Assembly (NCBI GenBank): GCA_963205385.1
Contig: CAUJKE010000115.1
Span: forward strand, 1 to 64,000
Direction: 5' to 3'
Length of the DNA stretch: 64,000 nt
Source: Planctomycetota bacterium
GTDB taxonomy: Bacteria; Planctomycetota; Planctomycetia; Pirellulales; Pirellulaceae
Shown here: positions 1 through 64,000 of the stretch, piece by piece
Layout: every line of letters starts with the position of its first letter
Position numbering within the stretch: position 1 is the stretch's first letter
The notes under the pieces: generated by a model
Seen by the model: the letters and a program-made list of their open reading frames with translations, nothing else
Told to the model about the DNA's origin: nothing
The model's database searches: none
Program-made: the position numbers and the translations under genes

Positions 1-2
1 GC

Positions 3-500
3 ATCACCGGTTCGGAACCAGGCTCTAACGTATATGCATCCACCACGCGCAGCATGTATAGCCTGGTGTTCAACTGGAAAGTCACGGACCGCTTGACCTA
101 CGTGATCCAGCATGACAACGCCTGGCAGGATGCCGTCACCCAGAACACGCAAACCGGCGAACTTCACGATGCGGAGTGGTACGGTGTGAACCAGTACCTC
201 TTCTATACCATCAACGATTGCTGGAAAGCGGGCGCGCGGGCGGAATGGTTCCGCGATGACGACGGCTTCCGCGTCCACGGCATCCGTCCCACGAGCGGCA
301 CCGATACCGGCAATCCCACCGGCTACAACGCTGGCAACTACTGGGAAGTCAGCCTCGGCCTGAACTGGACCCCGCACTCCAACCTGATCGTGCGTCCTGA
401 AGTGCGTTACGATTGGTTTGACGGCCAAGGAAATCCCTTCGGTGATAACCAAGACAAGAGCCAGTGGGTCGGCGGCTTCGATGCCATCGTCCTGTGGTAA
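3..500 (+). CDS. Outer-membrane beta-barrel porin-like protein, C-terminal part (5' truncated by window)
   Basis: Frame is open to the window start (ITGSEPGSNVYASTTRSMYSLVFNWKV...); alternating aromatic/polar strands ending in ...GGFDAIVLW, typical of a porin C-terminus. Confidence 0.6.
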   Translation: MTGSEPGSNVYASTTRSMYSLVFNWKVTDRLTYVIQHDNAWQDAVTQNTQTGELHDAEWYGVNQYLFYTINDCWKAGARAEWFRDDDGFRVHGIRPTSGTDTGNPTGYNAGNYWEVSLGLNWTPHSNLIVRPEVRYDWFDGQGNPFGDNQDKSQWVGGFDAIVLW

Positions 501-609
501 GGATGACAGCTAGTCCACACACTCACCTGGCGCGGTTTCCTAGCTCCGCGTCAGGTGGGTTGCAAGTCACCCACGTCTCCCCGCCTGGTGTGTGATTTCG
601 CCATCGCGA

Positions 610-646
610 GCCGCCTGCACTCCCCCTTCGGTGCAGGCGGCTTTTT
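610..646 (+). terminator. Rho-independent terminator
   Basis: GCCGCCTGCAC-TCCCCCTTCG-GTGCAGGCGGC followed by TTTTT. Confidence 0.85.
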
Positions 647-958
647 CGTAGACGCATTGCCTGCGAGCGCAGCGGTATGTGCTTCGCATCTAGGCAGCGC
701 TTCGTCAGTGCGCCATTCGGAAGCACGCTGAGCATTCTGAGCCTCAAGTCGTAATCGCTTGCCGCATCTTTAGTTGCGCCACATTCGTGGTCATTCGGGC
801 CGGCGGCGTCTTCCGCTTGGCACGCTGATTGCTTCCAAAGTCGTGCATCCTTCGTAAGCAGCCAGCAACTGGGCCCGTTGCTCGCCGCTCCCGGCAAGGC
901 AGTCGTCAACGGAGACGGCCGCCGAAGTGATGCGTTTTGTGAGCAAAGGCGAATGCGA

Positions 959-2491
959 ATGATTTCTCGGTTACAAACTCGAACCCTGACGTGGATCCTG
1001 CTCGGCGGGCTCATCGGCCTGAGCCTGGCCGGCACGCGGATGGTCATGGCGCAAGATGGACCTTCGGTCGCGACTGCGACGACTCCCACGGCGACCGAAG
1101 AAACCACTCCCCCCGCCAAAACAGAAACAAGTCTCGCGGAGCAATCCCCTGCGATCCCTTCCATGGCGGAAGCGATTTACGCGCTCGACACCATGATGCT
1201 CATGTTGTCGGCCGTGCTCGTGCTCTTCATGCAAGCAGGCTTCGCACTCCTGGAAACCGGTCTTAACTCGGCCAAGAACGCCGTTAACATCATGTTCAAG
1301 AACTTCATGGACATGTGCATCGGCGTCTGCCTGTTTTGGGTCGTTGGGTTTGGGATCATGTATCCCGGCGATGCGCCCGCCGTCAAAATCATTCCCGGCG
1401 TCCTGGAGTTTGGCTCGCTGGGCGTGGGCAGGTTGGATGTCGCAGCTTTCAACAAAGACCCGGAGTCGTTTGTCGGGAGCCTGCACCCGCAAGCGGACTT
1501 CTTGTTTAAGGTGGCGTTCGCCGCGACCGCCGCGACGATTTTATCTGGCGCCGTGGCTGGCCGGATGAAGCTGACTGGCTATCTCTGCTACTCCGCTCTG
1601 ATGACCGCGCTCATCTATCCGATCAGCGGCTATTGGAAGTGGGGCGGCGGTTGGTTGGCCGACATGGGCTTCGTCGACTTTGCAGGCTCGGTGATGGTCC
1701 ACGCGGTCGGCGGCTTCGCTGGCCTGGCGGGCGCGATTCTCCTGGGCCCGCGTTTGGGTCGCTTCGATGGCGCGAAGGCGATGCCGATTCCTGGTCACAG
1801 CATTACGTTCGCCGCACTCGGCACGTTCATCCTTTGGGTTGGCTGGTACGGGTTCAATCCGGGCAGCCAGTTGTACTTCGCCGGCATCGCAAATACCGAC
1901 GCGGTCATAACCATTGCCGTGAACACCACGCTGGCCGCCGCGATGGGCGCCGTCGTCGCACTGCTGTCGTCGTGGTTGCTGTTCGGCAAGCCGGATCTCA
2001 CCATGGCGCTCAACGGCGGCCTGGCCGGTTTGGTTTCCATCACCGCAAACTGCCATGCTGTGGACGGCCCCACGGCATTTTTGATCGGCGGCGTCGGAGG
2101 ACTCTTGGTGGTGCTGGCGATCATCGCTTTGGAGAAGCTCAAGATCGACGATCCCGTGGGCGCCTTTCCTGTGCACGGCGTTTGCGGCGTGTGGGGCGGA
2201 ATTGCGACGGGACTCTTCGGCTGGGAAGCAGGCGTCAAGATCGGGTTCATGCCTCAAATCGTCGGTTCGCTCGCAATCCCAGCCTGGTCGTTCGTCACGA
2301 TGTTCGCCTTCTTCTTGTTGCTCAAAAACGTGGGGCTTCTGCGAGTCTCGAAAGCGGATGAACTCGAAGGCTTGGATATCTCGGAGCACGGCATGTATGC
2401 CTATCCGGCGCACCAGGTGCAAGACGGGATGACCCCCGGCGCTTCGGCCAGCCATCTCCCTTGGCTGGGGCGGACGCCGGTCGGTGCTTAA
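959..2491 (+). CDS. amt: Ammonium transporter (Amt/MEP/Rh family) with signal peptide
   Basis: ORF 878..2491; likely start MISRLQTRTLTWILLGG; Amt motifs such as MVHAVGGFAGLAGAILLGPR and GAFPVHGVCGVWGGIATGLF. Confidence 0.95.
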   Translation: MISRLQTRTLTWILLGGLIGLSLAGTRMVMAQDGPSVATATTPTATEETTPPAKTETSLAEQSPAIPSMAEAIYALDTMMLMLSAVLVLFMQAGFALLETGLNSAKNAVNIMFKNFMDMCIGVCLFWVVGFGIMYPGDAPAVKIIPGVLEFGSLGVGRLDVAAFNKDPESFVGSLHPQADFLFKVAFAATAATILSGAVAGRMKLTGYLCYSALMTALIYPISGYWKWGGGWLADMGFVDFAGSVMVHAVGGFAGLAGAILLGPRLGRFDGAKAMPIPGHSITFAALGTFILWVGWYGFNPGSQLYFAGIANTDAVITIAVNTTLAAAMGAVVALLSSWLLFGKPDLTMALNGGLAGLVSITANCHAVDGPTAFLIGGVGGLLVVLAIIALEKLKIDDPVGAFPVHGVCGVWGGIATGLFGWEAGVKIGFMPQIVGSLAIPAWSFVTMFAFFLLLKNVGLLRVSKADELEGLDISEHGMYAYPAHQVQDGMTPGASASHLPWLGRTPVGA

Positions 2492-2613
2492 AGATTCTGT
2501 GGCGACTAACCCTGGTTGCCTGTTGCTGTGGAGAGGAGAGGATCCACGGCGACGGGCAGCAGGGCAAGCGATTTCAATGGCAGACTTCTTCGGCTCTTGC
2601 CTGGGCCGGAAGG

Positions 2614-2670
2614 ATACCCCAACGGTCTCGGACAGGTGTCCGCCTCACCTGTCCGAGCCGGGGTATTTTC
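2614..2670. terminator. Long hairpin terminator between convergent amt and lipoprotein genes
   Basis: ATACCCC...CTCGGACAGGTG...CACCTGTCCGAG...GGGGTATTTTC. Confidence 0.75.
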
Positions 2671-2700
2671 TTTGGCTGGCTGATCTATAGCCAAGGCGGA

Positions 2701-3108
2701 TCATTTCTCCAACGCGAAGTTGAACGTGTTGGGCCCCGGTTTGACGCTGGCGGTGAAGCCGGAGGTTTGAGCATTGGCATACTTGGCCGGCGTCAGCAGC
2801 GGCGGCGGGATGTCGCTGGCCGGCGCTTCGCCAGTGGCGATGATGGTGACATTGTACTCGCCGACTTGCATCCCTTGATCGTTCAGCGTGCGGACCGTGT
2901 AGTTGCCGCTGCTGTCAATCTCGCCGTAAGCGATCCGCCCTTCACCTTGCGGCGCGAACGTCACGGTTCCCTTGGTGAGCGGCGCGCCGTCCAACGTCAC
3001 TTTGCCGGAGACCGTGCTGGGAAGTTCTGAACCGCAGCCCAGCGCCGCGACCCATGTCAGGGCCAAGAGTAAGCACGAGAATCGCGAGCGCAGCATCATA
3101 AGATCCAC
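2701..3108 (-). CDS. Small lipoprotein, carboxypeptidase-regulatory-like/transthyretin-like domain
   Basis: Lipobox (AALGCGS) and SGKVTLDGAPLTKGTVTFAP motif; sits downstream of a DUF1559 gene as is common in Planctomycetes. Confidence 0.75.
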   Translation of the reverse strand: MDLMMLRSRFSCLLLALTWVAALGCGSELPSTVSGKVTLDGAPLTKGTVTFAPQGEGRIAYGEIDSSGNYTVRTLNDQGMQVGEYNVTIIATGEAPASDIPPPLLTPAKYANAQTSGFTASVKPGPNTFNFALEK

Positions 3109-3287
3109 CGGTCAGGCAAGGGGAAGTTAATTGCAAAAAGTTTGTGGTCCGTCACACTCCAAGTGTGGCCTGGCTGGGGGCGATCACGACGAGCCCCCAG
3201 CATCCAGCGATTCAGCGTCTCGCGCCCGGGGGCTCGATACGCTCGATCCCGGCCGCCTGCGATCCTCTGGCTCACTTGGCGAATGTG

Positions 3288-4226
3288 TTAGGGCAGGGTC
3301 ACAATTTCACCGCGCGACTTGGAGGAGAGGCCGCGATAGAGATCGTAGTTAATGTTGTCGCTGAGATACCGTACCGAGCCATCGCAGAGCGCAAAGTGCG
3401 CTCCGCCCGGATGCAGACTGCGGAACGAGATCGTGTTCGGCCAATTGGACGGTTGGGCCGGGTTGTACATGAAGTTCAGCGGCGCGTGGCAACTAGCATA
3501 GTCGCCATTGCAATAGAAGGCGGCGCTGTGCTGATTTTGCGAAGGAATGTCTTCGCCAATCATGAACGTATTGGTCGTCCCGTCCTTGATGGAGTCGATC
3601 GTGATGTTGTCCTGGTAGTTGTTACGATAGAACAAGCCGGGGCAGCCATTGGTGTTGTGACAATCAGGCGTTGGGCTGGGATGAATGCTGGCGCTGCCTC
3701 CCATTTTGCCATCGCCTAGAACTCCCTTGTAATTCGTCGTGGCGACTTCGATCCCTTCCCACTGGTTCTGCGTGGTGATGGTCTGTTTGCTGGAAGGATC
3801 GGATGGGCACTTGAGCATCGGCAGGTTCGTCTTCATCGCTCCGCGGCAATTCGCGCTCTTGATGCCGCCGCCGCTGCCAAATTCTCCTTTGAAACCGTGC
3901 TCCGCGAAGATGTCATACAAGGCCTGCTGTTCCAAATAGGGCAGGATGCAGACGATCCAGCCTTTGCCGCTACGCTGGGCTGAGGGGCTGGAGCCTTCCG
4001 CTCCGTAGCCGCTGCTGATCGGCATTTGTCCTTGCATGGCCGTTTGGTAGTTATGCACGGCGAGCGCCATCTGCTTGAGATTATTGGCGCACTGCATCCG
4101 CCGCGCGGCTTCCCGCGCGGATTGCACCGCCGGTAGGAGCAACGCGACCAGGATGCCGATAATCGCGATCACAACCAAGAGTTCCACGAGCGTGAATGCG
4201 CGCCGGCGCAACTGAACATCAGGCAT
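3288..4226 (-). CDS. DUF1559 domain protein with type IV pilin-like N-methylation leader
   Basis: RRAFTLVELLVVIAIIGILVALLLPAVQSAREAARRMQC leader; C-terminal HPGGAHFALCDGSVRYLSDNI. Confidence 0.95.
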   Translation of the reverse strand: MPDVQLRRRAFTLVELLVVIAIIGILVALLLPAVQSAREAARRMQCANNLKQMALAVHNYQTAMQGQMPISSGYGAEGSSPSAQRSGKGWIVCILPYLEQQALYDIFAEHGFKGEFGSGGGIKSANCRGAMKTNLPMLKCPSDPSSKQTITTQNQWEGIEVATTNYKGVLGDGKMGGSASIHPSPTPDCHNTNGCPGLFYRNNYQDNITIDSIKDGTTNTFMIGEDIPSQNQHSAAFYCNGDYASCHAPLNFMYNPAQPSNWPNTISFRSLHPGGAHFALCDGSVRYLSDNINYDLYRGLSSKSRGEIVTLP

Positions 4227-4529
4227 GAGGCAGGTTCCACGGACATGAGAAGAGGCTGATGAGATGAGTTTCAGGCACGCATTGTAGCAACTCTCGCCAA
4301 AAAATTCACGGTTTGGCGACGGATTTTTCCCTCACGGTCTCTTCCTCGTGGGAAGTAGCCAACCGCAGCAAGCACAAGACGACTGTCCCCTGCGAGGCGC
4401 ACCTCGTACACTGGGTCAATCCCTGCCACAAACTATCGCCGAATTCGCGCGCCTGACGCGGATTGCAAGCGGATTGCCACTGGTCCCACTAGCTGACTTC
4501 CCGCCCTGTTAAAGCCACAACGCGTCGCT

Positions 4530-5144
4530 ATGCCATTTCTCTACTTCGATCTCGGCAACGTTCTGCTGCACTTCGACCACCACCAGGCCGCGCGGCAAAT
4601 GGCGGAAGTCGCCGGCCTTGACGCCCGTCAGGTGTGGGAGATTGTCTTTGCTGGTGGCTTGGAAGCACAGTACGAAGAGGGAGCGCTCGATAGTCAGCAG
4701 TTCTACGACGAGTTCTGTCGTCAGAGCCACACGCGCGCGGATTTCGCCCGACTCCTCGCAGCGGGCGCGGCGATCTTTAGCCCCAACTTCGGCGTCATCG
4801 CGCTGGTCCGCGAACTGCACGCCGCCGGTCATCGCTTAGGCGTGCTTTCCAATACCTGCGCCGCCCACTGGGAGTATTGCACCGACGGCCGGTATCCGTT
4901 TCTCAACGAATGCTTCGAGGCGTACGCGCTGAGCTACGAACTCCAGTCGATGAAGCCGGCGCCCCGGATCTACGAACAGGCCGCGGAGCTGGCCGGCGTT
5001 CTTCCCGCAGAGATTTTCTTCGTGGATGATCGCGAAGAAAACGTGGCCGCCGCGCGTGCAGTCGGATTCGACGCAGTGTTGTACGAAAGCGTTGAAGGCT
5101 TGCAAAACGCGCTGGCCCAGCGACGACTGCTGCCGAAAACGTAA
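4530..5144 (+). CDS. HAD superfamily hydrolase (HAD-IA)
   Basis: YFDLGNVLL, LSNTC and IFFVDDREENVAAARAVGFDAVLY motifs. Confidence 0.85.
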   Translation: MPFLYFDLGNVLLHFDHHQAARQMAEVAGLDARQVWEIVFAGGLEAQYEEGALDSQQFYDEFCRQSHTRADFARLLAAGAAIFSPNFGVIALVRELHAAGHRLGVLSNTCAAHWEYCTDGRYPFLNECFEAYALSYELQSMKPAPRIYEQAAELAGVLPAEIFFVDDREENVAAARAVGFDAVLYESVEGLQNALAQRRLLPKT

Positions 5145-5227
5145 GCAAGAATCATCCGCCGCGTGTGTCAATATCCAATCGCGCGCGGGCCGTTAGCTAT
5201 GCCGCTGAGCAATTATTGCCGCGCACG

Positions 5228-7639
5228 CTACTTGCGGCCGAGTTCCACCTTTTGCCAGAAGGGATGCTGACGATCGCCGCGGGTGCGGGCGTCTTCCAAC
5301 ATCACGGCGCTGCTGGGCTGAATGGATTGGCTGTAATCGCGGCCGTTGAACTTGATCGTGAAGCGTCCCTCGAAGTTCACCATCTCCGGTGTCAGCCACA
5401 CGGTCGCCGCATCGGCCGATGAGCGGACAAAAAGCGAGGTCGGGCTGTTGATGCGCCCCTCAGTCGAAGCCGTGCCGAAGTTGCGCTTCGGCGGCCACAT
5501 CGCTGGGAGCACCATCGTGTTGGCCGGGTAATGATCCACCTCGACCCACCAAAAGAAGTTGTCCCAGGGCCGCATCGACACGCATTCGAACTCTTTGGGG
5601 AGCGGGTCGCGGACGTGATATTTCATCCAGTCGAAAATGTTCTGAATGTCGTCGTAAAAGTGTTCGTGGCCGCGCCCTTGGTACTGCACAATCACGGCGT
5701 CGTAGTTGCTGTGCGTGAGGTACTTGTCGAGCACGTTCGCGCAGTTGGCAAATCGGTTGCCGTCCAGCTCGCCGGCGATATAGTACAGCGGCACATGCTT
5801 GCCGTTGGGATAATACCGCAACATGTATTTTTCAGCACTGGCCCCAATCGGAATCACGCCCGCCCAAAGGTCGGGATGCGCGACCGCGATATCCCAGGCG
5901 GCGTCGCCCCCCATCGAGTGGCCGCTGAGATAGATGCGATCGCTATCGATCGAGAAACGGGTAAGCGCGTCGCGCACGCTGAATAGCACCGCGGCATGTT
6001 CTTGCGCGGTGAACTCATATTCCCGTTGATGCACCCGCGACCATTTCGGCGCGATCACCACATAACCCTGCCGCGACGCCTGGCCGAGTCGCATCTTGCG
6101 CTTTTCGTCATAATCCCCCGCCCACCAGTTGATTTGCGTCTCAGGCGTACTGATCGCACTGTTGAGCGTCACCACCGCCGGATAACGACGATAAGGATCA
6201 TATTCCGGCGGGAGTTGCACATAATATTCGATGTCTGGCTCGCCGGAGAGTCCCGGCACGGAAATCAGTTGCATCCCCGGCGGCAACGTTTCGCTGGGCG
6301 GCGTGTCCACGGCCGGGCGCATGTGCCGCAAAATCTTGGCGAGGTACGTCGGCGAACTTCCCTCAAGCCGTTCCAGCTTCGTCAAAATCTCCGCCCGCTC
6401 GCCTTCGTGCGTGCTGGCCAGATACGCGCGCACCAGGTTGCGCACTTCATAGAGCGATACGGCGACCGAGAGGTTTTCCGTCGCTTCGCCATTACCCAGG
6501 TACCACCCGCTAATCGCCAGCGACAGTTTACGATCCGGTGTGAGGTCGCCGGCATCCGCCAGGCGAAGAAAGTCAGCCATCCGCACCAGATTATGATAGT
6601 TAAGATTGGTCCCAATCTCTTCCCGAATCGGGGCGATCTTCTCGCGCTGTTTGTCGTCCGTTAGTTCGGCCAGGAATTGATCCATGAGCGCGAGGACGTG
6701 CTTTCCATCTGCTTGCAGCTTCTCGTATTCGTTCAGGATTTCGCCGACGCGAATCAACGTCTCCCCGGCGACGCCATCGGACGGAAAGCTGGAGCACATC
6801 GCCGCGACCAGTTGATGCTGGCCCGAATCGCGCCGCAGCTCTATCTCCTTCACGAGCCGCATGGCGCTCGCTTGTTGCAAGGCTTGCACTTGCTGCTTGA
6901 AGCTGGTGACTTCGGGAAACTCCTTGATGCACTCCTCGACTTCCGCCCGTGCGTCGTTGTAGCGCTCGGCTTGGATATAGAGTCGCACGATTCGCATCCG
7001 CTGATCGGGATCATCGCCAGCGGCGCGGCGCAGCACGCGGCTGAGCACATCGCGCGGCACGCTGCTCGTGGCGATTCGCGTCGTCCATTGATATTGCTTC
7101 TCGGCGATCAGCGCATCAAGCTGCGTATAGACCGGCGTCACCAGCGTGATGCCTTGAATGACATGAATCGGCCCGTCCGCCGTGGACATCGTGAAGGTGC
7201 GGCGCCCCCATTCGTCGAACGGTTCGATCTTCAGCGGCGTTCCCACCGAACTGATGCGCGCCCCGCCGATCGCTTTCCGCTGCTCGACCACGATCCGCTC
7301 CTGCCGAATCGGATCGACCGGCGCGATCGCCTGCACGTTGCGATAGGGAACGAAGATGCGCCGCAGGTCATCATCGACCAAGACAATCAGTTCGGCTGCA
7401 TCGGGGTCTTGCGGCTTCAGCGGGTCTTGCGCGATGCTCGCCAGGCGGCCGACTTTGCCGGTGAGCTGGTAGCCGTTCTTGAGCGTGATTACCTCGCCCC
7501 CAGCCATGCTCGGGAGCAAGCTGACACAGAGCAGACAAACGAACATCGCAAAACGCAACGGAAGACTCCCATGCGGCGGCGGACGAAAAGAGCGCATACC
7601 AGATCTCGGGAAAGTGGTCGCCTTGCCCATACGCTCCAT
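5228..7639 (-). CDS. Secreted protein with C-terminal alpha/beta hydrolase (dienelactone/prolyl oligopeptidase-like) domain
   Basis: GHSMGGDAAWDIAVAHPDLWAGVIPIG nucleophile elbow, late RGHEHFYDD; N-terminal hydrophobic leader. Confidence 0.7.
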   Translation of the reverse strand: MERMGKATTFPRSGMRSFRPPPHGSLPLRFAMFVCLLCVSLLPSMAGGEVITLKNGYQLTGKVGRLASIAQDPLKPQDPDAAELIVLVDDDLRRIFVPYRNVQAIAPVDPIRQERIVVEQRKAIGGARISSVGTPLKIEPFDEWGRRTFTMSTADGPIHVIQGITLVTPVYTQLDALIAEKQYQWTTRIATSSVPRDVLSRVLRRAAGDDPDQRMRIVRLYIQAERYNDARAEVEECIKEFPEVTSFKQQVQALQQASAMRLVKEIELRRDSGQHQLVAAMCSSFPSDGVAGETLIRVGEILNEYEKLQADGKHVLALMDQFLAELTDDKQREKIAPIREEIGTNLNYHNLVRMADFLRLADAGDLTPDRKLSLAISGWYLGNGEATENLSVAVSLYEVRNLVRAYLASTHEGERAEILTKLERLEGSSPTYLAKILRHMRPAVDTPPSETLPPGMQLISVPGLSGEPDIEYYVQLPPEYDPYRRYPAVVTLNSAISTPETQINWWAGDYDEKRKMRLGQASRQGYVVIAPKWSRVHQREYEFTAQEHAAVLFSVRDALTRFSIDSDRIYLSGHSMGGDAAWDIAVAHPDLWAGVIPIGASAEKYMLRYYPNGKHVPLYYIAGELDGNRFANCANVLDKYLTHSNYDAVIVQYQGRGHEHFYDDIQNIFDWMKYHVRDPLPKEFECVSMRPWDNFFWWVEVDHYPANTMVLPAMWPPKRNFGTASTEGRINSPTSLFVRSSADAATVWLTPEMVNFEGRFTIKFNGRDYSQSIQPSSAVMLEDARTRGDRQHPFWQKVELGRK

Positions 7640-7904
7640 TTTGATGGTCAGGGGGCAGAAGTCAACGCAAGCGGTCCCCCGCAGGCCGCCGACGCGGGAA
7701 TCAACGTCTTTTTCCCCCAGACAGTTTGGCGCGATATTACGGTTTGTCGAGCCTGTACCAGCCAGCGGCGCGAGTCCTGACGAAGCGCCGGTAGGCGACG
7801 CATCAACACCTTCTCCACCTTGACTGGCCTGGCGTTCCTTGGAAGGTGGTGCTGCGAGTATGGATTCTTCGCGCTTGCTAGCGTCCCGCCTGCTTCAAAA
7901 ATCA

Positions 7905-9404
7905 TCACCCCCAGCGCCATGCGGGATGCGTCACCACGGCTAAGGCCTGCCGCACGTCCACCGCGTGCGCGACCTCCTGGCGCACGCGGTGGCGATACGC
8001 TTCGTACGCTTGCCATTCTTGCGGCGTTGGTTCTTCGTTCCAGCGCGTAGGCGCGCGTTGGCCCACCATCAGGCTCAGATAACCGTTAAGTCCGAACACC
8101 GTGTTGCGCGGGATCAAGTGATCGCAAACCGTCGTGGGCCCCACGGCCTCATACAGTTCGACCAGCGGCGCGGCGCCGGCTAAATTCGTTTCCGTGCGGC
8201 AATGTCGCCAAAACGGCGTATCCAAGCGACGATTGAACTTGTAGTGAATCGCCAAAAAGTCGCGGATGTCGTCCCACAAGATGCGGCAACGCTCGTTCTG
8301 AAGGGGAATCAACTCCGGCTGCAAATAGCCGTACGATTCGGCCAGCATCTGCCGCACCAGCCGCAAATGCTCGACGACCATGTGCAGGGCCGTCGCTTCG
8401 AGCGGTTCGACGAAGCCGCCACTGTTGCCAACGGCGACGACGTTGTTGATCCAAAACTGGTCATAGCGGCCTGTGCGAAACTTAATCGTGCGCATCTCGC
8501 CGATCCGTGGATTCTTCTCTTGCAGTTCGCGCATCGCTTCCTCCGCCGTACAAAACGCCGAGGAGTGCACGTAACCGCGCGTGATGTGGTCGGCAAAATC
8601 GATCCGCCATGCCCAGCCGTGGTTCATCGTGGTCGCTGTGGTGTACGGATAAATCACTTCGTCCGTTCGCGGCCACGAGCCCACCACGGCCGTATCGACG
8701 AACAGGCTCTCGGCATAGCTCACGAACTTCGCCCCCATCTGCTGCTGGAGCAGCCACGACGCGAAGCCGGTGCAATCGATGAACAGGTCGCCTGCCAATT
8801 CGCGCCCGTCCCCGAGCTTGAGCGAAGTGACGTAGCCCGCCTCATCTTTCGCGAGATCGACGACATCTTCGTCAATGATCTCCACGCCCGCGATCCTGGC
8901 TTGCCGCTCCAGATATGCCACATAGGCTTTGTTCTCGATGTGGTAGCCGACGGCGGCGGCGACCTTGGGTTGTCCCTCTGGGGTAATGATGCAGGGGGCC
9001 TTGGCCCGATCCATGAGCGCCGAGAAGACGCTCGCATCGCGCATGTCTTTCAAACAATGGTAGGCGTTGATGCGCGCGTCGGCGCGCAGTTGCACATCCA
9101 CACATGGATCGAACGTGTAGTTGAAATGCGACTCCCCAGGCTCGCCCCATTCGTAGCGGATGCCGAGCTTCCAACTCGGCTGCACTTCGGCAAAGAACTG
9201 CTTGCGGTCGAGCCTGAGCATTTCGTGCAGAAAAGTAGGGACCGAAACGGTCGTCGATTCTCCGACGCCGATCACCGGAATCCGGGGCGAGCGCACGATC
9301 ACCACCTGCATGTTGGTGAGCGCTTTGGTCAGCAATAGCGCCGACATAAACCCAGCGCTGCCGCCCCCCACTACCACGATCTTCGAAACGCGTCGCGCGC
9401 TCAT
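7905..9404 (-). CDS. Flavin-dependent (tryptophan) halogenase-family protein
   Basis: MSARRVSKIVVVGGGSAGFMSALLLTKAL FAD-binding start; GVGESTT; PSWKLGIRYEWG (conserved Lys region); HGWAWRIDF at the WxWxIP motif position. Confidence 0.8.
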   Translation of the reverse strand: MSARRVSKIVVVGGGSAGFMSALLLTKALTNMQVVIVRSPRIPVIGVGESTTVSVPTFLHEMLRLDRKQFFAEVQPSWKLGIRYEWGEPGESHFNYTFDPCVDVQLRADARINAYHCLKDMRDASVFSALMDRAKAPCIITPEGQPKVAAAVGYHIENKAYVAYLERQARIAGVEIIDEDVVDLAKDEAGYVTSLKLGDGRELAGDLFIDCTGFASWLLQQQMGAKFVSYAESLFVDTAVVGSWPRTDEVIYPYTTATTMNHGWAWRIDFADHITRGYVHSSAFCTAEEAMRELQEKNPRIGEMRTIKFRTGRYDQFWINNVVAVGNSGGFVEPLEATALHMVVEHLRLVRQMLAESYGYLQPELIPLQNERCRILWDDIRDFLAIHYKFNRRLDTPFWRHCRTETNLAGAAPLVELYEAVGPTTVCDHLIPRNTVFGLNGYLSLMVGQRAPTRWNEEPTPQEWQAYEAYRHRVRQEVAHAVDVRQALAVVTHPAWRWG

Positions 9405-9461
9405 TGCCGAGTACTCCAGGTGCTTGAAAATCGCGCCGCACAACAAGCGTTTGACAGATCG

Positions 9462-10583
9462 CTACGGCGCCGGCTCTTCCGGCACCTGGTCGACGCCGGC
9501 CCCTAGCGGCGGCACAGGTAAATGGCGCGATCCGCACCACGCGAACAGGACGTTGCGGACTTCGTTCACGAAGCTGAGCGGCTCAGTAGCCGTGAGCGTG
9601 TTGAAGAGCTCTCCCAAGGCGACATAACCCCCACTGACGACCTCCACTTGTCCTTCGACGACCTTTACGAACGGAGCGAGCGCGGCGTCGTCGGTGGCAT
9701 TTTGAACGCGATCGGCGACTTCCTCCCGGCCGACAATTTCCACCATCCACCTCAGGAGCTCGCGCATTACTTCAGCATACGGCTTCGTGTGTTTTTGATC
9801 GAGTTCGATCGACAGCAAGTCGATGCCGACCAGCAATTGTTCCATCTGCTCCAAAAAGATGCCGACCTGGTCGCCCACAATCACGTGTCCATGTTGGGGC
9901 GCGATGATTTCGACGGCCGGCGTGAGCGCGCGGATCTGCCGCACGGCAAAGCGCAAGACTTCGCGCGACGGCATATAAATCTGGTGAAAATGCGCGACGC
10001 CTGCCCAATCGTGTTCTTCGGCGAACAGATGGACGCGGCCCAGTTGGTTCAGTCCGCCGAACAGGTCGCCGGAGAAGAGCGTGCGAATCTCGGGATCGTA
10101 GAACGCCACCGCGCCGCGAAAATGACAAAACGGCGTAGGCACGACTTGCCACCGCGGCGTGTTGCCGAGCACCATCGTTCGACGATCCGTCTCGCCAGCG
10201 AATTCGAGCCGCCCCGGGACGAAGGCCAAATGCTGCGCCAGGCGCCACGTTTCTTGCGACGTGACGAGGCTCATCCGCGCGTTGGCCGCGCAAAACTCCG
10301 GCGCGTTGCCGATCACGTCGGGATCCTGATGATTGACGGAAATCGAGTTGACCTGGCTTATTCCGCCAATGAGCTGCGAGAGATTAGCGTCGATGACGGG
10401 GAAGTCGTAACGCGAACCGGGGTCGATGCAGACGTTGTAAGGGCGCGGCGCTTCATCGAAAATCCGCAAGTACGTGTTGCATTGCAACAGCGACGTGGGG
10501 TTGCGGTAGCCGATCATCCAACAGTTCGGGGCGATGCGGAGCGGCTGGGGCGACAAAGGTCGCGGCGCGGCGGGAGTGGTCAT
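9462..10583 (-). CDS. MBL-fold protein of the oxygen-binding diiron (ODP)/flavodiiron-like family
   Basis: Start MTTPAAPRPLSP; motifs NHQDPDVIG, TPFCHFRGAVAFYDPEIRTLFSGDLFGG and IAPQHGHVI. Confidence 0.75.
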   Translation of the reverse strand: MTTPAAPRPLSPQPLRIAPNCWMIGYRNPTSLLQCNTYLRIFDEAPRPYNVCIDPGSRYDFPVIDANLSQLIGGISQVNSISVNHQDPDVIGNAPEFCAANARMSLVTSQETWRLAQHLAFVPGRLEFAGETDRRTMVLGNTPRWQVVPTPFCHFRGAVAFYDPEIRTLFSGDLFGGLNQLGRVHLFAEEHDWAGVAHFHQIYMPSREVLRFAVRQIRALTPAVEIIAPQHGHVIVGDQVGIFLEQMEQLLVGIDLLSIELDQKHTKPYAEVMRELLRWMVEIVGREEVADRVQNATDDAALAPFVKVVEGQVEVVSGGYVALGELFNTLTATEPLSFVNEVRNVLFAWCGSRHLPVPPLGAGVDQVPEEPAP

Positions 10584-10638
10584 GGCACTGCTCTCAATTG
10601 GAGGGGTGAGGGAAAGTCCGGCTCCACGGCGAACCGCG

Positions 10639-12372
10639 CTAATCCTGGGTTTCTTCGACAACTTCCTGAGACGCCGCGGCAGGCGACTGCCGAAACGCAA
10701 ACGGCATCAACCTGCGCAAGAAGGACTTCACCGTTGATTCCTCGTCAGCGGGCGACTCCTCAGGCGACGAAACGAGGACCACCGGCGGCGGAGCATCCAC
10801 CGCATGGACCCAACGGTCCATCTCCTGGTAACTCGCGAAGCCAGGCGCGGCCATGACTACCTGCTTCCAGCGCGCGCGGTGCGCTTCAGAAACACTGCCG
10901 ACGCGGGCAGTCTCCAGATGCACGACACGATCGGTATAACGAATTCTCGCCTCGACGCTGATGCGACCTTGCGAATTATAAGCGTAGGTCACTTCGACAG
11001 GCCATTGATCGGTCATATCCGGGGGCAAGTTGCGAATGGCGACGCGGCCGATGAGCACACACTTCTCAGGATCGGTGCTTTCCCCTTCCAGCACTTTGAT
11101 GATGATGGAATGTTGATTATTTTGCCGTGTGGCAAAGTCGCGCGTCACCTTGGCGGGAAGCGGCGTTCCGCGCGGCAAAAGGATCTTGTTGATCTTGCGG
11201 CCGTCGTCTGGATCGACACCTTCGATTCCCAAGCTATGCGTACTGACATTGATCAAATCAAAGTGCGGCATGCGGCCGATCGCTTCCCCGACTTGCAATA
11301 AATTCGCGGCGAAGAGCGCCGCGCCGCGCGCGACCGCTTCATCGGGGCTGATGCGCCCATCCGGCTCTTTGCCAAACTTCTTCCGCAAGGCTTGCGAAAT
11401 CATAGGCATCCGCGTAGCGCCGCCGACGAGCAGAAGTTGCGTGAGCTCGCCGGTTTTCCAGCCTGCGGTCGCAAACAGTCGCGCGCACAGCGCCAGCGTC
11501 TTGTCGAGCAAGTCCGCTGTCATCTCCTCAAACTCGGCGCGCGTGACGCGAACTTTGGAGATTTTGCCCTCGAAGGTGAGTGACACCGTCGTGTGGCTGC
11601 GGAGGCTCAGCGCGACTTTGGCGCGCACCGCAAGTTGCAATAGGACATCGAGCCCCGCAGCCGTATCGCGCGGATCGATCTCGTGCTCCCGGATAAAACA
11701 TTCCGCGAAGCGATCCGCCAAACGCATGTCCCAATCGTGACCCCCCAGGTCGGGCAAGTGATCGGTCGCGACGGTGCGAATGGTCCCGTCCGCAATTTCG
11801 ATCAACGTGGCTTCAAACGTGTATCCACCGAGGTCGTAAATGAGGAATCGAGCGGGCGCGGCGGGGTTCACCTGAGGGTCGAACAGCGGCGTGTGTTCAC
11901 CATAGGCCACGACGGCGGCCACCGGTTCGTTCATAATATCCAGCACTCGCAAGCCAGCCATTTCGCCGGCGGCGGCGGTTGCTTGCCGTTGCGCCTCGTT
12001 AAAATGGGCGGGCACCGTAATCACGACGCCCCCTTCATTCCCCAGCCCATACAGCAACGACAAACGGAGTTGGTTCAGAATGCAAGCTTGCAACACTTCC
12101 GGTGGCACGCGGAGGCCATTGATCGGCTGATGATAGTAGGGCTGCCCCATGTCCCGTTTGGGACACGCCGCCAGGTACGAAGCCCGCGAGCGCCCGCGTA
12201 AGCGAGCTTCCTGTCCGACCACCGTGCGATCGACATCGAATAACACCACGCTCGGCACAAGGCATTCGCCTTCGCGGTCGCGGAGGATTTCAGAATGCCC
12301 GGCGGCGTTGACCCTGGCCGCAACCGTGTGCGTCGTCCCCAGATCGATGCCTACCGCAAACAAATTCGACAT
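10639..12372 (-). CDS. Hsp70 family protein (DnaK-like)
   Basis: [27 protein letters not shown] and [13 protein letters not shown] motifs; shortened C-terminus relative to DnaK. Confidence 0.9.
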
Positions 12373-12553
12373 GGAGGTTCCCTTCCGCTTACAACCGCGG
12401 CCAGATTGTCAGAGGACTCTGCGGGGAGAATAAACTAAGATCGCATACAACATAATAAGCATGGTCGCAGCGCGAACGCAAACAAGTAACGCACCCGGCG
12501 GTTAAAACTTAACGCGCGCTCCGACGCACATCGCTCCGCGGTGGGCGCGCTGG

Positions 12554-12979
12554 TCAAGTTTGCGACTCGCAGAAGGGGACGATCGGAGAAGAGGACTGGG
12601 TCAACTGCGCAATGGTCACGCTCGCGAGCGCCGCTTCCGTGGCGGCATACACCCGATCGAGTTCAGCATGTAACGGACAAAGGCTAGTGTGCGAAGGTAT
12701 TCCCAGCGGGCACTCCCGAATGCGTTCCAGCGAACCGACGGCGTTGACCACGTCCAAGATCGTAATCTTCTCAGGACTGATGGTGAGGCCGTAACCCCCC
12801 CCCGGCCCGGAGCGAGAAGCCAACAGGCCGGCACTAATCAATTCCTGCAAAACCTTGTGGAGGTATCGCCGCGGAATTTGCGTGATACGCGCAAGCTGAT
12901 CGGCCGACTCGGTCAACTCTGGATTTCGACCGAGCCAGACGACGGCGCGTAATGCATATTCGGCAGTTTTGGGTAACAT
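12554..12979 (-). CDS. Rrf2 family transcriptional regulator (NsrR/IscR-like)
   Basis: MLPKTAEYALRAVVWLG; PRRYLHKVLQELISAGLLASRSGPGGGYGL; Cys-containing CPLGIPSHTSLCPLH; divergent from NO reductase. Confidence 0.85.
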   Translation of the reverse strand: MLPKTAEYALRAVVWLGRNPELTESADQLARITQIPRRYLHKVLQELISAGLLASRSGPGGGYGLTISPEKITILDVVNAVGSLERIRECPLGIPSHTSLCPLHAELDRVYAATEAALASVTIAQLTQSSSPIVPFCESQT

Positions 12980-13015
12980 CGCGATTTGCCTCCACCCCCA
13001 ATTGCAATCCTACAC

Positions 13016-13105
13016 CTATAGATATAGAATCGCAACCGCGCTGGATCAACATCCGCTGACTCAACCGTTATTATATCGGTTACGTTCCGCACAACTGGTG
13101 CGGAA
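13016..13105. promoter_or_regulatory. Cluster of palindromes in the Rrf2/norB intergenic region (candidate operators)
   Basis: CTATA-GA-TATAG (13016-13027), AACCG-N9-CGGTT (13063-13081), TTCCGCA-N7-TGCGGAA (13085-13105). Confidence 0.5.
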
Positions 13106-13246
13106 AATCCGGGTGGGTCAACGCGGGTTGGTCCGTTCCGCACACATTGGCCTCCGAGTGCGCGCTAATCCGCGCAGGTTTTTGGCCAATTTAGCGTTCG
13201 TAATGCCCATGATTCGAAACCCATATCCTACAAGACGAGGATCGAG

Positions 13247-15475
13247 ATGAAGCGGCTTTGGATGTCCTTTGTTCTCATGATGGTGGCCTCATTTGCCGTG
13301 CTGGGGTGGATCGGCAAACGGATTTACGAGGAGGCTCCGCCGATTGCCGAGCGCGTCGTGACGACCACCGGCGAGGTCATCGTTGACGATGGCCAGATTC
13401 AAGCAGGCCAGAATGTCTGGCAATCGCTCGGTGGTATGCAAGTTGGCTCGATCTGGGGACACGGCAGTTATGTCGCCCCGGACTGGACCGCCGACTGGTT
13501 GCACCGGGAAGCGATGTTCATTCTCGACCACTGGTCGCAGAGCGCGTATCAAAAAGATTACGAAGAGCTCGACCTGGAGCGGCAGCACCAGTTGACGGGT
13601 CGCCTGACGCAGTTGATGCGCACCAACACCTATGATCCGGCGACCGGCGTGATCACGATCGATCCGCTGCGCGCCGAAGCGTTCGAAGAGAATGTCAAGC
13701 ATTACTCGGAGATATTTTCCCAAGGCAATCCGGACTATGCGATTCCCGCCGGCGCCGTCACCGACAAGGATCGCTTGCGACAATTGTCGGCGTTTTTCTT
13801 CTGGTCGTCGTGGGCCGCCTCCACGGATCGGCCAAATGACACGATTACCTATACGAACAACTGGCCTTACGAACCGTTGGTGGGGAACCGCGCGACGGGC
13901 GATGCGGTGGTCTGGACCGGCGTGAGCATCATCATGCTGCTAGCCGGGATCTCCGGCATGGCGTGGTGGTATGCGTCGCGCCGCGCGGAGGAAGAAGAGT
14001 TCGCGCCGCCGACCGACGATCCGCTCGCACGTTGGGTTGCGACGCCTTCCCAGCGCGCGACGATCAAGTATTTTTGGGTGGTTTCCGCCCTGATTTTGCT
14101 GCAAATGTCTTTGGGCGTGGTCGTGGCGCACTACGGCGTCGAGGGGGATGGCTTTTATGGATTTCCTCTTTCGGAATGGGTTCCCTACAGCGTAGCGCGC
14201 ACGTGGCATGTTCAATTGGGATTGTTCTGGATCGCCACGGCCTGGTTGGCGGCCGGTTTGTTCATCGGCCCGCTGGTCAGTGAGACCGAACCCAAAGGCC
14301 AACGCCTGGGGGTGAACGTACTCTTTGGCGCGTTGCTGCTGGTTGTGGTTGGCTCGCTCACCGGAGAATGGCTCAGCATTCACAATCACATGTCGGATGT
14401 GGTTTCCTTTTATCTGGGCCATCAAGGTTATGAATACGTCGAATTAGGCCGGGTGTGGCAACTAGCGCTGTTTGCCGGTCTTCTGCTCTGGCTGTTCTTA
14501 ATGATTCGGGCGCTGCTGCCGGCCTTACGCTCGCAAGGGGAGCAGAAGCAACTCGTGGCCTTGTTGACAGTCGCCACGGGGGCAATCGCGCTCTTCTATG
14601 GCGCTGGTTTGACTTGGGGGCAGCACACGAATCTCTCCATCGTTGAATATTGGCGGTGGTGGGTAGTGCACTTGTGGGTGGAAGGCTTCTTCGAAGTGTT
14701 CGCCACCACCGTGATCGCGTTTGTCTTCATGCGGCTCCACCTCATTCGTCCCGGCGTCGCCGCCGCGGCGGCCTTGCTCTCCGCCACCGTCTTTCTAGCA
14801 GGCGGAATCATCGGCACCTGCCATCACCTCTATTTTTCAGGCACGCCGCCGGTGGCCCTGGCCTGGGGCTCGGTGTTCAGCGCGCTCGAAGTCGTCCCGC
14901 TCGCCCTGGTGGCGTTCGACGCGACGGAAGACTTGCGTCGCTCGCGAACTGCTCCCTGGGTGCGACATTACAAGTGGCCCATTTACTTCTTCATCTCCGT
15001 GGCCTTCTGGAACATGGTGGGCGCGGGATTGTTCGGATTTATGATCAACCCGCCGATCGCGCTGTATTACATGCAGGGGCTCAACACGACGCCGCTGCAC
15101 GGACACGCGGCTTTGTTCGGCGTCTACGGGATGTTGGGAATCGGGCTGATGCTGCTCTGCTTGCGTGTGCTCATTCCCGGCGTCGAGTGGCGGGACGGTT
15201 TGATCCGGTTCTCCTTCTGGGCGCTCAATATCGGATTGATGGCCATGTGCATGCTCAGCTTGCTGCCGGTTGGACTGATGCAGACGCAGGCCTCCGTCCA
15301 ACATGGTTACTGGTACGCGCGTAGCGCGGAGTTTATGCAGACTCCGCTGATGCAGACTTTGCGCTGGATGCGCGTTCCCGGCGACACCATTTTCTTCGCC
15401 GGCGCCGTGGTTCTGGTGCTCTTTGTGGCGGGGCTGAAGTTGGGGTATTCCTTCAAGAAGACCGATTCCACTTGA
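13247..15475 (+). CDS. norB: Quinol-dependent nitric oxide reductase (qNOR), NorB/NorZ type
   Basis: 742 aa fused NorC-like N-terminus (GQNVWQSLGGMQVGSIWGHGSYVAPDWTADWLHREA) and haem-copper oxidase core (HLWVEGFFEVFATT, HGHAALFGVYGML). Confidence 0.93.
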   Translation: MKRLWMSFVLMMVASFAVLGWIGKRIYEEAPPIAERVVTTTGEVIVDDGQIQAGQNVWQSLGGMQVGSIWGHGSYVAPDWTADWLHREAMFILDHWSQSAYQKDYEELDLERQHQLTGRLTQLMRTNTYDPATGVITIDPLRAEAFEENVKHYSEIFSQGNPDYAIPAGAVTDKDRLRQLSAFFFWSSWAASTDRPNDTITYTNNWPYEPLVGNRATGDAVVWTGVSIIMLLAGISGMAWWYASRRAEEEEFAPPTDDPLARWVATPSQRATIKYFWVVSALILLQMSLGVVVAHYGVEGDGFYGFPLSEWVPYSVARTWHVQLGLFWIATAWLAAGLFIGPLVSETEPKGQRLGVNVLFGALLLVVVGSLTGEWLSIHNHMSDVVSFYLGHQGYEYVELGRVWQLALFAGLLLWLFLMIRALLPALRSQGEQKQLVALLTVATGAIALFYGAGLTWGQHTNLSIVEYWRWWVVHLWVEGFFEVFATTVIAFVFMRLHLIRPGVAAAAALLSATVFLAGGIIGTCHHLYFSGTPPVALAWGSVFSALEVVPLALVAFDATEDLRRSRTAPWVRHYKWPIYFFISVAFWNMVGAGLFGFMINPPIALYYMQGLNTTPLHGHAALFGVYGMLGIGLMLLCLRVLIPGVEWRDGLIRFSFWALNIGLMAMCMLSLLPVGLMQTQASVQHGYWYARSAEFMQTPLMQTLRWMRVPGDTIFFAGAVVLVLFVAGLKLGYSFKKTDST

Positions 15476-15536
15476 TCGACTGACGTCAGACGCCGCGTTG
15501 CGTTCAACCTTAGTTCCCTCTGAGGAGACGAGTGAT

Positions 15537-15779
15537 ATGTACTACCTCTACGGATCCAAAAAGGGCGGGCCGAAAAAGCTGGTCGCAACCTTCGGCTCCG
15601 AACAGCAATTGCTCGCCTATGTTCGCTGGGCGACATTGCAAGACTTCGGTGATCAACGCGGCAAGTTTGAACAAGGGAGTGCGCTCGCAAGCTACGACGC
15701 TTGGGAGCGCGCCACCCAGCCCCTGACCGCTGACGATGCCAGCGAGGCACTCTACAATCCCACGCCTTCGATGCTGTAG
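15537..15779 (+). CDS. Small conserved-looking hypothetical downstream of NO reductase
   Basis: MYYLYGSKKGGPKKLVATF... start preceded by GAGGAG; same strand, 62 nt after norB. Confidence 0.6.
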   Translation: MYYLYGSKKGGPKKLVATFGSEQQLLAYVRWATLQDFGDQRGKFEQGSALASYDAWERATQPLTADDASEALYNPTPSML

Positions 15780-15985
15780 GGATGCGGCGCGTTCGGCGAT
15801 CGTCAATCTGCGGCCTCACGCCGCGGCCTCACGCCGCGGCTCGTGTGGATAGCACGTCAACCATCGATTCGATCCCATCCATCTCGCCTGGATGGTGAAC
15901 GCATGGGCGAACGATGCGCGACGACCACGCTTTTTCGCCTTTGTACAATATCTGTGGGTGACTTAACGCTTGCGAAGGTCAGGCG

Positions 15986-17023
15986 TCACGGACGGAGCCA
16001 GATATCGCGATGCGTGGCGATGAATTCGTCGTCGTGGAGGTGGGGATAGAGCCGGTAGACGCGGTCGATTTCTTCGGCCTGGCCGGGACTAAGCGATTCG
16101 TTCTCGTCCAAACACCAGATTCCCGCCAGCAATCCCTGGCGGCGCAAAACTTCGTGCAGGCCTGCAATGCAACCAGCGTAATTGTTGGCGGCATCGAAGA
16201 ATGCCGCGTTGCAGTCGGTCACTTCCACCGCACGACGCATAAGTTCCCGCGGTATTGCCTGATTGCGTCGTGCAACCTCTCGGCATTGCTGGAAGAGTTT
16301 CACGGCTTCGCTGGTCCAAACCGACCAGTGCCCGAGCAAGCCGCCGACAATACGCAGTTCCTGACCGCCAGCAAAGCGATACGGAGTTAGCAAGTCGAGC
16401 ACGATGTTGTCGTCGTTGCCTGTGTAGAGAGCCACGTCATAGCGGCCTGCGGCAGCGGCGGCCCGTACAACGTCGAGCGTCTGGTAACGATTGAAGGGCG
16501 CAATCTTGACCGCCAGCAGGTTTTCAATCTCAAAAAACTCCCGCCAGAACCGATAGGAGAGCACACGCCCGCCAACGGCCGGTTGTAGGTAAAAACCAAA
16601 CAGCGGGATGATTTCCGCGATCGCCCGGCAGTGCTGAAGCAAACTCGTGTCGTTTGCCTGGGAGAGTGCCGCCAGGCTTAGAAGTCCACACTCGTAGCCC
16701 AGTCGCCGCAGCAACTCGGCCTCTTGAACCGCCTGCGTTGTAGGACCGCAGATGCCGCCTATCTTGACCACCGGCCGCTGGCTACCGCGCAATTCCTCGG
16801 CAGCCAGTGTTAAAACCGGCTCGAGCAGTCCGACGCTTGGATCGCGAATAGCGAACTGCGTCGTATGCACGGCGACCGCTAGCCCGCCCACACCAGCGGC
16901 GAGGTAATACCTGCACAGTGCGCGCTGCCGGCGCTCATCCAACTTACGCGCCGAGGTCAGGGCCAAGGGGCAGGCGGGAATGACCAGGCCTTGTTGCAGC
17001 GTGTGGCGCAGAGAGAATTCCAT
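15986..17023 (-). CDS. Dihydrodipicolinate synthase/aldolase-family protein
   Basis: DapA-like TIM-barrel features (VIPACPLALT, ...LLAVKIAPFNRYQTLDVV...). Confidence 0.7.
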   Translation of the reverse strand: MEFSLRHTLQQGLVIPACPLALTSARKLDERRQRALCRYYLAAGVGGLAVAVHTTQFAIRDPSVGLLEPVLTLAAEELRGSQRPVVKIGGICGPTTQAVQEAELLRRLGYECGLLSLAALSQANDTSLLQHCRAIAEIIPLFGFYLQPAVGGRVLSYRFWREFFEIENLLAVKIAPFNRYQTLDVVRAAAAAGRYDVALYTGNDDNIVLDLLTPYRFAGGQELRIVGGLLGHWSVWTSEAVKLFQQCREVARRNQAIPRELMRRAVEVTDCNAAFFDAANNYAGCIAGLHEVLRRQGLLAGIWCLDENESLSPGQAEEIDRVYRLYPHLHDDEFIATHRDIWLRP

Positions 17024-17035
17024 AACAGCTTCGAG

Positions 17036-18088
17036 CTAAAAGTCGCCAGCGCGGTTTTCAAAATGTGTCGGCTTATTGTGCGTCTCGCCGCCGCGACGAA
17101 CCCAATCGGCGATCCAGGCGATCATCTGCCGCGGCCCGATGCGAGGATAGCCGAACAACTGGTGCGCCAACTGGCCATTGTTGAGCAAAGCATCGGTCGC
17201 TTCGCTATTGGTAAGCGTGACCGGCTTATTGAGCAATTGGCCAAACTGCTCAGCCACGCGCCGCACACTAAGCAGTTCTGGACCCGCTAAGTTGAGCACG
17301 CGCGCAGGGCTGGCGACACAATCAAACGCGGCCAACGCGGCCGCATTGGCATCACCCTGCCAGAGGACATTGAAGCTTCCCATCGTGAGATCAATCGGCT
17401 CCTCCTTCCAAACCGCCTGGGCAAGATCAACCAAGACCCCGTAGCGCAGTTCATTTGCGTAGTTTAGCCGCAGCAACACCGTCGGTGTGCCCGCTTCGCG
17501 GCTGAAGTACGCAAACGTTCGTTCCCGTCCCAGGACAGTCCAGGCGTATTCACCGGCCGGCGCCGGCGTGTCAGTTTCCACGGAGCCACCGCGCACGACC
17601 GGCGAGAGGCCGTAAACATTGCCGCTGGAGAACGCCACGATCCGGCTGCGATCGAACTTGCGGCAGACCAGGCCCGGCAAATGGACGTTCATTAGCCACG
17701 TAAGCGGTTCATTGCCGGTCGCTCCGAACTTCATACCGGCCAGAAAGACAACGTTGGGGATGTCGGGAAGCTGATCAAGCTGCTTGGGGTCGAGCAGGTC
17801 GCAGGCGAGTGTTTCAACGCCGTGCTGCTCAAGTTGCTCCGCCAAACCGCCGTGAGTGAAACGTGAGACGCCGATAATCCGCCGCCGCACACCTGCTAGA
17901 TCGCTGGCCCGCCGCGCCATCCTAGCCAGCGTTGGCCCCATCTTGCCGCCAACGCCGAGCAGAAGGATGTCCCCTTCGAGCCGCGCCACCGCAGCCACCG
18001 CCGCCTCACTCGGCTCGCTCAACAGATCATCAAGCTGCGCGACGCTGGTGATCTTATCGGGAAAGCGCGAAGTTGCCGACTGATCCAT
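17036..18088 (-). CDS. NAD-dependent epimerase/dehydratase family protein
   Basis: Start MDQSATSRFPDK; LLLGVGGKMGPTLARMARRAS Rossmann motif; FSSGNVYGLSPV; likely coupled with the downstream DapA-like gene. Confidence 0.8.
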   Translation of the reverse strand: MDQSATSRFPDKITSVAQLDDLLSEPSEAAVAAVARLEGDILLLGVGGKMGPTLARMARRASDLAGVRRRIIGVSRFTHGGLAEQLEQHGVETLACDLLDPKQLDQLPDIPNVVFLAGMKFGATGNEPLTWLMNVHLPGLVCRKFDRSRIVAFSSGNVYGLSPVVRGGSVETDTPAPAGEYAWTVLGRERTFAYFSREAGTPTVLLRLNYANELRYGVLVDLAQAVWKEEPIDLTMGSFNVLWQGDANAAALAAFDCVASPARVLNLAGPELLSVRRVAEQFGQLLNKPVTLTNSEATDALLNNGQLAHQLFGYPRIGPRQMIAWIADWVRRGGETHNKPTHFENRAGDF

Positions 18089-18499
18089 GCTGGAATTCCC
18101 CTGTTGTATCCGCGTCCAGGCGCCGAGAGTTGATTGCACAGGGAGATTTGAAGTCCATGTGCCTCTACCGCCCATATTTGAACATGCGATTGAGTCGCCC
18201 GACATGCCGAAGAATGACGTTGCAACACAATCCGTCGCGAATGAATTCCGCGCGCACGAGCTGGAGAGCTTATCGTACTTACTTACCCAAGTAGACGCCC
18301 CGGCCGTCAATCCAAACGACGGTCGGACCCTTGGGTTTGTCGTGGCGATTCGAGAGAATTCTCAGACTCTTGGGGCGACATGGCAGCACCTCATCCGAAA
18401 AACGGCAATACCAGGTACTACCGCGCCGCAGAATTTGAGCCGCTCCGCCGACCACCGGCAGGTAATCTAAAGTGAGAATTCGGCAAGACTTAGGGAAAG

Positions 18500-18572
<73 letters not shown>

Positions 18573-19088
18573 ATGGCGGTCGGGAGGTGACCGGGAGTTG
18601 GATTTTCCATCGGCTGGAGGGAAACGGTCAGTGTAACAATTTTCCTTCGACTCACAAGGGGCGCGAGGCGTGCCCACGGCGGCGCCCTCCCTTTCCAGAA
18701 AAGTCTTCTGGGCGATCACATTCGCACCTGGAAATCAGCCTGCGACGGTCGGCATCGCTGGAATTTACGCGGATGCTAGCAACGGCCCTCCCTGGCGGGC
18801 AATCGGCGGCGCTTTCGCGCGCGGAAGCAGGCAAACCACGCAAAGCAGGCCGCGACCAGGAGCGGCGGAGCGCTATTATTACGAATTACAATACTAACGC
18901 TGTCGGAAATCAAATAGAACTTCGCGCTTCTACTCTCTATTGCTATACTTCGCCCATCAATGGTTGCTGATCGGCTGATGCGATGAAGACTCGGAGGACG
19001 ACATTGAGCGTGTCGAGATTCGAGATTCATGCAGGCATCGCTGGGGCGCCAACGGAGTAACCGCACCACATCAAGGAGGATCGCGATC

Positions 19089-20360
19089 GTGAAGAACACG
19101 ATGTCGATTCTGGCTGTCTGCCTCGCGCTGACATTCGGAAGTTACGGTTTCGCGAAACAACCCGCACCTGCAGGAACCCTCATTATCATCGGCGGCGCTT
19201 TGCGTTTCGATAATACGGACGTTTGGAGTCGAATCGTCGAGCAAGCCGCGGCCGCCAGGGAACATACGGTCTCCACCAGTAAGTCTGGCGAGGATTATCG
19301 GCCCCGCATCGCGGTCTTTCCCACTGCCAGCGGCGATCCCGAGCAGAGCGGGCGAATCACCGCCGAGGCGCTCAACAGTTACGGCGCGGATGCCTTTGTC
19401 GTTCCCGTGGCGCTGAGCAAGATGGAGATGGACGCCCGCGATGCCGTGGTCGACCCGAAATTGATCGAGCAGGTCACGCGCGCCGATGGCGTCTATTTTA
19501 CAGGCGGCCAGCAAGCTCGGATCGTCGAGGCGTTGCGCACGCCGGAGGGCGCCGACACGCCGATGCTCCAAGCGGTGTGGGCCGTCTACAACCGGGGCGG
19601 CGTTGTCGCGGGGACGAGCGCCGGCGCCGCGGTGATGAGCCGCATCATGTATCGCGACGCGAAACATGTACTCCCGACCTTGCAACAAGGGGTGACGATG
19701 GGGCGCGAGGTTGATTATGGCCTGGGTTTTTTGGATCCTTCCTGGTTTGTTGAGCAGCATACGCTCGTGCGCGGCCGCTTTGCCCGCGCGCTGGTGGCCA
19801 TGCAAGCCCATGGAATTCAGTTTGGCGTCGGGATCGATGAAAATACGGCTATTGTCGTGAAGGACGATCAGATGGAAGTCGTCGGCTACAAAGGGGCCAT
19901 CGTGATGGACCTGTCCGAGGCGAAGGAAGACCCCCAGGTCAAGGGCTTTAACGTGCAAAACGTGAAGCTGACGTACCTCGACCATGGCGACAAGTTGAAA
20001 CTCGATACGCGTGAAGTGACGCCTTCGCAGAAGAAACAAGAGGGAACAAAGCTCGACCCGAATTCGCCGGAGTATCGGCCAACCGATGACGAACACATCT
20101 TTTCAGCCGACATTCTCGGAAATGCCACGGCCGTGGATATGATGTGGAAACTCCTGGGCAATCGCGATGGGGAAGCATTGGGTCTGGCGTTCGACGCGGA
20201 GCAGGCCCTCGCCGAGTCGACCCCTGGTTTTGAATTCCGCTTCTATCGCGGCGATGACACCATTGGCTGGAGCACGTACGCACGCGGCGACGAAACGTAC
20301 ACCGTGTCGAACGTCCACTTGGATATTCGTCCGGTCAACATCGGGCCGCTGTATAAGTAG
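19089..20360 (+). CDS. Cyanophycinase-like peptidase S51 family protein, secreted
   Basis: AAGGAGG 8 nt before GTG at 19089 (alternative ATG 19101); signal peptide; GTSAGAAVMS nucleophile motif. Confidence 0.8.
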   Translation: MKNTMSILAVCLALTFGSYGFAKQPAPAGTLIIIGGALRFDNTDVWSRIVEQAAAAREHTVSTSKSGEDYRPRIAVFPTASGDPEQSGRITAEALNSYGADAFVVPVALSKMEMDARDAVVDPKLIEQVTRADGVYFTGGQQARIVEALRTPEGADTPMLQAVWAVYNRGGVVAGTSAGAAVMSRIMYRDAKHVLPTLQQGVTMGREVDYGLGFLDPSWFVEQHTLVRGRFARALVAMQAHGIQFGVGIDENTAIVVKDDQMEVVGYKGAIVMDLSEAKEDPQVKGFNVQNVKLTYLDHGDKLKLDTREVTPSQKKQEGTKLDPNSPEYRPTDDEHIFSADILGNATAVDMMWKLLGNRDGEALGLAFDAEQALAESTPGFEFRFYRGDDTIGWSTYARGDETYTVSNVHLDIRPVNIGPLYK

Positions 20361-20409
20361 TACGAGCGCGCCGTGTTTTCTTAGACGACTACATGTTAGA
20401 CAACTACAA

Positions 20410-20439
20410 ACGCCCCGCGTGACCGTTCACGCGGGGCGT
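20410..20439. terminator. Perfect 13-bp stem hairpin between convergent genes
   Basis: ACGCCCCGCGTGA-CCGT-TCACGCGGGGCGT. Confidence 0.75.
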
Positions 20440-20475
20440 AACACATGGCGTATAGCGCGGGAACTGGCTTCGCCG

Positions 20476-21207
20476 CTATTTCACTTCGCGAATCTTGATG
20501 TTGCGATAGGCGACTTCGTTACCGTGGTCTTGCAACGAGATGTAGCCTTTGGTCGGCTTGCCAAATCGCTCCATCTTGCCAAACTTGCTCTTGGCGACGC
20601 GCTGGTCCCAATCTTTCGAGCCTTTCACGTATTCGACATACTTCACGCCGTTCATTGTGTGAACGCATTTCTCCGGCGTGATGAGAATCGTCAGCTTGTT
20701 CCACTCGCCGGCCGGCTTGGTAGCGTCGATCGGCTTACCTGTCGCTTTATCGATTTCCGGCTGATAAAGCTGATAGAGCCAACCGGCGAGCTGCGGGTCG
20801 TGGCCGTCCTTGTTGTCCTGCACTTGAATTTCGGGACCGGTTTGCCAAGGCGTGGCGCCTTCTTCCGTCACGTGATACATGATGCCGCTGTTGCCCCCCT
20901 TGGAGATTTTGTACTCCAGCGACAGTTCAAACGCATCGTACTGGTCGTCGGTGATAATATCGCCGGCGCCGTTAGCGGCGCGGGTCAGCGCGCCATCGAC
21001 AACCTGCCAGCCGTCGCTGATCTTGTCCTGTTTATAGTTCCGCCAACCCTTGGTTGTTTCGCCGTCGAAAAGAAGCTTCCAACCAGCCTGGGCTTCTTCA
21101 GGCGTTAGCTTATTGAGCGGCGCGTCGGCAGCCATCAGGCAGCCTCCGCCCATCAGGGCCAAGAGTAAGGTGCAGCCAACGGTCAAGGAGGTCAATTTCA
21201 TGTTCAA
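20476..21207 (-). CDS. DUF1080 / 3-keto-disaccharide hydrolase-family protein
   Basis: GWKLLFDGETTKGWRNYKQ, LSLEYKISKGGNSGIMYHV, ISLQDHGNEVAYRNIKIREVK. Confidence 0.93.
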   Translation of the reverse strand: MNMKLTSLTVGCTLLLALMGGGCLMAADAPLNKLTPEEAQAGWKLLFDGETTKGWRNYKQDKISDGWQVVDGALTRAANGAGDIITDDQYDAFELSLEYKISKGGNSGIMYHVTEEGATPWQTGPEIQVQDNKDGHDPQLAGWLYQLYQPEIDKATGKPIDATKPAGEWNKLTILITPEKCVHTMNGVKYVEYVKGSKDWDQRVAKSKFGKMERFGKPTKGYISLQDHGNEVAYRNIKIREVK

Positions 21208-21791
21208 GGTTCCCGTGGGAAGTTACGCAAGATGGAAACAATACGTCCGTATCGTACTTCCACGCCGTGCGCGTCGCAATCGTCAGCGGATATAGGGAGG
21301 GGCGTCATGCCTGGAGAAATGACGCGGTGTTCAGGCTTCGGGCGACACGCAAGTATATTCGCCTTGCTGAACATAGTCAATATGTATTTACAATTTAGAT
21401 TATGTTTATGAAATATTATCGCCGGTGCGTGATGCGCTCAAGTGGCCCATGTCGCGTTCGCCTGAGCTCGCTTCCCACCCCTCTGAGGCAAATTATTAGT
21501 GCCTCTGCGCATGTGCGATGCAACTTAACCGATTAATTTGAAAGTACTTATGTTATTTTGATCCCGTTGGGTGTTAACATTCATTAGCGTCGATTTAACC
21601 ATATGGGGGGTATTCGTATTGTTGCTTGAACCACCATGACGGGTGGTTTCGTGCCGGTCGCAAGAAGCTCTAGGGCTCAAGCCGCGCAGCGAGAAGGAGC
21701 GTAAACGCCGCTGAGGGGAATCGCTGTCGCGTTGATTGCGCAGAGGCATTAATGTCGGCCGTTATTGGTGGGAGGTGGTTGTTACGCGGGA

Positions 21792-21840
21792 GTAGCTCGG
21801 GGACTTGCTCACCATCGGGACGAGGCCCGATGGGGTCGTG
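21792..21840 (+). repeat. Dispersed palindromic repeat family A, copy 1
   Basis: TAGCTCGGGGACTTGCTCACCATCGGGACGAGGCCCGATGGGGTCGTGG. Confidence 0.75.
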
Positions 21841-21862
21841 GGGGAAAAGGGGCGGCGAGTCC

Positions 21863-21911
21863 TTTAGCTCACCGACTTGCTCACCATCGGGACGAGCCCG
21901 ATGGGGTCGTG
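21863..21911 (+). repeat. Dispersed palindromic repeat family A, copy 2
   Basis: TTAGCTCACCGACTTGCTCACCATCGGGACGAGCCCGATGGGGTCGTGG. Confidence 0.8.
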
Positions 21912-22005
21912 GGGACGTGGCGGGGATTGCGCAGAGGGGCTAATAATTGCCGTTATTGGTGGGGGGGAACGGTGATCGGCTTCATGGTTGAAAACGCCGG
22001 TATTT

Positions 22006-22067
22006 AGGGCCGTTCACGGTCCTTTCCCGCCGTCAGGCGGGTATTAGGCCCGTGCTTGAGCACGGGT
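22006..22067 (+). repeat. Dispersed triple-hairpin repeat family B, copy 1
   Basis: AGGGCCGTTCACGGTCCTTTCCCGCCGTCAGGCGGGTATTAGGCCCGTGCTTGAGCACGGGT; matches 53521-53578. Confidence 0.75.
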
Positions 22068-22254
22068 GATGCTTTCCGCAACGCATTAAACCCACTCGCC
22101 GGGCTACGTGGTGCGTCAACGTCAAGAATGAGGATCTGCTGGAAGCATATTCCGGCGTTAATCCCCGCAACTTCAGTCACCCCCCCTACAAGAGCATTGC
22201 GTTTTCGTCTCTGCCCCGTAGCATAGAGCGTGTTGGGCCACATCGCAGCATGAC

Positions 22255-23799
22255 TTGCGTGATCGTTGGCCAGTCCCTCCCTTTGCACCATTTAGTTTCC
22301 TGGCTTGGCTAACTTCCCCAGTTGGCTGGAAACCGGTGGCCCGCCTCCACGGAAAATTAGTGACCTTGAACCGTTTATTCGGTTTTGCGCCCTGGGCGCT
22401 TTGTTGCGTAGCTTGCTGCGCTGCGCTCGCAGGCTGTCTTGACCGCTCGACTGGTCCCGCGGAGGAAGTCCATGTCAGCTATCGCGCGCCCCTGGGCGAG
22501 GTGGCGACTCCGGTCGTGCTTCCCGAGGAGTGTTGGTCTGCCTGGCGGGGCGGAGACAAGCAAGGGGTTTCGGCGGCGGTGCGGTTACCGACTGCGTGGT
22601 CCGAGCGTGAAGGGGTGCGCTGGAAAGTCGAAGTCCCCGGCCGCGGCAATTCTTCGCCTGTCGTGTGGCAGGATCAGATCTTTCTCACGAGCGTGCGCGA
22701 GGGGCAAGCGATCGTGCTCTGCTTCGATCGTCCCAGCGGCGAACTCGCGTGGGAACAATCGGTCGGCGAAGTCTCCGGCTCGACCCACAACAAAAACGGC
22801 TTCGCATCCGCGACCGTGGCGACCAACGGGGAGCAAGTTTTCGCAGTCTTCAGCGGGCTAGGGCTGTTCGCGTTTGATATGAACTCTAACGCGCAGTGGA
22901 ACCTGCCGCTGGTGGATGCTCAGCACCAGTGGGGCCTCGCTTCGAGCCCGGTGCTGTTTGAAAACCTTGTGATTCAACTCTCGGATGGCGATCATCCGTC
23001 GGCGTTGTTCGCCGTGGATCGGCATACCGGGCAAGAAGTTTGGCGCGCGCCGCGGCAAAGTCGCGGCGCGTGGTGTTCGCCGGTCGTGGTCAGCACCGGT
23101 GCGGGAGCAAATCCGCCTGCCGAGGTGATCGTCAACGGCGCCGGCAGCATGAGCGGTTCCCAAGGCGAAGTCACCGGATACGATGCGCGAACTGGGCACG
23201 AACTGTGGCACGCGCGTGGCACCACGGATATCCCGTGTCCCACCATGATCGTCGGCGCAGGGCTCGTCGTCAGTACGTCTGGAAGCAATGGCCCCATCTT
23301 CGCACTGGAGCCTGGCGGGCAAGGAGACGTGAGCCAGACGCGGCTCAAGTGGCGACTCCCCAGCGGCGGCACCTATGTGCCGACCGGCGTGATCTACAAC
23401 GACCGCCTGATGCTCGTCTCCGATAGCGGCGTGGTCACTTGTCATCAACTGAGCGATGGCGCACTGCTGTGGCGCAAGCGACTTCATGGCGCATTCAGCG
23501 CGAGCCTCGTCGCAGGCGGCGGCAACCTGTACGCGACCAATGAGCAAGACGACGTCTACGTTTTCCGCGCTGCGGATAAGTTCGAACTCATCGCGACCAA
23601 TCGCCTGCACGAGACCACGTTAGCGACGCCGGCCATTGCCCACGGCGAAATCTATCTCCGCACGGCCCGCCATCTCTACTGCGTCGCGGAGACCGACGTC
23701 GCGACCGCCGCCGACGAACCGCCTGCCATCGAACCCCCTTCCGTTCGCTCACCATTGGACCGCACCGGCGCGAACGCAACGATGCTCAACGCTCAGTAA
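22255..23799 (+). CDS. PQQ-like beta-propeller repeat lipoprotein (start codon uncertain)
   Basis: Lipobox CCAALAGC; repeated blade motifs such as VLFENLVIQLSDGDHPSALFAVDRHTGQEVWR. Confidence 0.8.
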   Translation: MRDRWPVPPFAPFSFLAWLTSPVGWKPVARLHGKLVTLNRLFGFAPWALCCVACCAALAGCLDRSTGPAEEVHVSYRAPLGEVATPVVLPEECWSAWRGGDKQGVSAAVRLPTAWSEREGVRWKVEVPGRGNSSPVVWQDQIFLTSVREGQAIVLCFDRPSGELAWEQSVGEVSGSTHNKNGFASATVATNGEQVFAVFSGLGLFAFDMNSNAQWNLPLVDAQHQWGLASSPVLFENLVIQLSDGDHPSALFAVDRHTGQEVWRAPRQSRGAWCSPVVVSTGAGANPPAEVIVNGAGSMSGSQGEVTGYDARTGHELWHARGTTDIPCPTMIVGAGLVVSTSGSNGPIFALEPGGQGDVSQTRLKWRLPSGGTYVPTGVIYNDRLMLVSDSGVVTCHQLSDGALLWRKRLHGAFSASLVAGGGNLYATNEQDDVYVFRAADKFELIATNRLHETTLATPAIAHGEIYLRTARHLYCVAETDVATAADEPPAIEPPSVRSPLDRTGANATMLNAQ

Positions 23800-23848
23800 C
23801 GACCAAGCACTTGTAAGCTGATTCGTTGAGATTCGGCGTAAGCATCAT

Positions 23849-24148
23849 TCATGCCAGTCTTTCGCGCCATTTTTCAGGATCGCGCGAGGTGTGCAGCACG
23901 CCGTAGATTGTTAGAGTTGTCCCGTCGTACTCATAAAAAACAATGTACGGAAACCGCCGAACCATCGCACGCCGATAGTCCTCAAAGATCTTCACGTGAC
24001 GCGCAGGCGTGCGACGGAGTTGCTGGATACACGCATCGACACAATCGAGAAATTGTTCGCCCAAGCCACAACGGCGTTGCTCGTACTAGTCGTAAGCTTC
24101 TTGAATATCCCGTGCGGCTTCAGGGGCCAATACGAGGTCAACGGCCAT
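23849..24148 (-). pseudogene. RelE/ParE-family toxin gene interrupted by an in-frame TAG
   Basis: Reading from ATG at 24148: MAVDLVLAPEAARDIQEAYD*YEQRRCGLGEQFLDCVDACIQQLRRTPARHVKIFEDYRRAMVRRFPYIVFYEYDGTTLTIYGVLHTSRDPEKWRERLA; TAG at 24088-24086. Confidence 0.75.
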
Positions 24149-24359
24149 AGCGACTCCGAATCCTCGATTTCACTTGTTCCCAGCTAACTCCATTCGCCGG
24201 ATGGCTTTGCAAATTGGCTTTGCGGCGCGCGAGTTCTTCTTGCTGCCAATCGTGAATCGGGATCGCGTCCGGCGTCGTCGCCGCTAAGTCGTCCCACAAA
24301 TCCTCGACCAGTTGCAGCTTTTCCGGCGGGCTGAGATCAAAGACGGAATTGGTGTTCAT
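24138..24359 (-). CDS. Addiction-module antitoxin (putative addiction module component family)
   Basis: MNTNSVFDLSPPEKLQLVEDLWDDLAATTPDAIPIHDWQQEELARRKANLQSHPANGVSWEQVKSRIRSRYGR; overlaps the toxin start. Confidence 0.85.
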   Translation of the reverse strand: MNTNSVFDLSPPEKLQLVEDLWDDLAATTPDAIPIHDWQQEELARRKANLQSHPANGVSWEQVKSRIRSRYGR

Positions 24360-24380
24360 CGGGAGCGTTCTGTAATTTGG

Positions 24381-24418
24381 GACGAATGGGGCAATCAACG
24401 ACGAATGGGGCAATCAAC
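24381..24418. repeat. Perfect 19-bp tandem duplication upstream of the TA module
   Basis: GACGAATGGGGCAATCAAC x2 at 24381-24399 and 24400-24418. Confidence 0.9.
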
Positions 24419-24720
24419 GCTGTCGAAGAATAAGTATACCGTCGTGCGCGACGCCCGGCAAAACTCCCGGAGCATGCGGCCGAAAACGCGAGGTAACTCG
24501 TTGCCAGCGTGCATGTTACGGCCTCCTCTTTCCGCTTGAGGCCGGCGTGTCGAATTCCGTCTCGCCGCGGCGGAACTTTTCTCCTTTTCCCCGCGTCCAA
24601 TACGCACGTCCTACACTTATTCAGCGATAATAGCGGTTCGCGGCAGGGCTGGCAGTCCGAAAGCCAGTCCAGCCACGCGCTTGCCCGTCGATACCAAACA
24701 CTCTTGCGAGGTTCTCTCCG

Positions 24721-26811
24721 ATGAAGGCCCGACATTTCTGGAAACGATTCGTACTCGCGGCGGCTTTGGCGGCGACGGCAGCCCTCCCTTCCTTGGCGAC
24801 CGCTCAAGACGAGAAAACGGCCGAACTCCCCGTCAAACGCGTGGTGATGTTCAGCTCCGGCGTTGCTTTCTTCGAGCACCTGGGGAAAGTCGACGGCAAC
24901 TCGCAGGTCGATCTCAAGTTCAACGTCGATAACATCAACGACCTGCTCAAGAGCATGGTCCTGCAAGATCATGGCGGCGGGCGCATCTCGACGGTTTCCT
25001 ACGCGTCGAAGGATCCGATCAACCGCACCCTCAGCACGTTCGCCATCGACCTGACCAAGAACCCCACGCTCGCCGATCTCCTCTCGCAGATTCGCGGCGA
25101 GCAGATCGAGATCAGCGCGCCTGATCGCATCGTCGGCACCATTCTCGGCGTCGAGAAGCGCAAGCGTCCCTCCGGTACGGAAAACGTTGTCGAGGTGGAG
25201 TTCCTTAACCTCTTGACGGAAGAGGGCCTGCGCAGCGTGTCGCTCGAGAACGTCGGCCGCATCAAAATCACCAACCCCAAGATCGACGCCGAACTCCGCC
25301 AAGCGCTGGCGGTGCTCGCGCTCAGCAAGTCGAGCGACAAGAAAACCGTGACCCTCAACTTCCTCGGCCAAGGAAATCGCGAGGTGAGTGTGGGTTACAT
25401 TCAGGAAGCCCCCATTTGGAAGACCAGCTACCGCCTGGTGCTCGCCGATAAGGAAGCGCCGCTGTTGCAAGGTTGGGCGATTGTCGAAAACACGACCGAG
25501 ACCGATTGGGATAACGTCGAGCTGTCGCTCATCTCCGGGCGGCCGATCTCGTTTGTGATGGACCTCTATCAACCGCTGTATGTGGATCGTCCGTGGGTCA
25601 AGCCGGAACTGTACGCCTCGCTTCGCCCGCAAACGTATAGTCAGGATTTGGCGGCGGCTGAGCGCGAGTTCGCGGAAGCCGGTCTTGGCGGTCCGGCACA
25701 GGCGAAGCGCGAATCGTTAGCCAGGCAAGCCGCTCCGGCCGCTGAAACCGCCTCGCGCGAGCGTTTTCTAGCGGCCGATGCAGCTAAAAAGTCAGACGCC
25801 AAAGCACTGCAGAACATGCAAGCGAGCGTTGCCTCGGTCGCCCAAGCCGGCGACGTCGGCGAGCTGTTCCGCTACAACATCGCAACGCCGGTCAAGCTCC
25901 AGCGCAGCGGCTCGGCCATGCTCCCGATCGTCAACGAATCGGTGGAAGGCGAGAAAGTCTCCATCTACAACGAAGCCACCCACGCCAAGCATCCGCTCAA
26001 CGGTCTGCGGCTGAAAAACACCACCGACCTGCACTTGATGCAAGGGCCGATCACCGTCTTCGACGACGGCGCTTACGCCGGCGACGCCCAAATCATGGAC
26101 TTGCCGCCCAAGAGCGAGCGGTTGATCAGCTACGCGATGGATCTCGATACGGAAGTCGCTCCGGCCGACAAGGGGCAGCCGACCAATCTCGTGAGCGTCC
26201 GCCTGGTGAAAGGGACGCTGCACACCGTACATAAACACGAGCGAACGAAAGAGTACACGATCAAAAATAGCGGCAAGGCCGAGAAGACGGTGCTCGTCGA
26301 GAAGCCGCTCGATACCGCGTGGACTCTGGTGGAGCCCAAAGAGGCCACCGAAAAGACGCGCGACCTGTACCGCTTCGCCGTGAAAGCCGCCCCCGGCAAG
26401 CCGGAAGTGCTGACCGTGAAGGAAGAGCGGACCTCGAACGAGGCCATCGCCGTCACCAACCTCAACGATCCGCAGATTCGCATTTACTTGAATTCGAGCG
26501 CCGTCAGCGACAAAGTGAAGGCCGCGCTCGCGGAAGTCATCGAGCGGAAGGCCAAGATCGACGAAGTGGTTCGTGAGCGTGCCGAGATGGAGCGGCAGAT
26601 TCAGGTCATTGGCCAAGAGCAGGAGCGCATTCGCGGCAACATGGCCCAAACGCCTAAGGAATCCGAACTCTTCCGCCGCTACCTGACCAAGTTCACCGAG
26701 CAGGAAGATCAGATCGAGGCCTTAAGAACGAAAGTGACCGCGAGCATCGAAGCCGAACAAAAGCTGCGCAAGTCGCTGGACGACTTCCTGATCGGTTTGG
26801 ATCTGGCGTAA
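24721..26811 (+). CDS. DUF4139 domain (MuiA-like) secreted protein
   Basis: Signal peptide; PIWKTSYRLVLADKEAPLLQGWAIVENTTETDWDNVELSLISGRPISFVMDLYQPLY. Confidence 0.85.
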   Translation: MKARHFWKRFVLAAALAATAALPSLATAQDEKTAELPVKRVVMFSSGVAFFEHLGKVDGNSQVDLKFNVDNINDLLKSMVLQDHGGGRISTVSYASKDPINRTLSTFAIDLTKNPTLADLLSQIRGEQIEISAPDRIVGTILGVEKRKRPSGTENVVEVEFLNLLTEEGLRSVSLENVGRIKITNPKIDAELRQALAVLALSKSSDKKTVTLNFLGQGNREVSVGYIQEAPIWKTSYRLVLADKEAPLLQGWAIVENTTETDWDNVELSLISGRPISFVMDLYQPLYVDRPWVKPELYASLRPQTYSQDLAAAEREFAEAGLGGPAQAKRESLARQAAPAAETASRERFLAADAAKKSDAKALQNMQASVASVAQAGDVGELFRYNIATPVKLQRSGSAMLPIVNESVEGEKVSIYNEATHAKHPLNGLRLKNTTDLHLMQGPITVFDDGAYAGDAQIMDLPPKSERLISYAMDLDTEVAPADKGQPTNLVSVRLVKGTLHTVHKHERTKEYTIKNSGKAEKTVLVEKPLDTAWTLVEPKEATEKTRDLYRFAVKAAPGKPEVLTVKEERTSNEAIAVTNLNDPQIRIYLNSSAVSDKVKAALAEVIERKAKIDEVVRERAEMERQIQVIGQEQERIRGNMAQTPKESELFRRYLTKFTEQEDQIEALRTKVTASIEAEQKLRKSLDDFLIGLDLA

Positions 26812-26860
26812 CGGTGCGTTCGCGCAATAGCAAGCACCTGTTTTCACGCTCGCCACAAAA

Positions 26861-26908
26861 CCACGCCCCCATCCGCCTGGTGCGGATGGGGAGCAAGTGG
26901 GTGAGCTA
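26861..26908 (-). repeat. Dispersed palindromic repeat family A, copy 3
   Basis: CCACGCCCCCATCCGCCTGGTGCGGATGGGGAGCAAGTGGGTGAGCTA; its terminal TAG is the stop codon of the radical SAM gene. Confidence 0.75.
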
Positions 26909-28207
26909 AAGCCCTGACTCCGGCATCTTGAGTTCCACCAACTCCTTCTCCGGCGGCGGCGATGATGATGGCGGCGGGGCGTTGCGGGTGTCTTTCCAGT
27001 TTTCCATGCGGAAGTGCCGCGTGTAAGCGCCGTAGTCGTTGAAGAAGAAATACTTCGCTAAGCGATAGGCCCAACTCTTCTCGGGGATTTCGTGACCGGG
27101 ATTGAATTGCGACGAGCGCGTCGTCATCGCCGCGAGCTCTTCCAGCACATGGCCGCGGGCGGTGGTGTCGCGGGCGTCATGTTTCTCGGCCAGTGCGAGG
27201 AGTAAATCGGGCCGTTCGAGCACCACGCAGCCGCGCGTCGCCTGGGCCGTGAGTTCGCGGAAGTCACGCAGGAACTCCGAATTGTTGAACGTCTCTTTCA
27301 ATGGGCGATCGTCATGGATCGACTCTTTGGCGAGTTGAATGACGGGGCACGGTTCGATATCGCCCCAGGGGCTGATATGGTGCGTGAACCCGGTCGCCGC
27401 CGGGCAGAGCGCGCGCCCCTCGCCGTCGTAGTAGGCGTCGACGATGATGATCGGCTTCTTCGCCCGCATTTCGACGACGAACTTGCGGACCTCATATTGC
27501 TGCTCAGGCGTGAGGGACAGTTCAGGCTTCGCATCTGGGCCAACCGGGCGATAGATGTGGAACCAGGTGTACATCACCCCCATCTCAATCAACCGATCGA
27601 CCCACTTCTCACTCACGAGGTCGAAGTTCGTCTGGCAAACGCTCGTGCAGACGCCGGTCATGACGCGGTGCTTGAGGCACGCTTCGAGTCCTCGCATCGT
27701 GTCGCTAAACACATGCGCTCGCCCGCGGCGCTCGTCGCTGACGATCTCGTTCCCTTCCACGCTAACCAGCGGCGTGACGTTGCCGAAATCGCGCAGCCGC
27801 TTGGCGACGTCGTCGGTGATGAACTGGCCGTTGGTGAACACCTGAAAGTAACAATCAGGATGCTGCTCGAAGATCGTCAGCAGGTCGTGGTGCATGAACG
27901 GCTCGCCGCCGAGGATGCCAAAGAACGAATTCCCCATCGCCTTGGCTTCGGAAATCAGGCGATGCATGGCGTCGACTTCGATCTTGGACTGCTTGGCCGC
28001 TACATCGACCCAGCACCCCTGGCAGCGGAGGTTGCAACTGTTGATGATCGAAATGTAGAGAAACGGCGGAAAGAACTCCCCCCGCGCCAGCCGCCGCTTG
28101 TGCCGCAGAACCGACAGCCCCCCCTTGAAGCCCATATTCCAAGCCAGTTTCCAAACCAGGCGTTTATCGGTTTCCAGCAGCAGTCGTTTGGCCATCCGGA
28201 AGTACAT
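26906..28207 (-). CDS. Radical SAM/SPASM-type protein
   Basis: Start MYFRMAKRLLLE; SCNLRCQGCWVD CxxxCxxC cluster; FGILGGEPFMH; C-terminal CPAATGFTHHISPWGDIEPCPVI. Confidence 0.85.
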   Translation of the reverse strand: MYFRMAKRLLLETDKRLVWKLAWNMGFKGGLSVLRHKRRLARGEFFPPFLYISIINSCNLRCQGCWVDVAAKQSKIEVDAMHRLISEAKAMGNSFFGILGGEPFMHHDLLTIFEQHPDCYFQVFTNGQFITDDVAKRLRDFGNVTPLVSVEGNEIVSDERRGRAHVFSDTMRGLEACLKHRVMTGVCTSVCQTNFDLVSEKWVDRLIEMGVMYTWFHIYRPVGPDAKPELSLTPEQQYEVRKFVVEMRAKKPIIIVDAYYDGEGRALCPAATGFTHHISPWGDIEPCPVIQLAKESIHDDRPLKETFNNSEFLRDFRELTAQATRGCVVLERPDLLLALAEKHDARDTTARGHVLEELAAMTTRSSQFNPGHEIPEKSWAYRLAKYFFFNDYGAYTRHFRMENWKDTRNAPPPSSSPPPEKELVELKMPESGL

Positions 28208-28389
28208 GCGGGAACTCTCAGACGCGGGAGGGGACAGAGGCAGGGAGTTGCAACCCTCCAGTATAGCAAACCACAGCGCCAATTTCGCCTCATCGCGCGT
28301 GGTCATCCAATTCTTCCAGCGTCCCCTTGGCTACGTCGCTTTGGGGCGATCGATCAATAAGTTTCCGATTTTCCCGCCGGCCAAAAGAT

Positions 28390-28437
28390 CACGACCCCAT
28401 CCGCCTTGTGCGGATGGTGAGCGAGTTGGTGAGCTAG
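28390..28437 (-). repeat. Dispersed palindromic repeat family A, copy 4
   Basis: CACGACCCCATCCGCCTTGTGCGGATGGTGAGCGAGTTGGTGAGCTA. Confidence 0.75.
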
Positions 28438-28456
28438 TAGCAAGATGCACCAACAC

Positions 28457-28493
28457 CACGACCCCATCGGGCTCGCCCCGATGGTGAAGAAGT
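28457..28493 (-). repeat. Dispersed palindromic repeat family A, copy 5 (partial)
   Basis: CACGACCCCATCGGGCTCGCCCCGATGGTGAAGAAG. Confidence 0.65.
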
Positions 28494-28566
28494 CCTTTGG
28501 GCTGGAATTCAAGCGTCCGAAGATGGCGAGCGTTTCAACGTTGCGGTGGTGCGGTTGGCCCTTTGG

Positions 28567-30135
28567 TCACAAAAAAGCAAACAGGCTTCGTGGTTTGTCA
28601 ATGCGAAGCCCTGCGATTGTTGCCAATCTGCCACAAGGCAGGTTTGCCAATTCCGCCGGTTCCACCTTGTGAAGTCCACCGCCATAAACCCTACCTTCGC
28701 TAATGAAGGTTCCGCCCTCAATTTCATTCATGGCATCGAACAAGCGATGATAAAGCCCCGGGTCTGCTGCCAACGCTTGTCGCAAGATCGGCTTGGGGTA
28801 TAGCAGCAAATAGACATTGGCGGCGGTAGCGTTGGACTTGTTCCAAATGAACCGAAATGGTTTTCCGGTGGTCCCATTTATCCGGCCCATGTAAGTACAA
28901 AGGAACGGGGCGGCGTCCCGGCGTTCTTGCGAATACCAAGGGGTCCGGCGGCTTGCTAAGTATCCCAAATGAACCGCCTTATCCTTTCCTTCGCAAAGGT
29001 ACTTCCAAAACAAAGGGTAGCGGCTTTGGATTTCGGTTTCGGCAAGGCGGCAATCAATGAGTCCAAGCAGTCTATCAATCTTGGGGTATCCGTCGGGGCT
29101 TGATTCCACAATTGTATCGGTCAAGTAACGGGGACTGGGAAGTATTGGGCGCAGACAAGCCTGCGGAATTCCAAACCGTTCCGCTTCTTCAACGGGCAGT
29201 ATGAAGAAGGAATTATCACCCGTTGCAAGCCCTCTCTTAATCGAAAACAAATCGCCCAATTTTGCTTCATCGTCCCGGTTAGGGGTTTCGACTGTGGTGG
29301 GCAGCGAAGTCCACTTCGCCTTCTGCATCAATTGGTCAAGCGTAATAGTTTGGGACTGCCTCGGCGAAGTGAGAGAACCGCCAAACGTGAATTCGGCGGC
29401 GTGGTGAGGTGGTGGTGAGGTCTTGCGAAAAACGACAACGGCGGAAGAAACCAACGCGTCATCAAACTGAACATCGGACGGACAAAACCGATGAATTCGC
29501 ACAAGCGTCACCTTGTCAAGCAAGTAGTGCTTCAAGGCCACGCCGTAGTTCACGTCCATGAATTCCGAAGGGATCAGCCAAACCGCCAACCCACCTTCTT
29601 CAAGCCACGTATGGGAAAGCAAAAGGAAATGGCAATACAAACCCGCAAGCCCGCTAATCTCAATTCCTAGCGTGGAACGGACAAGCCCTTGCAAGCGGAC
29701 TTTGTCTTCGGCTTGCAAGTGGTGGTGTCGGACGTAAGGGGGGTTCGTAAGGATCAAGTTGTAAGCTTTGCTTGGGGTGGGTTGCTTGGTGAAATCGCCA
29801 TTTATTATGGTCAATCCCACCGGCCCCCAAATGTCTTCCGCCGTCTTGGCGAAGGCGGAATCAATTTCAATTCCAGCCGCCCCGGCAATTCTCTTTTGGG
29901 GGAAAGTGTCCAACGTGGCGGCAAAGAATGACCCCGTACCAATTGCAGGGTCTAGGAACCGAATCGGACCGCGTTTACCTTTCAACAAAGTCTTCGCATA
30001 CTTGGCGATTTCCAAAGCAAGAACCGGCGGCGTGGCGAATTGGCCAAGCTTGTTTCGCTCCAAGGCACTCTTGAGGGCGTCAAGACGTGTTTGTTCGATC
30101 CGGCGGGTGTTCTCTCGGGCGTCTATAGTCGACAC
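28567..30135 (-). CDS. Type II N6-adenine DNA methyltransferase (gamma class), R-M partner
   Basis: FLDPAIGTGSFFAATLD SAM motif, NLILTNPPYVRHHHL catalytic NPPY; GTG start at 30135. Confidence 0.9.
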   Translation of the reverse strand: MSTIDARENTRRIEQTRLDALKSALERNKLGQFATPPVLALEIAKYAKTLLKGKRGPIRFLDPAIGTGSFFAATLDTFPQKRIAGAAGIEIDSAFAKTAEDIWGPVGLTIINGDFTKQPTPSKAYNLILTNPPYVRHHHLQAEDKVRLQGLVRSTLGIEISGLAGLYCHFLLLSHTWLEEGGLAVWLIPSEFMDVNYGVALKHYLLDKVTLVRIHRFCPSDVQFDDALVSSAVVVFRKTSPPPHHAAEFTFGGSLTSPRQSQTITLDQLMQKAKWTSLPTTVETPNRDDEAKLGDLFSIKRGLATGDNSFFILPVEEAERFGIPQACLRPILPSPRYLTDTIVESSPDGYPKIDRLLGLIDCRLAETEIQSRYPLFWKYLCEGKDKAVHLGYLASRRTPWYSQERRDAAPFLCTYMGRINGTTGKPFRFIWNKSNATAANVYLLLYPKPILRQALAADPGLYHRLFDAMNEIEGGTFISEGRVYGGGLHKVEPAELANLPCGRLATIAGLRIDKPRSLFAFL

Positions 30136-30138
30136 GGT

Positions 30139-31092
30139 CTAAACCCCCAGTTGTTCAAAGTCTTCAATTCGATGTTCCCACACCCAATCAATCAATTCAG
30201 CCGCTTCGTATCCCAAGTAGCCCGCATCGAAGTAACCGCAAAGGAACAAGACGAATTCAACGTCATTGCCATACTTGGCCCTTAATTGGTGTGCCTTGGT
30301 GGCTTCTTCCTTTTGTCGTTTGTTCGTGTTTGCGAAATCTCCTGCCGATTTTGCTTCAACCAGCAAGGGCAAGCGGGACGGGCGCAAGACCTTGGGTTGA
30401 ATGACGGCGTCAACTGGAATCTTCACAAGCCTTGGCGTTTCACCAACAACCAGGTTCATGCCAAACCAGAATGTACCCGGTTCCATGTCCGTAATCGGAA
30501 GCGTTGCCGGGTGCGGCTTCTTTCGGTAGCCCTTCTCAATCAAGTAGGCTTCAATCTTGTCTTTCTGCCGCTTCTCTTGGGCGTTGCGAATGATTGGATT
30601 GGCAACCGCACCGCAAAGGCGGTCCGCAACGACTGTTGACGCCCGGTGTCGTTGTTTGGGCGTTGGCTTCGCACCATGCGCAAGCCAAGGAAAAATGTCC
30701 CGGTCCAACATGCGGTCAATAATCCGAATCAACCGGTTGAGATTGTCCACAAGATCGGCTTCCGCCATTCTTACGGACATCTTGCCTCTTTCCATGTTTC
30801 CCACAAGGCCCTTGTTCGCGTCCGCAAGCCCGATTAGCCGATCCACAGCAAGCGGCGGACAACACGCCATGCGAAGCGTGGGAAGTACGGCGGGCTTCTC
30901 CCGGAGAACAGCGGGAGTTATCGCCGCAAAATCGCCGGTTGCCATAAGCGCATCTTCAACGTCTTGCGTCACCCGAACCCGGGTTTCCCGAAATGCTTTC
31001 GGGGCCGAATCCATGAACCATTGGTTGAACAAGTCCACCGAAGCGGCGGTGTCGTCTTTCCAAAGGTGGGTCTTGTCGCGATTGACGGGCAT
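30139..31092 (-). CDS. Type II restriction endonuclease, XamI-like family
   Basis: MPVNRDKTHLWKDDTAASVDLFNQWFMDSAPKAFRETR..., LRMACCPPLAVDRLIGLADANKGLVGNMERG, RLPLLVEAKSAGDF (E-K catalytic-like); 3 nt before the MTase start. Confidence 0.75.
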   Translation of the reverse strand: MPVNRDKTHLWKDDTAASVDLFNQWFMDSAPKAFRETRVRVTQDVEDALMATGDFAAITPAVLREKPAVLPTLRMACCPPLAVDRLIGLADANKGLVGNMERGKMSVRMAEADLVDNLNRLIRIIDRMLDRDIFPWLAHGAKPTPKQRHRASTVVADRLCGAVANPIIRNAQEKRQKDKIEAYLIEKGYRKKPHPATLPITDMEPGTFWFGMNLVVGETPRLVKIPVDAVIQPKVLRPSRLPLLVEAKSAGDFANTNKRQKEEATKAHQLRAKYGNDVEFVLFLCGYFDAGYLGYEAAELIDWVWEHRIEDFEQLGV

Positions 31093-31259
31093 TGGATTCC
31101 TTACCCGGCGGGCGGACTCGCATAAAAACCGTATTCTACTGGCGAACATCGCGGGGACGCCACACCCCGAACAAATCGGGTTCACCACGGCGGGGCGGTT
31201 GCCCACGTCTTCCCCGTTTCGTGGTTTTTATTGGCGGAACAAAAACAGGGGCAACCGAA

Positions 31260-31395
31260 CTAGCCCGGGGCGTTTCCGCTGGAATCTTCGGGCAAGGAAA
31301 TGTCCGCCGTCAGCGTGTTTTCGAGTACGGTAATATATTCCAACGCCCATTCGCGAACGAAGCGCGTGTTGCTGACTACGAGTTCTGGGTGTAGG
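31260..31395 (-). pseudogene. Truncated 3' fragment resembling the neighbouring PNPOx gene end
   Basis: Frame reads PELVVSNTRFVREWALEYITVLENTLTADISLPEDSSGNAPG*; 53 bp identical to the 3' end of the gene at 31995..32480. Confidence 0.6.
31300..31352. repeat. 53-bp perfect direct repeat, copy 1
   Basis: ATGTCCGCCGTCAGCGTGTTTTCGAGTACGGTAATATATTCCAACGCCCATTC; second copy 720 bp away. Confidence 0.95.
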
Positions 31396-31397
31396 CA

Positions 31398-31919
31398 TTA
31401 TCCTTCGAACGGCTTGAACACCATGCACTCTTTCCTCGGATATCCACTAGCCAGGGCCTTGATTTTCTTATTCAGCACGCCTGCCAGGAATTTTGACATG
31501 GAACACTTCTGTGCTTTGAATCCTTCGCCGCGTTCTTCTCTTTGCACGACGGTCCACTTGTCTGGTGTTCCCTTCGTGAGCCAATAGTATGTGTTGCCAT
31601 TCTCGTCGTTGGCGAAGTACAACAGCCCTCCGGCTTCAGGAAAGACGGGATAATCTACATCGTCCGGATATTCCCGCAGCTGATCGCCCATTTCCTGGGC
31701 AGCGATGACGAGATTCGAATACGGATCCTTCGCGAAAGGATTCAGCACGCGATAGAAGCCTGCAAACAATCCCGTTCCATAGGTGGTGATAAACTCACGG
31801 TAGTCAGCCGGCAGTTCGGTCCCCAGTTCCTTTTCGATCGCGTCCCATTTCTTGGCAGTCCCCGCTTCGAGCGGCTTCTTTGGTGGCGCAATCAGTTTCT
31901 TCAAGTCCTCGACTGACAT
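31398..31919 (-). CDS. SMI1/KNR4 (SUKH) family protein, immunity-like
   Basis: IEKELGTELPADYREFITTYGTGLF...; VDYPVFPEAGGLLYFANDENGNTYYWLTKGTPDKWTVV. Confidence 0.85.
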   Translation of the reverse strand: MSVEDLKKLIAPPKKPLEAGTAKKWDAIEKELGTELPADYREFITTYGTGLFAGFYRVLNPFAKDPYSNLVIAAQEMGDQLREYPDDVDYPVFPEAGGLLYFANDENGNTYYWLTKGTPDKWTVVQREERGEGFKAQKCSMSKFLAGVLNKKIKALASGYPRKECMVFKPFEG

Positions 31920-31994
31920 TTGCGATCTCCCGTTGTGAAGCTACGGAGCCATTGTTGCTTTGGTCTCGCGTCTCTGCCTCGCTTAGCCATTATT

Positions 31995-32480
31995 TCAGCC
32001 AGATTGCTCCGGCAATTCGATGTCCGCCGTCAGCGTGTTTTCGAGTACGGTAATATATTCCAACGCCCATTCCTGCATATATCGCACCTGCGTTGGTCTG
32101 ATGCGGTACATGATCAACTCGGGGTTATCGAGCGAACCGAGATACTGGCGGAGCAGGGGGTTGTGATCCCAGATCTCTTGCAATAACACGCGGTCGGTGA
32201 CGAGTTCGACGATGCCGGTCAGCCGGACCTGGTTGTGGCCTTCGTCCATGTAGCAGAGTTCGACTTTGGGATTGGCGGCGAGCTCGACCGTCTTGTGATA
32301 CGAACGGAGATTCGCCACGTAGACGGTGAACTCGTCGGTGCGCACCGGCGAGACGGGGCGCAACCGCGGCTGGTCCCCGTCGATCGACGCCAGCATTGGG
32401 AAGCGATCCGCCTGCACCACCGCGAGCGCGAGTTCGCGCGCGCGGGCGGGAGCGATCGGTTGGGGCGTGGGTTTGGTCAT
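31995..32480 (-). CDS. Pyridoxamine 5'-phosphate oxidase-like flavin-binding family protein
   Basis: FPMLASIDGDQPRLRPVSPVRTDEFTVYVANLRSYHKTVELAANPKVELCYMDEGHNQVRLTGIVELV. Confidence 0.85.
   Translation of the reverse strand: MTKPTPQPIAPARARELALAVVQADRFPMLASIDGDQPRLRPVSPVRTDEFTVYVANLRSYHKTVELAANPKVELCYMDEGHNQVRLTGIVELVTDRVLLQEIWDHNPLLRQYLGSLDNPELIMYRIRPTQVRYMQEWALEYITVLENTLTADIELPEQSG
32020..32072. repeat. 53-bp perfect direct repeat, copy 2 (within PNPOx 3' end)
   Basis: Identical to 31300-31352. Confidence 0.95.
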
Positions 32481-32491
32481 TTGCGCCTCGC

Positions 32492-33424
32492 TTATTTCTT
32501 GGTCGCCTTCAAGCCGCGCGGCGCGCCGTCGAGTTTCCAATCGTCCTCGATCTTCACGCCGAGATGGGTCAGCACGGTCGCGCAGGGGTCGACGAGATAA
32601 GTCTGCTCCGCAAACTTGCCGCGCTCGGCGCTGTCGCCACTGACAATGAGAAAGCTGTTGAGAATTTCCGGCACCTTGTGCCCGCCGCCATGGCCGGTTC
32701 CCTTGCCGCCGTGGTCGCTGGTGACGACGATGATCCAGTCTTCCTGTGCGCGCGTTTTGCGGTGGGCAAGTGCTTCCAGAAGTGCGCCGACGTGCGTGTC
32801 AACGTTTTCAATTGCGGTGAGGTATTGCGGAACGGTGGGATGAAAACCGTACTTATGACCTGCCACGTCCACCTGGCCAAAGTAGACGAAGATGCAGTCG
32901 AGCTCGGGGTTGGCGAGTTCCTTCGCAGCGGCGGCGCCCATCGTGGCATCGAATTTGACGTAATCGTGGGTTTGGTCCTCCGCTTTTTCATGGACATCCG
33001 CGCCGCTGACGATATAGTCCTCAACCGGCGCCCAGGTCACGAACGACGCCGTGCGGGCGTTGGGCTGCTGCCTCTTCAGCAGCGTGAACAGGTGCGGATA
33101 CGCTTCATAGTTGCGTCCCTTGAAGCTGTTGTCGTGCACGCCGTGCTTATCGGCCCACACGCCGGTCAGAATCGTGGACCAACCGGGGCCGCTGATCGTG
33201 TCGTTCTTCTGATAACGCTCCCCCAGGATCAAGCAGTCGTCGGCGTAGATGCCGTCGGCCAGGAGCTTGTCCAGGTTGGGGGTGTTGGCCTTGGTGAGGG
33301 CGTCGAAGCGGGTACCGTCGATGCCGATGTACAGAGCCTTCTTCTCTTTGGTCGGTTCGGCCGCTTGCAGGGCGGTAACCAGGGTCGCGAACAAAAAGAG
33401 GGCGAGTGAGATTTTACGCAGCAT
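32492..33424 (-). CDS. Secreted alkaline phosphatase/type I phosphodiesterase-family protein
   Basis: Start MLRKISLALFLFATLVTALQA; ALYIGIDGTRFDALTKANTPNLDKLL; VVTSDHGGKGTGHGGGHKVPE. Confidence 0.88.
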   Translation of the reverse strand: MLRKISLALFLFATLVTALQAAEPTKEKKALYIGIDGTRFDALTKANTPNLDKLLADGIYADDCLILGERYQKNDTISGPGWSTILTGVWADKHGVHDNSFKGRNYEAYPHLFTLLKRQQPNARTASFVTWAPVEDYIVSGADVHEKAEDQTHDYVKFDATMGAAAAKELANPELDCIFVYFGQVDVAGHKYGFHPTVPQYLTAIENVDTHVGALLEALAHRKTRAQEDWIIVVTSDHGGKGTGHGGGHKVPEILNSFLIVSGDSAERGKFAEQTYLVDPCATVLTHLGVKIEDDWKLDGAPRGLKATKK

Positions 33425-33636
33425 GAGGCGTCCTTTGCGGTGGGATGGCGGGAAAGCGGGAGAGACTAGCTTCCGAATAGTGTAACGGTTTCCGTCGCAG
33501 CAGGCACACTCCCGCGCGCGGTCCGCGGGAATTCCGAGCGGCGCGGCCGCTCCGCGAGTGTTCGAAGAACGGCCGCCGGAGTCCGCGTACAACTGTGCCC
33601 TCGTCACTTTCCACCGGCCCAGATACGATAAAGCGG

Positions 33637-35484
33637 ATGTCGATCCACACTTACGATTACGACGTGATTATTGTCGGCGCTGGCCACGCGGGGACCGAGG
33701 CGGCGCTGGCGGCGGCGCGGCTGGGGGCGAAGACGGCGCTGCTCACGACGAACCTCGATACGGTCGCCCAAATGAGCTGCAATCCAGCGATCGGCGGCGT
33801 CGCCAAAGGGCAGATTGTCCGCGAGGTCGACGCGCTGGGGGGCGCGATGGGACGCGCCATCGACGCCACCGGCATTCAGTTTCGCATGCTCAACCGCCGC
33901 AAAGGCCCCGCGATGCACAGCCCCCGCGCGCAAGCGGACAAGAAAGGCTATCAGTTTGAAGTCAAACGAATCATCGAGGAGCAGCCAAACCTCGATCTGC
34001 GGCAGGAAATCGTCGAGGACTTGCTCGTTGAACAGCACGCCGCCGACGACGAGATCACCGCGGCGTCGCGCATCATCGGCGTCCGCTGCCGGGGCGAAGT
34101 AATCTACCGCGCGCGGGCGGTTGTGCTCACGACGGGAACTTTCCTGCAGGCGATCATGCACACCGGCGAAGCCAAAACGCCGGGGGGCCGGGGGGGCGAA
34201 GGAACGACGTCCGGCATCAGCCAGGCGCTCGATCGACTTGGGTTTGAAGTCGCCCGTTTCAAGACCGGCACGCCGCCGCGACTCAACGGTCGCACGATCG
34301 ACTACGCTCAGACAGAAGTCCAGCCCGGCGATGACGAGCCGCGCCCGTTTTCCTTTCTGACGGACAAGTTGTCGCTCGAACAACTCCCTTGCCATATCAC
34401 CTACACCAACACCGCGGCGCACGAGATCATTCGAGCGAACTTGCATCGCGCGCCGATGTATAGCGGGCAGATTGAATCGCGCGGCCCGCGCTATTGTCCT
34501 TCCATCGAAGATAAAGTCGTGCGGTTCGCGGAGAAGACCTCGCACCAACTGTTCCTCGAACCCGAAGGGCGAAACACGCACGAGGTCTACGTCAACGGCA
34601 TCTCGACGAGCCTCCCGCGCGATGTGCAGGAAGCGGTGCTCAAGCTGATTCCTGGCTTGGAACGCGCGCAGATCATGCGGTTTGGTTACGCGGTGGAATA
34701 CGACTTTTGCCCGCCGGAGCAGTTGTGGCCCACGCTGGAAACCAAGCGCGTCCTGGGGCTGTACTTCGCGGGGCAGATCAACGGCACGACCGGCTATGAA
34801 GAAGCGGCAGCGCAAGGACTCATCGCTGGGGCGAATACGGCGCTGAAGCAACTGGGGCGTGAACCGCTGATCCTCGCCCGCGATCAAGGCTACATCGGTG
34901 TGTTGATCGACGACCTGGTCACCTGCGGCGTCGATGAACCGTATCGGATGTTCACGAGTCGGGCGGAATTTCGGCTCACGCTCCGGCAAGATAACGCCGA
35001 CCGGCGGTTGACTCCGGTGGGGCATAAACTGGGGTTGGTCGATAGCGAGCGTTGGGATCGGCTTGCGCGTAAGGAGTCTGAGATCACGCGGGTGCTCCAA
35101 GTTCTGCATAGCGCGCGGCAGGGGGAAGGAACGCTTGCGAAGTATTTGCGCCGACCCGAAGTCACGTGGCCGGAGGTGGCGGCGCTTGCGCCGGGACTTG
35201 CGGACGTGGCCGCGGACGTCGTCGAGCAGATCGCGTACGACCTTAAATACGAAGGCTACGTGACACGCCAAACGCAGCAAGTCGAACGCCAGCAGCGCTT
35301 GGCGGAGAAGCTGATTCCGGTGAGTGTGGACTATGCGCGGATTGGGCAGTTGCGTCAGGAGGCGAAGGAAAAGCTTTCGCGAGTTCGCCCACTTACCCTA
35401 GCCCAAGCCAGCCGGATCAGCGGAATCACGCCAGCGGACATGGCTTTGCTGCTCGCACACCTCGAAGGACGGCTAAAAAGCTAG
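33637..35484 (+). CDS. mnmG: tRNA uridine-5-carboxymethylaminomethyl modification enzyme MnmG (GidA)
   Basis: [82 protein letters not shown]. Confidence 0.97.
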
Positions 35485-35964
35485 CTGCCGCGGGCTGCCC
35501 TCCATGCGTGTTTTCCCCAGTTTTCGGGCAATTTGGGCCAACTGTCGCGCAACTTCCCAATACGTCAGGGGGTTAGCGCTCCAGCATGAAGATTCGGGGT
35601 GCTTGTCCTAAAGTATTGGTTGCCATAGACTTGCAGCAAGACAATCAATCTTGACGCGGCAATTTGGATCGCTATAATGCCTGCGATTGGCAAATTCGGT
35701 AATCTTGGAAGAGCCGGACGGCCCAATCGATTTGAGCGGTTCCGGTAAGTGTGCGGACTGCGCACGTCGCGAAGAATGCCTAAACGGAGCGGGTGAGGTC
35801 TCCGACGTTGACGGATGAATACATTAGGATCGGGGACTAGCAACGACGTGGCGTATCACGGAGGTTGCGGGAGTTGGCTCGACGCCCCCGACTGCAAGCA
35901 TGCAGCCCAGCGGCTCCCAAACAAGCTAGTCCGACCATCGGGAAGGAAGGATGGTTCTTTGGCC

Positions 35965-36552
35965 ATGTCCACAAAGACAGTGTTTACGACAGGTGAAGCG
36001 GCGAAGATCTGCAAGGTTAGCCAGCAGACGATTATTCGCTGTTTCGACAACGGAACTCTGAAGGGGTTCCGCGTTCCCGGGAGCCGGTTCCGCCGGATCC
36101 CCCGCGATCAACTATTCGCATTCATGCGGGATAACGGCATCCCCACCGATGCGTTGGAGAGCGGCAAACGCAAGGTGCTGATCGTCGACGATGACGAAGA
36201 GTTGGTCGAGTTGCTCTCGGACACGTTCGCCCGCGACGGTCGTTTTGAAATCAAAACGGCCAACAACGGCTTCGACGCGGGCATGCTCGTCAAGGAATTT
36301 CGTCCCGACCTGGTGATTCTGGACGTGATGCTGCCAGACATCAACGGGAAGGAAGTTTGCCAGCGGGTGCGGAGCGACAGCACGCTGGAAATGGTGAAGA
36401 TTATTTGCATCTCCGGCATGATCGAGCAAGACAAGATTGCCGATCTGAAGGCGTCCGGGGCGAACGACTTTATGAACAAGCCGTTCACCGTGGACAAACT
36501 GCTCGATCGCTGCTGCGACCTGCTCGAGATCGAGCGGGGCGTGACTTCGTAG
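35965..36552 (+). CDS. Response regulator with N-terminal excisionase/MerR-type HTH and C-terminal receiver
   Basis: VFTTGEAAKICKVSQQTIIRCFDNGTLKGFRVPGSRFRRIP then KVLIVDDDEELVELL...LVILDVMLPDINGKEVC...FMNKPF. Confidence 0.88.
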   Translation: MSTKTVFTTGEAAKICKVSQQTIIRCFDNGTLKGFRVPGSRFRRIPRDQLFAFMRDNGIPTDALESGKRKVLIVDDDEELVELLSDTFARDGRFEIKTANNGFDAGMLVKEFRPDLVILDVMLPDINGKEVCQRVRSDSTLEMVKIICISGMIEQDKIADLKASGANDFMNKPFTVDKLLDRCCDLLEIERGVTS

Positions 36553-36622
36553 ATTCAACTCGGCTGATAAAGTTGCGACGCGGGAGCCGAGAGGCTCCCG
36601 CTTGTCGTGCGCGGGGTAGGCC

Positions 36623-37375
36623 ATGACCGACGATATCGCCGCGAAACTCAAACGCCTGGCCGAGTTGGAAACCGAGTTTGACGCCGCGGTCGAACGCGCG
36701 AAGATCGCGGCGACGTATCAATTGGCGTACGGGCTGAGCCACGAGTTCAACAACCCGCTGGCGAACATCTCCTCGCGCGCCCAAGCCTTGCTCGTCGACG
36801 AGCACGATCCCGAACGCCGCCGCAAGCTCGCCGCCATCAACGTCCAGGCGTTTCGCGCGCACGAGATGATCGCGGATTTGATGCTCTTCGCCAAACCGCC
36901 CCAGCTGGAAAGGGCGTCGTGTGACGTGGTGGAACTACTCGCCCGCGCCAAGCAGGAGATGCAAAGTACGGCTGACCAACAGCAGACGGAAATCGCACTC
37001 GCTCCGTCAGGTATTCCCAATTCACAATTCAACGTCGATGCCACGGCGCTGCTCGAAGCGGTGAAAGCGGTGGTCAAGAACGCCCTTGAAGCACTCGGCG
37101 AAGGAGGGCGCATTGAACTGACGTTGCAAACGGCCGAACACAATCATGCACCAGCGGTCGCCATCGTCATTGCCGACAACGGCCCCGGCATTGCGGAAGA
37201 CGTTCGCCCGCACATCTTTGATCCATACTTCAGCGGGCGTGAAGCGGGGCGCGGCTTGGGGCTGGGGCTGTGCAAGTGTTATCGCATTCTCGACGAGCAC
37301 GGCGGCGCGGTGGCCGTGGATTCTACGATGGGGCAGGGGACTGTGTTCAAGTTGATTCTGCCGTGGTCGAAGTGA
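36623..37375 (+). CDS. Soluble sensor histidine kinase
   Basis: LSHEFNNPLANISSRAQ H-box; NALEALGEGG N-box; ADNGPGIAEDVRPHIFDPYFSGREAGRGLGLGLCKC. Confidence 0.92.
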   Translation: MTDDIAAKLKRLAELETEFDAAVERAKIAATYQLAYGLSHEFNNPLANISSRAQALLVDEHDPERRRKLAAINVQAFRAHEMIADLMLFAKPPQLERASCDVVELLARAKQEMQSTADQQQTEIALAPSGIPNSQFNVDATALLEAVKAVVKNALEALGEGGRIELTLQTAEHNHAPAVAIVIADNGPGIAEDVRPHIFDPYFSGREAGRGLGLGLCKCYRILDEHGGAVAVDSTMGQGTVFKLILPWSK

Positions 37376-37633
37376 TGTAACGTTTACACGCGGCGCGGCG
37401 AAAATGTCTCGTTGATATCACGCGCGCGGCGCGCGATTTCATATTTCGTGTGCTAGCACGCGAATCTTCCGCAAGATTGCGGACTTACGTTCAAGTTTCG
37501 CGTCGCTCGTGGTGACACGGAAGGTCACAACCAATCATTGCCACGCGCTTCGGCACAGTCGTTGCGTATGGTTCTCTTGTCGCCGGCCATAAGTTTGGAA
37601 GCCCCGCGCCGGCCTAATCAGGAGGAGATTGTG

Positions 37634-38410
37634 ATGAAATCGCTCGTCAAAATGCTCGTTGTGACCGTGGAAGTGGTCGCCTTCGGCTGGCTAGCAGTCG
37701 CGGTAGCGCGAGGCCAGGAGTTCGCGTCCACCGTGCTCACCGCAACGCCCACTGCGGCGCAAAGCCCGTATGCGAACGACCGGCCGGTGCGTGTTTCCAT
37801 GACCAACAAACTCGGTCAGGTGACGACGCTCGAATACCGCACGCCGGTGAAGATTGTCTCGCAAGGGAGTGCCCAGGACGACCGCGTCGTGGCGATTGAT
37901 TCTCGCCCCGCCCGCGACACGGACTTGTGGCCGGCATACTCACCCCCAGGCAACTATGCCGCCGTGGATGCCTCGCTGCCGGAAATTACTTCGCTTCGCA
38001 ATGTTTCTACAACGCCCACGGAGCGATATGCCGCGCCGCCGGTGCGGCAGGTGAACTACCAAACCGCCAGCTTGCAACCTAGCGCTCCGACTGCACGCAG
38101 CGTGAGCTATTCAGCCCCGTCGGTCGTGCCTGTGGCCAACACGGTCATGCTCAATGGCTCAACGAACTGCGGCAATTGCGGCGCCCCTACGATGGTCAGC
38201 TATCCACCGCCGACGACCTATAGCGTTCCCAACTACCAGGCGCCGATCACCGGCGTTCCGCGGACGGTCTATAGCCCGATGGTGCAGCAGATTCCCGTCA
38301 CGCCGGTAGCGCAGTCCAACGTGCAAGTTGGGGCCGGCATCTGGGGGCAGCCTGTGATTTATCGCCCTGGGCAACCGCTGCGAAACGCTTGGCGCTGGTT
38401 GACGCCGTAA
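37634..38410 (+). CDS. Secreted hypothetical protein
   Basis: Signal-peptide-like MKSLVKMLVVTVEVVAFGWLAVAVARG; low-complexity Ser/Pro/Tyr-rich body. Confidence 0.6.
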   Translation: MKSLVKMLVVTVEVVAFGWLAVAVARGQEFASTVLTATPTAAQSPYANDRPVRVSMTNKLGQVTTLEYRTPVKIVSQGSAQDDRVVAIDSRPARDTDLWPAYSPPGNYAAVDASLPEITSLRNVSTTPTERYAAPPVRQVNYQTASLQPSAPTARSVSYSAPSVVPVANTVMLNGSTNCGNCGAPTMVSYPPPTTYSVPNYQAPITGVPRTVYSPMVQQIPVTPVAQSNVQVGAGIWGQPVIYRPGQPLRNAWRWLTP

Positions 38411-38557
38411 TTTGCCCGCGCGGACGTCGCCAGACTTCCGCTCTTTCGACGACCCGTTATTTAGCAAGCTGGGAGAAGTTCCGTTCACCAGAACACTGGG
38501 GAGTTCTGCCGCAGGCGGCGAAGTCAGGGAAGAGTTCGCCGTGTGACGCCTACCATC

Positions 38558-39574
38558 TTACGCCAAACCCCGTTTCTTCAGCTCCATGACGACGCCGGCG
38601 ACAATTCGCGCCACATCTTCGTTATCAACATCGTCGCCAATCGGGCAGCCGCTGTCGGGCTCGGAAGTAAAGCCTTCCGCCGCCAAGAGGCATTGCAACT
38701 GATCGCGCAGCTTATCGAGCGACTGCACCTGGCTGAGCGCTTTGGGAGAGCGCCCCTCGCCTGGCTCGAACCCGCGCAGCCGCATCGCCTGGCGGAACCC
38801 TTCGGGGAACTCGGCGGAGTAGAGCATCGCGTCGAACAGTTTGAGCAGCCGATATTGCAAATCGCGCGCGGCCTCGATGCGGTGTTCCAGCGTGAGGTCG
38901 TAGAGCTTCCGCGTGATTTCCGGGACGACGCCGCTCGTGGCGTTGGTGCCGCCATCGCAACCGATCAACAGCATCGGCATCAGCGCCGCGTCCCAACCGG
39001 TGAGAAAGCTGAACTCCGGCCGGAGCGGTCGCACCGCGGCGATCATCCGCATCATGTGCGGCAAGTCGCCGGAGCTATCCTTGATCGCGACGACCCGCTC
39101 GCACTCTTCGGCCAGGCGCTGCACGGTCGGCACGTCGATCGGGGACGCGAACATCGGGATGTTGTAGAGCGTGATGTCGATCGGCGAATGATCGGCGATC
39201 TCCTTGAAGTACGCATACACGCCGGCCGGCGAGAGCTTGTAGTAAAACGGCGAGACAATCGCGACCGCCCGCACGCCCAGGTCGTGGTAATACTCGCAGG
39301 CGGCAACCGTCTCCTTGACGTTCGCTTCGGCCGCGCCGGCAAGAATGGGGACTCGCCCGCGCGTTTGATCGGCGATGATCTCGATGATCCGCCGCCGTTC
39401 CTCGACCGTGAACCGGGTGAACTCCCCGGTTGAGCCGTTGGGATACAGCCCGTGCACACCGTGGTCGATCAGCCAGTCGATATAACGCCGCGTTTCCGCT
39501 TCGTTAATGTCGCCGTGGCGGTCGAGCGGAACAATGTTGGGCGTGAAGATTCCGGACAGACGTGAAGAAGCCAT
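38558..39574 (-). CDS. Dihydrodipicolinate synthase family protein
   Basis: [78 protein letters not shown]. Confidence 0.92.
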
Positions 39575-39791
39575 GCTTAAATCCTGCTGCTCTGGTCGCA
39601 GGGAAGGTGAGAGAGGGGCATCGAGTTGGTTTCGGATCAATCGCGGTAGGATCTGCCGGTCACTTGCAGGCGTCGCTACAATGCGTAGACTCGCTTTCAC
39701 TTTTCGGCGGACTTCCCATGATAATCGGCACATTCTTCCACAGTAAGTGCTCATTCGGGCAACTCGCCCCGCGACGCGGAGATATTCGCCG

Positions 39792-41999
39792 GTGAGCGCC
39801 AAACGTAGCAAGCGGAAGTCCGTCCCGACAACTGCCCCGTCATCTCCCCCCACATCCGCCGGCGCGTCATCCCCCGCCGCGGCCCCGTGGCAGCGGAGCT
39901 TGCCGGCGGTGGTGGTCGTTTGCATTTTGGTCGCGTGCTACCTGTTCGTCTTTTATCGCGCGCTCGATTTTCGCTTGGAAACGGCGCTCGGCATCTTGGC
40001 GCCGGATGCCATTGTGAGCGATTGGTTTGGCGAAAAAGGCGCGCCGCTGGCGTTCTTTGATCGCCTCCCGCTGCTGCTGATGGCCGTGGCCATCGTCGCG
40101 CTGGGCTGGACGACAGGAACTGTGTTCATTCGCGGCTGGAAGCTCGATCAACACCTGACACGGCTGGAGACGGAGCTATTTAGCATCGGCGTCGGCATGA
40201 GTTTGTGGTCGATCTGGACGTTGCTCGTTGGCTTGTTCGGCTTATTGTCACAAACGTGGCTCGTGTGGCTCCCGGGGATCGCGACCGCGTCGCTCGCAGG
40301 CTTTCAACTGGCCAGCCGGCAAGAACGTGAGCCGGCGACGGTGGCGCCGAAATGTGGAGGGCGCGGCGATTGGCTCTGGCCGAGTATGCTCGTGCTCGGT
40401 GTACCGTTTGTTCTGTTCTACCTCTGGGCGAGCTTACTCCCGCCGGTGACGCCGAGCGATTTCGACGCACGCGAGTATCACCTGCAAGTTCCCAAGGAAT
40501 GGTTCCTCGCGGGGCGCGTGACGTTCTTGCCGCACAATATCTACGGCAACATGCCGCTGGGGGCGGAGATGTTTCCGCTCTTGGCCATGACGATTGTTCC
40601 CGGCGACGATGGCTGGTGGTACGGCGCTTTGGTCGGCAAGTGTGTGATGGCGATTTTGAGCTTGTTCACCGGCGTCGCTCTCTTTGCCGCGGGACGAAGA
40701 ATCGGTTCGAACACCGCCGGCGTGGTCAGTGCGCTGGTCTATATCTCCACGCCGTGGATCTATCTGGTGAGCGTCTCCGGGCGCAACGAAGGAGTGCTGG
40801 CGTTTTATTTGGTGCTCGCGGTCTATGCCGTGTGGTTGTGGCGGCGCGCCAGCGGCGAGTCGCCGGCGCCAGGGGCGACCATTTCGCATCTGCTCAAACT
40901 GGCCGGTTTCATGGCTGGTTCGGCGGCGGCGATTAAATACCCGGCGCTGTTGTTCGTTGTCGCGCCGCTGGTGCTCGCGGTGACTTTTGGCCAGCGGCGC
41001 TTCGATTGGAAGTCCGGCCTGGTCTTCATGATCGGCGTGTTTGCCGCTAGTGGCTTGTGGTACGCCAAGAACTGGGCGCTAACCGGCAATCCGGTTTATC
41101 CGCTGGCCTATGCCGTTTTCGGTGGCGAGACGCGCACCGTCGAGAACAATGCCCAGTGGAGCGCGGCCCATCAGACGCCGCCGTTTTCCGCCGACGAGTT
41201 GGCGACCAGTGCGAGTCGCGTGCTACTCACAAGCCAGTGGCTTAGTCCGCTGCTGTGGCCGCTCGCCGCGCTGGCAGCGCTGGCGGTTCCGTATCGAAAA
41301 ACAGCCGTTTGGTTGGCGGCGCTCTTGGTGTTTTGGCTCGTCACGTGGTGGCTCTGCACCCATCGCATCGACCGCTTCTGGGTTCCGAGCCTCGTGCTGG
41401 TCGCGTGGCTCGCAGGCCTCGGCGCGACCTGGTCGCAGCATCAATTGTGGCGGCAAGTCGTGATCGCCATGCTGTTTTGGGGACTGGTCGCGAACTTCCT
41501 GCTGCTGAGCTCCGCCTGGTATGAAGAACCGGCGCAAGACGACTTGCCAAACAACCGCATCTTCGTCGCGCTCGACTGGCTGCGGCACGACCGGTTCGTC
41601 TCTCCGGCGGCGCATCGCTATTTGAACGCACACGCCCCCCGCAACTACAACACCCTCCTCGTCGGCGACGCCGAACCGTTCGACCTGACGATTCCGGTGA
41701 TCTACAACACCTGCTTCGACGAAGTCGCCTTCGATCGCATCTTCCAAGGCCGCACCCGCGAACAGCGCCTGCAAACGCTCCGCGACGAGCGGATCGCGTA
41801 CATCTACATCAACTGGGCCGAGATCCAGCGCTATCGCAGCGACGGCAACTACGGCTTCACCAACTACATCACGCCCCGCCAGGTGCATCAAGAATTGGTC
41901 AGCGAGCAGCAGCTCTTACGCCCAGTGGACGTCCCCGGCCTCAAGCCCAGTCGCGGCGAATTGTTTGAAGTGATCGGGGTTGTGCCGAAGCCGGAGTAG
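39792..41999 (+). CDS. Multi-pass membrane protein, glycosyltransferase-family-39-like
   Basis: GTG start at 39792; about 10 hydrophobic segments; [38 protein letters not shown]. Confidence 0.65.
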
Positions 42000-42173
42000 G
42001 CCCAGCAGACCCGACGCTCCGCGCGCGAAATCATCTCCCGGAGCGAGCTACGCATGGTGCTAGCACCGCAATGATTGCTCTTGTCGATCCCGCCCACTTG
42101 GCATAAGTTAGCTCCACCTCGACGCGGTCGAGGGCACGTCACGGAAGACTTGCAACGTAAGTGAGAGCCGGGA

Positions 42174-44276
42174 ATGAATCGACTTGGAGAGCCGTTGTTT
42201 TCGCCGCCGCGCTGGGACGTTCAAGCAACGACCAGCTATCGCGAAGGCGCAAGCGTAGAAACCACCAACCTCGCCGGCGCCAACGTAGCACCCGCTATCG
42301 AGCGCACGCGCGCGTGGCTGCTCGCCCAGCAACATCCAGACGGCCATTGGTGCGGTGAACTGGAAGGGGATACGATCCTCGAGAGCGAGTACATTCTGCT
42401 GCTCGCGTTTCTGGGCCGCGAGCATTCGCTCGAAGCAACCCAGGCGGCCAACTATCTGCTCGCGCAACAACTCCCCTGCGGCGGTTGGGGCATGTATCCC
42501 GGGAGTGGGCCGGAGATTAGCGGGAGCGTCAAGGCGTACTTCGCGCTCAAGCTGACCGGGCACGATCCCGACGCCCCCTACATGCGCCGCGCGCGGCAAT
42601 GTATTCGCAAGCAGGGCGGCGCGGATGCCGTCAACAGCTTCACGCGGTTTTATCTCGCACTCTTGGGACAGATTTCGTACGAGCATTGCCCGGCCGTTCC
42701 ACCGGAGATCATGCTGCTGCCGAAATGGTCGCCGATCAACATTTATCGCATGAGTGCCTGGAGCCGCACGATTGTCGTGCCGCTGTCGATCATGTGGGCG
42801 CATCGCCCGGTCCGCGCGGTGGAACCAGAGCGCGGCATTCGTGAACTGTTTCTGAAGGAGCCTGCCGAGTGGCCGGCGCTCCGTTGCCCGGGACTACAAC
42901 AGCGCACCGGCTTCTTCTCGTGGGACAACTTCTTTCGCACGGCCGACCGGACGCTAAAGAACCTCGAACGCCGCGGTCTGCGACCGCTGCGCGAGCGCGC
43001 GTTGAGCGCGGCGAAGTCGTGGATGGTCGAGCGGTTCGCCAAGAGCGAAGGGCTGGGGGCGATTTTCCCGCCGATCATCTGGAGCATTATCGCCCTCAAA
43101 TGCCTGGGCTATGCCGATGATAGCCCGGAAGTCGAATACAACCAGCGGGAACTGCAGAAGCTGACGATCCAAGAGGGGCAGTTACTGCGCTTGCAACCGT
43201 GCAAGTCACCGGTGTGGGATACGGCGATCGCGCTGCGGGCGCTCGATGCAGCCGGCGAGGAGCCGAGTTCGCCGGCGGTGGAAAAGTCCGTGGATTGGCT
43301 GCTGGCCAGGGAAGTGCGGCAGAAAGGGGACTGGGCGGAGTATGTGCAGGCAGAACCGGCAGGCTGGTACTTCGAACACGCCAACGAGTTCTATCCGGAC
43401 GTCGATGACACGATCATGGTGCTGATGGCGCTGCGCCGGCAGTTGCCGGAAGTGACGGCGCTCGCGGCGCCTGGGGAATCCAACCCAGCTTCCAGTTCGC
43501 TACTGGTGGAGCACGCAGCGCAAAGCAGAAAGGTCGCCCGCGCGCAGATTCTGCAGATTGAAAAGATCATGCGTCCATCGCGGCGGGCCATCGATTGGCT
43601 GCTGGCGATGCAGAATCGCGACGGCGGTTGGGGCGCGTTCGATAAGGATAACGACGCCGAGTTCCTCTGCCATGTGCCATTTGCCGATCACAACGCGATG
43701 ATCGACCCGAGTACGCCAGACATCACCGGCCGCGTTCTGGAAGCGCTCGGCCACTGGGGCTATCGCCCCGGCCACCGCGCGGTTGATCGGGCCGTTGCTT
43801 ACGTTCGGCAGCAGCAGGAGTCCGATGGAAGTTGGTTCGGCCGTTGGGGTGTGAACTACATCTACGGCACATGGCAATGTTTGGTCGGTCTGCGCGCGAT
43901 CGGCGTCGCGCCGTTCGATCCAGCTATGCAACGGGGGGCGAAATGGCTGATGGTCATGCAGCAAGCCAGCGGCGCGTGGGGCGAATCGGCGGACAGTTAT
44001 GAAGATCCCGACTTGCGCGGGCAAGGTCCGGCGACTGCTTCGCAAACCGCTTGGGCCCTACTGGGATTAATGGCGGCGGGGCACGCGGACCATGCGGCCG
44101 TTGCGCGGGGCGTGCAATGGCTCACGCGGACGCAGCGCGCCGACGGCGCGTGGGACGAGCCCTACTTCACCGGCACCGGCTTTCCCCGCGTGTTTTACTT
44201 GCGTTATCACTACTATCCAATCTACTTCCCGCTGCTCGCGCTCGGTCAGTATCGCCAGTTGAAGGAGCGCGCATGA
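42174..44276 (+). CDS. shc: Squalene-hopene cyclase
   Basis: Repeated QW motifs ([41 protein letters not shown]); DVDDT catalytic motif. Confidence 0.96.
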
Positions 44277-45412
44277 GCGTCCCGTTTTCGCAAGCCTGGA
44301 CGGTCGCCACCTACGTCCTCAAGCAACAACTGCTGCGCCGCAAGCGCTATCCGCTGGTGCTAATGTTAGAGCCGCTTTTTCGCTGCAATCTGGCTTGCGC
44401 TGGCTGCGGCAAAATTCAGTTCCCGGCGGAAGTGCTCAAGCAAAATCTCTCGCCTGAGCAGTGTTTCGCGGCGGTGGAAGAGTGCGGCGCGCCAATCGTT
44501 TCGATTCCCGGCGGCGAACCGCTGTTGCATCCGCAGATCGCCGAAATCGTCGCGGGACTCGTGGCGCGGAAGAAGTTTGTCTACCTCTGCACGAACGCGA
44601 TCAAACTCGAAGCAGCCCTCGATCAATTCCAGCCTTCCAAGTATCTCGCGTTTTCGGTGCATCTGGATGGCCAGCGCGAAACGCACGATCAAGCGGTCTG
44701 TCGCGACGGGATCTACGACATCGCGGTTCAGGCGATCAAGGCGGCGCGGCAACGCGGCTTTCGCGTCACCACGAACTCCACGTTCTTTCTGGGGACCGAC
44801 ACGGTCGCGATGCGAAAGTTCTTCGACGAGATGATGACGCTCGGCGTGGAAGCGATGATGATCTCGCCGGGGTACAGCTACGAAAAGGCGCCCGACCAAG
44901 AACACTTCCTGCGCCGCGAGCAAACCGAGTCGCTCTTTCGCCGCCTCTTAGAGCACGGGCGAAAGACATGGCGCTTCAATCAAACGCCGTTGTTCCTCGA
45001 ATTCCTGCAAGGCAAATACGACTTGGAATGCACGCCGTGGGGGAATCCCACCTACAACATCTTTGGCTGGCAGAAACCGTGCTATTTGCTGGGCGAAGGG
45101 CATGTCTCTTCGTTTCGCGAACTGATGGAAGACACCGCCTGGGAGAACTACGGCCACACCAGCGGCAACCCCAGTTGCCGCGATTGCATGGTGCATTGTG
45201 GTTATGAACCGAGCGCCGTGAGTGCGACGTTTGGCTCGCTCCGCGGGTTCATGCACACCGCGCGCGTCACGCTGCGCGACTGGTGGCGGCGTGAAGAGTC
45301 CGGTTCCACGGAAAGCGTGGAAATTCCCGCGGCGGCCGCGGTTTCCGCTCCGCATCTTCCCAGCGGAGCGCGCCGTTCCGCGGATTTCGTGGAATTGCCG
45401 GTGCTGCGCTAA
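44273..45412 (+). CDS. hpnH: Radical SAM HpnH (adenosyl-hopene synthesis)
   Basis: ATGA overlap with shc; [46 protein letters not shown]. Confidence 0.93.
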
Positions 45413-45511
45413 TGAATGGAGAGAGCGCTGCCGTCGCGTGCGGCGCGGCACCGCTTGAGGTATAATCCAAGGCCCCACTTGCCTTCATTCCTCCTACCTC
45501 AGCAGGCGCTC

Positions 45512-46726
45512 ATGAATCGCAAAGAGTTTCTTCAAGTCGCGACCGCGGGAACACTCGCCGCCGGCTGGATGGCGTCCACCGCAGGCGCCCAGACGAACAA
45601 GGCGGACGACGCCCCAGCAGCACTCCAGTTCACGAGCTCGCCTGTGCTCACGAACGTTGGCGACGACGGCCTGACGGTGATCGTCGGCGTTAATCAAACC
45701 TCGGCGGCCAAAGTGGAGTATGGCGAAACGCCAGAACTGGGCCAGGTTGCGTATGGCGCCGCCGGCGGTCTCCGTTCTTACGCCGACCGCGTCCACAAGA
45801 TTCGCTTGACCGGCCTTAAGCCAGGCGCGAAATATCACTACCGCGTCGTCGCGCAGCAAGTGAAGTTCCACAACGCTTACAAGATCGAGCGGAGTGCGGA
45901 GATCGCGGACCAGACGCGGGAATTCCGGACGCTCAACAGTCGCGGCGACAACTGCCGTTTTGTGATTTGGAACGACACGCACGACCGCGCGGAGACGCTC
46001 GCCGCCGTACACGCGGCGACGGAGAAACTGCGCCCCGATTTTTTGGTCTGGAATGGCGACATCTCCAATGACATCAGCAGCGAGGAGCAAATCACGCGGC
46101 TGTTTCTGTCGCCGGGCAAAGACTTGCCGTATGCCGCGAACACGCCGCTAATGCTCGTGCGCGGCAATCATGATGTGCGCGGCGCGGCCGCGCGCGAGCT
46201 TCCGCGGTATACCGACACGCCTGGCGAACTCCCTTACTATTCGTTTCGTCACGGACCGGTCGCCATGATCGTGCTCGACACCGGCGAAGATAAGCCGGAC
46301 GACCACCCCGTCTACGCGGGGCTGAACGACTTCCGCGCGTTTCGCGCTATGCAACGTCAGTGGCTGGCGAGCGAGATCAAAAAGCCGGAAGTCGCCACCG
46401 CGCCGATTCGCGTGGTTTGCTGCCACATTCCGCTCGCCTGGTCGCGGCCGCAGGATGCTGGCTGGTGGTGCGCCGATGGCTGCGACCAATGGCACGACTT
46501 GCTCGTGCAAGCCGGCGTCTCGCTCGTGATCAGCGGGCATACCCACCAGTGGGCGCACCTGCCGCCGGAAGGGGATCGCCCCTACCATCAGTTGATCGGC
46601 GGCGGGCCGGCGCTTGCGCAGGCGACTTACATCCTGGGAGAATGCGCCGGCGGAAAACTCATCATCGATCAACGACGCCTACAAACCGACGCCTCGCTGG
46701 CGAAGATCGAATTACCCGCGGCATGA
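45512..46726 (+). CDS. Secreted metallophosphoesterase with purple acid phosphatase-like N-terminal domain
   Basis: FVIWNDTHDRAETLAA; FLVWNGDISND; LVRGNHDVRG; VISGHTHQW. Confidence 0.9.
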   Translation: MNRKEFLQVATAGTLAAGWMASTAGAQTNKADDAPAALQFTSSPVLTNVGDDGLTVIVGVNQTSAAKVEYGETPELGQVAYGAAGGLRSYADRVHKIRLTGLKPGAKYHYRVVAQQVKFHNAYKIERSAEIADQTREFRTLNSRGDNCRFVIWNDTHDRAETLAAVHAATEKLRPDFLVWNGDISNDISSEEQITRLFLSPGKDLPYAANTPLMLVRGNHDVRGAAARELPRYTDTPGELPYYSFRHGPVAMIVLDTGEDKPDDHPVYAGLNDFRAFRAMQRQWLASEIKKPEVATAPIRVVCCHIPLAWSRPQDAGWWCADGCDQWHDLLVQAGVSLVISGHTHQWAHLPPEGDRPYHQLIGGGPALAQATYILGECAGGKLIIDQRRLQTDASLAKIELPAA

Positions 46727-46776
46727 ATTGCCGGCGGCGTCATGAGTTCGCCGCGCTTTGCTGCTACAATGGAACC

Positions 46777-47667
46777 ATGTTGCAATGGGTATTACATCAG
46801 TGGTTACGTCAAACGGCGCACCAAAAGGTGATGGAGTCCGTCGCCGCCGCGGCGCAGCAAGTGCGCGACGGGGCGACGGAACCTGAGGCGGACGAAACGA
46901 GCGAACCGACGCCGCCGTGCGATATCGCGCTCTTGTTCGCGCTGCAAATTGAAGCCGCGGGCATTTTGGATGCCGCGCCGCACCTAACGACGCTCCGCAA
47001 TGCCACGTTCGTCGAACATCTGGGAGCGTGGCAGAAGAAGCAGATCGTGGTCGCGGAGTGTGGGGTGGGGCAGAAGGCCGCCGCGCAAGCCACGGCGGAT
47101 GTGATCGCGCTCCACCAACCGCAGTGGGTCGTTTCGGCAGGCTTCGCCGGCGCGCTTGTCGAGGAACTGCCGCGCGGGCATATGCTGATGCCGGATGTGA
47201 TCGTCGATGAAGAAGGAAGCGAGTCGAGCGTCGGCTTCAACCTCTCGGCGGAAGCGCTCGCGCAGTCGCCTAAGCTGCACGTCGGCAAGTTGCTCACGGT
47301 GAACGAAGTGGTTCGCACTGCAGAACAGAAACGAGCCCTTGCCGAGCGATATCAGGCCGTGGCGGTCGATATGGAAACCGCCGCGATTGCCCGCGTCTGT
47401 CGCGAGCAGAAGACGCGGTTCCTGTCGATTCGGATCATCAGCGATGCGCTGGATGACGAACTGCCGCTGGAGATTGAAGCCTTGATGCAGCCCGGCACGC
47501 TCGCCCGCAAAGCGGGGCGTTTGGCCGGCGCGCTGTGGAATCGCCCCAGTAGCGTCAAGGACATGTGGCAGTTGCGCGAGGACGCGATTAAGTACGCCGA
47601 TCGCCTGGCGAAGTTCCTGCGCGGCGTGCTGCCGCAGTTGCCGGGACATGTGGGGAATTTGGAGTAA
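46777..47667 (+). CDS. Phosphorylase-superfamily protein; candidate hopanoid phosphorylase HpnG by context
   Basis: DIALLFALQIEAAGIL, VVSAGFAGALVEELPRG, AVDMETAAIARVC; follows shc-hpnH. Confidence 0.75.
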   Translation: MLQWVLHQWLRQTAHQKVMESVAAAAQQVRDGATEPEADETSEPTPPCDIALLFALQIEAAGILDAAPHLTTLRNATFVEHLGAWQKKQIVVAECGVGQKAAAQATADVIALHQPQWVVSAGFAGALVEELPRGHMLMPDVIVDEEGSESSVGFNLSAEALAQSPKLHVGKLLTVNEVVRTAEQKRALAERYQAVAVDMETAAIARVCREQKTRFLSIRIISDALDDELPLEIEALMQPGTLARKAGRLAGALWNRPSSVKDMWQLREDAIKYADRLAKFLRGVLPQLPGHVGNLE

Positions 47668-47688
47668 CAGGCACCGCAATCCTGCCCC

Positions 47689-50226
47689 CTACTTCGCCCC
47701 ATGATGCTGGCGCACTCGCCACGCATTGTCTTGCCAGGTTTCGACCGTGAGCGACGTCGGCGTCGCGATGAACTGCACGGCGTTTTCGTGGGCGGTGTGG
47801 ACGACTTCCGCGCCATAGCTGCGATACGCATCCATCACCACGCTGGCGTCGCGGGCGCGCGAGCCGCTGATGATGACCCACTGGGGCGTCGACCACTGGG
47901 CGAAGCCGCGCGGGTTGCTGCGGGCGCTGCCGTGATGCGGCGCCATCACCATGTCGCAGTGCAGCGGAAGTTCAGCGAGCACGTCATCGAGCCCCGGCGT
48001 TTCCAAGTCGCCAGGCAATAGGATCCGTTGGCCTGCGAATTCCACCAGCAGGACGAGGCTATTGGCGTTGTCGCTCCCCGGCACGCCGCGCCGCGGCGGA
48101 TGGAGGATCTCGCCGTGAACCGCGCCGCCCAAGTTGAGCGTGTCGCCGCCGTGAAGCGTGACGATCGGCACGTGCCGCGCCGTGATCGCCTCGTGCAGCA
48201 TCTTGACGCCTTGAGGCTCAAACTGAAACATGACCGGCGAGACGAAGACTCGCTTCACGGTGAAGCGCTCGAGCAACTCCGGCAGCGCGTTGTAATGATC
48301 GGCGTCGGCGTGCGAGATCATGACGGCGTCCAGCGTTGTAATGCCGCGCGACCAGAGCACGGCCGAAATCGTTTCCGCCCCACCGCCCGGCGTTCCCATG
48401 TGACCGGCGTCGTACAGCAACGTGCCGCCGTCGGGAAATTCCAAGAGGACGCTTGTGCCATGCCCGACCGCGATGAACGTGCAACGGAGTTCGGGCTCTT
48501 TTGCCGTCCATTGACGAAGCGGAGAACGCACGCTGGCGGCAAAGCCAATCGCCGTCCAGACGACCAGGATCGTGAGCGTCCATAGCTTTTTCGAAGGGAG
48601 TCGCGGCGAAACAACGTAGATCGCCAGCACGAAATAAAACCCCAGCACCCACCACAGCGCCGGCCCCGGCAACCACTGGTAACTCCCCGGAAAGCGCTCA
48701 CCGTAGGCAATGCTCCCTTCGACGAAGCTCAACAAAAAGTCACACACCCACCCGCAAACCGCGCCCACCGGCGGCAGCAGCCAGCCGATCGTCAGTGTCG
48801 CAAAACCGAAATAGAGCGCCAATGAGATCGGCAGCCACAGCAGCGAGTTGAGCACCAGCGCCGCAGGCGACATGACGTGAAAGCGATACATGGTCAGCGG
48901 CAAGGCAATGGTCCACACAACCGCGCCGGTGAGCCACAACCGGAACCCATACGACGCCGCGGCGGTGGAAAATCGCCACCACAGGGGGCGCGTGCTCGCG
49001 ATGAGTCGGTCGAGCGGATCGGCAGGACGTTTTCGCACCAACAGTGGCCCCGCGTAGATCAAGGTGGCCACCGCCAGGAACGATAGCTGCGTGCCGACTT
49101 GAAACAACTGCGTCGGATTCATCAGCAGCACCACCAAACCGCCGGCGGCGAGTGCATTCAGCGGCGCGGCGGAGCGTCCGAGCCAGCGGCCCAGCGCGAA
49201 AATACTGACGAGAATCGCCGCGCGCACCACCGGCGGATGCGCTTCGGTGATGAGTGCGTAGAGCGTTACGAAAACGATTGCCGCGACAATCGCCCAGCGG
49301 CGGCTGAGCAAGCCGGTGCGCGTGAACATCCAAAAGCCATACGCCAGGATGCCGACATGCACACCGCTGATCGCGAGGAGGTGAATCATGCCGGTCAGAA
49401 AGAACCGCTGCGTTTGTTCGTAGCCCAGTTGCTCGCGCGCGCCGACGAGCAGTCCCGCGGCGAGCCCGGCGCGCGCCGGGTGAATGTGTTGCCACAGTTC
49501 GCGGTGCAACGTTTGCCGTAACTTTCCAAGTAACCGCCGGGGCCTCCACGCGCTGCCTGATTTCAAAATCGTGACGCAGTCCGGCGAGGGGCTTTGCAGG
49601 CGCACGAGTTGACGATCGACCCGTTCGTGCGCCGCGGCATCGAACTCGCCTGGGTTGGCCGCCGGCGGGACGCGGTTCATGAGCGCCAGGATCGCCAGTC
49701 GATCGCCGGCTTGCACGGTTAGCAAATGGCCATCGACAACGAGCGTGGCCTGGCCGCTAGCGGTTCGCCAGGCGGTTCCGTCGCGCACGGCGAGCACGCG
49801 TATGGAGACCTGGCACGTATCCCCTTGCGGAATCGAGCGGAGCGGGTCGAGCTTGGGCGCCGATCGCCAGCGGACTCCACTCATGGCCTCCGCTTCGAGA
49901 CAGACCGGCGTCACGTCGAGCGTCGCATAACGCCCGATCTCGTCCTCTGGATACAGGTGCCAACACGCATGATGCCACGCCGCCATGCCAGTCGCGTAGC
50001 CGAGCAGCAGCCACACAAACGCCACGCGGTGCGCGCGCAGCACAAACAACAGTAACCAGATGAGTAGCGCCGCAATTGCCAGCCGCCACCAGACGCCTGC
50101 GGCAAGCTCGCAGTATCGATCCGCCACGACGCCGGCGATCGCGGCTGCTAGCAGCACGACCAGCGGTTGCCGCTGGGCGGCGGTCGCATTGGCGGATAGC
50201 AGTTCTGGATCGATGACAGTGGACAT
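47689..50226 (-). CDS. comEC: ComEC/Rec2 family DNA-internalisation protein
   Basis: MIHLLAISGVHVGILAYGFW competence motif; C-terminal MBL domain ISHADADHYNALPEL, MAPHHGSARSN. Confidence 0.93.
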   Translation of the reverse strand: MSTVIDPELLSANATAAQRQPLVVLLAAAIAGVVADRYCELAAGVWWRLAIAALLIWLLLFVLRAHRVAFVWLLLGYATGMAAWHHACWHLYPEDEIGRYATLDVTPVCLEAEAMSGVRWRSAPKLDPLRSIPQGDTCQVSIRVLAVRDGTAWRTASGQATLVVDGHLLTVQAGDRLAILALMNRVPPAANPGEFDAAAHERVDRQLVRLQSPSPDCVTILKSGSAWRPRRLLGKLRQTLHRELWQHIHPARAGLAAGLLVGAREQLGYEQTQRFFLTGMIHLLAISGVHVGILAYGFWMFTRTGLLSRRWAIVAAIVFVTLYALITEAHPPVVRAAILVSIFALGRWLGRSAAPLNALAAGGLVVLLMNPTQLFQVGTQLSFLAVATLIYAGPLLVRKRPADPLDRLIASTRPLWWRFSTAAASYGFRLWLTGAVVWTIALPLTMYRFHVMSPAALVLNSLLWLPISLALYFGFATLTIGWLLPPVGAVCGWVCDFLLSFVEGSIAYGERFPGSYQWLPGPALWWVLGFYFVLAIYVVSPRLPSKKLWTLTILVVWTAIGFAASVRSPLRQWTAKEPELRCTFIAVGHGTSVLLEFPDGGTLLYDAGHMGTPGGGAETISAVLWSRGITTLDAVMISHADADHYNALPELLERFTVKRVFVSPVMFQFEPQGVKMLHEAITARHVPIVTLHGGDTLNLGGAVHGEILHPPRRGVPGSDNANSLVLLVEFAGQRILLPGDLETPGLDDVLAELPLHCDMVMAPHHGSARSNPRGFAQWSTPQWVIISGSRARDASVVMDAYRSYGAEVVHTAHENAVQFIATPTSLTVETWQDNAWRVRQHHGAK

Positions 50227-50423
50227 CGGGCAGGCTTCCCGGCCGCAAAATTGCCATGTTGAGGCGAATTTACGGCGGAAACCGGCGTTTTGCAACGATT
50301 TTTCCGGCCTGCGCAAAAATTCCGCGCCGCGTGACCGCACGTGTCACGACTTCCGCGATAAGTCTGTTGTCGGGGGCGAGAACGGTGCTCGCCGCGATCA
50401 ACACTTACGAACAGGATGCTGCA

Positions 50424-50672
50424 ATGTTGACCAAATACTATGTGGAATCAGGCCGGTACCTCCGCGTGATCGTGCTCGCCACGGATGCCCTGGACGCGAT
50501 GCTCAAAGCGTTTACGCTGGAACAGGACGAAGACCGCCCGCTGCGCTTGGCCGACCTGGTGATCGTCAACGAGCGGGGCTTTGTGTGGGATCGCGACAAT
50601 CACGAACTCTACGGCGACGAGTTCGTGCTGCCGACGGCACTGTTGCTAGGCGCCTCGGAGGATGCCCGTTGA
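50424..50672 (+). CDS. Small hypothetical protein
   Basis: MLTKYYVESGRYLRVIVLATDALDAMLKAFTLEQ...; divergent to comEC. Confidence 0.5.
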   Translation: MLTKYYVESGRYLRVIVLATDALDAMLKAFTLEQDEDRPLRLADLVIVNERGFVWDRDNHELYGDEFVLPTALLLGASEDAR

Positions 50673-50685
50673 AGGCGAGACAACG

Positions 50686-51897
50686 TTAGGATCGCAACCG
50701 CGCGACTTCGGCCGCATCCTTTTCACCACGGCCGGAGAGACAGACGACGACATGCTCATCCGGCGCGCGTTGCGCCGCAATCTCCATCGCGGCGCTAATG
50801 GCGTGCGAGCTTTCGAGGGCGGGGATGATTCCTTCGCACCGCGCGAGCGCGTCGAACGCGGCCAGCGCTTGAGTGTCCTGGCAGAACGTATAGCGGACGC
50901 GGCCGGTGTCTTTCCAATAGCTATGCTCGGGGCCGACGCCGGGATAGTCGAGTCCCGCGGAGACCGAATGCACGTCGCACGTTTGCCCGTCCTCGTCCTG
51001 CATCACATAACTAAAGCTGCCGTGCAGAACGCCTGGCGAGCCATAGGTCAGGGTTGACGCGTGGTCGCCTGCCTGACTGCCGCGCCCGCCGGCTTCCACC
51101 CCGACGAGTTCCACCTCTTCATCCTCCACAAACGGATAGAACATGCCTGCGGCATTGCTCCCCCCGCCGACGCAGGCGACCACGACATCCGGCAAGCGGC
51201 CGATGCGTTCGAGCGATTGCGCGCGGGCTTCGCGGCCGATGACCGCTTGAAAGTCGCGCACGATTTGCGGGAACGGATGCGGCCCGACGACCGAGCCGAT
51301 GATGTAGTGCGTCGTCTCCACGCTCGACATCCAATCGCGCATCGCCTCGTTGATGGCGTCCCGCAATGTTCTGGAACCGCTCGTCACCGGGCGAACTTCC
51401 GCCCCGAGCAACTTCATGCTGAACACGTTGGGCGCTTGACGACGGATATCTTCTTCCCCCATGTACACCACGCAAGGGAGTCCGAATCGCGCGCATGCCG
51501 TCGCCGTCGCGACGCCGTGTTGCCCCGCGCCGGTTTCCGCAATCACGCGCTGCTTTCCCATTTGCAGCGTGAGGAGCGTCTGTCCCAGCGTGTTGTTGAT
51601 CTTGTGGGCGCCGGTATGGTTGAGATCTTCCCGCTTCAGCCAGATTTTCGCGCCGCCGGCCTTCGCGGTCAGGCGCGGGGCAAAGTAAAGCGGGGAAGGG
51701 CGGCCAACGTAGTTTTGCAACAAGTCGTCCAACTGGGCCTGAAAGGCGGGATCGCGCTTCGCCTTGGCGTACTCCGCCGTCAATTCCTCCAGCGCCCGCG
51801 TGAGCGTCTCCGGTACATACCGCCCCCCAAAGTCGCCGAACCGGCCGCTAACATCGGGAACCTGAGACGAAGCCTTGGACGCCGGGGAAGTACTCAT
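50686..51897 (-). CDS. trpB: Tryptophan synthase beta subunit
   Basis: [43 protein letters not shown]. Confidence 0.96.
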
Positions 51898-52121
51898 GAG
51901 CAGGTTTTTCGCGGGGAAGTGGGAGCAAGGGAATCCTCCATTTTGGCCAAAGCGGCAGGCCGGTCAAGGCTGGTGAGGGCTGAGAAATGTTTCATAGATC
52001 ACTATGCGCTGGTATGCTCTGGGAATTGCAATTCCCTGTCACTCCCTAAAAACGTGAGTTCCATGAAGCCCAGGCGGCTTGCCGCAGGCCTGCCAACGCC
52101 GCCATGCCTGGAGACGTGCCA

Positions 52122-52206
52122 GGGCGACCGTTTCCAAACCGCCAGCAGTCCCTCGGCCTTGCGAGTCGAACATGACAAGCCGAGAGAAAAGGACGGCAAC
52201 ATGCAT
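52122..52206 (+). repeat. Dispersed repeat family C, copy 1
   Basis: ...AGTCCCTCGGCCTTGCGAGTCGAACATGACAAGCCGAGAGAAAAGGACGGCAACAT... Confidence 0.85.
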
Positions 52207-52628
52207 GTCCGGCAGCATGCCGCGCCGGCCGATGTGAATTCGACTGCTGCTACGGTTATCAGATTTGCAACCTTCAGAACAGTTGATAATCTGGAGGTGT
52301 CGGCGGGCCAAATGAACTTGACCGCGAATTGAGCTATGATGCTACTTACATGCAGCAACACGCCGCGAAGGAAATCCTCGTAAGTATCGCCGACGGCGGC
52401 GCTAGCCATCTCGGTAGAGCGGATAAGTTATTACGGCGATTGACATGATCACCAATGCCGCCGCGCGCCAGTGCGGTGGGCGCGGCACATGAGGGAGGGT
52501 TGAATTGAGAGCATGAAGCGCGGCTTATTGGCGATGCGCGTGGCCTGGCCGGAAACTCGGTTGGAGCGTATCGCAAAGCTGCGCCAGCAAGTGCCACCAA
52601 CGGTAACGTCCTCCGGAGTTCGCACAAA

Positions 52629-52988
52629 TTGAAAAGCATCGAAAGGGCAACACCAGAACTGTTGGATGCTATTCGGGCTCACAGTCGCACCATTAAGATC
52701 GTTCAGGAAGGCTCTGAGGAAGCTAGATATTTGGATTTTATCGGGGCAGACGCGAACGTAGGCGGTGCAACGATGAGGCATATTCTGCTGCGTCAGAACC
52801 CGGGCAAAGCTGCGGCTTTGGAAGAGTTCTTGCACGGTACACAACATCGGCTGGGGATCGTCGCGCGGCTGGGAATTAACGGCGCGGAGGCGCACGTGAA
52901 AGATTTCATGATTCGACATCGTCGCTTACTTGGCCTTGGTGATGAAGATGTCGATAGCTTGCGTCGGCTTATGGATGCAGGCTTATGA
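52629..52988 (+). CDS. Putative polymorphic-toxin C-terminal domain (zincin-like metallopeptidase toxin-like), orphan/remnant
   Basis: NPGKAAALEEFLHGTQHRLGIVARLGINGAEAHVKDFMIRHRRLLGLGDEDVDSL; frame continues upstream to TGA at 52506-52508 (EHEARLIGDARGLAGNSVGAYRKAAPASATNGNVLRSSHK). Confidence 0.5.
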   Translation: MKSIERATPELLDAIRAHSRTIKIVQEGSEEARYLDFIGADANVGGATMRHILLRQNPGKAAALEEFLHGTQHRLGIVARLGINGAEAHVKDFMIRHRRLLGLGDEDVDSLRRLMDAGL

Positions 52989-53009
52989 AACAGATTAGGA
53001 GATAGGCAA

Positions 53010-53291
53010 ATGAACGAGCCATTTCGAATGAACGTTCAGGAAGTGTTTCACTTTCCAGATGGGGCCACGGTCTTCGCGGGAGAAGTAATCGATGGACCTG
53101 ACTACATTGTCGGTGGTCTCTACGAAATCTCGGTCGATGGCGAACAACTTGGAAGCATCAGACTCAATGGTGAACGGTCGAGAGGCCGTATTCCCAACGT
53201 TCGCTCTGTTGATACAACTCAGAAACCGTCATTTGACGCCGATTCCCTGCGCGGCCGAGAAGTCGTTTTTGCAATTTTGGAGCGTGTGTAG
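53010..53291 (+). CDS. Candidate immunity protein for the adjacent toxin-like ORF
   Basis: MNEPFRMNVQEVFHFPDGATVFAGEVIDGPDYIVGGLYEISVDGEQLGSIRLNGE...; starts 21 nt after the toxin stop. Confidence 0.5.
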   Translation: MNEPFRMNVQEVFHFPDGATVFAGEVIDGPDYIVGGLYEISVDGEQLGSIRLNGERSRGRIPNVRSVDTTQKPSFDADSLRGREVVFAILERV

Positions 53292-53343
53292 CAATTGACG
53301 GCGGAGTGGCAAAGACGGGCCCATTAGGAGCGCCTATGACTTG

Positions 53344-53430
53344 CCGGGGCTAACGTGTCAAAACGACAAGCAGTTCCTCGGCCTTGCGAGTCGAACAGGA
53401 CAAGCCGAGAGAAAACGACGGCAACATTCA
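53344..53430 (+). repeat. Dispersed repeat family C, copy 2
   Basis: ...AGTTCCTCGGCCTTGCGAGTCGAACAGGACAAGCCGAGAGAAAACGACGGCAACAT...; direct orientation to copy 1. Confidence 0.85.
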
Positions 53431-53520
53431 TTGCATTATCCAGTACGAATAACCTGATTGCATCAACGAGATCGTCACCACCGCGCGGGAACTTTGGCTC
53501 CCTCGCGCCAGCGATTCCCC

Positions 53521-53578
53521 AGGGTCGTTCACGACCCTTCGCCGCGCAGCGGTCTTAGGCCCGTGCTTGAGCACGGGT
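53521..53578 (+). repeat. Dispersed triple-hairpin repeat family B, copy 2
   Basis: AGGGTCGTTCACGACCCTTCGCCGCGCAGCGGTCTTAGGCCCGTGCTTGAGCACGGGT. Confidence 0.75.
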
Positions 53579-53651
53579 TTGCATCTTGTCAGTCAACGCT
53601 TCCGCCTTCGCGGTGATCGTTGGTCATTAGGCCATGGGACTCGTCGCTGCG

Positions 53652-54410
53652 TCAGTTGGCCGGACGATCGGGCCACTTTGCACCAGCATCTATCCAGGCT
53701 CGCACGAGAGTAAGCTGTTCATTCGCCAGGCGATGCACGTCGGCTCTCGCCATGTCCTTTCTCTCGCCTGACAGAATCACGATCAACGGGCTATCCTTGC
53801 TGCTGCCCGGCACGACCCATGGAGTTGTTCCCGCGAAGAAATCTTCCTTGCGATCCACACGAAATCCGCCAACCTGCTTGCTGGGGCCGTGACAGTGTAG
53901 GCACGACTTTTCAAAGATCGGATAAACGTCGCTCCAAAAGGCTACCTGTTGATTGGACGCTGGTGCTGTCTCCGCAGAAGCGATTGGCCCTGTTTGATCC
54001 GCAGCGTACTCGGGAGGGCAGACTCCTGCGATTGATTCTGTAATCGGTTTCACGCTAGTTTGCGCCGCCCAGCCAAAAAGCGCTAAGACGGCTAAGAGTA
54101 CCGATGCGGTCAACAGGCCGCTAATATAGGAGGACTTCGAAGGCGAGGTTGTTCTCCCGAGTCGGCGTTTTACCGTAACAACAATCCACTGCCAGTGCAG
54201 GCAAACATGCACAACAACGAGCACGAGCAGGCCGAGACTGATCCAGAAATGAACGGCGCCCCATTGATGCCGAGTCAGCCCCCACAGACTCAACGCCTTG
54301 TTCGATCCTGGAGGCAATGGAAAGCGAAGGATGTATCCGGTCGCAATCATCGCCACCATTAACACAGCGGCCAGCACGTCAACATGCAGGTTGTCGAGAA
54401 TTCGTTTCAT
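53652..54410 (-). CDS. Membrane protein with DUF4405-like cytochrome b region and planctomycete-type cytochrome c motif
   Basis: TM helices with HFWISLGLLVLVVVHVCLHWQW; SCLHCHGPSKQVGGFRVD. Confidence 0.8.
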   Translation of the reverse strand: MKRILDNLHVDVLAAVLMVAMIATGYILRFPLPPGSNKALSLWGLTRHQWGAVHFWISLGLLVLVVVHVCLHWQWIVVTVKRRLGRTTSPSKSSYISGLLTASVLLAVLALFGWAAQTSVKPITESIAGVCPPEYAADQTGPIASAETAPASNQQVAFWSDVYPIFEKSCLHCHGPSKQVGGFRVDRKEDFFAGTTPWVVPGSSKDSPLIVILSGERKDMARADVHRLANEQLTLVRAWIDAGAKWPDRPAN

Positions 54411-54580
54411 CCGTGAACCTCCCTTCGGCGGAGGCATGCTTTATCAAATACATGTCATTGCTCTTTAATTTGCGAGCGGAAGACAAGAACCCATGTCATT
54501 GTACTCCTGCGGCCGCAGAAATTACAATCTTGCTCACAAACCATCGGCACGCTGGCGCAGGCGGAACCGTCAGAGACGCC

Positions 54581-54640
54581 GTCCCAGGGCTACCGTTTCG
54601 AAACGGCCAGCGGTCCCTCGGCCTCGCGGGTCGCCTGTGC
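54581..54640 (+). repeat. Dispersed repeat family C, copy 3 (diverged)
   Basis: CCCAGGGCTACCGTTTCGAAACGGCCAGCGGTCCCTCGGCCTCGCGGGTCG. Confidence 0.6.
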
Positions 54641-54706
54641 CACTTGGCGGCGGACCAGAGTAAGATAGAAGGCGAACCGCAATCCCATTGTTTTAGGACG
54701 GAGCCC

Positions 54707-56236
54707 ATGACGCGAATTTTTCATAACCGCCCCTGGTGGATCGTCGGCGTACTTCTCATCGCAAACTTAGGTTGCCAGGAGACCACGGCCCCGGCGCAGC
54801 AACCGGGCACGGCGCAGGTGAGCGAGCGCGTCGCACCGCTGTCGCCGCGCGAGACGTGGGACGTCTATTTCATTGGGGATGCCAAGGTCGGCTATTCGCA
54901 TACCAAGGTTGAAGCCCTCGCAAACGGCCAGGTGCAAACGACGAACTTCAGCGAAATGACGATGCAGCGGTTCGGCCAAACGATCACGCAGCAGGTCACG
55001 GTCTCCGCGGTCGAGTCCCAGGACGGGCAGCCGGTTAGCTTCTCCGCCGCGATGAAAGCAGGCCCCGCGGAAATGAAAACGACCGGCAAATGGGCCGCCG
55101 GCAAACTCACGCTCTCCTCCACGACGCTCGGCAAGGCCCAAACCAGCACCATCGACTGGCAGCGAGCCTACGGCGGCGTTTTCGCAGGCGAGCAAACGCT
55201 CGTCGCCCAGCCGATGAAGCCAGGCGAAAAACGCACGCTCCAGGCGCTCATCCCGATCATGAACACCATCGGCGAATTGCAGTTCACCGCGCACGACGTA
55301 GAACAGACAAAACTCCTCGAGGGCGCAGCGGACCTGCTCAAGATCGACTACGTCACGGTGATCTCGGGAACGAAGATCGACACCACGATTTGGGTTGATG
55401 AGCATGGGGAGATTCTCAAGTCGTACCTGCCGCAACTCAAACAGACCACCTATCGCACCACGCAGAAAGTCGCGCTGTCCAAGGAGGGCGCCGGCGCGTT
55501 CGATCTTGGCACCTCCACGATTGTTAAAGTCAAACGCCAGCTTGATCGCCCGCACGCGACGAAGAAGATTGTCTACAAGGCGACGCTCCCCGACGGCGAC
55601 ATCAAAGATCTGTTCGTCTCCGGGCCAACGCAGCAAGTGAAAGTGCTCGACGAGCACACGGCCGAAGTCACCGTCACCGCCATCACGCCGGACGAGCCCA
55701 AGCAGCTAAGCACGCCGGAGGCGCCGCCGACCGACGACGACTTGAAGCCGAACAATCTGATTCAAAGCGACGACAAAACGGTCATCGCGCTCGCCAACTC
55801 GGTCGCTCAAGACGAGCAAGATCCTGGGAAAATCGCGCTCGCCTTGGAAGGACTGGTGCACCGCACCATAACCGCGAAGAATTTCACGCAAGCCTTCGCC
55901 ACGGCGGCGGAAGTCGCGCAATCGAAGGAAGGGGACTGCACCGAACACGCCGTCCTGCTCGCAGCCCTCTTGAAAGCCCGCGGCATTCCCGCCCGCGGCG
56001 CGATGGGGCTGGTCTACTATCCCAGCGGCGGCGGCTACGCGTATCACATGTGGACGGAAGCCTGGATCAAGGACCGCTGGATCCCACTGGACGCCACCCT
56101 CGGTCGCGGCGGCATCGGCGCGGCGCATTTAAAACTCGCTCATTCGAATTTGAAAGGGGCGGATGCGTATAGCGCCTTCCTCCCGGTCTTCCGCGTGCTG
56201 GGGCAGTTGAAGTTGGAAGTGGTGGAGGTGGAGTAG
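54707..56236 (+). CDS. Transglutaminase-like domain lipoprotein
   Basis: Lipobox LIANLGCQ; EGDCTEHAVLLAALLKARGIPARGAMGLVYYPSGGGYAYHMWTEAWI Cys-His-Asp triad. Confidence 0.88.
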   Translation: MTRIFHNRPWWIVGVLLIANLGCQETTAPAQQPGTAQVSERVAPLSPRETWDVYFIGDAKVGYSHTKVEALANGQVQTTNFSEMTMQRFGQTITQQVTVSAVESQDGQPVSFSAAMKAGPAEMKTTGKWAAGKLTLSSTTLGKAQTSTIDWQRAYGGVFAGEQTLVAQPMKPGEKRTLQALIPIMNTIGELQFTAHDVEQTKLLEGAADLLKIDYVTVISGTKIDTTIWVDEHGEILKSYLPQLKQTTYRTTQKVALSKEGAGAFDLGTSTIVKVKRQLDRPHATKKIVYKATLPDGDIKDLFVSGPTQQVKVLDEHTAEVTVTAITPDEPKQLSTPEAPPTDDDLKPNNLIQSDDKTVIALANSVAQDEQDPGKIALALEGLVHRTITAKNFTQAFATAAEVAQSKEGDCTEHAVLLAALLKARGIPARGAMGLVYYPSGGGYAYHMWTEAWIKDRWIPLDATLGRGGIGAAHLKLAHSNLKGADAYSAFLPVFRVLGQLKLEVVEVE

Positions 56237-56347
56237 TTGCAAGATTTTGCCGGGGTGGCGCGGGCGATTCTGTCGCAGGTGGCCAGGAGCTTGCCGGAGT
56301 GCTGCCCAAACGAGTTCGCCTGTGCACTCTGCCGTTGTGATACCCCA

Positions 56348-56824
56348 ATGCCTGGTATAAATCCGTATGAATCCCCGAATTCAGTCGGCCCGCAGCCGTT
56401 AGCAAAGTCGTCCCACTGTGTCTATAGACTTGTCTTTAGACTTGCACGAACTGCCTCACTCGCCGCTATTGGCTATTGTGTATATTTTGCAGGTATCTAT
56501 GTTGCTGCGCATGTTGAACCATCTGTTTCCCTGTCGGAAGTCAGCTGGACGGGGGGCGGCGTTGTCGCCTTTGCTTTTGCATCGTCGGAAATCTTCTACC
56601 TTGAAGCGTGCAGACTTAATACTTCTTTCATTCGACGGTTGATTGTGTCTTGCGCGTTAACCATTTTTAGTCTTGTGGCCGCTGATCCGCTCTGCACGCT
56701 GGTTGGCATAGAACTGCGGCGAAACCGCTCCCCATTGGTTTTGCCCCGGTTTGGAATTGGCCTGCCTGTCTTTGCCATGGCGGCGCTGCTTGCGCGTCGA
56801 TGGTTGAGCAGGGGAAGGGCATGA
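56348..56824 (+). CDS. Hypothetical membrane protein with NPYESP N-terminus
   Basis: MPGINPYESPNSVGPQ...; several hydrophobic helices. Confidence 0.55.
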   Translation: MPGINPYESPNSVGPQPLAKSSHCVYRLVFRLARTASLAAIGYCVYFAGIYVAAHVEPSVSLSEVSWTGGGVVAFAFASSEIFYLEACRLNTSFIRRLIVSCALTIFSLVAADPLCTLVGIELRRNRSPLVLPRFGIGLPVFAMAALLARRWLSRGRA

Positions 56825-56840
56825 GTCGTTTGCGATAGCA

Positions 56841-56890
56841 TGGCCCCAAACGGCCACAGCACTCCCTGGCCTTGCGAGTCGAACATGACA
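56841..56890 (+). repeat. Dispersed repeat family C, copy 4 (partial)
   Basis: GGCCCCAAACGGCCACAGCACTCCCTGGCCTTGCGAGTCGAACATGACA. Confidence 0.65.
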
Positions 56891-56973
56891 TCTTGAGCGA
56901 CCCCAGCGAGCGCCTACCAGTAGGTTTTCCACAAGGAGTGACATGAACTTCGGCCCGACATCGTCGATCCTGC

Positions 56974-57122
56974 AAGCAACGTACTTGCGAAGTGCTGACT
57001 TCGACTCGTGAATCAGGACTGCTGCACTCATGGTGATCGTTTAGAATGAAAGCCGCGTTCACTCGCCCATCCGCACTGGCAAGCCAGCGGCAGCCCGCGG
57101 TAAGCTCGACTGTGCCGCCTTG
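56974..57122 (+). repeat. Dispersed repeat family D, copy 1
   Basis: CTTGCGAAGTGCTGACTTCGACTCGTGAATCAGGACTGC...GAATGAAAGCCGCGTTCACTCGCCCATCCGCACTGGCAAGCCAGCGGCA. Confidence 0.85.
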
Positions 57123-57211
57123 CCGAGGTGTTGTTCTCGGGCTTTCCGGGACGATCGGTGGGACGTGACATAGACCGTTCAACTGGACCAAATCAAAGGC
57201 GGCGAAATACG

Positions 57212-57985
57212 ATGGCAAATCTGACGAACTTGAATGGAAAGAAAGGTCTCGTGGCGGGCATCGCCAACGAGCACAGTATTGCCTACGGTTGTGCGAAAGC
57301 TTTTCATGACGCGGGGGCGGACCTCGCCATCACGTACCTCAACGAGAAGGCCGAACCGTTCGTTCGGCCGCTGGCCGAGGGACTCGATAGCCCGATTATC
57401 GTACCATGCGACCTGCGAGTTGCAGGTCAACTCGAGGCGGTGTACCAGCGTATCTCGGACCAATGGGGCGAATTAGATTTCGTTCTGCATTCGATCGCTT
57501 TTGCCCCGCGTGAAGATCTGATCAGACGAGTCGTCGATTGCTCCGAAGACGGCTTTTTGCTTGCCATGCGGCTGTCCTGCCACTCGTTTATGCGGATGGT
57601 CCAGCTAGCTGAGCCTCTGATGCCTAACGGCGGCTCGCTGCTAACGGTAACGTTCTACGGTTCAGAAAAAGTCGTGGCCGACTACAACTTGATGGGTCCG
57701 GTCAAAGCTGCCTTGGAGTGCGCTGTTCGCTACATGGCGGCGGAACTTGGTCCGCAAGGAATTCGGGTCAATTGCATTTCGCCAGGACCCATCAAGACGC
57801 GGGCCGCGTCCGGCATCAGCCGATTTGACGAGCTGCTTGAGAAGTCGGCTAGTCGCGCCCCGAAACGTCAATTGGCTACGATCGAGGAGGTCGGCGCCAC
57901 GGCCGCGTTTCTGGTGGGAGATGGCGCCCGCTCGATCACCGGAGGCGTCCACTATGTGGACGGAGGCTACAACATCATTGGCTGA
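57212..57985 (+). CDS. fabI: Enoyl-[acyl-carrier-protein] reductase (FabI)
   Basis: MANLTNLNGKKGLVAGIANEHSIAYGCAKAF; MRLSCHSFMRM; YNLMGPVKAALECAVRYMAAELG; GGVHYVDGGYNIIG. Confidence 0.95.
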   Translation: MANLTNLNGKKGLVAGIANEHSIAYGCAKAFHDAGADLAITYLNEKAEPFVRPLAEGLDSPIIVPCDLRVAGQLEAVYQRISDQWGELDFVLHSIAFAPREDLIRRVVDCSEDGFLLAMRLSCHSFMRMVQLAEPLMPNGGSLLTVTFYGSEKVVADYNLMGPVKAALECAVRYMAAELGPQGIRVNCISPGPIKTRAASGISRFDELLEKSASRAPKRQLATIEEVGATAAFLVGDGARSITGGVHYVDGGYNIIG

Positions 57986-58024
57986 TCGTGGTGCAAACCG
58001 TCGCCGCGATTAGGAGTGAGTTCC

Positions 58025-59452
58025 ATGGACTACATCGAAAACCGGACCTTCAACGAAATCTCTATCGGCGACGTGGCGAGCTTGACTCGTGTGCTGACCA
58101 GGGATGACATCTTGCTGTTTGCCGCCGTGTCTGGCGACGTAAACCCCGCCCACGTTGACGAAGAATTCGCGCGCAGTGATATCTTTCAAAAGATCATCGC
58201 ACATGGCATGTGGGGCGCCTCGCTGATTTCGACGGTCCTTGGTACCGTGTTGCCAGGTCCTGGCGCCATCTACGTCGGCCAGACGCTGCAGTTTCGCCGG
58301 CCGGTCGCGGTCGGAGACACAATCACTGTTACCGTCAAAGCACAGGAAAAACACGCGGACAAGCGACGCGTGATATTCGACTGCCAATGCACGAACCAGG
58401 CCGGCGAGGTCGTCATCGCGGGGACGGCCGAAGTGATCGCCCCGGCGGAGAAGGTTAAACGACCGAAGATGATGCTCCCCGAAGTGCAGGTTCATGATCA
58501 GTATGCCCGCTATCGTGAACTAATGCGACTTGTGGAGGGATTGCCGCCTATTCGGACGGCGGTCGTGCATCCGGCCGACGATCTTTCCGTTGTTGCCGCC
58601 CTAGAAGCCGCAAAGCTCGGACTAATCGACCCTGTCTTGGTCGGCCCAGAGGCGAGAATTCGCGCGGTTGCGAAGGCCAACGGTCGCGAAATCGACCGTT
58701 ACACCATCGTTCCCACGCGACACAGTCATGAGGCGGCGGAGCGCGCCGTGGCCATGGCCCGTGCAGCCGAAGTCGATGCGCTAATGAAGGGCAGCCTGGC
58801 GACTGAGGAGCTAATGGCGGCGGTCCGCGCGGCAGACACGGGTCTCCGCACGGAGCGGCAGTTGAGCCATGCCTTCGCGCTCGACGTGCCCCACTTTCCT
58901 CGCCCGCTTTTTTTGACGGATGCGGTCGTCAACGTGAACCCGACGTTGCTCGATAAGCGCGACATCATTCAGAACAGCGTTGAGTTATTGCACGCGCTGG
59001 GACAGGATCTTCCGAAGGTTGCTATCCTGGCCGCGTACGAACGAGTCGAACCGCACGTACGCTCCACGATAGAAGCGGCGGCGCTCTGCAAAATGGCCGA
59101 TCGCGGCCAAATTACCGGCGCCGTTCTCGACGGACCACTGGCGTTCGACACCGCCACGTCCGCGGTTGCCGCCCAGGAGAATGCGGTTGAATCGCCCGTC
59201 GCCGGCGCGGCGGACATCGTGCTAGTGCCAGCTCTAGTGGTCGGTCAGATGCTCGTACAACAGTTGGAAACGTTGGCTGGCGTGCGGGCCGCGGGTCTTG
59301 TTCTGGGTGCGCGCGTTCCCATCGTGCTTTCGGGACCAGGCGACACGGAGGGTACGTTGACCGCGTCGTGCGCCCTCGCGGTACTTTTGGCACACGCACA
59401 AAAGCGGCGTGCAACCATCGAGAAGCCGGTGCGCGCGGTACCGTCCCCCTAG
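58025..59452 (+). CDS. Bifunctional MaoC-like enoyl-CoA hydratase / phosphate acetyl(butyryl)transferase
   Basis: N-terminal MaoC domain (GDVNPAHVDEEFARS...IAHGMWGASLISTVLGTVLPGPGAIYVGQ) fused to PTA/PTB domain (ADVDALMKGSLATEELM-like, SHAFALDVPHFPRPLFLTDAVVNVNP). Confidence 0.93.
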   Translation: MDYIENRTFNEISIGDVASLTRVLTRDDILLFAAVSGDVNPAHVDEEFARSDIFQKIIAHGMWGASLISTVLGTVLPGPGAIYVGQTLQFRRPVAVGDTITVTVKAQEKHADKRRVIFDCQCTNQAGEVVIAGTAEVIAPAEKVKRPKMMLPEVQVHDQYARYRELMRLVEGLPPIRTAVVHPADDLSVVAALEAAKLGLIDPVLVGPEARIRAVAKANGREIDRYTIVPTRHSHEAAERAVAMARAAEVDALMKGSLATEELMAAVRAADTGLRTERQLSHAFALDVPHFPRPLFLTDAVVNVNPTLLDKRDIIQNSVELLHALGQDLPKVAILAAYERVEPHVRSTIEAAALCKMADRGQITGAVLDGPLAFDTATSAVAAQENAVESPVAGAADIVLVPALVVGQMLVQQLETLAGVRAAGLVLGARVPIVLSGPGDTEGTLTASCALAVLLAHAQKRRATIEKPVRAVPSP

Positions 59453-59510
59453 CACCACATGAAATCGCGAGTGAAGCGTGAAATCACATGGGTATTCGTC
59501 AAGGTGAAAC

Positions 59511-59607
59511 AGTCAGTGAACGTCTAGAATAAAAGCCACGTTCGCTCGTCCACCCGCACTGGCTAGTCAGTGGCCCCTGTCGGTAAGCGTGACTATGCGA
59601 CTCCGCC
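59511..59607 (+). repeat. Dispersed repeat family D, copy 2
   Basis: GTCAGTGAACGTCTAGAATAAAAGCCACGTTCGCTCGTCCACCCGCACTGGCTAGTCAGTGGC. Confidence 0.75.
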
Positions 59608-59646
59608 GCTCCACGAGTTGATTCGATTCGCGAATGGGAGAAACTG

Positions 59647-60714
59647 ATGCACGCGAACCTCATGTTTCCACTTTTCCTCGTGTTATTGTTTACCGTTAAC
59701 TCCTTGGCGGGTGAACAGGTTAAAGAAAGCGAATCGCTCGAAAACAGGCCACTGATTCTTGAGATGCACGCATGGCGGATTAAAGACGGCAAGCTACATC
59801 GCATGGATGCGGAGGTGCAATTGCCGCGCGAAACGGTCGGCTTGGCGTTGGATCGCCGTCGGGCAGGTGGGCGCAATGGATTGATTCAATTCAGCACGCG
59901 ACAAGGGGACGTCTTGTGGCGCAATTCGGTTCATGTGCGTGAGATTCAACGAGACCGGGTGGACATCAAATTTGAGACGTGCATTTCCGAAGGAGATTTT
60001 CGGCTTCAAGGAAGATTCGAGGCCACACCGTCTCCAACCGATAAGGCCGTGGAAAATGTCAACAAGAAACAACGTTACGGTTATCAGGCCGTGCCGTTGG
60101 ATAAGTGTGTGACAAGGACGGCGGGCGGTGGTTGGCGTCTGGGCGCAGACCTGGAGTGGGTGCGAGATGACGGATGGTTCGACGCGCGCATGGAGATGAA
60201 AGATGCTCCGCTCGCATTACTCATTTGGGTGCGCACCGAACAGGATCCCCTGCCGGACATCATCAGAGCTTTAGAACGCAAGAATTCATCCTTCTTTCCC
60301 GCTGCGATAGCGGCAGGTTGGCGCAGCGCGGACGCGGATCCTGCGGTTCCATTTCTCATCGATGCGTTAAACGACGATGGCACTACAGAACGTCGCTTGG
60401 AGAATGCCAGAGAGGACAAGACGGGTTGGCGGCCCCGCGCGGCGGCGGCGGAAGCGTTGGGACGGATTGGGCCCGTGGCCAAGGAGGCGGTGCCGCGGTT
60501 GACCGAGCTATTGAAAGACGAATTCGAAGGCGTGCGCTATCAAGCCGCCATCGCGCTCGGCGAGATTCGGCATCCCGACCCAGAGGCGATCGCGGCGCTG
60601 GAAGCGTTGGCCAAATCAACCAACGACGTTCGCCTGCGCGAGTTCGCAGAGGACTCGCTCTGCCAACTGCAACGCGCCGCGCGCAAGGAAGCCAAAAAGT
60701 CTGCAGCGCCATAG
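59647..60714 (+). CDS. Secreted HEAT-repeat protein (paralogue 1)
   Basis: Signal peptide; C-terminal AAAEALGRIGPVAKEAVPRLTELLKDEFEGVRYQAAIALGEI HEAT repeats. Confidence 0.8.
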   Translation: MHANLMFPLFLVLLFTVNSLAGEQVKESESLENRPLILEMHAWRIKDGKLHRMDAEVQLPRETVGLALDRRRAGGRNGLIQFSTRQGDVLWRNSVHVREIQRDRVDIKFETCISEGDFRLQGRFEATPSPTDKAVENVNKKQRYGYQAVPLDKCVTRTAGGGWRLGADLEWVRDDGWFDARMEMKDAPLALLIWVRTEQDPLPDIIRALERKNSSFFPAAIAAGWRSADADPAVPFLIDALNDDGTTERRLENAREDKTGWRPRAAAAEALGRIGPVAKEAVPRLTELLKDEFEGVRYQAAIALGEIRHPDPEAIAALEALAKSTNDVRLREFAEDSLCQLQRAARKEAKKSAAP

Positions 60715-60794
60715 GTAGGCGGGGTATAGTTCATCGACGGAAACTTCAAGCTCGTCATCGAGCGCTAACTAAACTGAGTCGCAAGGAGATTACC

Positions 60795-61799
60795 ATGAAG
60801 TCCATCGTTATCCTTCCGCTGGTTTTGGGATTGGTATTTGGCGCTAGGGCGCAGGGCGATGAAACAGTGCCTGCGAAAGAGACACCGGAGTACAGGCCGA
60901 TCTTTGTCGAAATACACGCGTGGCGGATTAAGGATGGGAAGTTATATCGGATGGATACGGACCTCGAATTGCCCCGTGAAATTGTTGAACTCGCTGCGGC
61001 GAAGAAGCTACCAGAGACGCGTGGACGTTTTCGTTTCAGCACTCGGCAGGATGGTGTCTTGTGGCACAACTCCGTACAAGTGAGAAGTATTGATCATGAC
61101 CGCGCGGATATCAGAACCGAAACGAGCATTTCGGAAGGTGACTTTCGCGTCCAAGGGGCGCACGAATCCGTGATCAGCTCAGAACTCGACAGAGTCGCGG
61201 CCAACCATTCGACTAGCTGGCCATTGGTTGGAGGATTCCAGTGGTTTCGCTATTTTAGCGGGTTTGACAGACGAATGCAAATGGAGGAAGACTTGCTCAG
61301 AGTTTACACATGGGTTCGGCTGGAACAGGATCCGATGCCAGAACTCATCAAAATATTCGAGCGCAAAGATTCCTTGTTTTTTTCGGCCGCGCTGTGCGCA
61401 GGGTGGCGCAGCGCGGATGCCGAGGCGGCAGTTCCTTTTCTCGTCGACGCATTGAGTGCTGATGGTTCGACGCGGCGCCGAGTGCGCGATCGGCCAGGCG
61501 ACAACACCGGTTGGCGCGCCCGCGCGGCGGCGGCGGAAGCGTTGGGACGGATTGGGCCCGTGGCCAAGGAGGCGGTGCCGCGGTTGACCGAGCTGTTGAA
61601 TGATGAATTCGAAGGCGTGCGCTATCAAGCCGCCATCGCGCTCGGCGAGATTCGGCATCCCGATCCAGAGGCGATCGCGGCGCTGGAAGCGTTGGCCAAA
61701 TCAACCAACGACGTTCGCCTGCGCGAGTTCGCAGAGGACTCGCTCTGCCACCTGCAACGCGCCGCGCGGAAGGAAGCCAAAAAGTCTCCGGCGCCATAG
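60795..61799 (+). CDS. Secreted HEAT-repeat protein (paralogue 2)
   Basis: Start MKSIVILPLVLGLVFGARA after AAGGAG; C-terminus almost identical to paralogue 1. Confidence 0.82.
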   Translation: MKSIVILPLVLGLVFGARAQGDETVPAKETPEYRPIFVEIHAWRIKDGKLYRMDTDLELPREIVELAAAKKLPETRGRFRFSTRQDGVLWHNSVQVRSIDHDRADIRTETSISEGDFRVQGAHESVISSELDRVAANHSTSWPLVGGFQWFRYFSGFDRRMQMEEDLLRVYTWVRLEQDPMPELIKIFERKDSLFFSAALCAGWRSADAEAAVPFLVDALSADGSTRRRVRDRPGDNTGWRARAAAAEALGRIGPVAKEAVPRLTELLNDEFEGVRYQAAIALGEIRHPDPEAIAALEALAKSTNDVRLREFAEDSLCHLQRAARKEAKKSPAP

Positions 61800-61825
61800 G
61801 TAAGCGGCGATATCGTCGATCTCCA

Positions 61826-61975
61826 AAGCAACGGACTTGCGAAGTGCTGACTTCGACTCGTGAATCAGGGCGGCCGCACGCGCGGTGAACGTCTATGATG
61901 ATAGCCGCGTTCACTCGCAACTCTACACTGGCCAGCCAGTGGCAAGCCGTCGGCAAGCCTGAGTGCGCCACGCCG
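61826..61975 (+). repeat. Dispersed repeat family D, copy 3
   Basis: CTTGCGAAGTGCTGACTTCGACTCGTGAATCAGGGCGGC...GATAGCCGCGTTCACTCG...CACTGGCCAGCCAGTGGCA. Confidence 0.85.
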
Positions 61976-62463
61976 GCGCGCCCTGGTGTTGGCGGATCGG
62001 GGCTTTTTCAGGGAGCGGGGGGCGGCGGGCGGCGCGAAATGGCGGCAAGCGGCGAAGCTTGTGGCTGAGGAAGGCGGGAAGTTTTTCTTGAACCGAGAGT
62101 GGCCGGGGTGTGTCTGGGGTGATGGCGTTGGGGGCGGAGCGGTGGGAGAATTTCGCTAGCGGACGCGCGGGGCGGCGAGCGCGGGGGGAACTTTTATCGC
62201 TGAAAGAAGTGCGTGCGAGAGCGGTAGTTAAGGGATGGGGCGGCGTTCGCCGGAGTTTGGGAAGGGGGCGGCGTGGGGCGTCCGAAGCCTGGCGACTGCT
62301 CCGCCTGCGAGGCACTGATTGCCAGGCCCCCGCGAATTGCGTAGTATGGGGCTGTTGTGAAAGCGGCGGCTAAGATTGTCGTGATTCGAACGAATAAGAC
62401 GTGACCGCTCGCAGGCCACAAGTTAATTACGGGAATTTCCCGCAGGTAAATGGGATCAGAGGC

Positions 62464-62510
62464 ACTAATCATTCACGCGCACTAGTCATTCACGCGCCTA
62501 GTCATGCTTG
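62464..62510. promoter_or_regulatory. Tandem 17-bp repeats upstream of the Ubl-E2-JAB operon (candidate operator/promoter region)
   Basis: ACTAATCATTCACGCGC / ACTAGTCATTCACGCGC / CTAGTCATGC. Confidence 0.45.
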
Positions 62511-62545
62511 TGCAGCGCGACATTCGTCCGCAGGAGTAACGGAAC

Positions 62546-62845
62546 ATGACGGACCAAGCCAAGCCCGCCGATCGCCAAGGGACGCGGGTCACATTTCTCG
62601 ATCAAACCGGGGCCAAGAGTGTGGAGGCGGTGATTGCCGACACTGTCTCGGTCAAGCGCATTTTGCCCAACATCATCACCAAGATGAATCTGCCGGTGAT
62701 GGGGCCTGACGGCCAGCCAATGAGCTATTCCCTCGACCACAAGGAAGGGGGCAAGCGGTTGCGTGAAGATCAAACGTTGCCTACGGCTTCCGTCCGCGAC
62801 GGCGACCACTTGATTGTGTATCCGGAAATTGTCGCCGGGGCTTAA
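62546..62845 (+). CDS. Ubiquitin-like beta-grasp protein (EsaB/YukD-like)
   Basis: RVTFLDQTGAKSVEAVIADTVSVKRILPNIITKMNLP...YSLDHKEGGKRLREDQTLPTASVRDGDHLIVYPEIVAGA; next to an E2 gene. Confidence 0.75.
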   Translation: MTDQAKPADRQGTRVTFLDQTGAKSVEAVIADTVSVKRILPNIITKMNLPVMGPDGQPMSYSLDHKEGGKRLREDQTLPTASVRDGDHLIVYPEIVAGA

Positions 62846-62875
62846 CTCAAGGGATAGCTACGCAAGGATAGGCTC

Positions 62876-63622
62876 ATGGCGGAATCTCCTCGTAATCGCC
62901 GACTTCGCGCCGATCACCGGGCATTGGAAACGTTGAAGCGCGAAAGCAACATCTTCGATTTCGTCGCCCGCGGCGAGATGCCGGATACGTATCTCTTGGT
63001 ATTCAACGGGCGAGGCGTCTATCGGAGCGATCCCGCGGCGCCGGTCATGCCTAACGACCGCCACGAAGTTTATCTGCGCTTGGGGGCGGCCTATCCGCGG
63101 ATGATGCCGGAACTGACCTGGCGTTCGCCGATCTTTCATCCCAATATTTCGTCCAGCGGCGTGGTTTGTCTCGGCGGGTATGGAACGTATTGGGTGCCGA
63201 GCTTGAGCCTCGACGAGTTGTGCACCATGCTGTGGGACATGATTCGCTTCGAGAACTACGATCCCAATAGCCCGTACAATCGAGAAGCGGCAATTTGGGC
63301 GAAGCAGCAAAAGGATTATCGCTTCCCACTCGACGCACGTCCGATCCGCGACCGCGTGGCGCAACAGCCGCGGGCCAGGCAGCCAGCAAAGCCGCAGCCA
63401 GCGACGCCGCAGCCAGTCAAGCCGCAGCTAAACAAGCCGCAGCCGCACTCGACGCCGCCAACCGTATTGTCGCCAACTTCATCGCCGGCGCCACCTTTGC
63501 CGCAACCAGTCGCTAATCACGGGCCAACCTCCGACGGCATCCTGTTCCTCAGCGAGGAGATCGTGGAGGCGGAGGTTTTAGAAGATAGCGACAGCACGGC
63601 GGAGATCCTGTTCATCGATTAG
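62876..63622 (+). CDS. Ubiquitin-conjugating enzyme E2-like (UBC) protein with Pro-rich linker and acidic C-terminal tail
   Basis: AYPRMMPELTWRSPIFHPNISSSGVVCLGGYGTYWVPSLSLDELCTMLWDMIRFENYDPNSPYNREAAIW: HPN motif with Cys98 (codon 63167-63169). Confidence 0.92.
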   Translation: MAESPRNRRLRADHRALETLKRESNIFDFVARGEMPDTYLLVFNGRGVYRSDPAAPVMPNDRHEVYLRLGAAYPRMMPELTWRSPIFHPNISSSGVVCLGGYGTYWVPSLSLDELCTMLWDMIRFENYDPNSPYNREAAIWAKQQKDYRFPLDARPIRDRVAQQPRARQPAKPQPATPQPVKPQLNKPQPHSTPPTVLSPTSSPAPPLPQPVANHGPTSDGILFLSEEIVEAEVLEDSDSTAEILFID

Positions 63623-63656
63623 GGAGCGGAGAACTTGCCCGCTGAATGAGAAGCTC

Positions 63657-64000
63657 ATGTCTCCGTCGCCTACAACTTTACTTTCCGAATTTGGCATTCA
63701 GCAGCGTGGGAAGGCGATAGGCGTCATCTATGCGGATGCGCCGGTGGTGCTGATGCAGGGGAACGCGTTGGACGCACTCGTGGCCTATTCGATGGAGGAT
63801 TTGCAGCGCGAGCAGGGCGCGTTTTTGTTAGGGGTGCGGCATACTAAACCCTCGGCGCCGCACGGCGCGGTGGAAGTTCGCCACTTTGTGCGGGCGACCG
63901 AGACCCGCAATTCCAGCGGCGCGATCGCCTTCACGCCGGATACGTGGGCGGCGTTTCATCAGACGGCCCGCGAGCAATACCCGCAGGAAACGTTGCTCGG
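63657..64000 (+). CDS. JAB/MPN-domain (Mov34/PAD-1-like) protein, 3' truncated by window end
   Basis: Hand translation: MSPSPTTLLSEFGIQQRGKAIGVIYADAPVVLMQGNALDALVAYSMEDLQREQGAFLLGVRHTKPSAPHGAVEVRHFVRATETRNSSGAIAFTPDTWAAFHQTAREQYPQETLLG; E-x-GAFLLG JAB-like core; HxH would lie beyond the window. Confidence 0.75.
   Translation, partial: MSPSPTTLLSEFGIQQRGKAIGVIYADAPVVLMQGNALDALVAYSMEDLQREQGAFLLGVRHTKPSAPHGAVEVRHFVRATETRNSSGAIAFTPDTWAAFHQTAREQYPQETLL

Follow-up and report, generated by a model that had tools for sequence, protein, structure and literature searches.

A planctomycete ubiquitin-like protein probably made as a precursor with a one-residue tail past a conserved glycine

The ubiquitin-like protein (Ubl) encoded near the end of the window, by which we mean the whole 64,000-nucleotide stretch of contig C115 analysed here, is likely to be a pro-modifier. 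Comparison with its homologues suggests that it would be trimmed to ...VAG by a JAMM protease of its own operon, more likely JAB-b than JAB-a, and then conjugated covalently. The 3' end of its 99-aa open reading frame (62816-62845) reads GTG TAT CCG GAA ATT GTC GCC GGG GCT TAA, which translates as V-Y-P-E-I-V-A-G-A-stop. This agrees with the first-pass annotation of this DNA, which had described an end in ...EIVAGA rather than a diglycine; indeed, Gly-Gly is absent (...VYPEIVAGA-stop). Eukaryotes trim ubiquitin precursors, and since UFM1 ends in VG and Atg8 in FG, a lone terminal Gly without a second Gly is no bar to conjugation. The operon is cut by the end of the window, and the contig (89.8 kb) continues past position 64,000 (Table 1).

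Table 1. Features of the Ubl gene and its operon; positions marked 'contig' lie beyond the window
Feature	Position	Strand	Evidence or remark
Ubl precursor, 99 aa, YukD/beta-grasp fold	62546..62845	+	mature end predicted at Gly98
GGG codon, Gly98, last conserved residue	62837..62839	+	95/96 homologues
GCT codon, Ala99, one-residue tail	62840..62842	+	trimming proposed
E2a, UBC-fold E2, HPN motif, catalytic Cys98, Pro-rich C-terminal tail	62876..63622	+	Cys98 invariant 77/77
JAB-a, JAMM protease	63657..64000 in window, to contig 64190	+	E52, H118, H120, S128, D131 invariant 27/27
E1	contig 64313-65467	same strand as Ubl	ThiF, 1.7e-56
JAB-b	contig 65690-67102, just outside window	same strand as Ubl	JAB, 6.4e-10
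E2b	contig 67133-67798 (L003:7133-7798)	same strand as Ubl	UQ_con 1.2e-7
Membrane protein, C-terminal Prok-RING_1	contig 67808-68620	same strand as Ubl	2.3e-12

An alignment of Ubl ends, proposed with the annotation as a check on a conserved C-terminal Gly, left the trimming reading standing. The residue aligned to Gly98 was Gly in 95 of 96 distinct homologous Ubls (93 VAG, 2 TAG). Residues just before it were mostly near-invariant and those past it were not. Fifty of the 96 end at the Gly98 position, one of them being the single exception, which has Arg. The other 46 run longer, by 1 residue (n=3, the window Ubl included), 2 (n=13), 3 (n=8) or up to 68, and by 215 in the case of fusion to an E2. 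A conserved Gly followed by a variable tail, here of 0-215 aa, is the mark of a pro-Ubl and was found in 95 of the 96; that the tails are removable is a prediction. The annotation had also seen no cleavable extension, a statement that the alignment overturns by making the final Ala itself a one-residue extension past Gly98. We judged a sequencing error unlikely as the source of this Ala, because one further metagenome-assembled genome (MAG; L028) has the identical Ala tail encoded by different codons.

The tails themselves are erratic. A tree of E1 from 72 loci requires at least 15 switches between tailed and tail-less states, and close relatives may have no tail, GRVES or GAVEG. The Ubl of Tautonia sociabilis (L098), a cultured carrier, is among those without a tail. 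A conserved functional motif in the tail was ruled out by the lack of any conserved column past the Gly, where positions +1 and +2 show a bias in residue size and nothing more. A small residue (A, G, S, C or T) opens the tail in 17 of 23 sequence clusters, whereas the background frequency, taken from translated downstream DNA, is 35% (p=1.4e-4). At the second tail position small residues were found in 13 of 22 clusters (p=0.016), and the same cluster test gave no such bias for the third. A small residue past the Gly may therefore hint at a cleavage site, a hint that is weaker if tails arise from mutated TGA stops, because 50% of the one-step neighbours of TGA encode small residues. Sequences that are fixed up to the Gly and variable beyond it suggest a precursor processed at the Gly, being the pattern expected of one.

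The sole Ubl of the 96 without the Gly reads VAR. Since no E1, E2, JAB or RING was found in the 18 kb of its locus (L075), this Ubl is probably a relic. Across the phylum, three Ubl subfamilies, ending in YPEIVAG, PEITAG and TSTFVAG, mostly share the pattern of a Gly followed by a tail or by none; in the phylum-wide sample, the divergent PEITAG and TSTFVAG subfamilies have tails such as A-RA, A-PGRDA, R-T and FFKIC, or no tail. Three divergent phylum-level Ubls (L148, L157 and L165) lack a Gly at the Gly98 place. In L148 the end of the Ubl has been invaded by a palindromic repeat (CATTCCGTCATTCC...GGAATGACGGAATG), at the cost of the VAG; the 3 kb of the L157 locus contain no partner gene; and L165 has HGDQGG-PR in place of the conserved end. 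The PEITAG(+tail) end belongs to a second, divergent Ubl/E1 system (L024, L026 and L149-L156), which in L024 adjoins, as judged by eye, a HerA-like ATPase ORF and a GYF-type membrane protein. The third subfamily (L158-L164 and L168) ends in LLLTSTFVAG(+tail), has E1, E2 and often JAB matches nearby, and comes mostly from one distant family of the phylum. Planctomycete-like Ubls (74-79% identity) were also seen in MAGs labelled Abditibacteriales, Wallbacteria and Riflebacteria (L083, L092 and L101), reflecting either transfer or misbinning.

The predicted structure fits a precursor. An AlphaFold model of the Ubl (22-sequence alignment, pLDDT 87) has a beta-grasp fold whose last strand ends at residue 94, with residues 95-99 lacking secondary structure, the combination of fold and flexible C-terminus expected of a pro-Ubl. 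When compared with 350,542 PDB chains the model matched ubiquitin and SUMO, and the top two matches were Caldiarchaeum ubiquitin and Caldiarchaeum ubiquitin in complex with an Rpn11-type JAMM. This relation was seen by fold comparison only, as the sequence had no significant homology to solved ubiquitins (E about 1 against that of Caldiarchaeum).

By sequence, the Ubl falls into the YukD family of Pfam (PF08817; E 7.7e-16, 59 bits against a cut-off of 27), and the annotation had offered as its second alternative a non-covalent role like that of EsaB/YukD. YukD is reported to be non-conjugated and part of ESAT-6 export loci (PMC1779556). Were the Ubl such a structural factor of type VII secretion, comparable to YukD/EsaB or to the Ubl domain of EccD, its C-terminus would be irrelevant. 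The Pfam assignment, a weak NCBIfam match to EccD and the presence of ESX structures among the fold matches (ranks 25 and 33) are all compatible with this. However, no WXG100 protein (PF06013) was found in the genome (G000, 97.6% complete), nor was a second YukD-fold protein, and the sole one sits in the E1/E2 operon. Moreover, E1, Cys-E2, JAMMs and RING occur in the operons of nearly all relatives, the catalytic Cys of E2a is kept in 77/77, and Gly98 is near-invariant when everything past it drifts. Genome and operon content thus led us to reject the secretion role, which we consider very improbable.

The genes that adjoin the Ubl, for an E1, a Cys-E2, JAMM proteases and a Prok-RING protein, are those that define the planctomycete E1/E2/RING/JAB/Ubl operons, and conjugation is predicted from their intact catalytic residues. 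The JAMM residues of JAB-b (E63/H128/H130/S138/D141) are kept in 67/67 and the RING cysteines in 57/57, and the RING, at 47 bits, clears the cut-off of 29 for Prok-RING_1 (Pfam PF14446). In the E1 the nucleotide loop is preserved and several Cys are invariant; of these, C187, ahead of a T-A-P-T segment, is a candidate for the thioester Cys. JAB-b has two predicted transmembrane (TM) segments flanking a long charged stretch (a coiled coil by eye). By sequence, the nearest relatives are UBA7/UBA1 and ThiF for E1, CSN5 and Rpn11 for JAB-b, Rad6 for E2a and Ubc13-type E2s for E2b. Gene content was scored in the 62 homologous loci that extend far enough downstream: 61 have an E1, 61 an E2a, 59 JAB-b, 55 the RING gene, 24 JAB-a and 23 E2b. 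Because these loci were drawn from the 80 top-ranking of 176 similarity matches, near relatives are over-represented in the counts. Within the class, 67 of 398 genomes are carriers, a patchy distribution that fits an accessory role.

The architecture of the E1 is of the ThiF type, with zinc-type Cys pairs, as might be expected if the Ubl were a sulfur carrier (ThiS/MoaD/Urm1-like) whose Gly98 is adenylated by E1 and converted to a thiocarboxylate for a biosynthetic pathway. Yet a Cys-E2 and a RING are co-conserved with the Ubl, part of the operons include a Cys-less E2, and no sulfurtransferase or cofactor gene was seen in the operon. We regard a sulfur-carrier role as highly improbable.

The Cys-less E2 is E2b, whose catalytic position holds N, D, S or another residue instead of Cys in 23/23. 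A UBC fold without the catalytic Cys, beside an active-type E2, is what characterises UEV (Mms2-like) proteins, and a partner role for E2b is predicted on this basis. The DNA of E2b and E2a shares a short similarity (83% over 63 bases), which suggests that E2b arose by tandem duplication. After the RING gene lies a Nudix gene on the opposite strand. Elsewhere in the window, 59647-60714 and about 60795-61799 are tandem copies of a gene for a HEAT/PBS-lyase-repeat protein whose start resembles a signal peptide; the 3' halves of the two copies are almost identical. The gene at 58016-59452 joins a MaoC dehydratase domain to a phosphate acetyl/butyryl transferase domain and has a FabI-like reductase gene as its neighbour.

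The longest extensions are natural fusions. In three loci (L043, L047 at 9965-10918, and L044, the last from the same genome as L017, G008) the Ubl stop codon is absent and the frame runs into E2a, with the junction ...EIVAG-SG[VI]RHSPRYRRL... in three genomes. Base differences between the three loci amount to about 4.5 to 16%, and both halves are under purifying selection (dN/dS 0.056 for the Ubl and 0.16 for the E2 core), with 11 synonymous changes and 1 nonsynonymous change at the junction. The first 20 codons past the junction contain no ATG, GTG or TTG able to start a whole E2 alone. G008 has a single Ubl, and a search of that genome with JAB-a returned one protein only, of the JAB-b type. 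A working pathway in these genomes would require a cut after VAG, for which JAB-b would be the evident candidate.

These results bear on the first alternative of the annotation, that a JAB protease trims the Ala to expose ...AG. Comparative evidence favours the cut itself, namely the invariant Gly98, the erratic tails, the natural Ubl-E2 fusions, the JAMM genes in nearly all operons and an archaeal precedent. The JAB visible in the window, by contrast, is absent from many operons with tails. Indeed, JAB-a is missing from many sister operons, including those with tailed or fused Ubls. Tails were found in 14 of 33 loci with JAB-a and in 37 of 77 without it (Fisher p=0.68, some loci being counted more than once), and on the E1 tree there was no trend in 8 independent pairs (starred branches). 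This lack of association, together with the single JAB-b-like match in G008, ruled out JAB-a as a required trimming enzyme. JAB-b is near-universal, and too widespread for an association test with tails. Since JAB-a is absent from many operons, tailed and fused ones among them, trimming by JAB-b is more likely, although JAB-a may share in it where present.

It is also conceivable that a general carboxypeptidase, rather than an operon JAB, exposes the Gly and that the JABs serve deconjugation only. The window tail is one Ala, removable by a housekeeping enzyme; tails have no association with JAB-a; and half of the relatives are tail-less yet retain JAB-b, so that deconjugation alone could explain the JABs. 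However, tails of 21-68 residues and whole E2 domains need a precise endoprotease, the fusion genome offered a JAB-b-like match when searched with JAB-a, and Caldiarchaeum, the archaeon whose ubiquitin is the closest in fold, relies on its own JAMM. We therefore consider a carboxypeptidase unlikely and favour trimming by a JAMM of the operon.

We propose the following pathway. The Ubl would be translated with Ala99 one residue past its functional C-terminus, and an operon JAMM, more likely the membrane-anchored JAB-b than JAB-a, would take off the Ala to expose Gly98 (...YPEIVAG). E1 would then adenylate Gly98 and hand the Ubl to Cys98 of E2a, which, probably aided by the Cys-less E2b as a UEV-like partner and by the membrane RING, would attach it to substrates near the membrane. 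The JABs may also detach the Ubl again. More tentatively, and with somewhat less than even confidence, we envisage a membrane-based bacterial Ubl cascade in which a transmembrane JAMM matures the modifier, one cut of a Ubl-E2 polyprotein frees both modifier and E2 in some genomes, and a membrane RING and a UEV-like E2 that lacks the Cys act together with an active E2. If Gly98 is the end of the modifier, it indicates which form of the Ubl matters, and the case for JAB-b points to an enzyme beyond the window as the likelier trimmer. The Ubl-E2 fusions and the Gly-less orphan Ubl (L075) are natural tests of true conjugation in bacterial systems.

Finally, we compared this operon with known systems. 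Its Ubl domain shares family PF08817 with YukD, EsaB and EccD, but these are parts of type VII secretion, whereas here the context is E1/E2/RING/JAMM and the terminal Gly is conserved. Bil, Bub and type II CBASS resemble it in bacterial E1/E2/JAB-type conjugation, here predicted from the genes; they differ in that our E1 and E2 are separate genes and that a RING and a UEV-like E2 are present. PADLOC gave only weak, generic matches, to E1-E2, BilD, BilC and JAB models. It returned no match for the Ubl or either E2 (2023 library, which may lack Bub), so that the operon was not assigned to Bil, Bub or CBASS, and it provided no evidence of an antiphage function. Operons of E1, E2, RING, JAB and Ubl genes were predicted in Planctomycetes and others by Burroughs, Iyer and Aravind in 2011, as cited in PMC4197634, and going by that citation the component set (Ubl, E1, E2, JAB and Prok-RING) is the same and the class of system is one already predicted for Planctomycetes. 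The tail pattern, the Ubl-E2 fusions, the Cys-less second E2 and the two JABs, including a TM JAB, may or may not have been described earlier.

The closest parallel by Ubl fold is Caldiarchaeum subterraneum, in which an operon encodes the same enzyme classes (pro-Ub, E1, E2, small RING and Rpn11/JAMM). There, the JAMM removes a 9-aa tail from pro-ubiquitin exactly after Gly-Gly, and the E1 rejects uncut pro-ubiquitin (PMC5654768, PMC6043591). Pro-ubiquitin with Ala at the last Gly position is still cut, but larger residues are not tolerated (PMC6043591). Tail removal by a JAMM is thus demonstrated in the archaeon and predicted here; if true conjugation takes place, a bacterial RING-type pathway would join archaeal ubiquitin as a case of precursor trimming by a JAMM. 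The two systems nevertheless differ: Caldiarchaeum has a GG end, a 9-aa tail and one Rpn11, whereas the planctomycete operon has an AG end, a one-residue tail and two JAMMs, one with predicted TM segments, together with a second, Cys-less E2.
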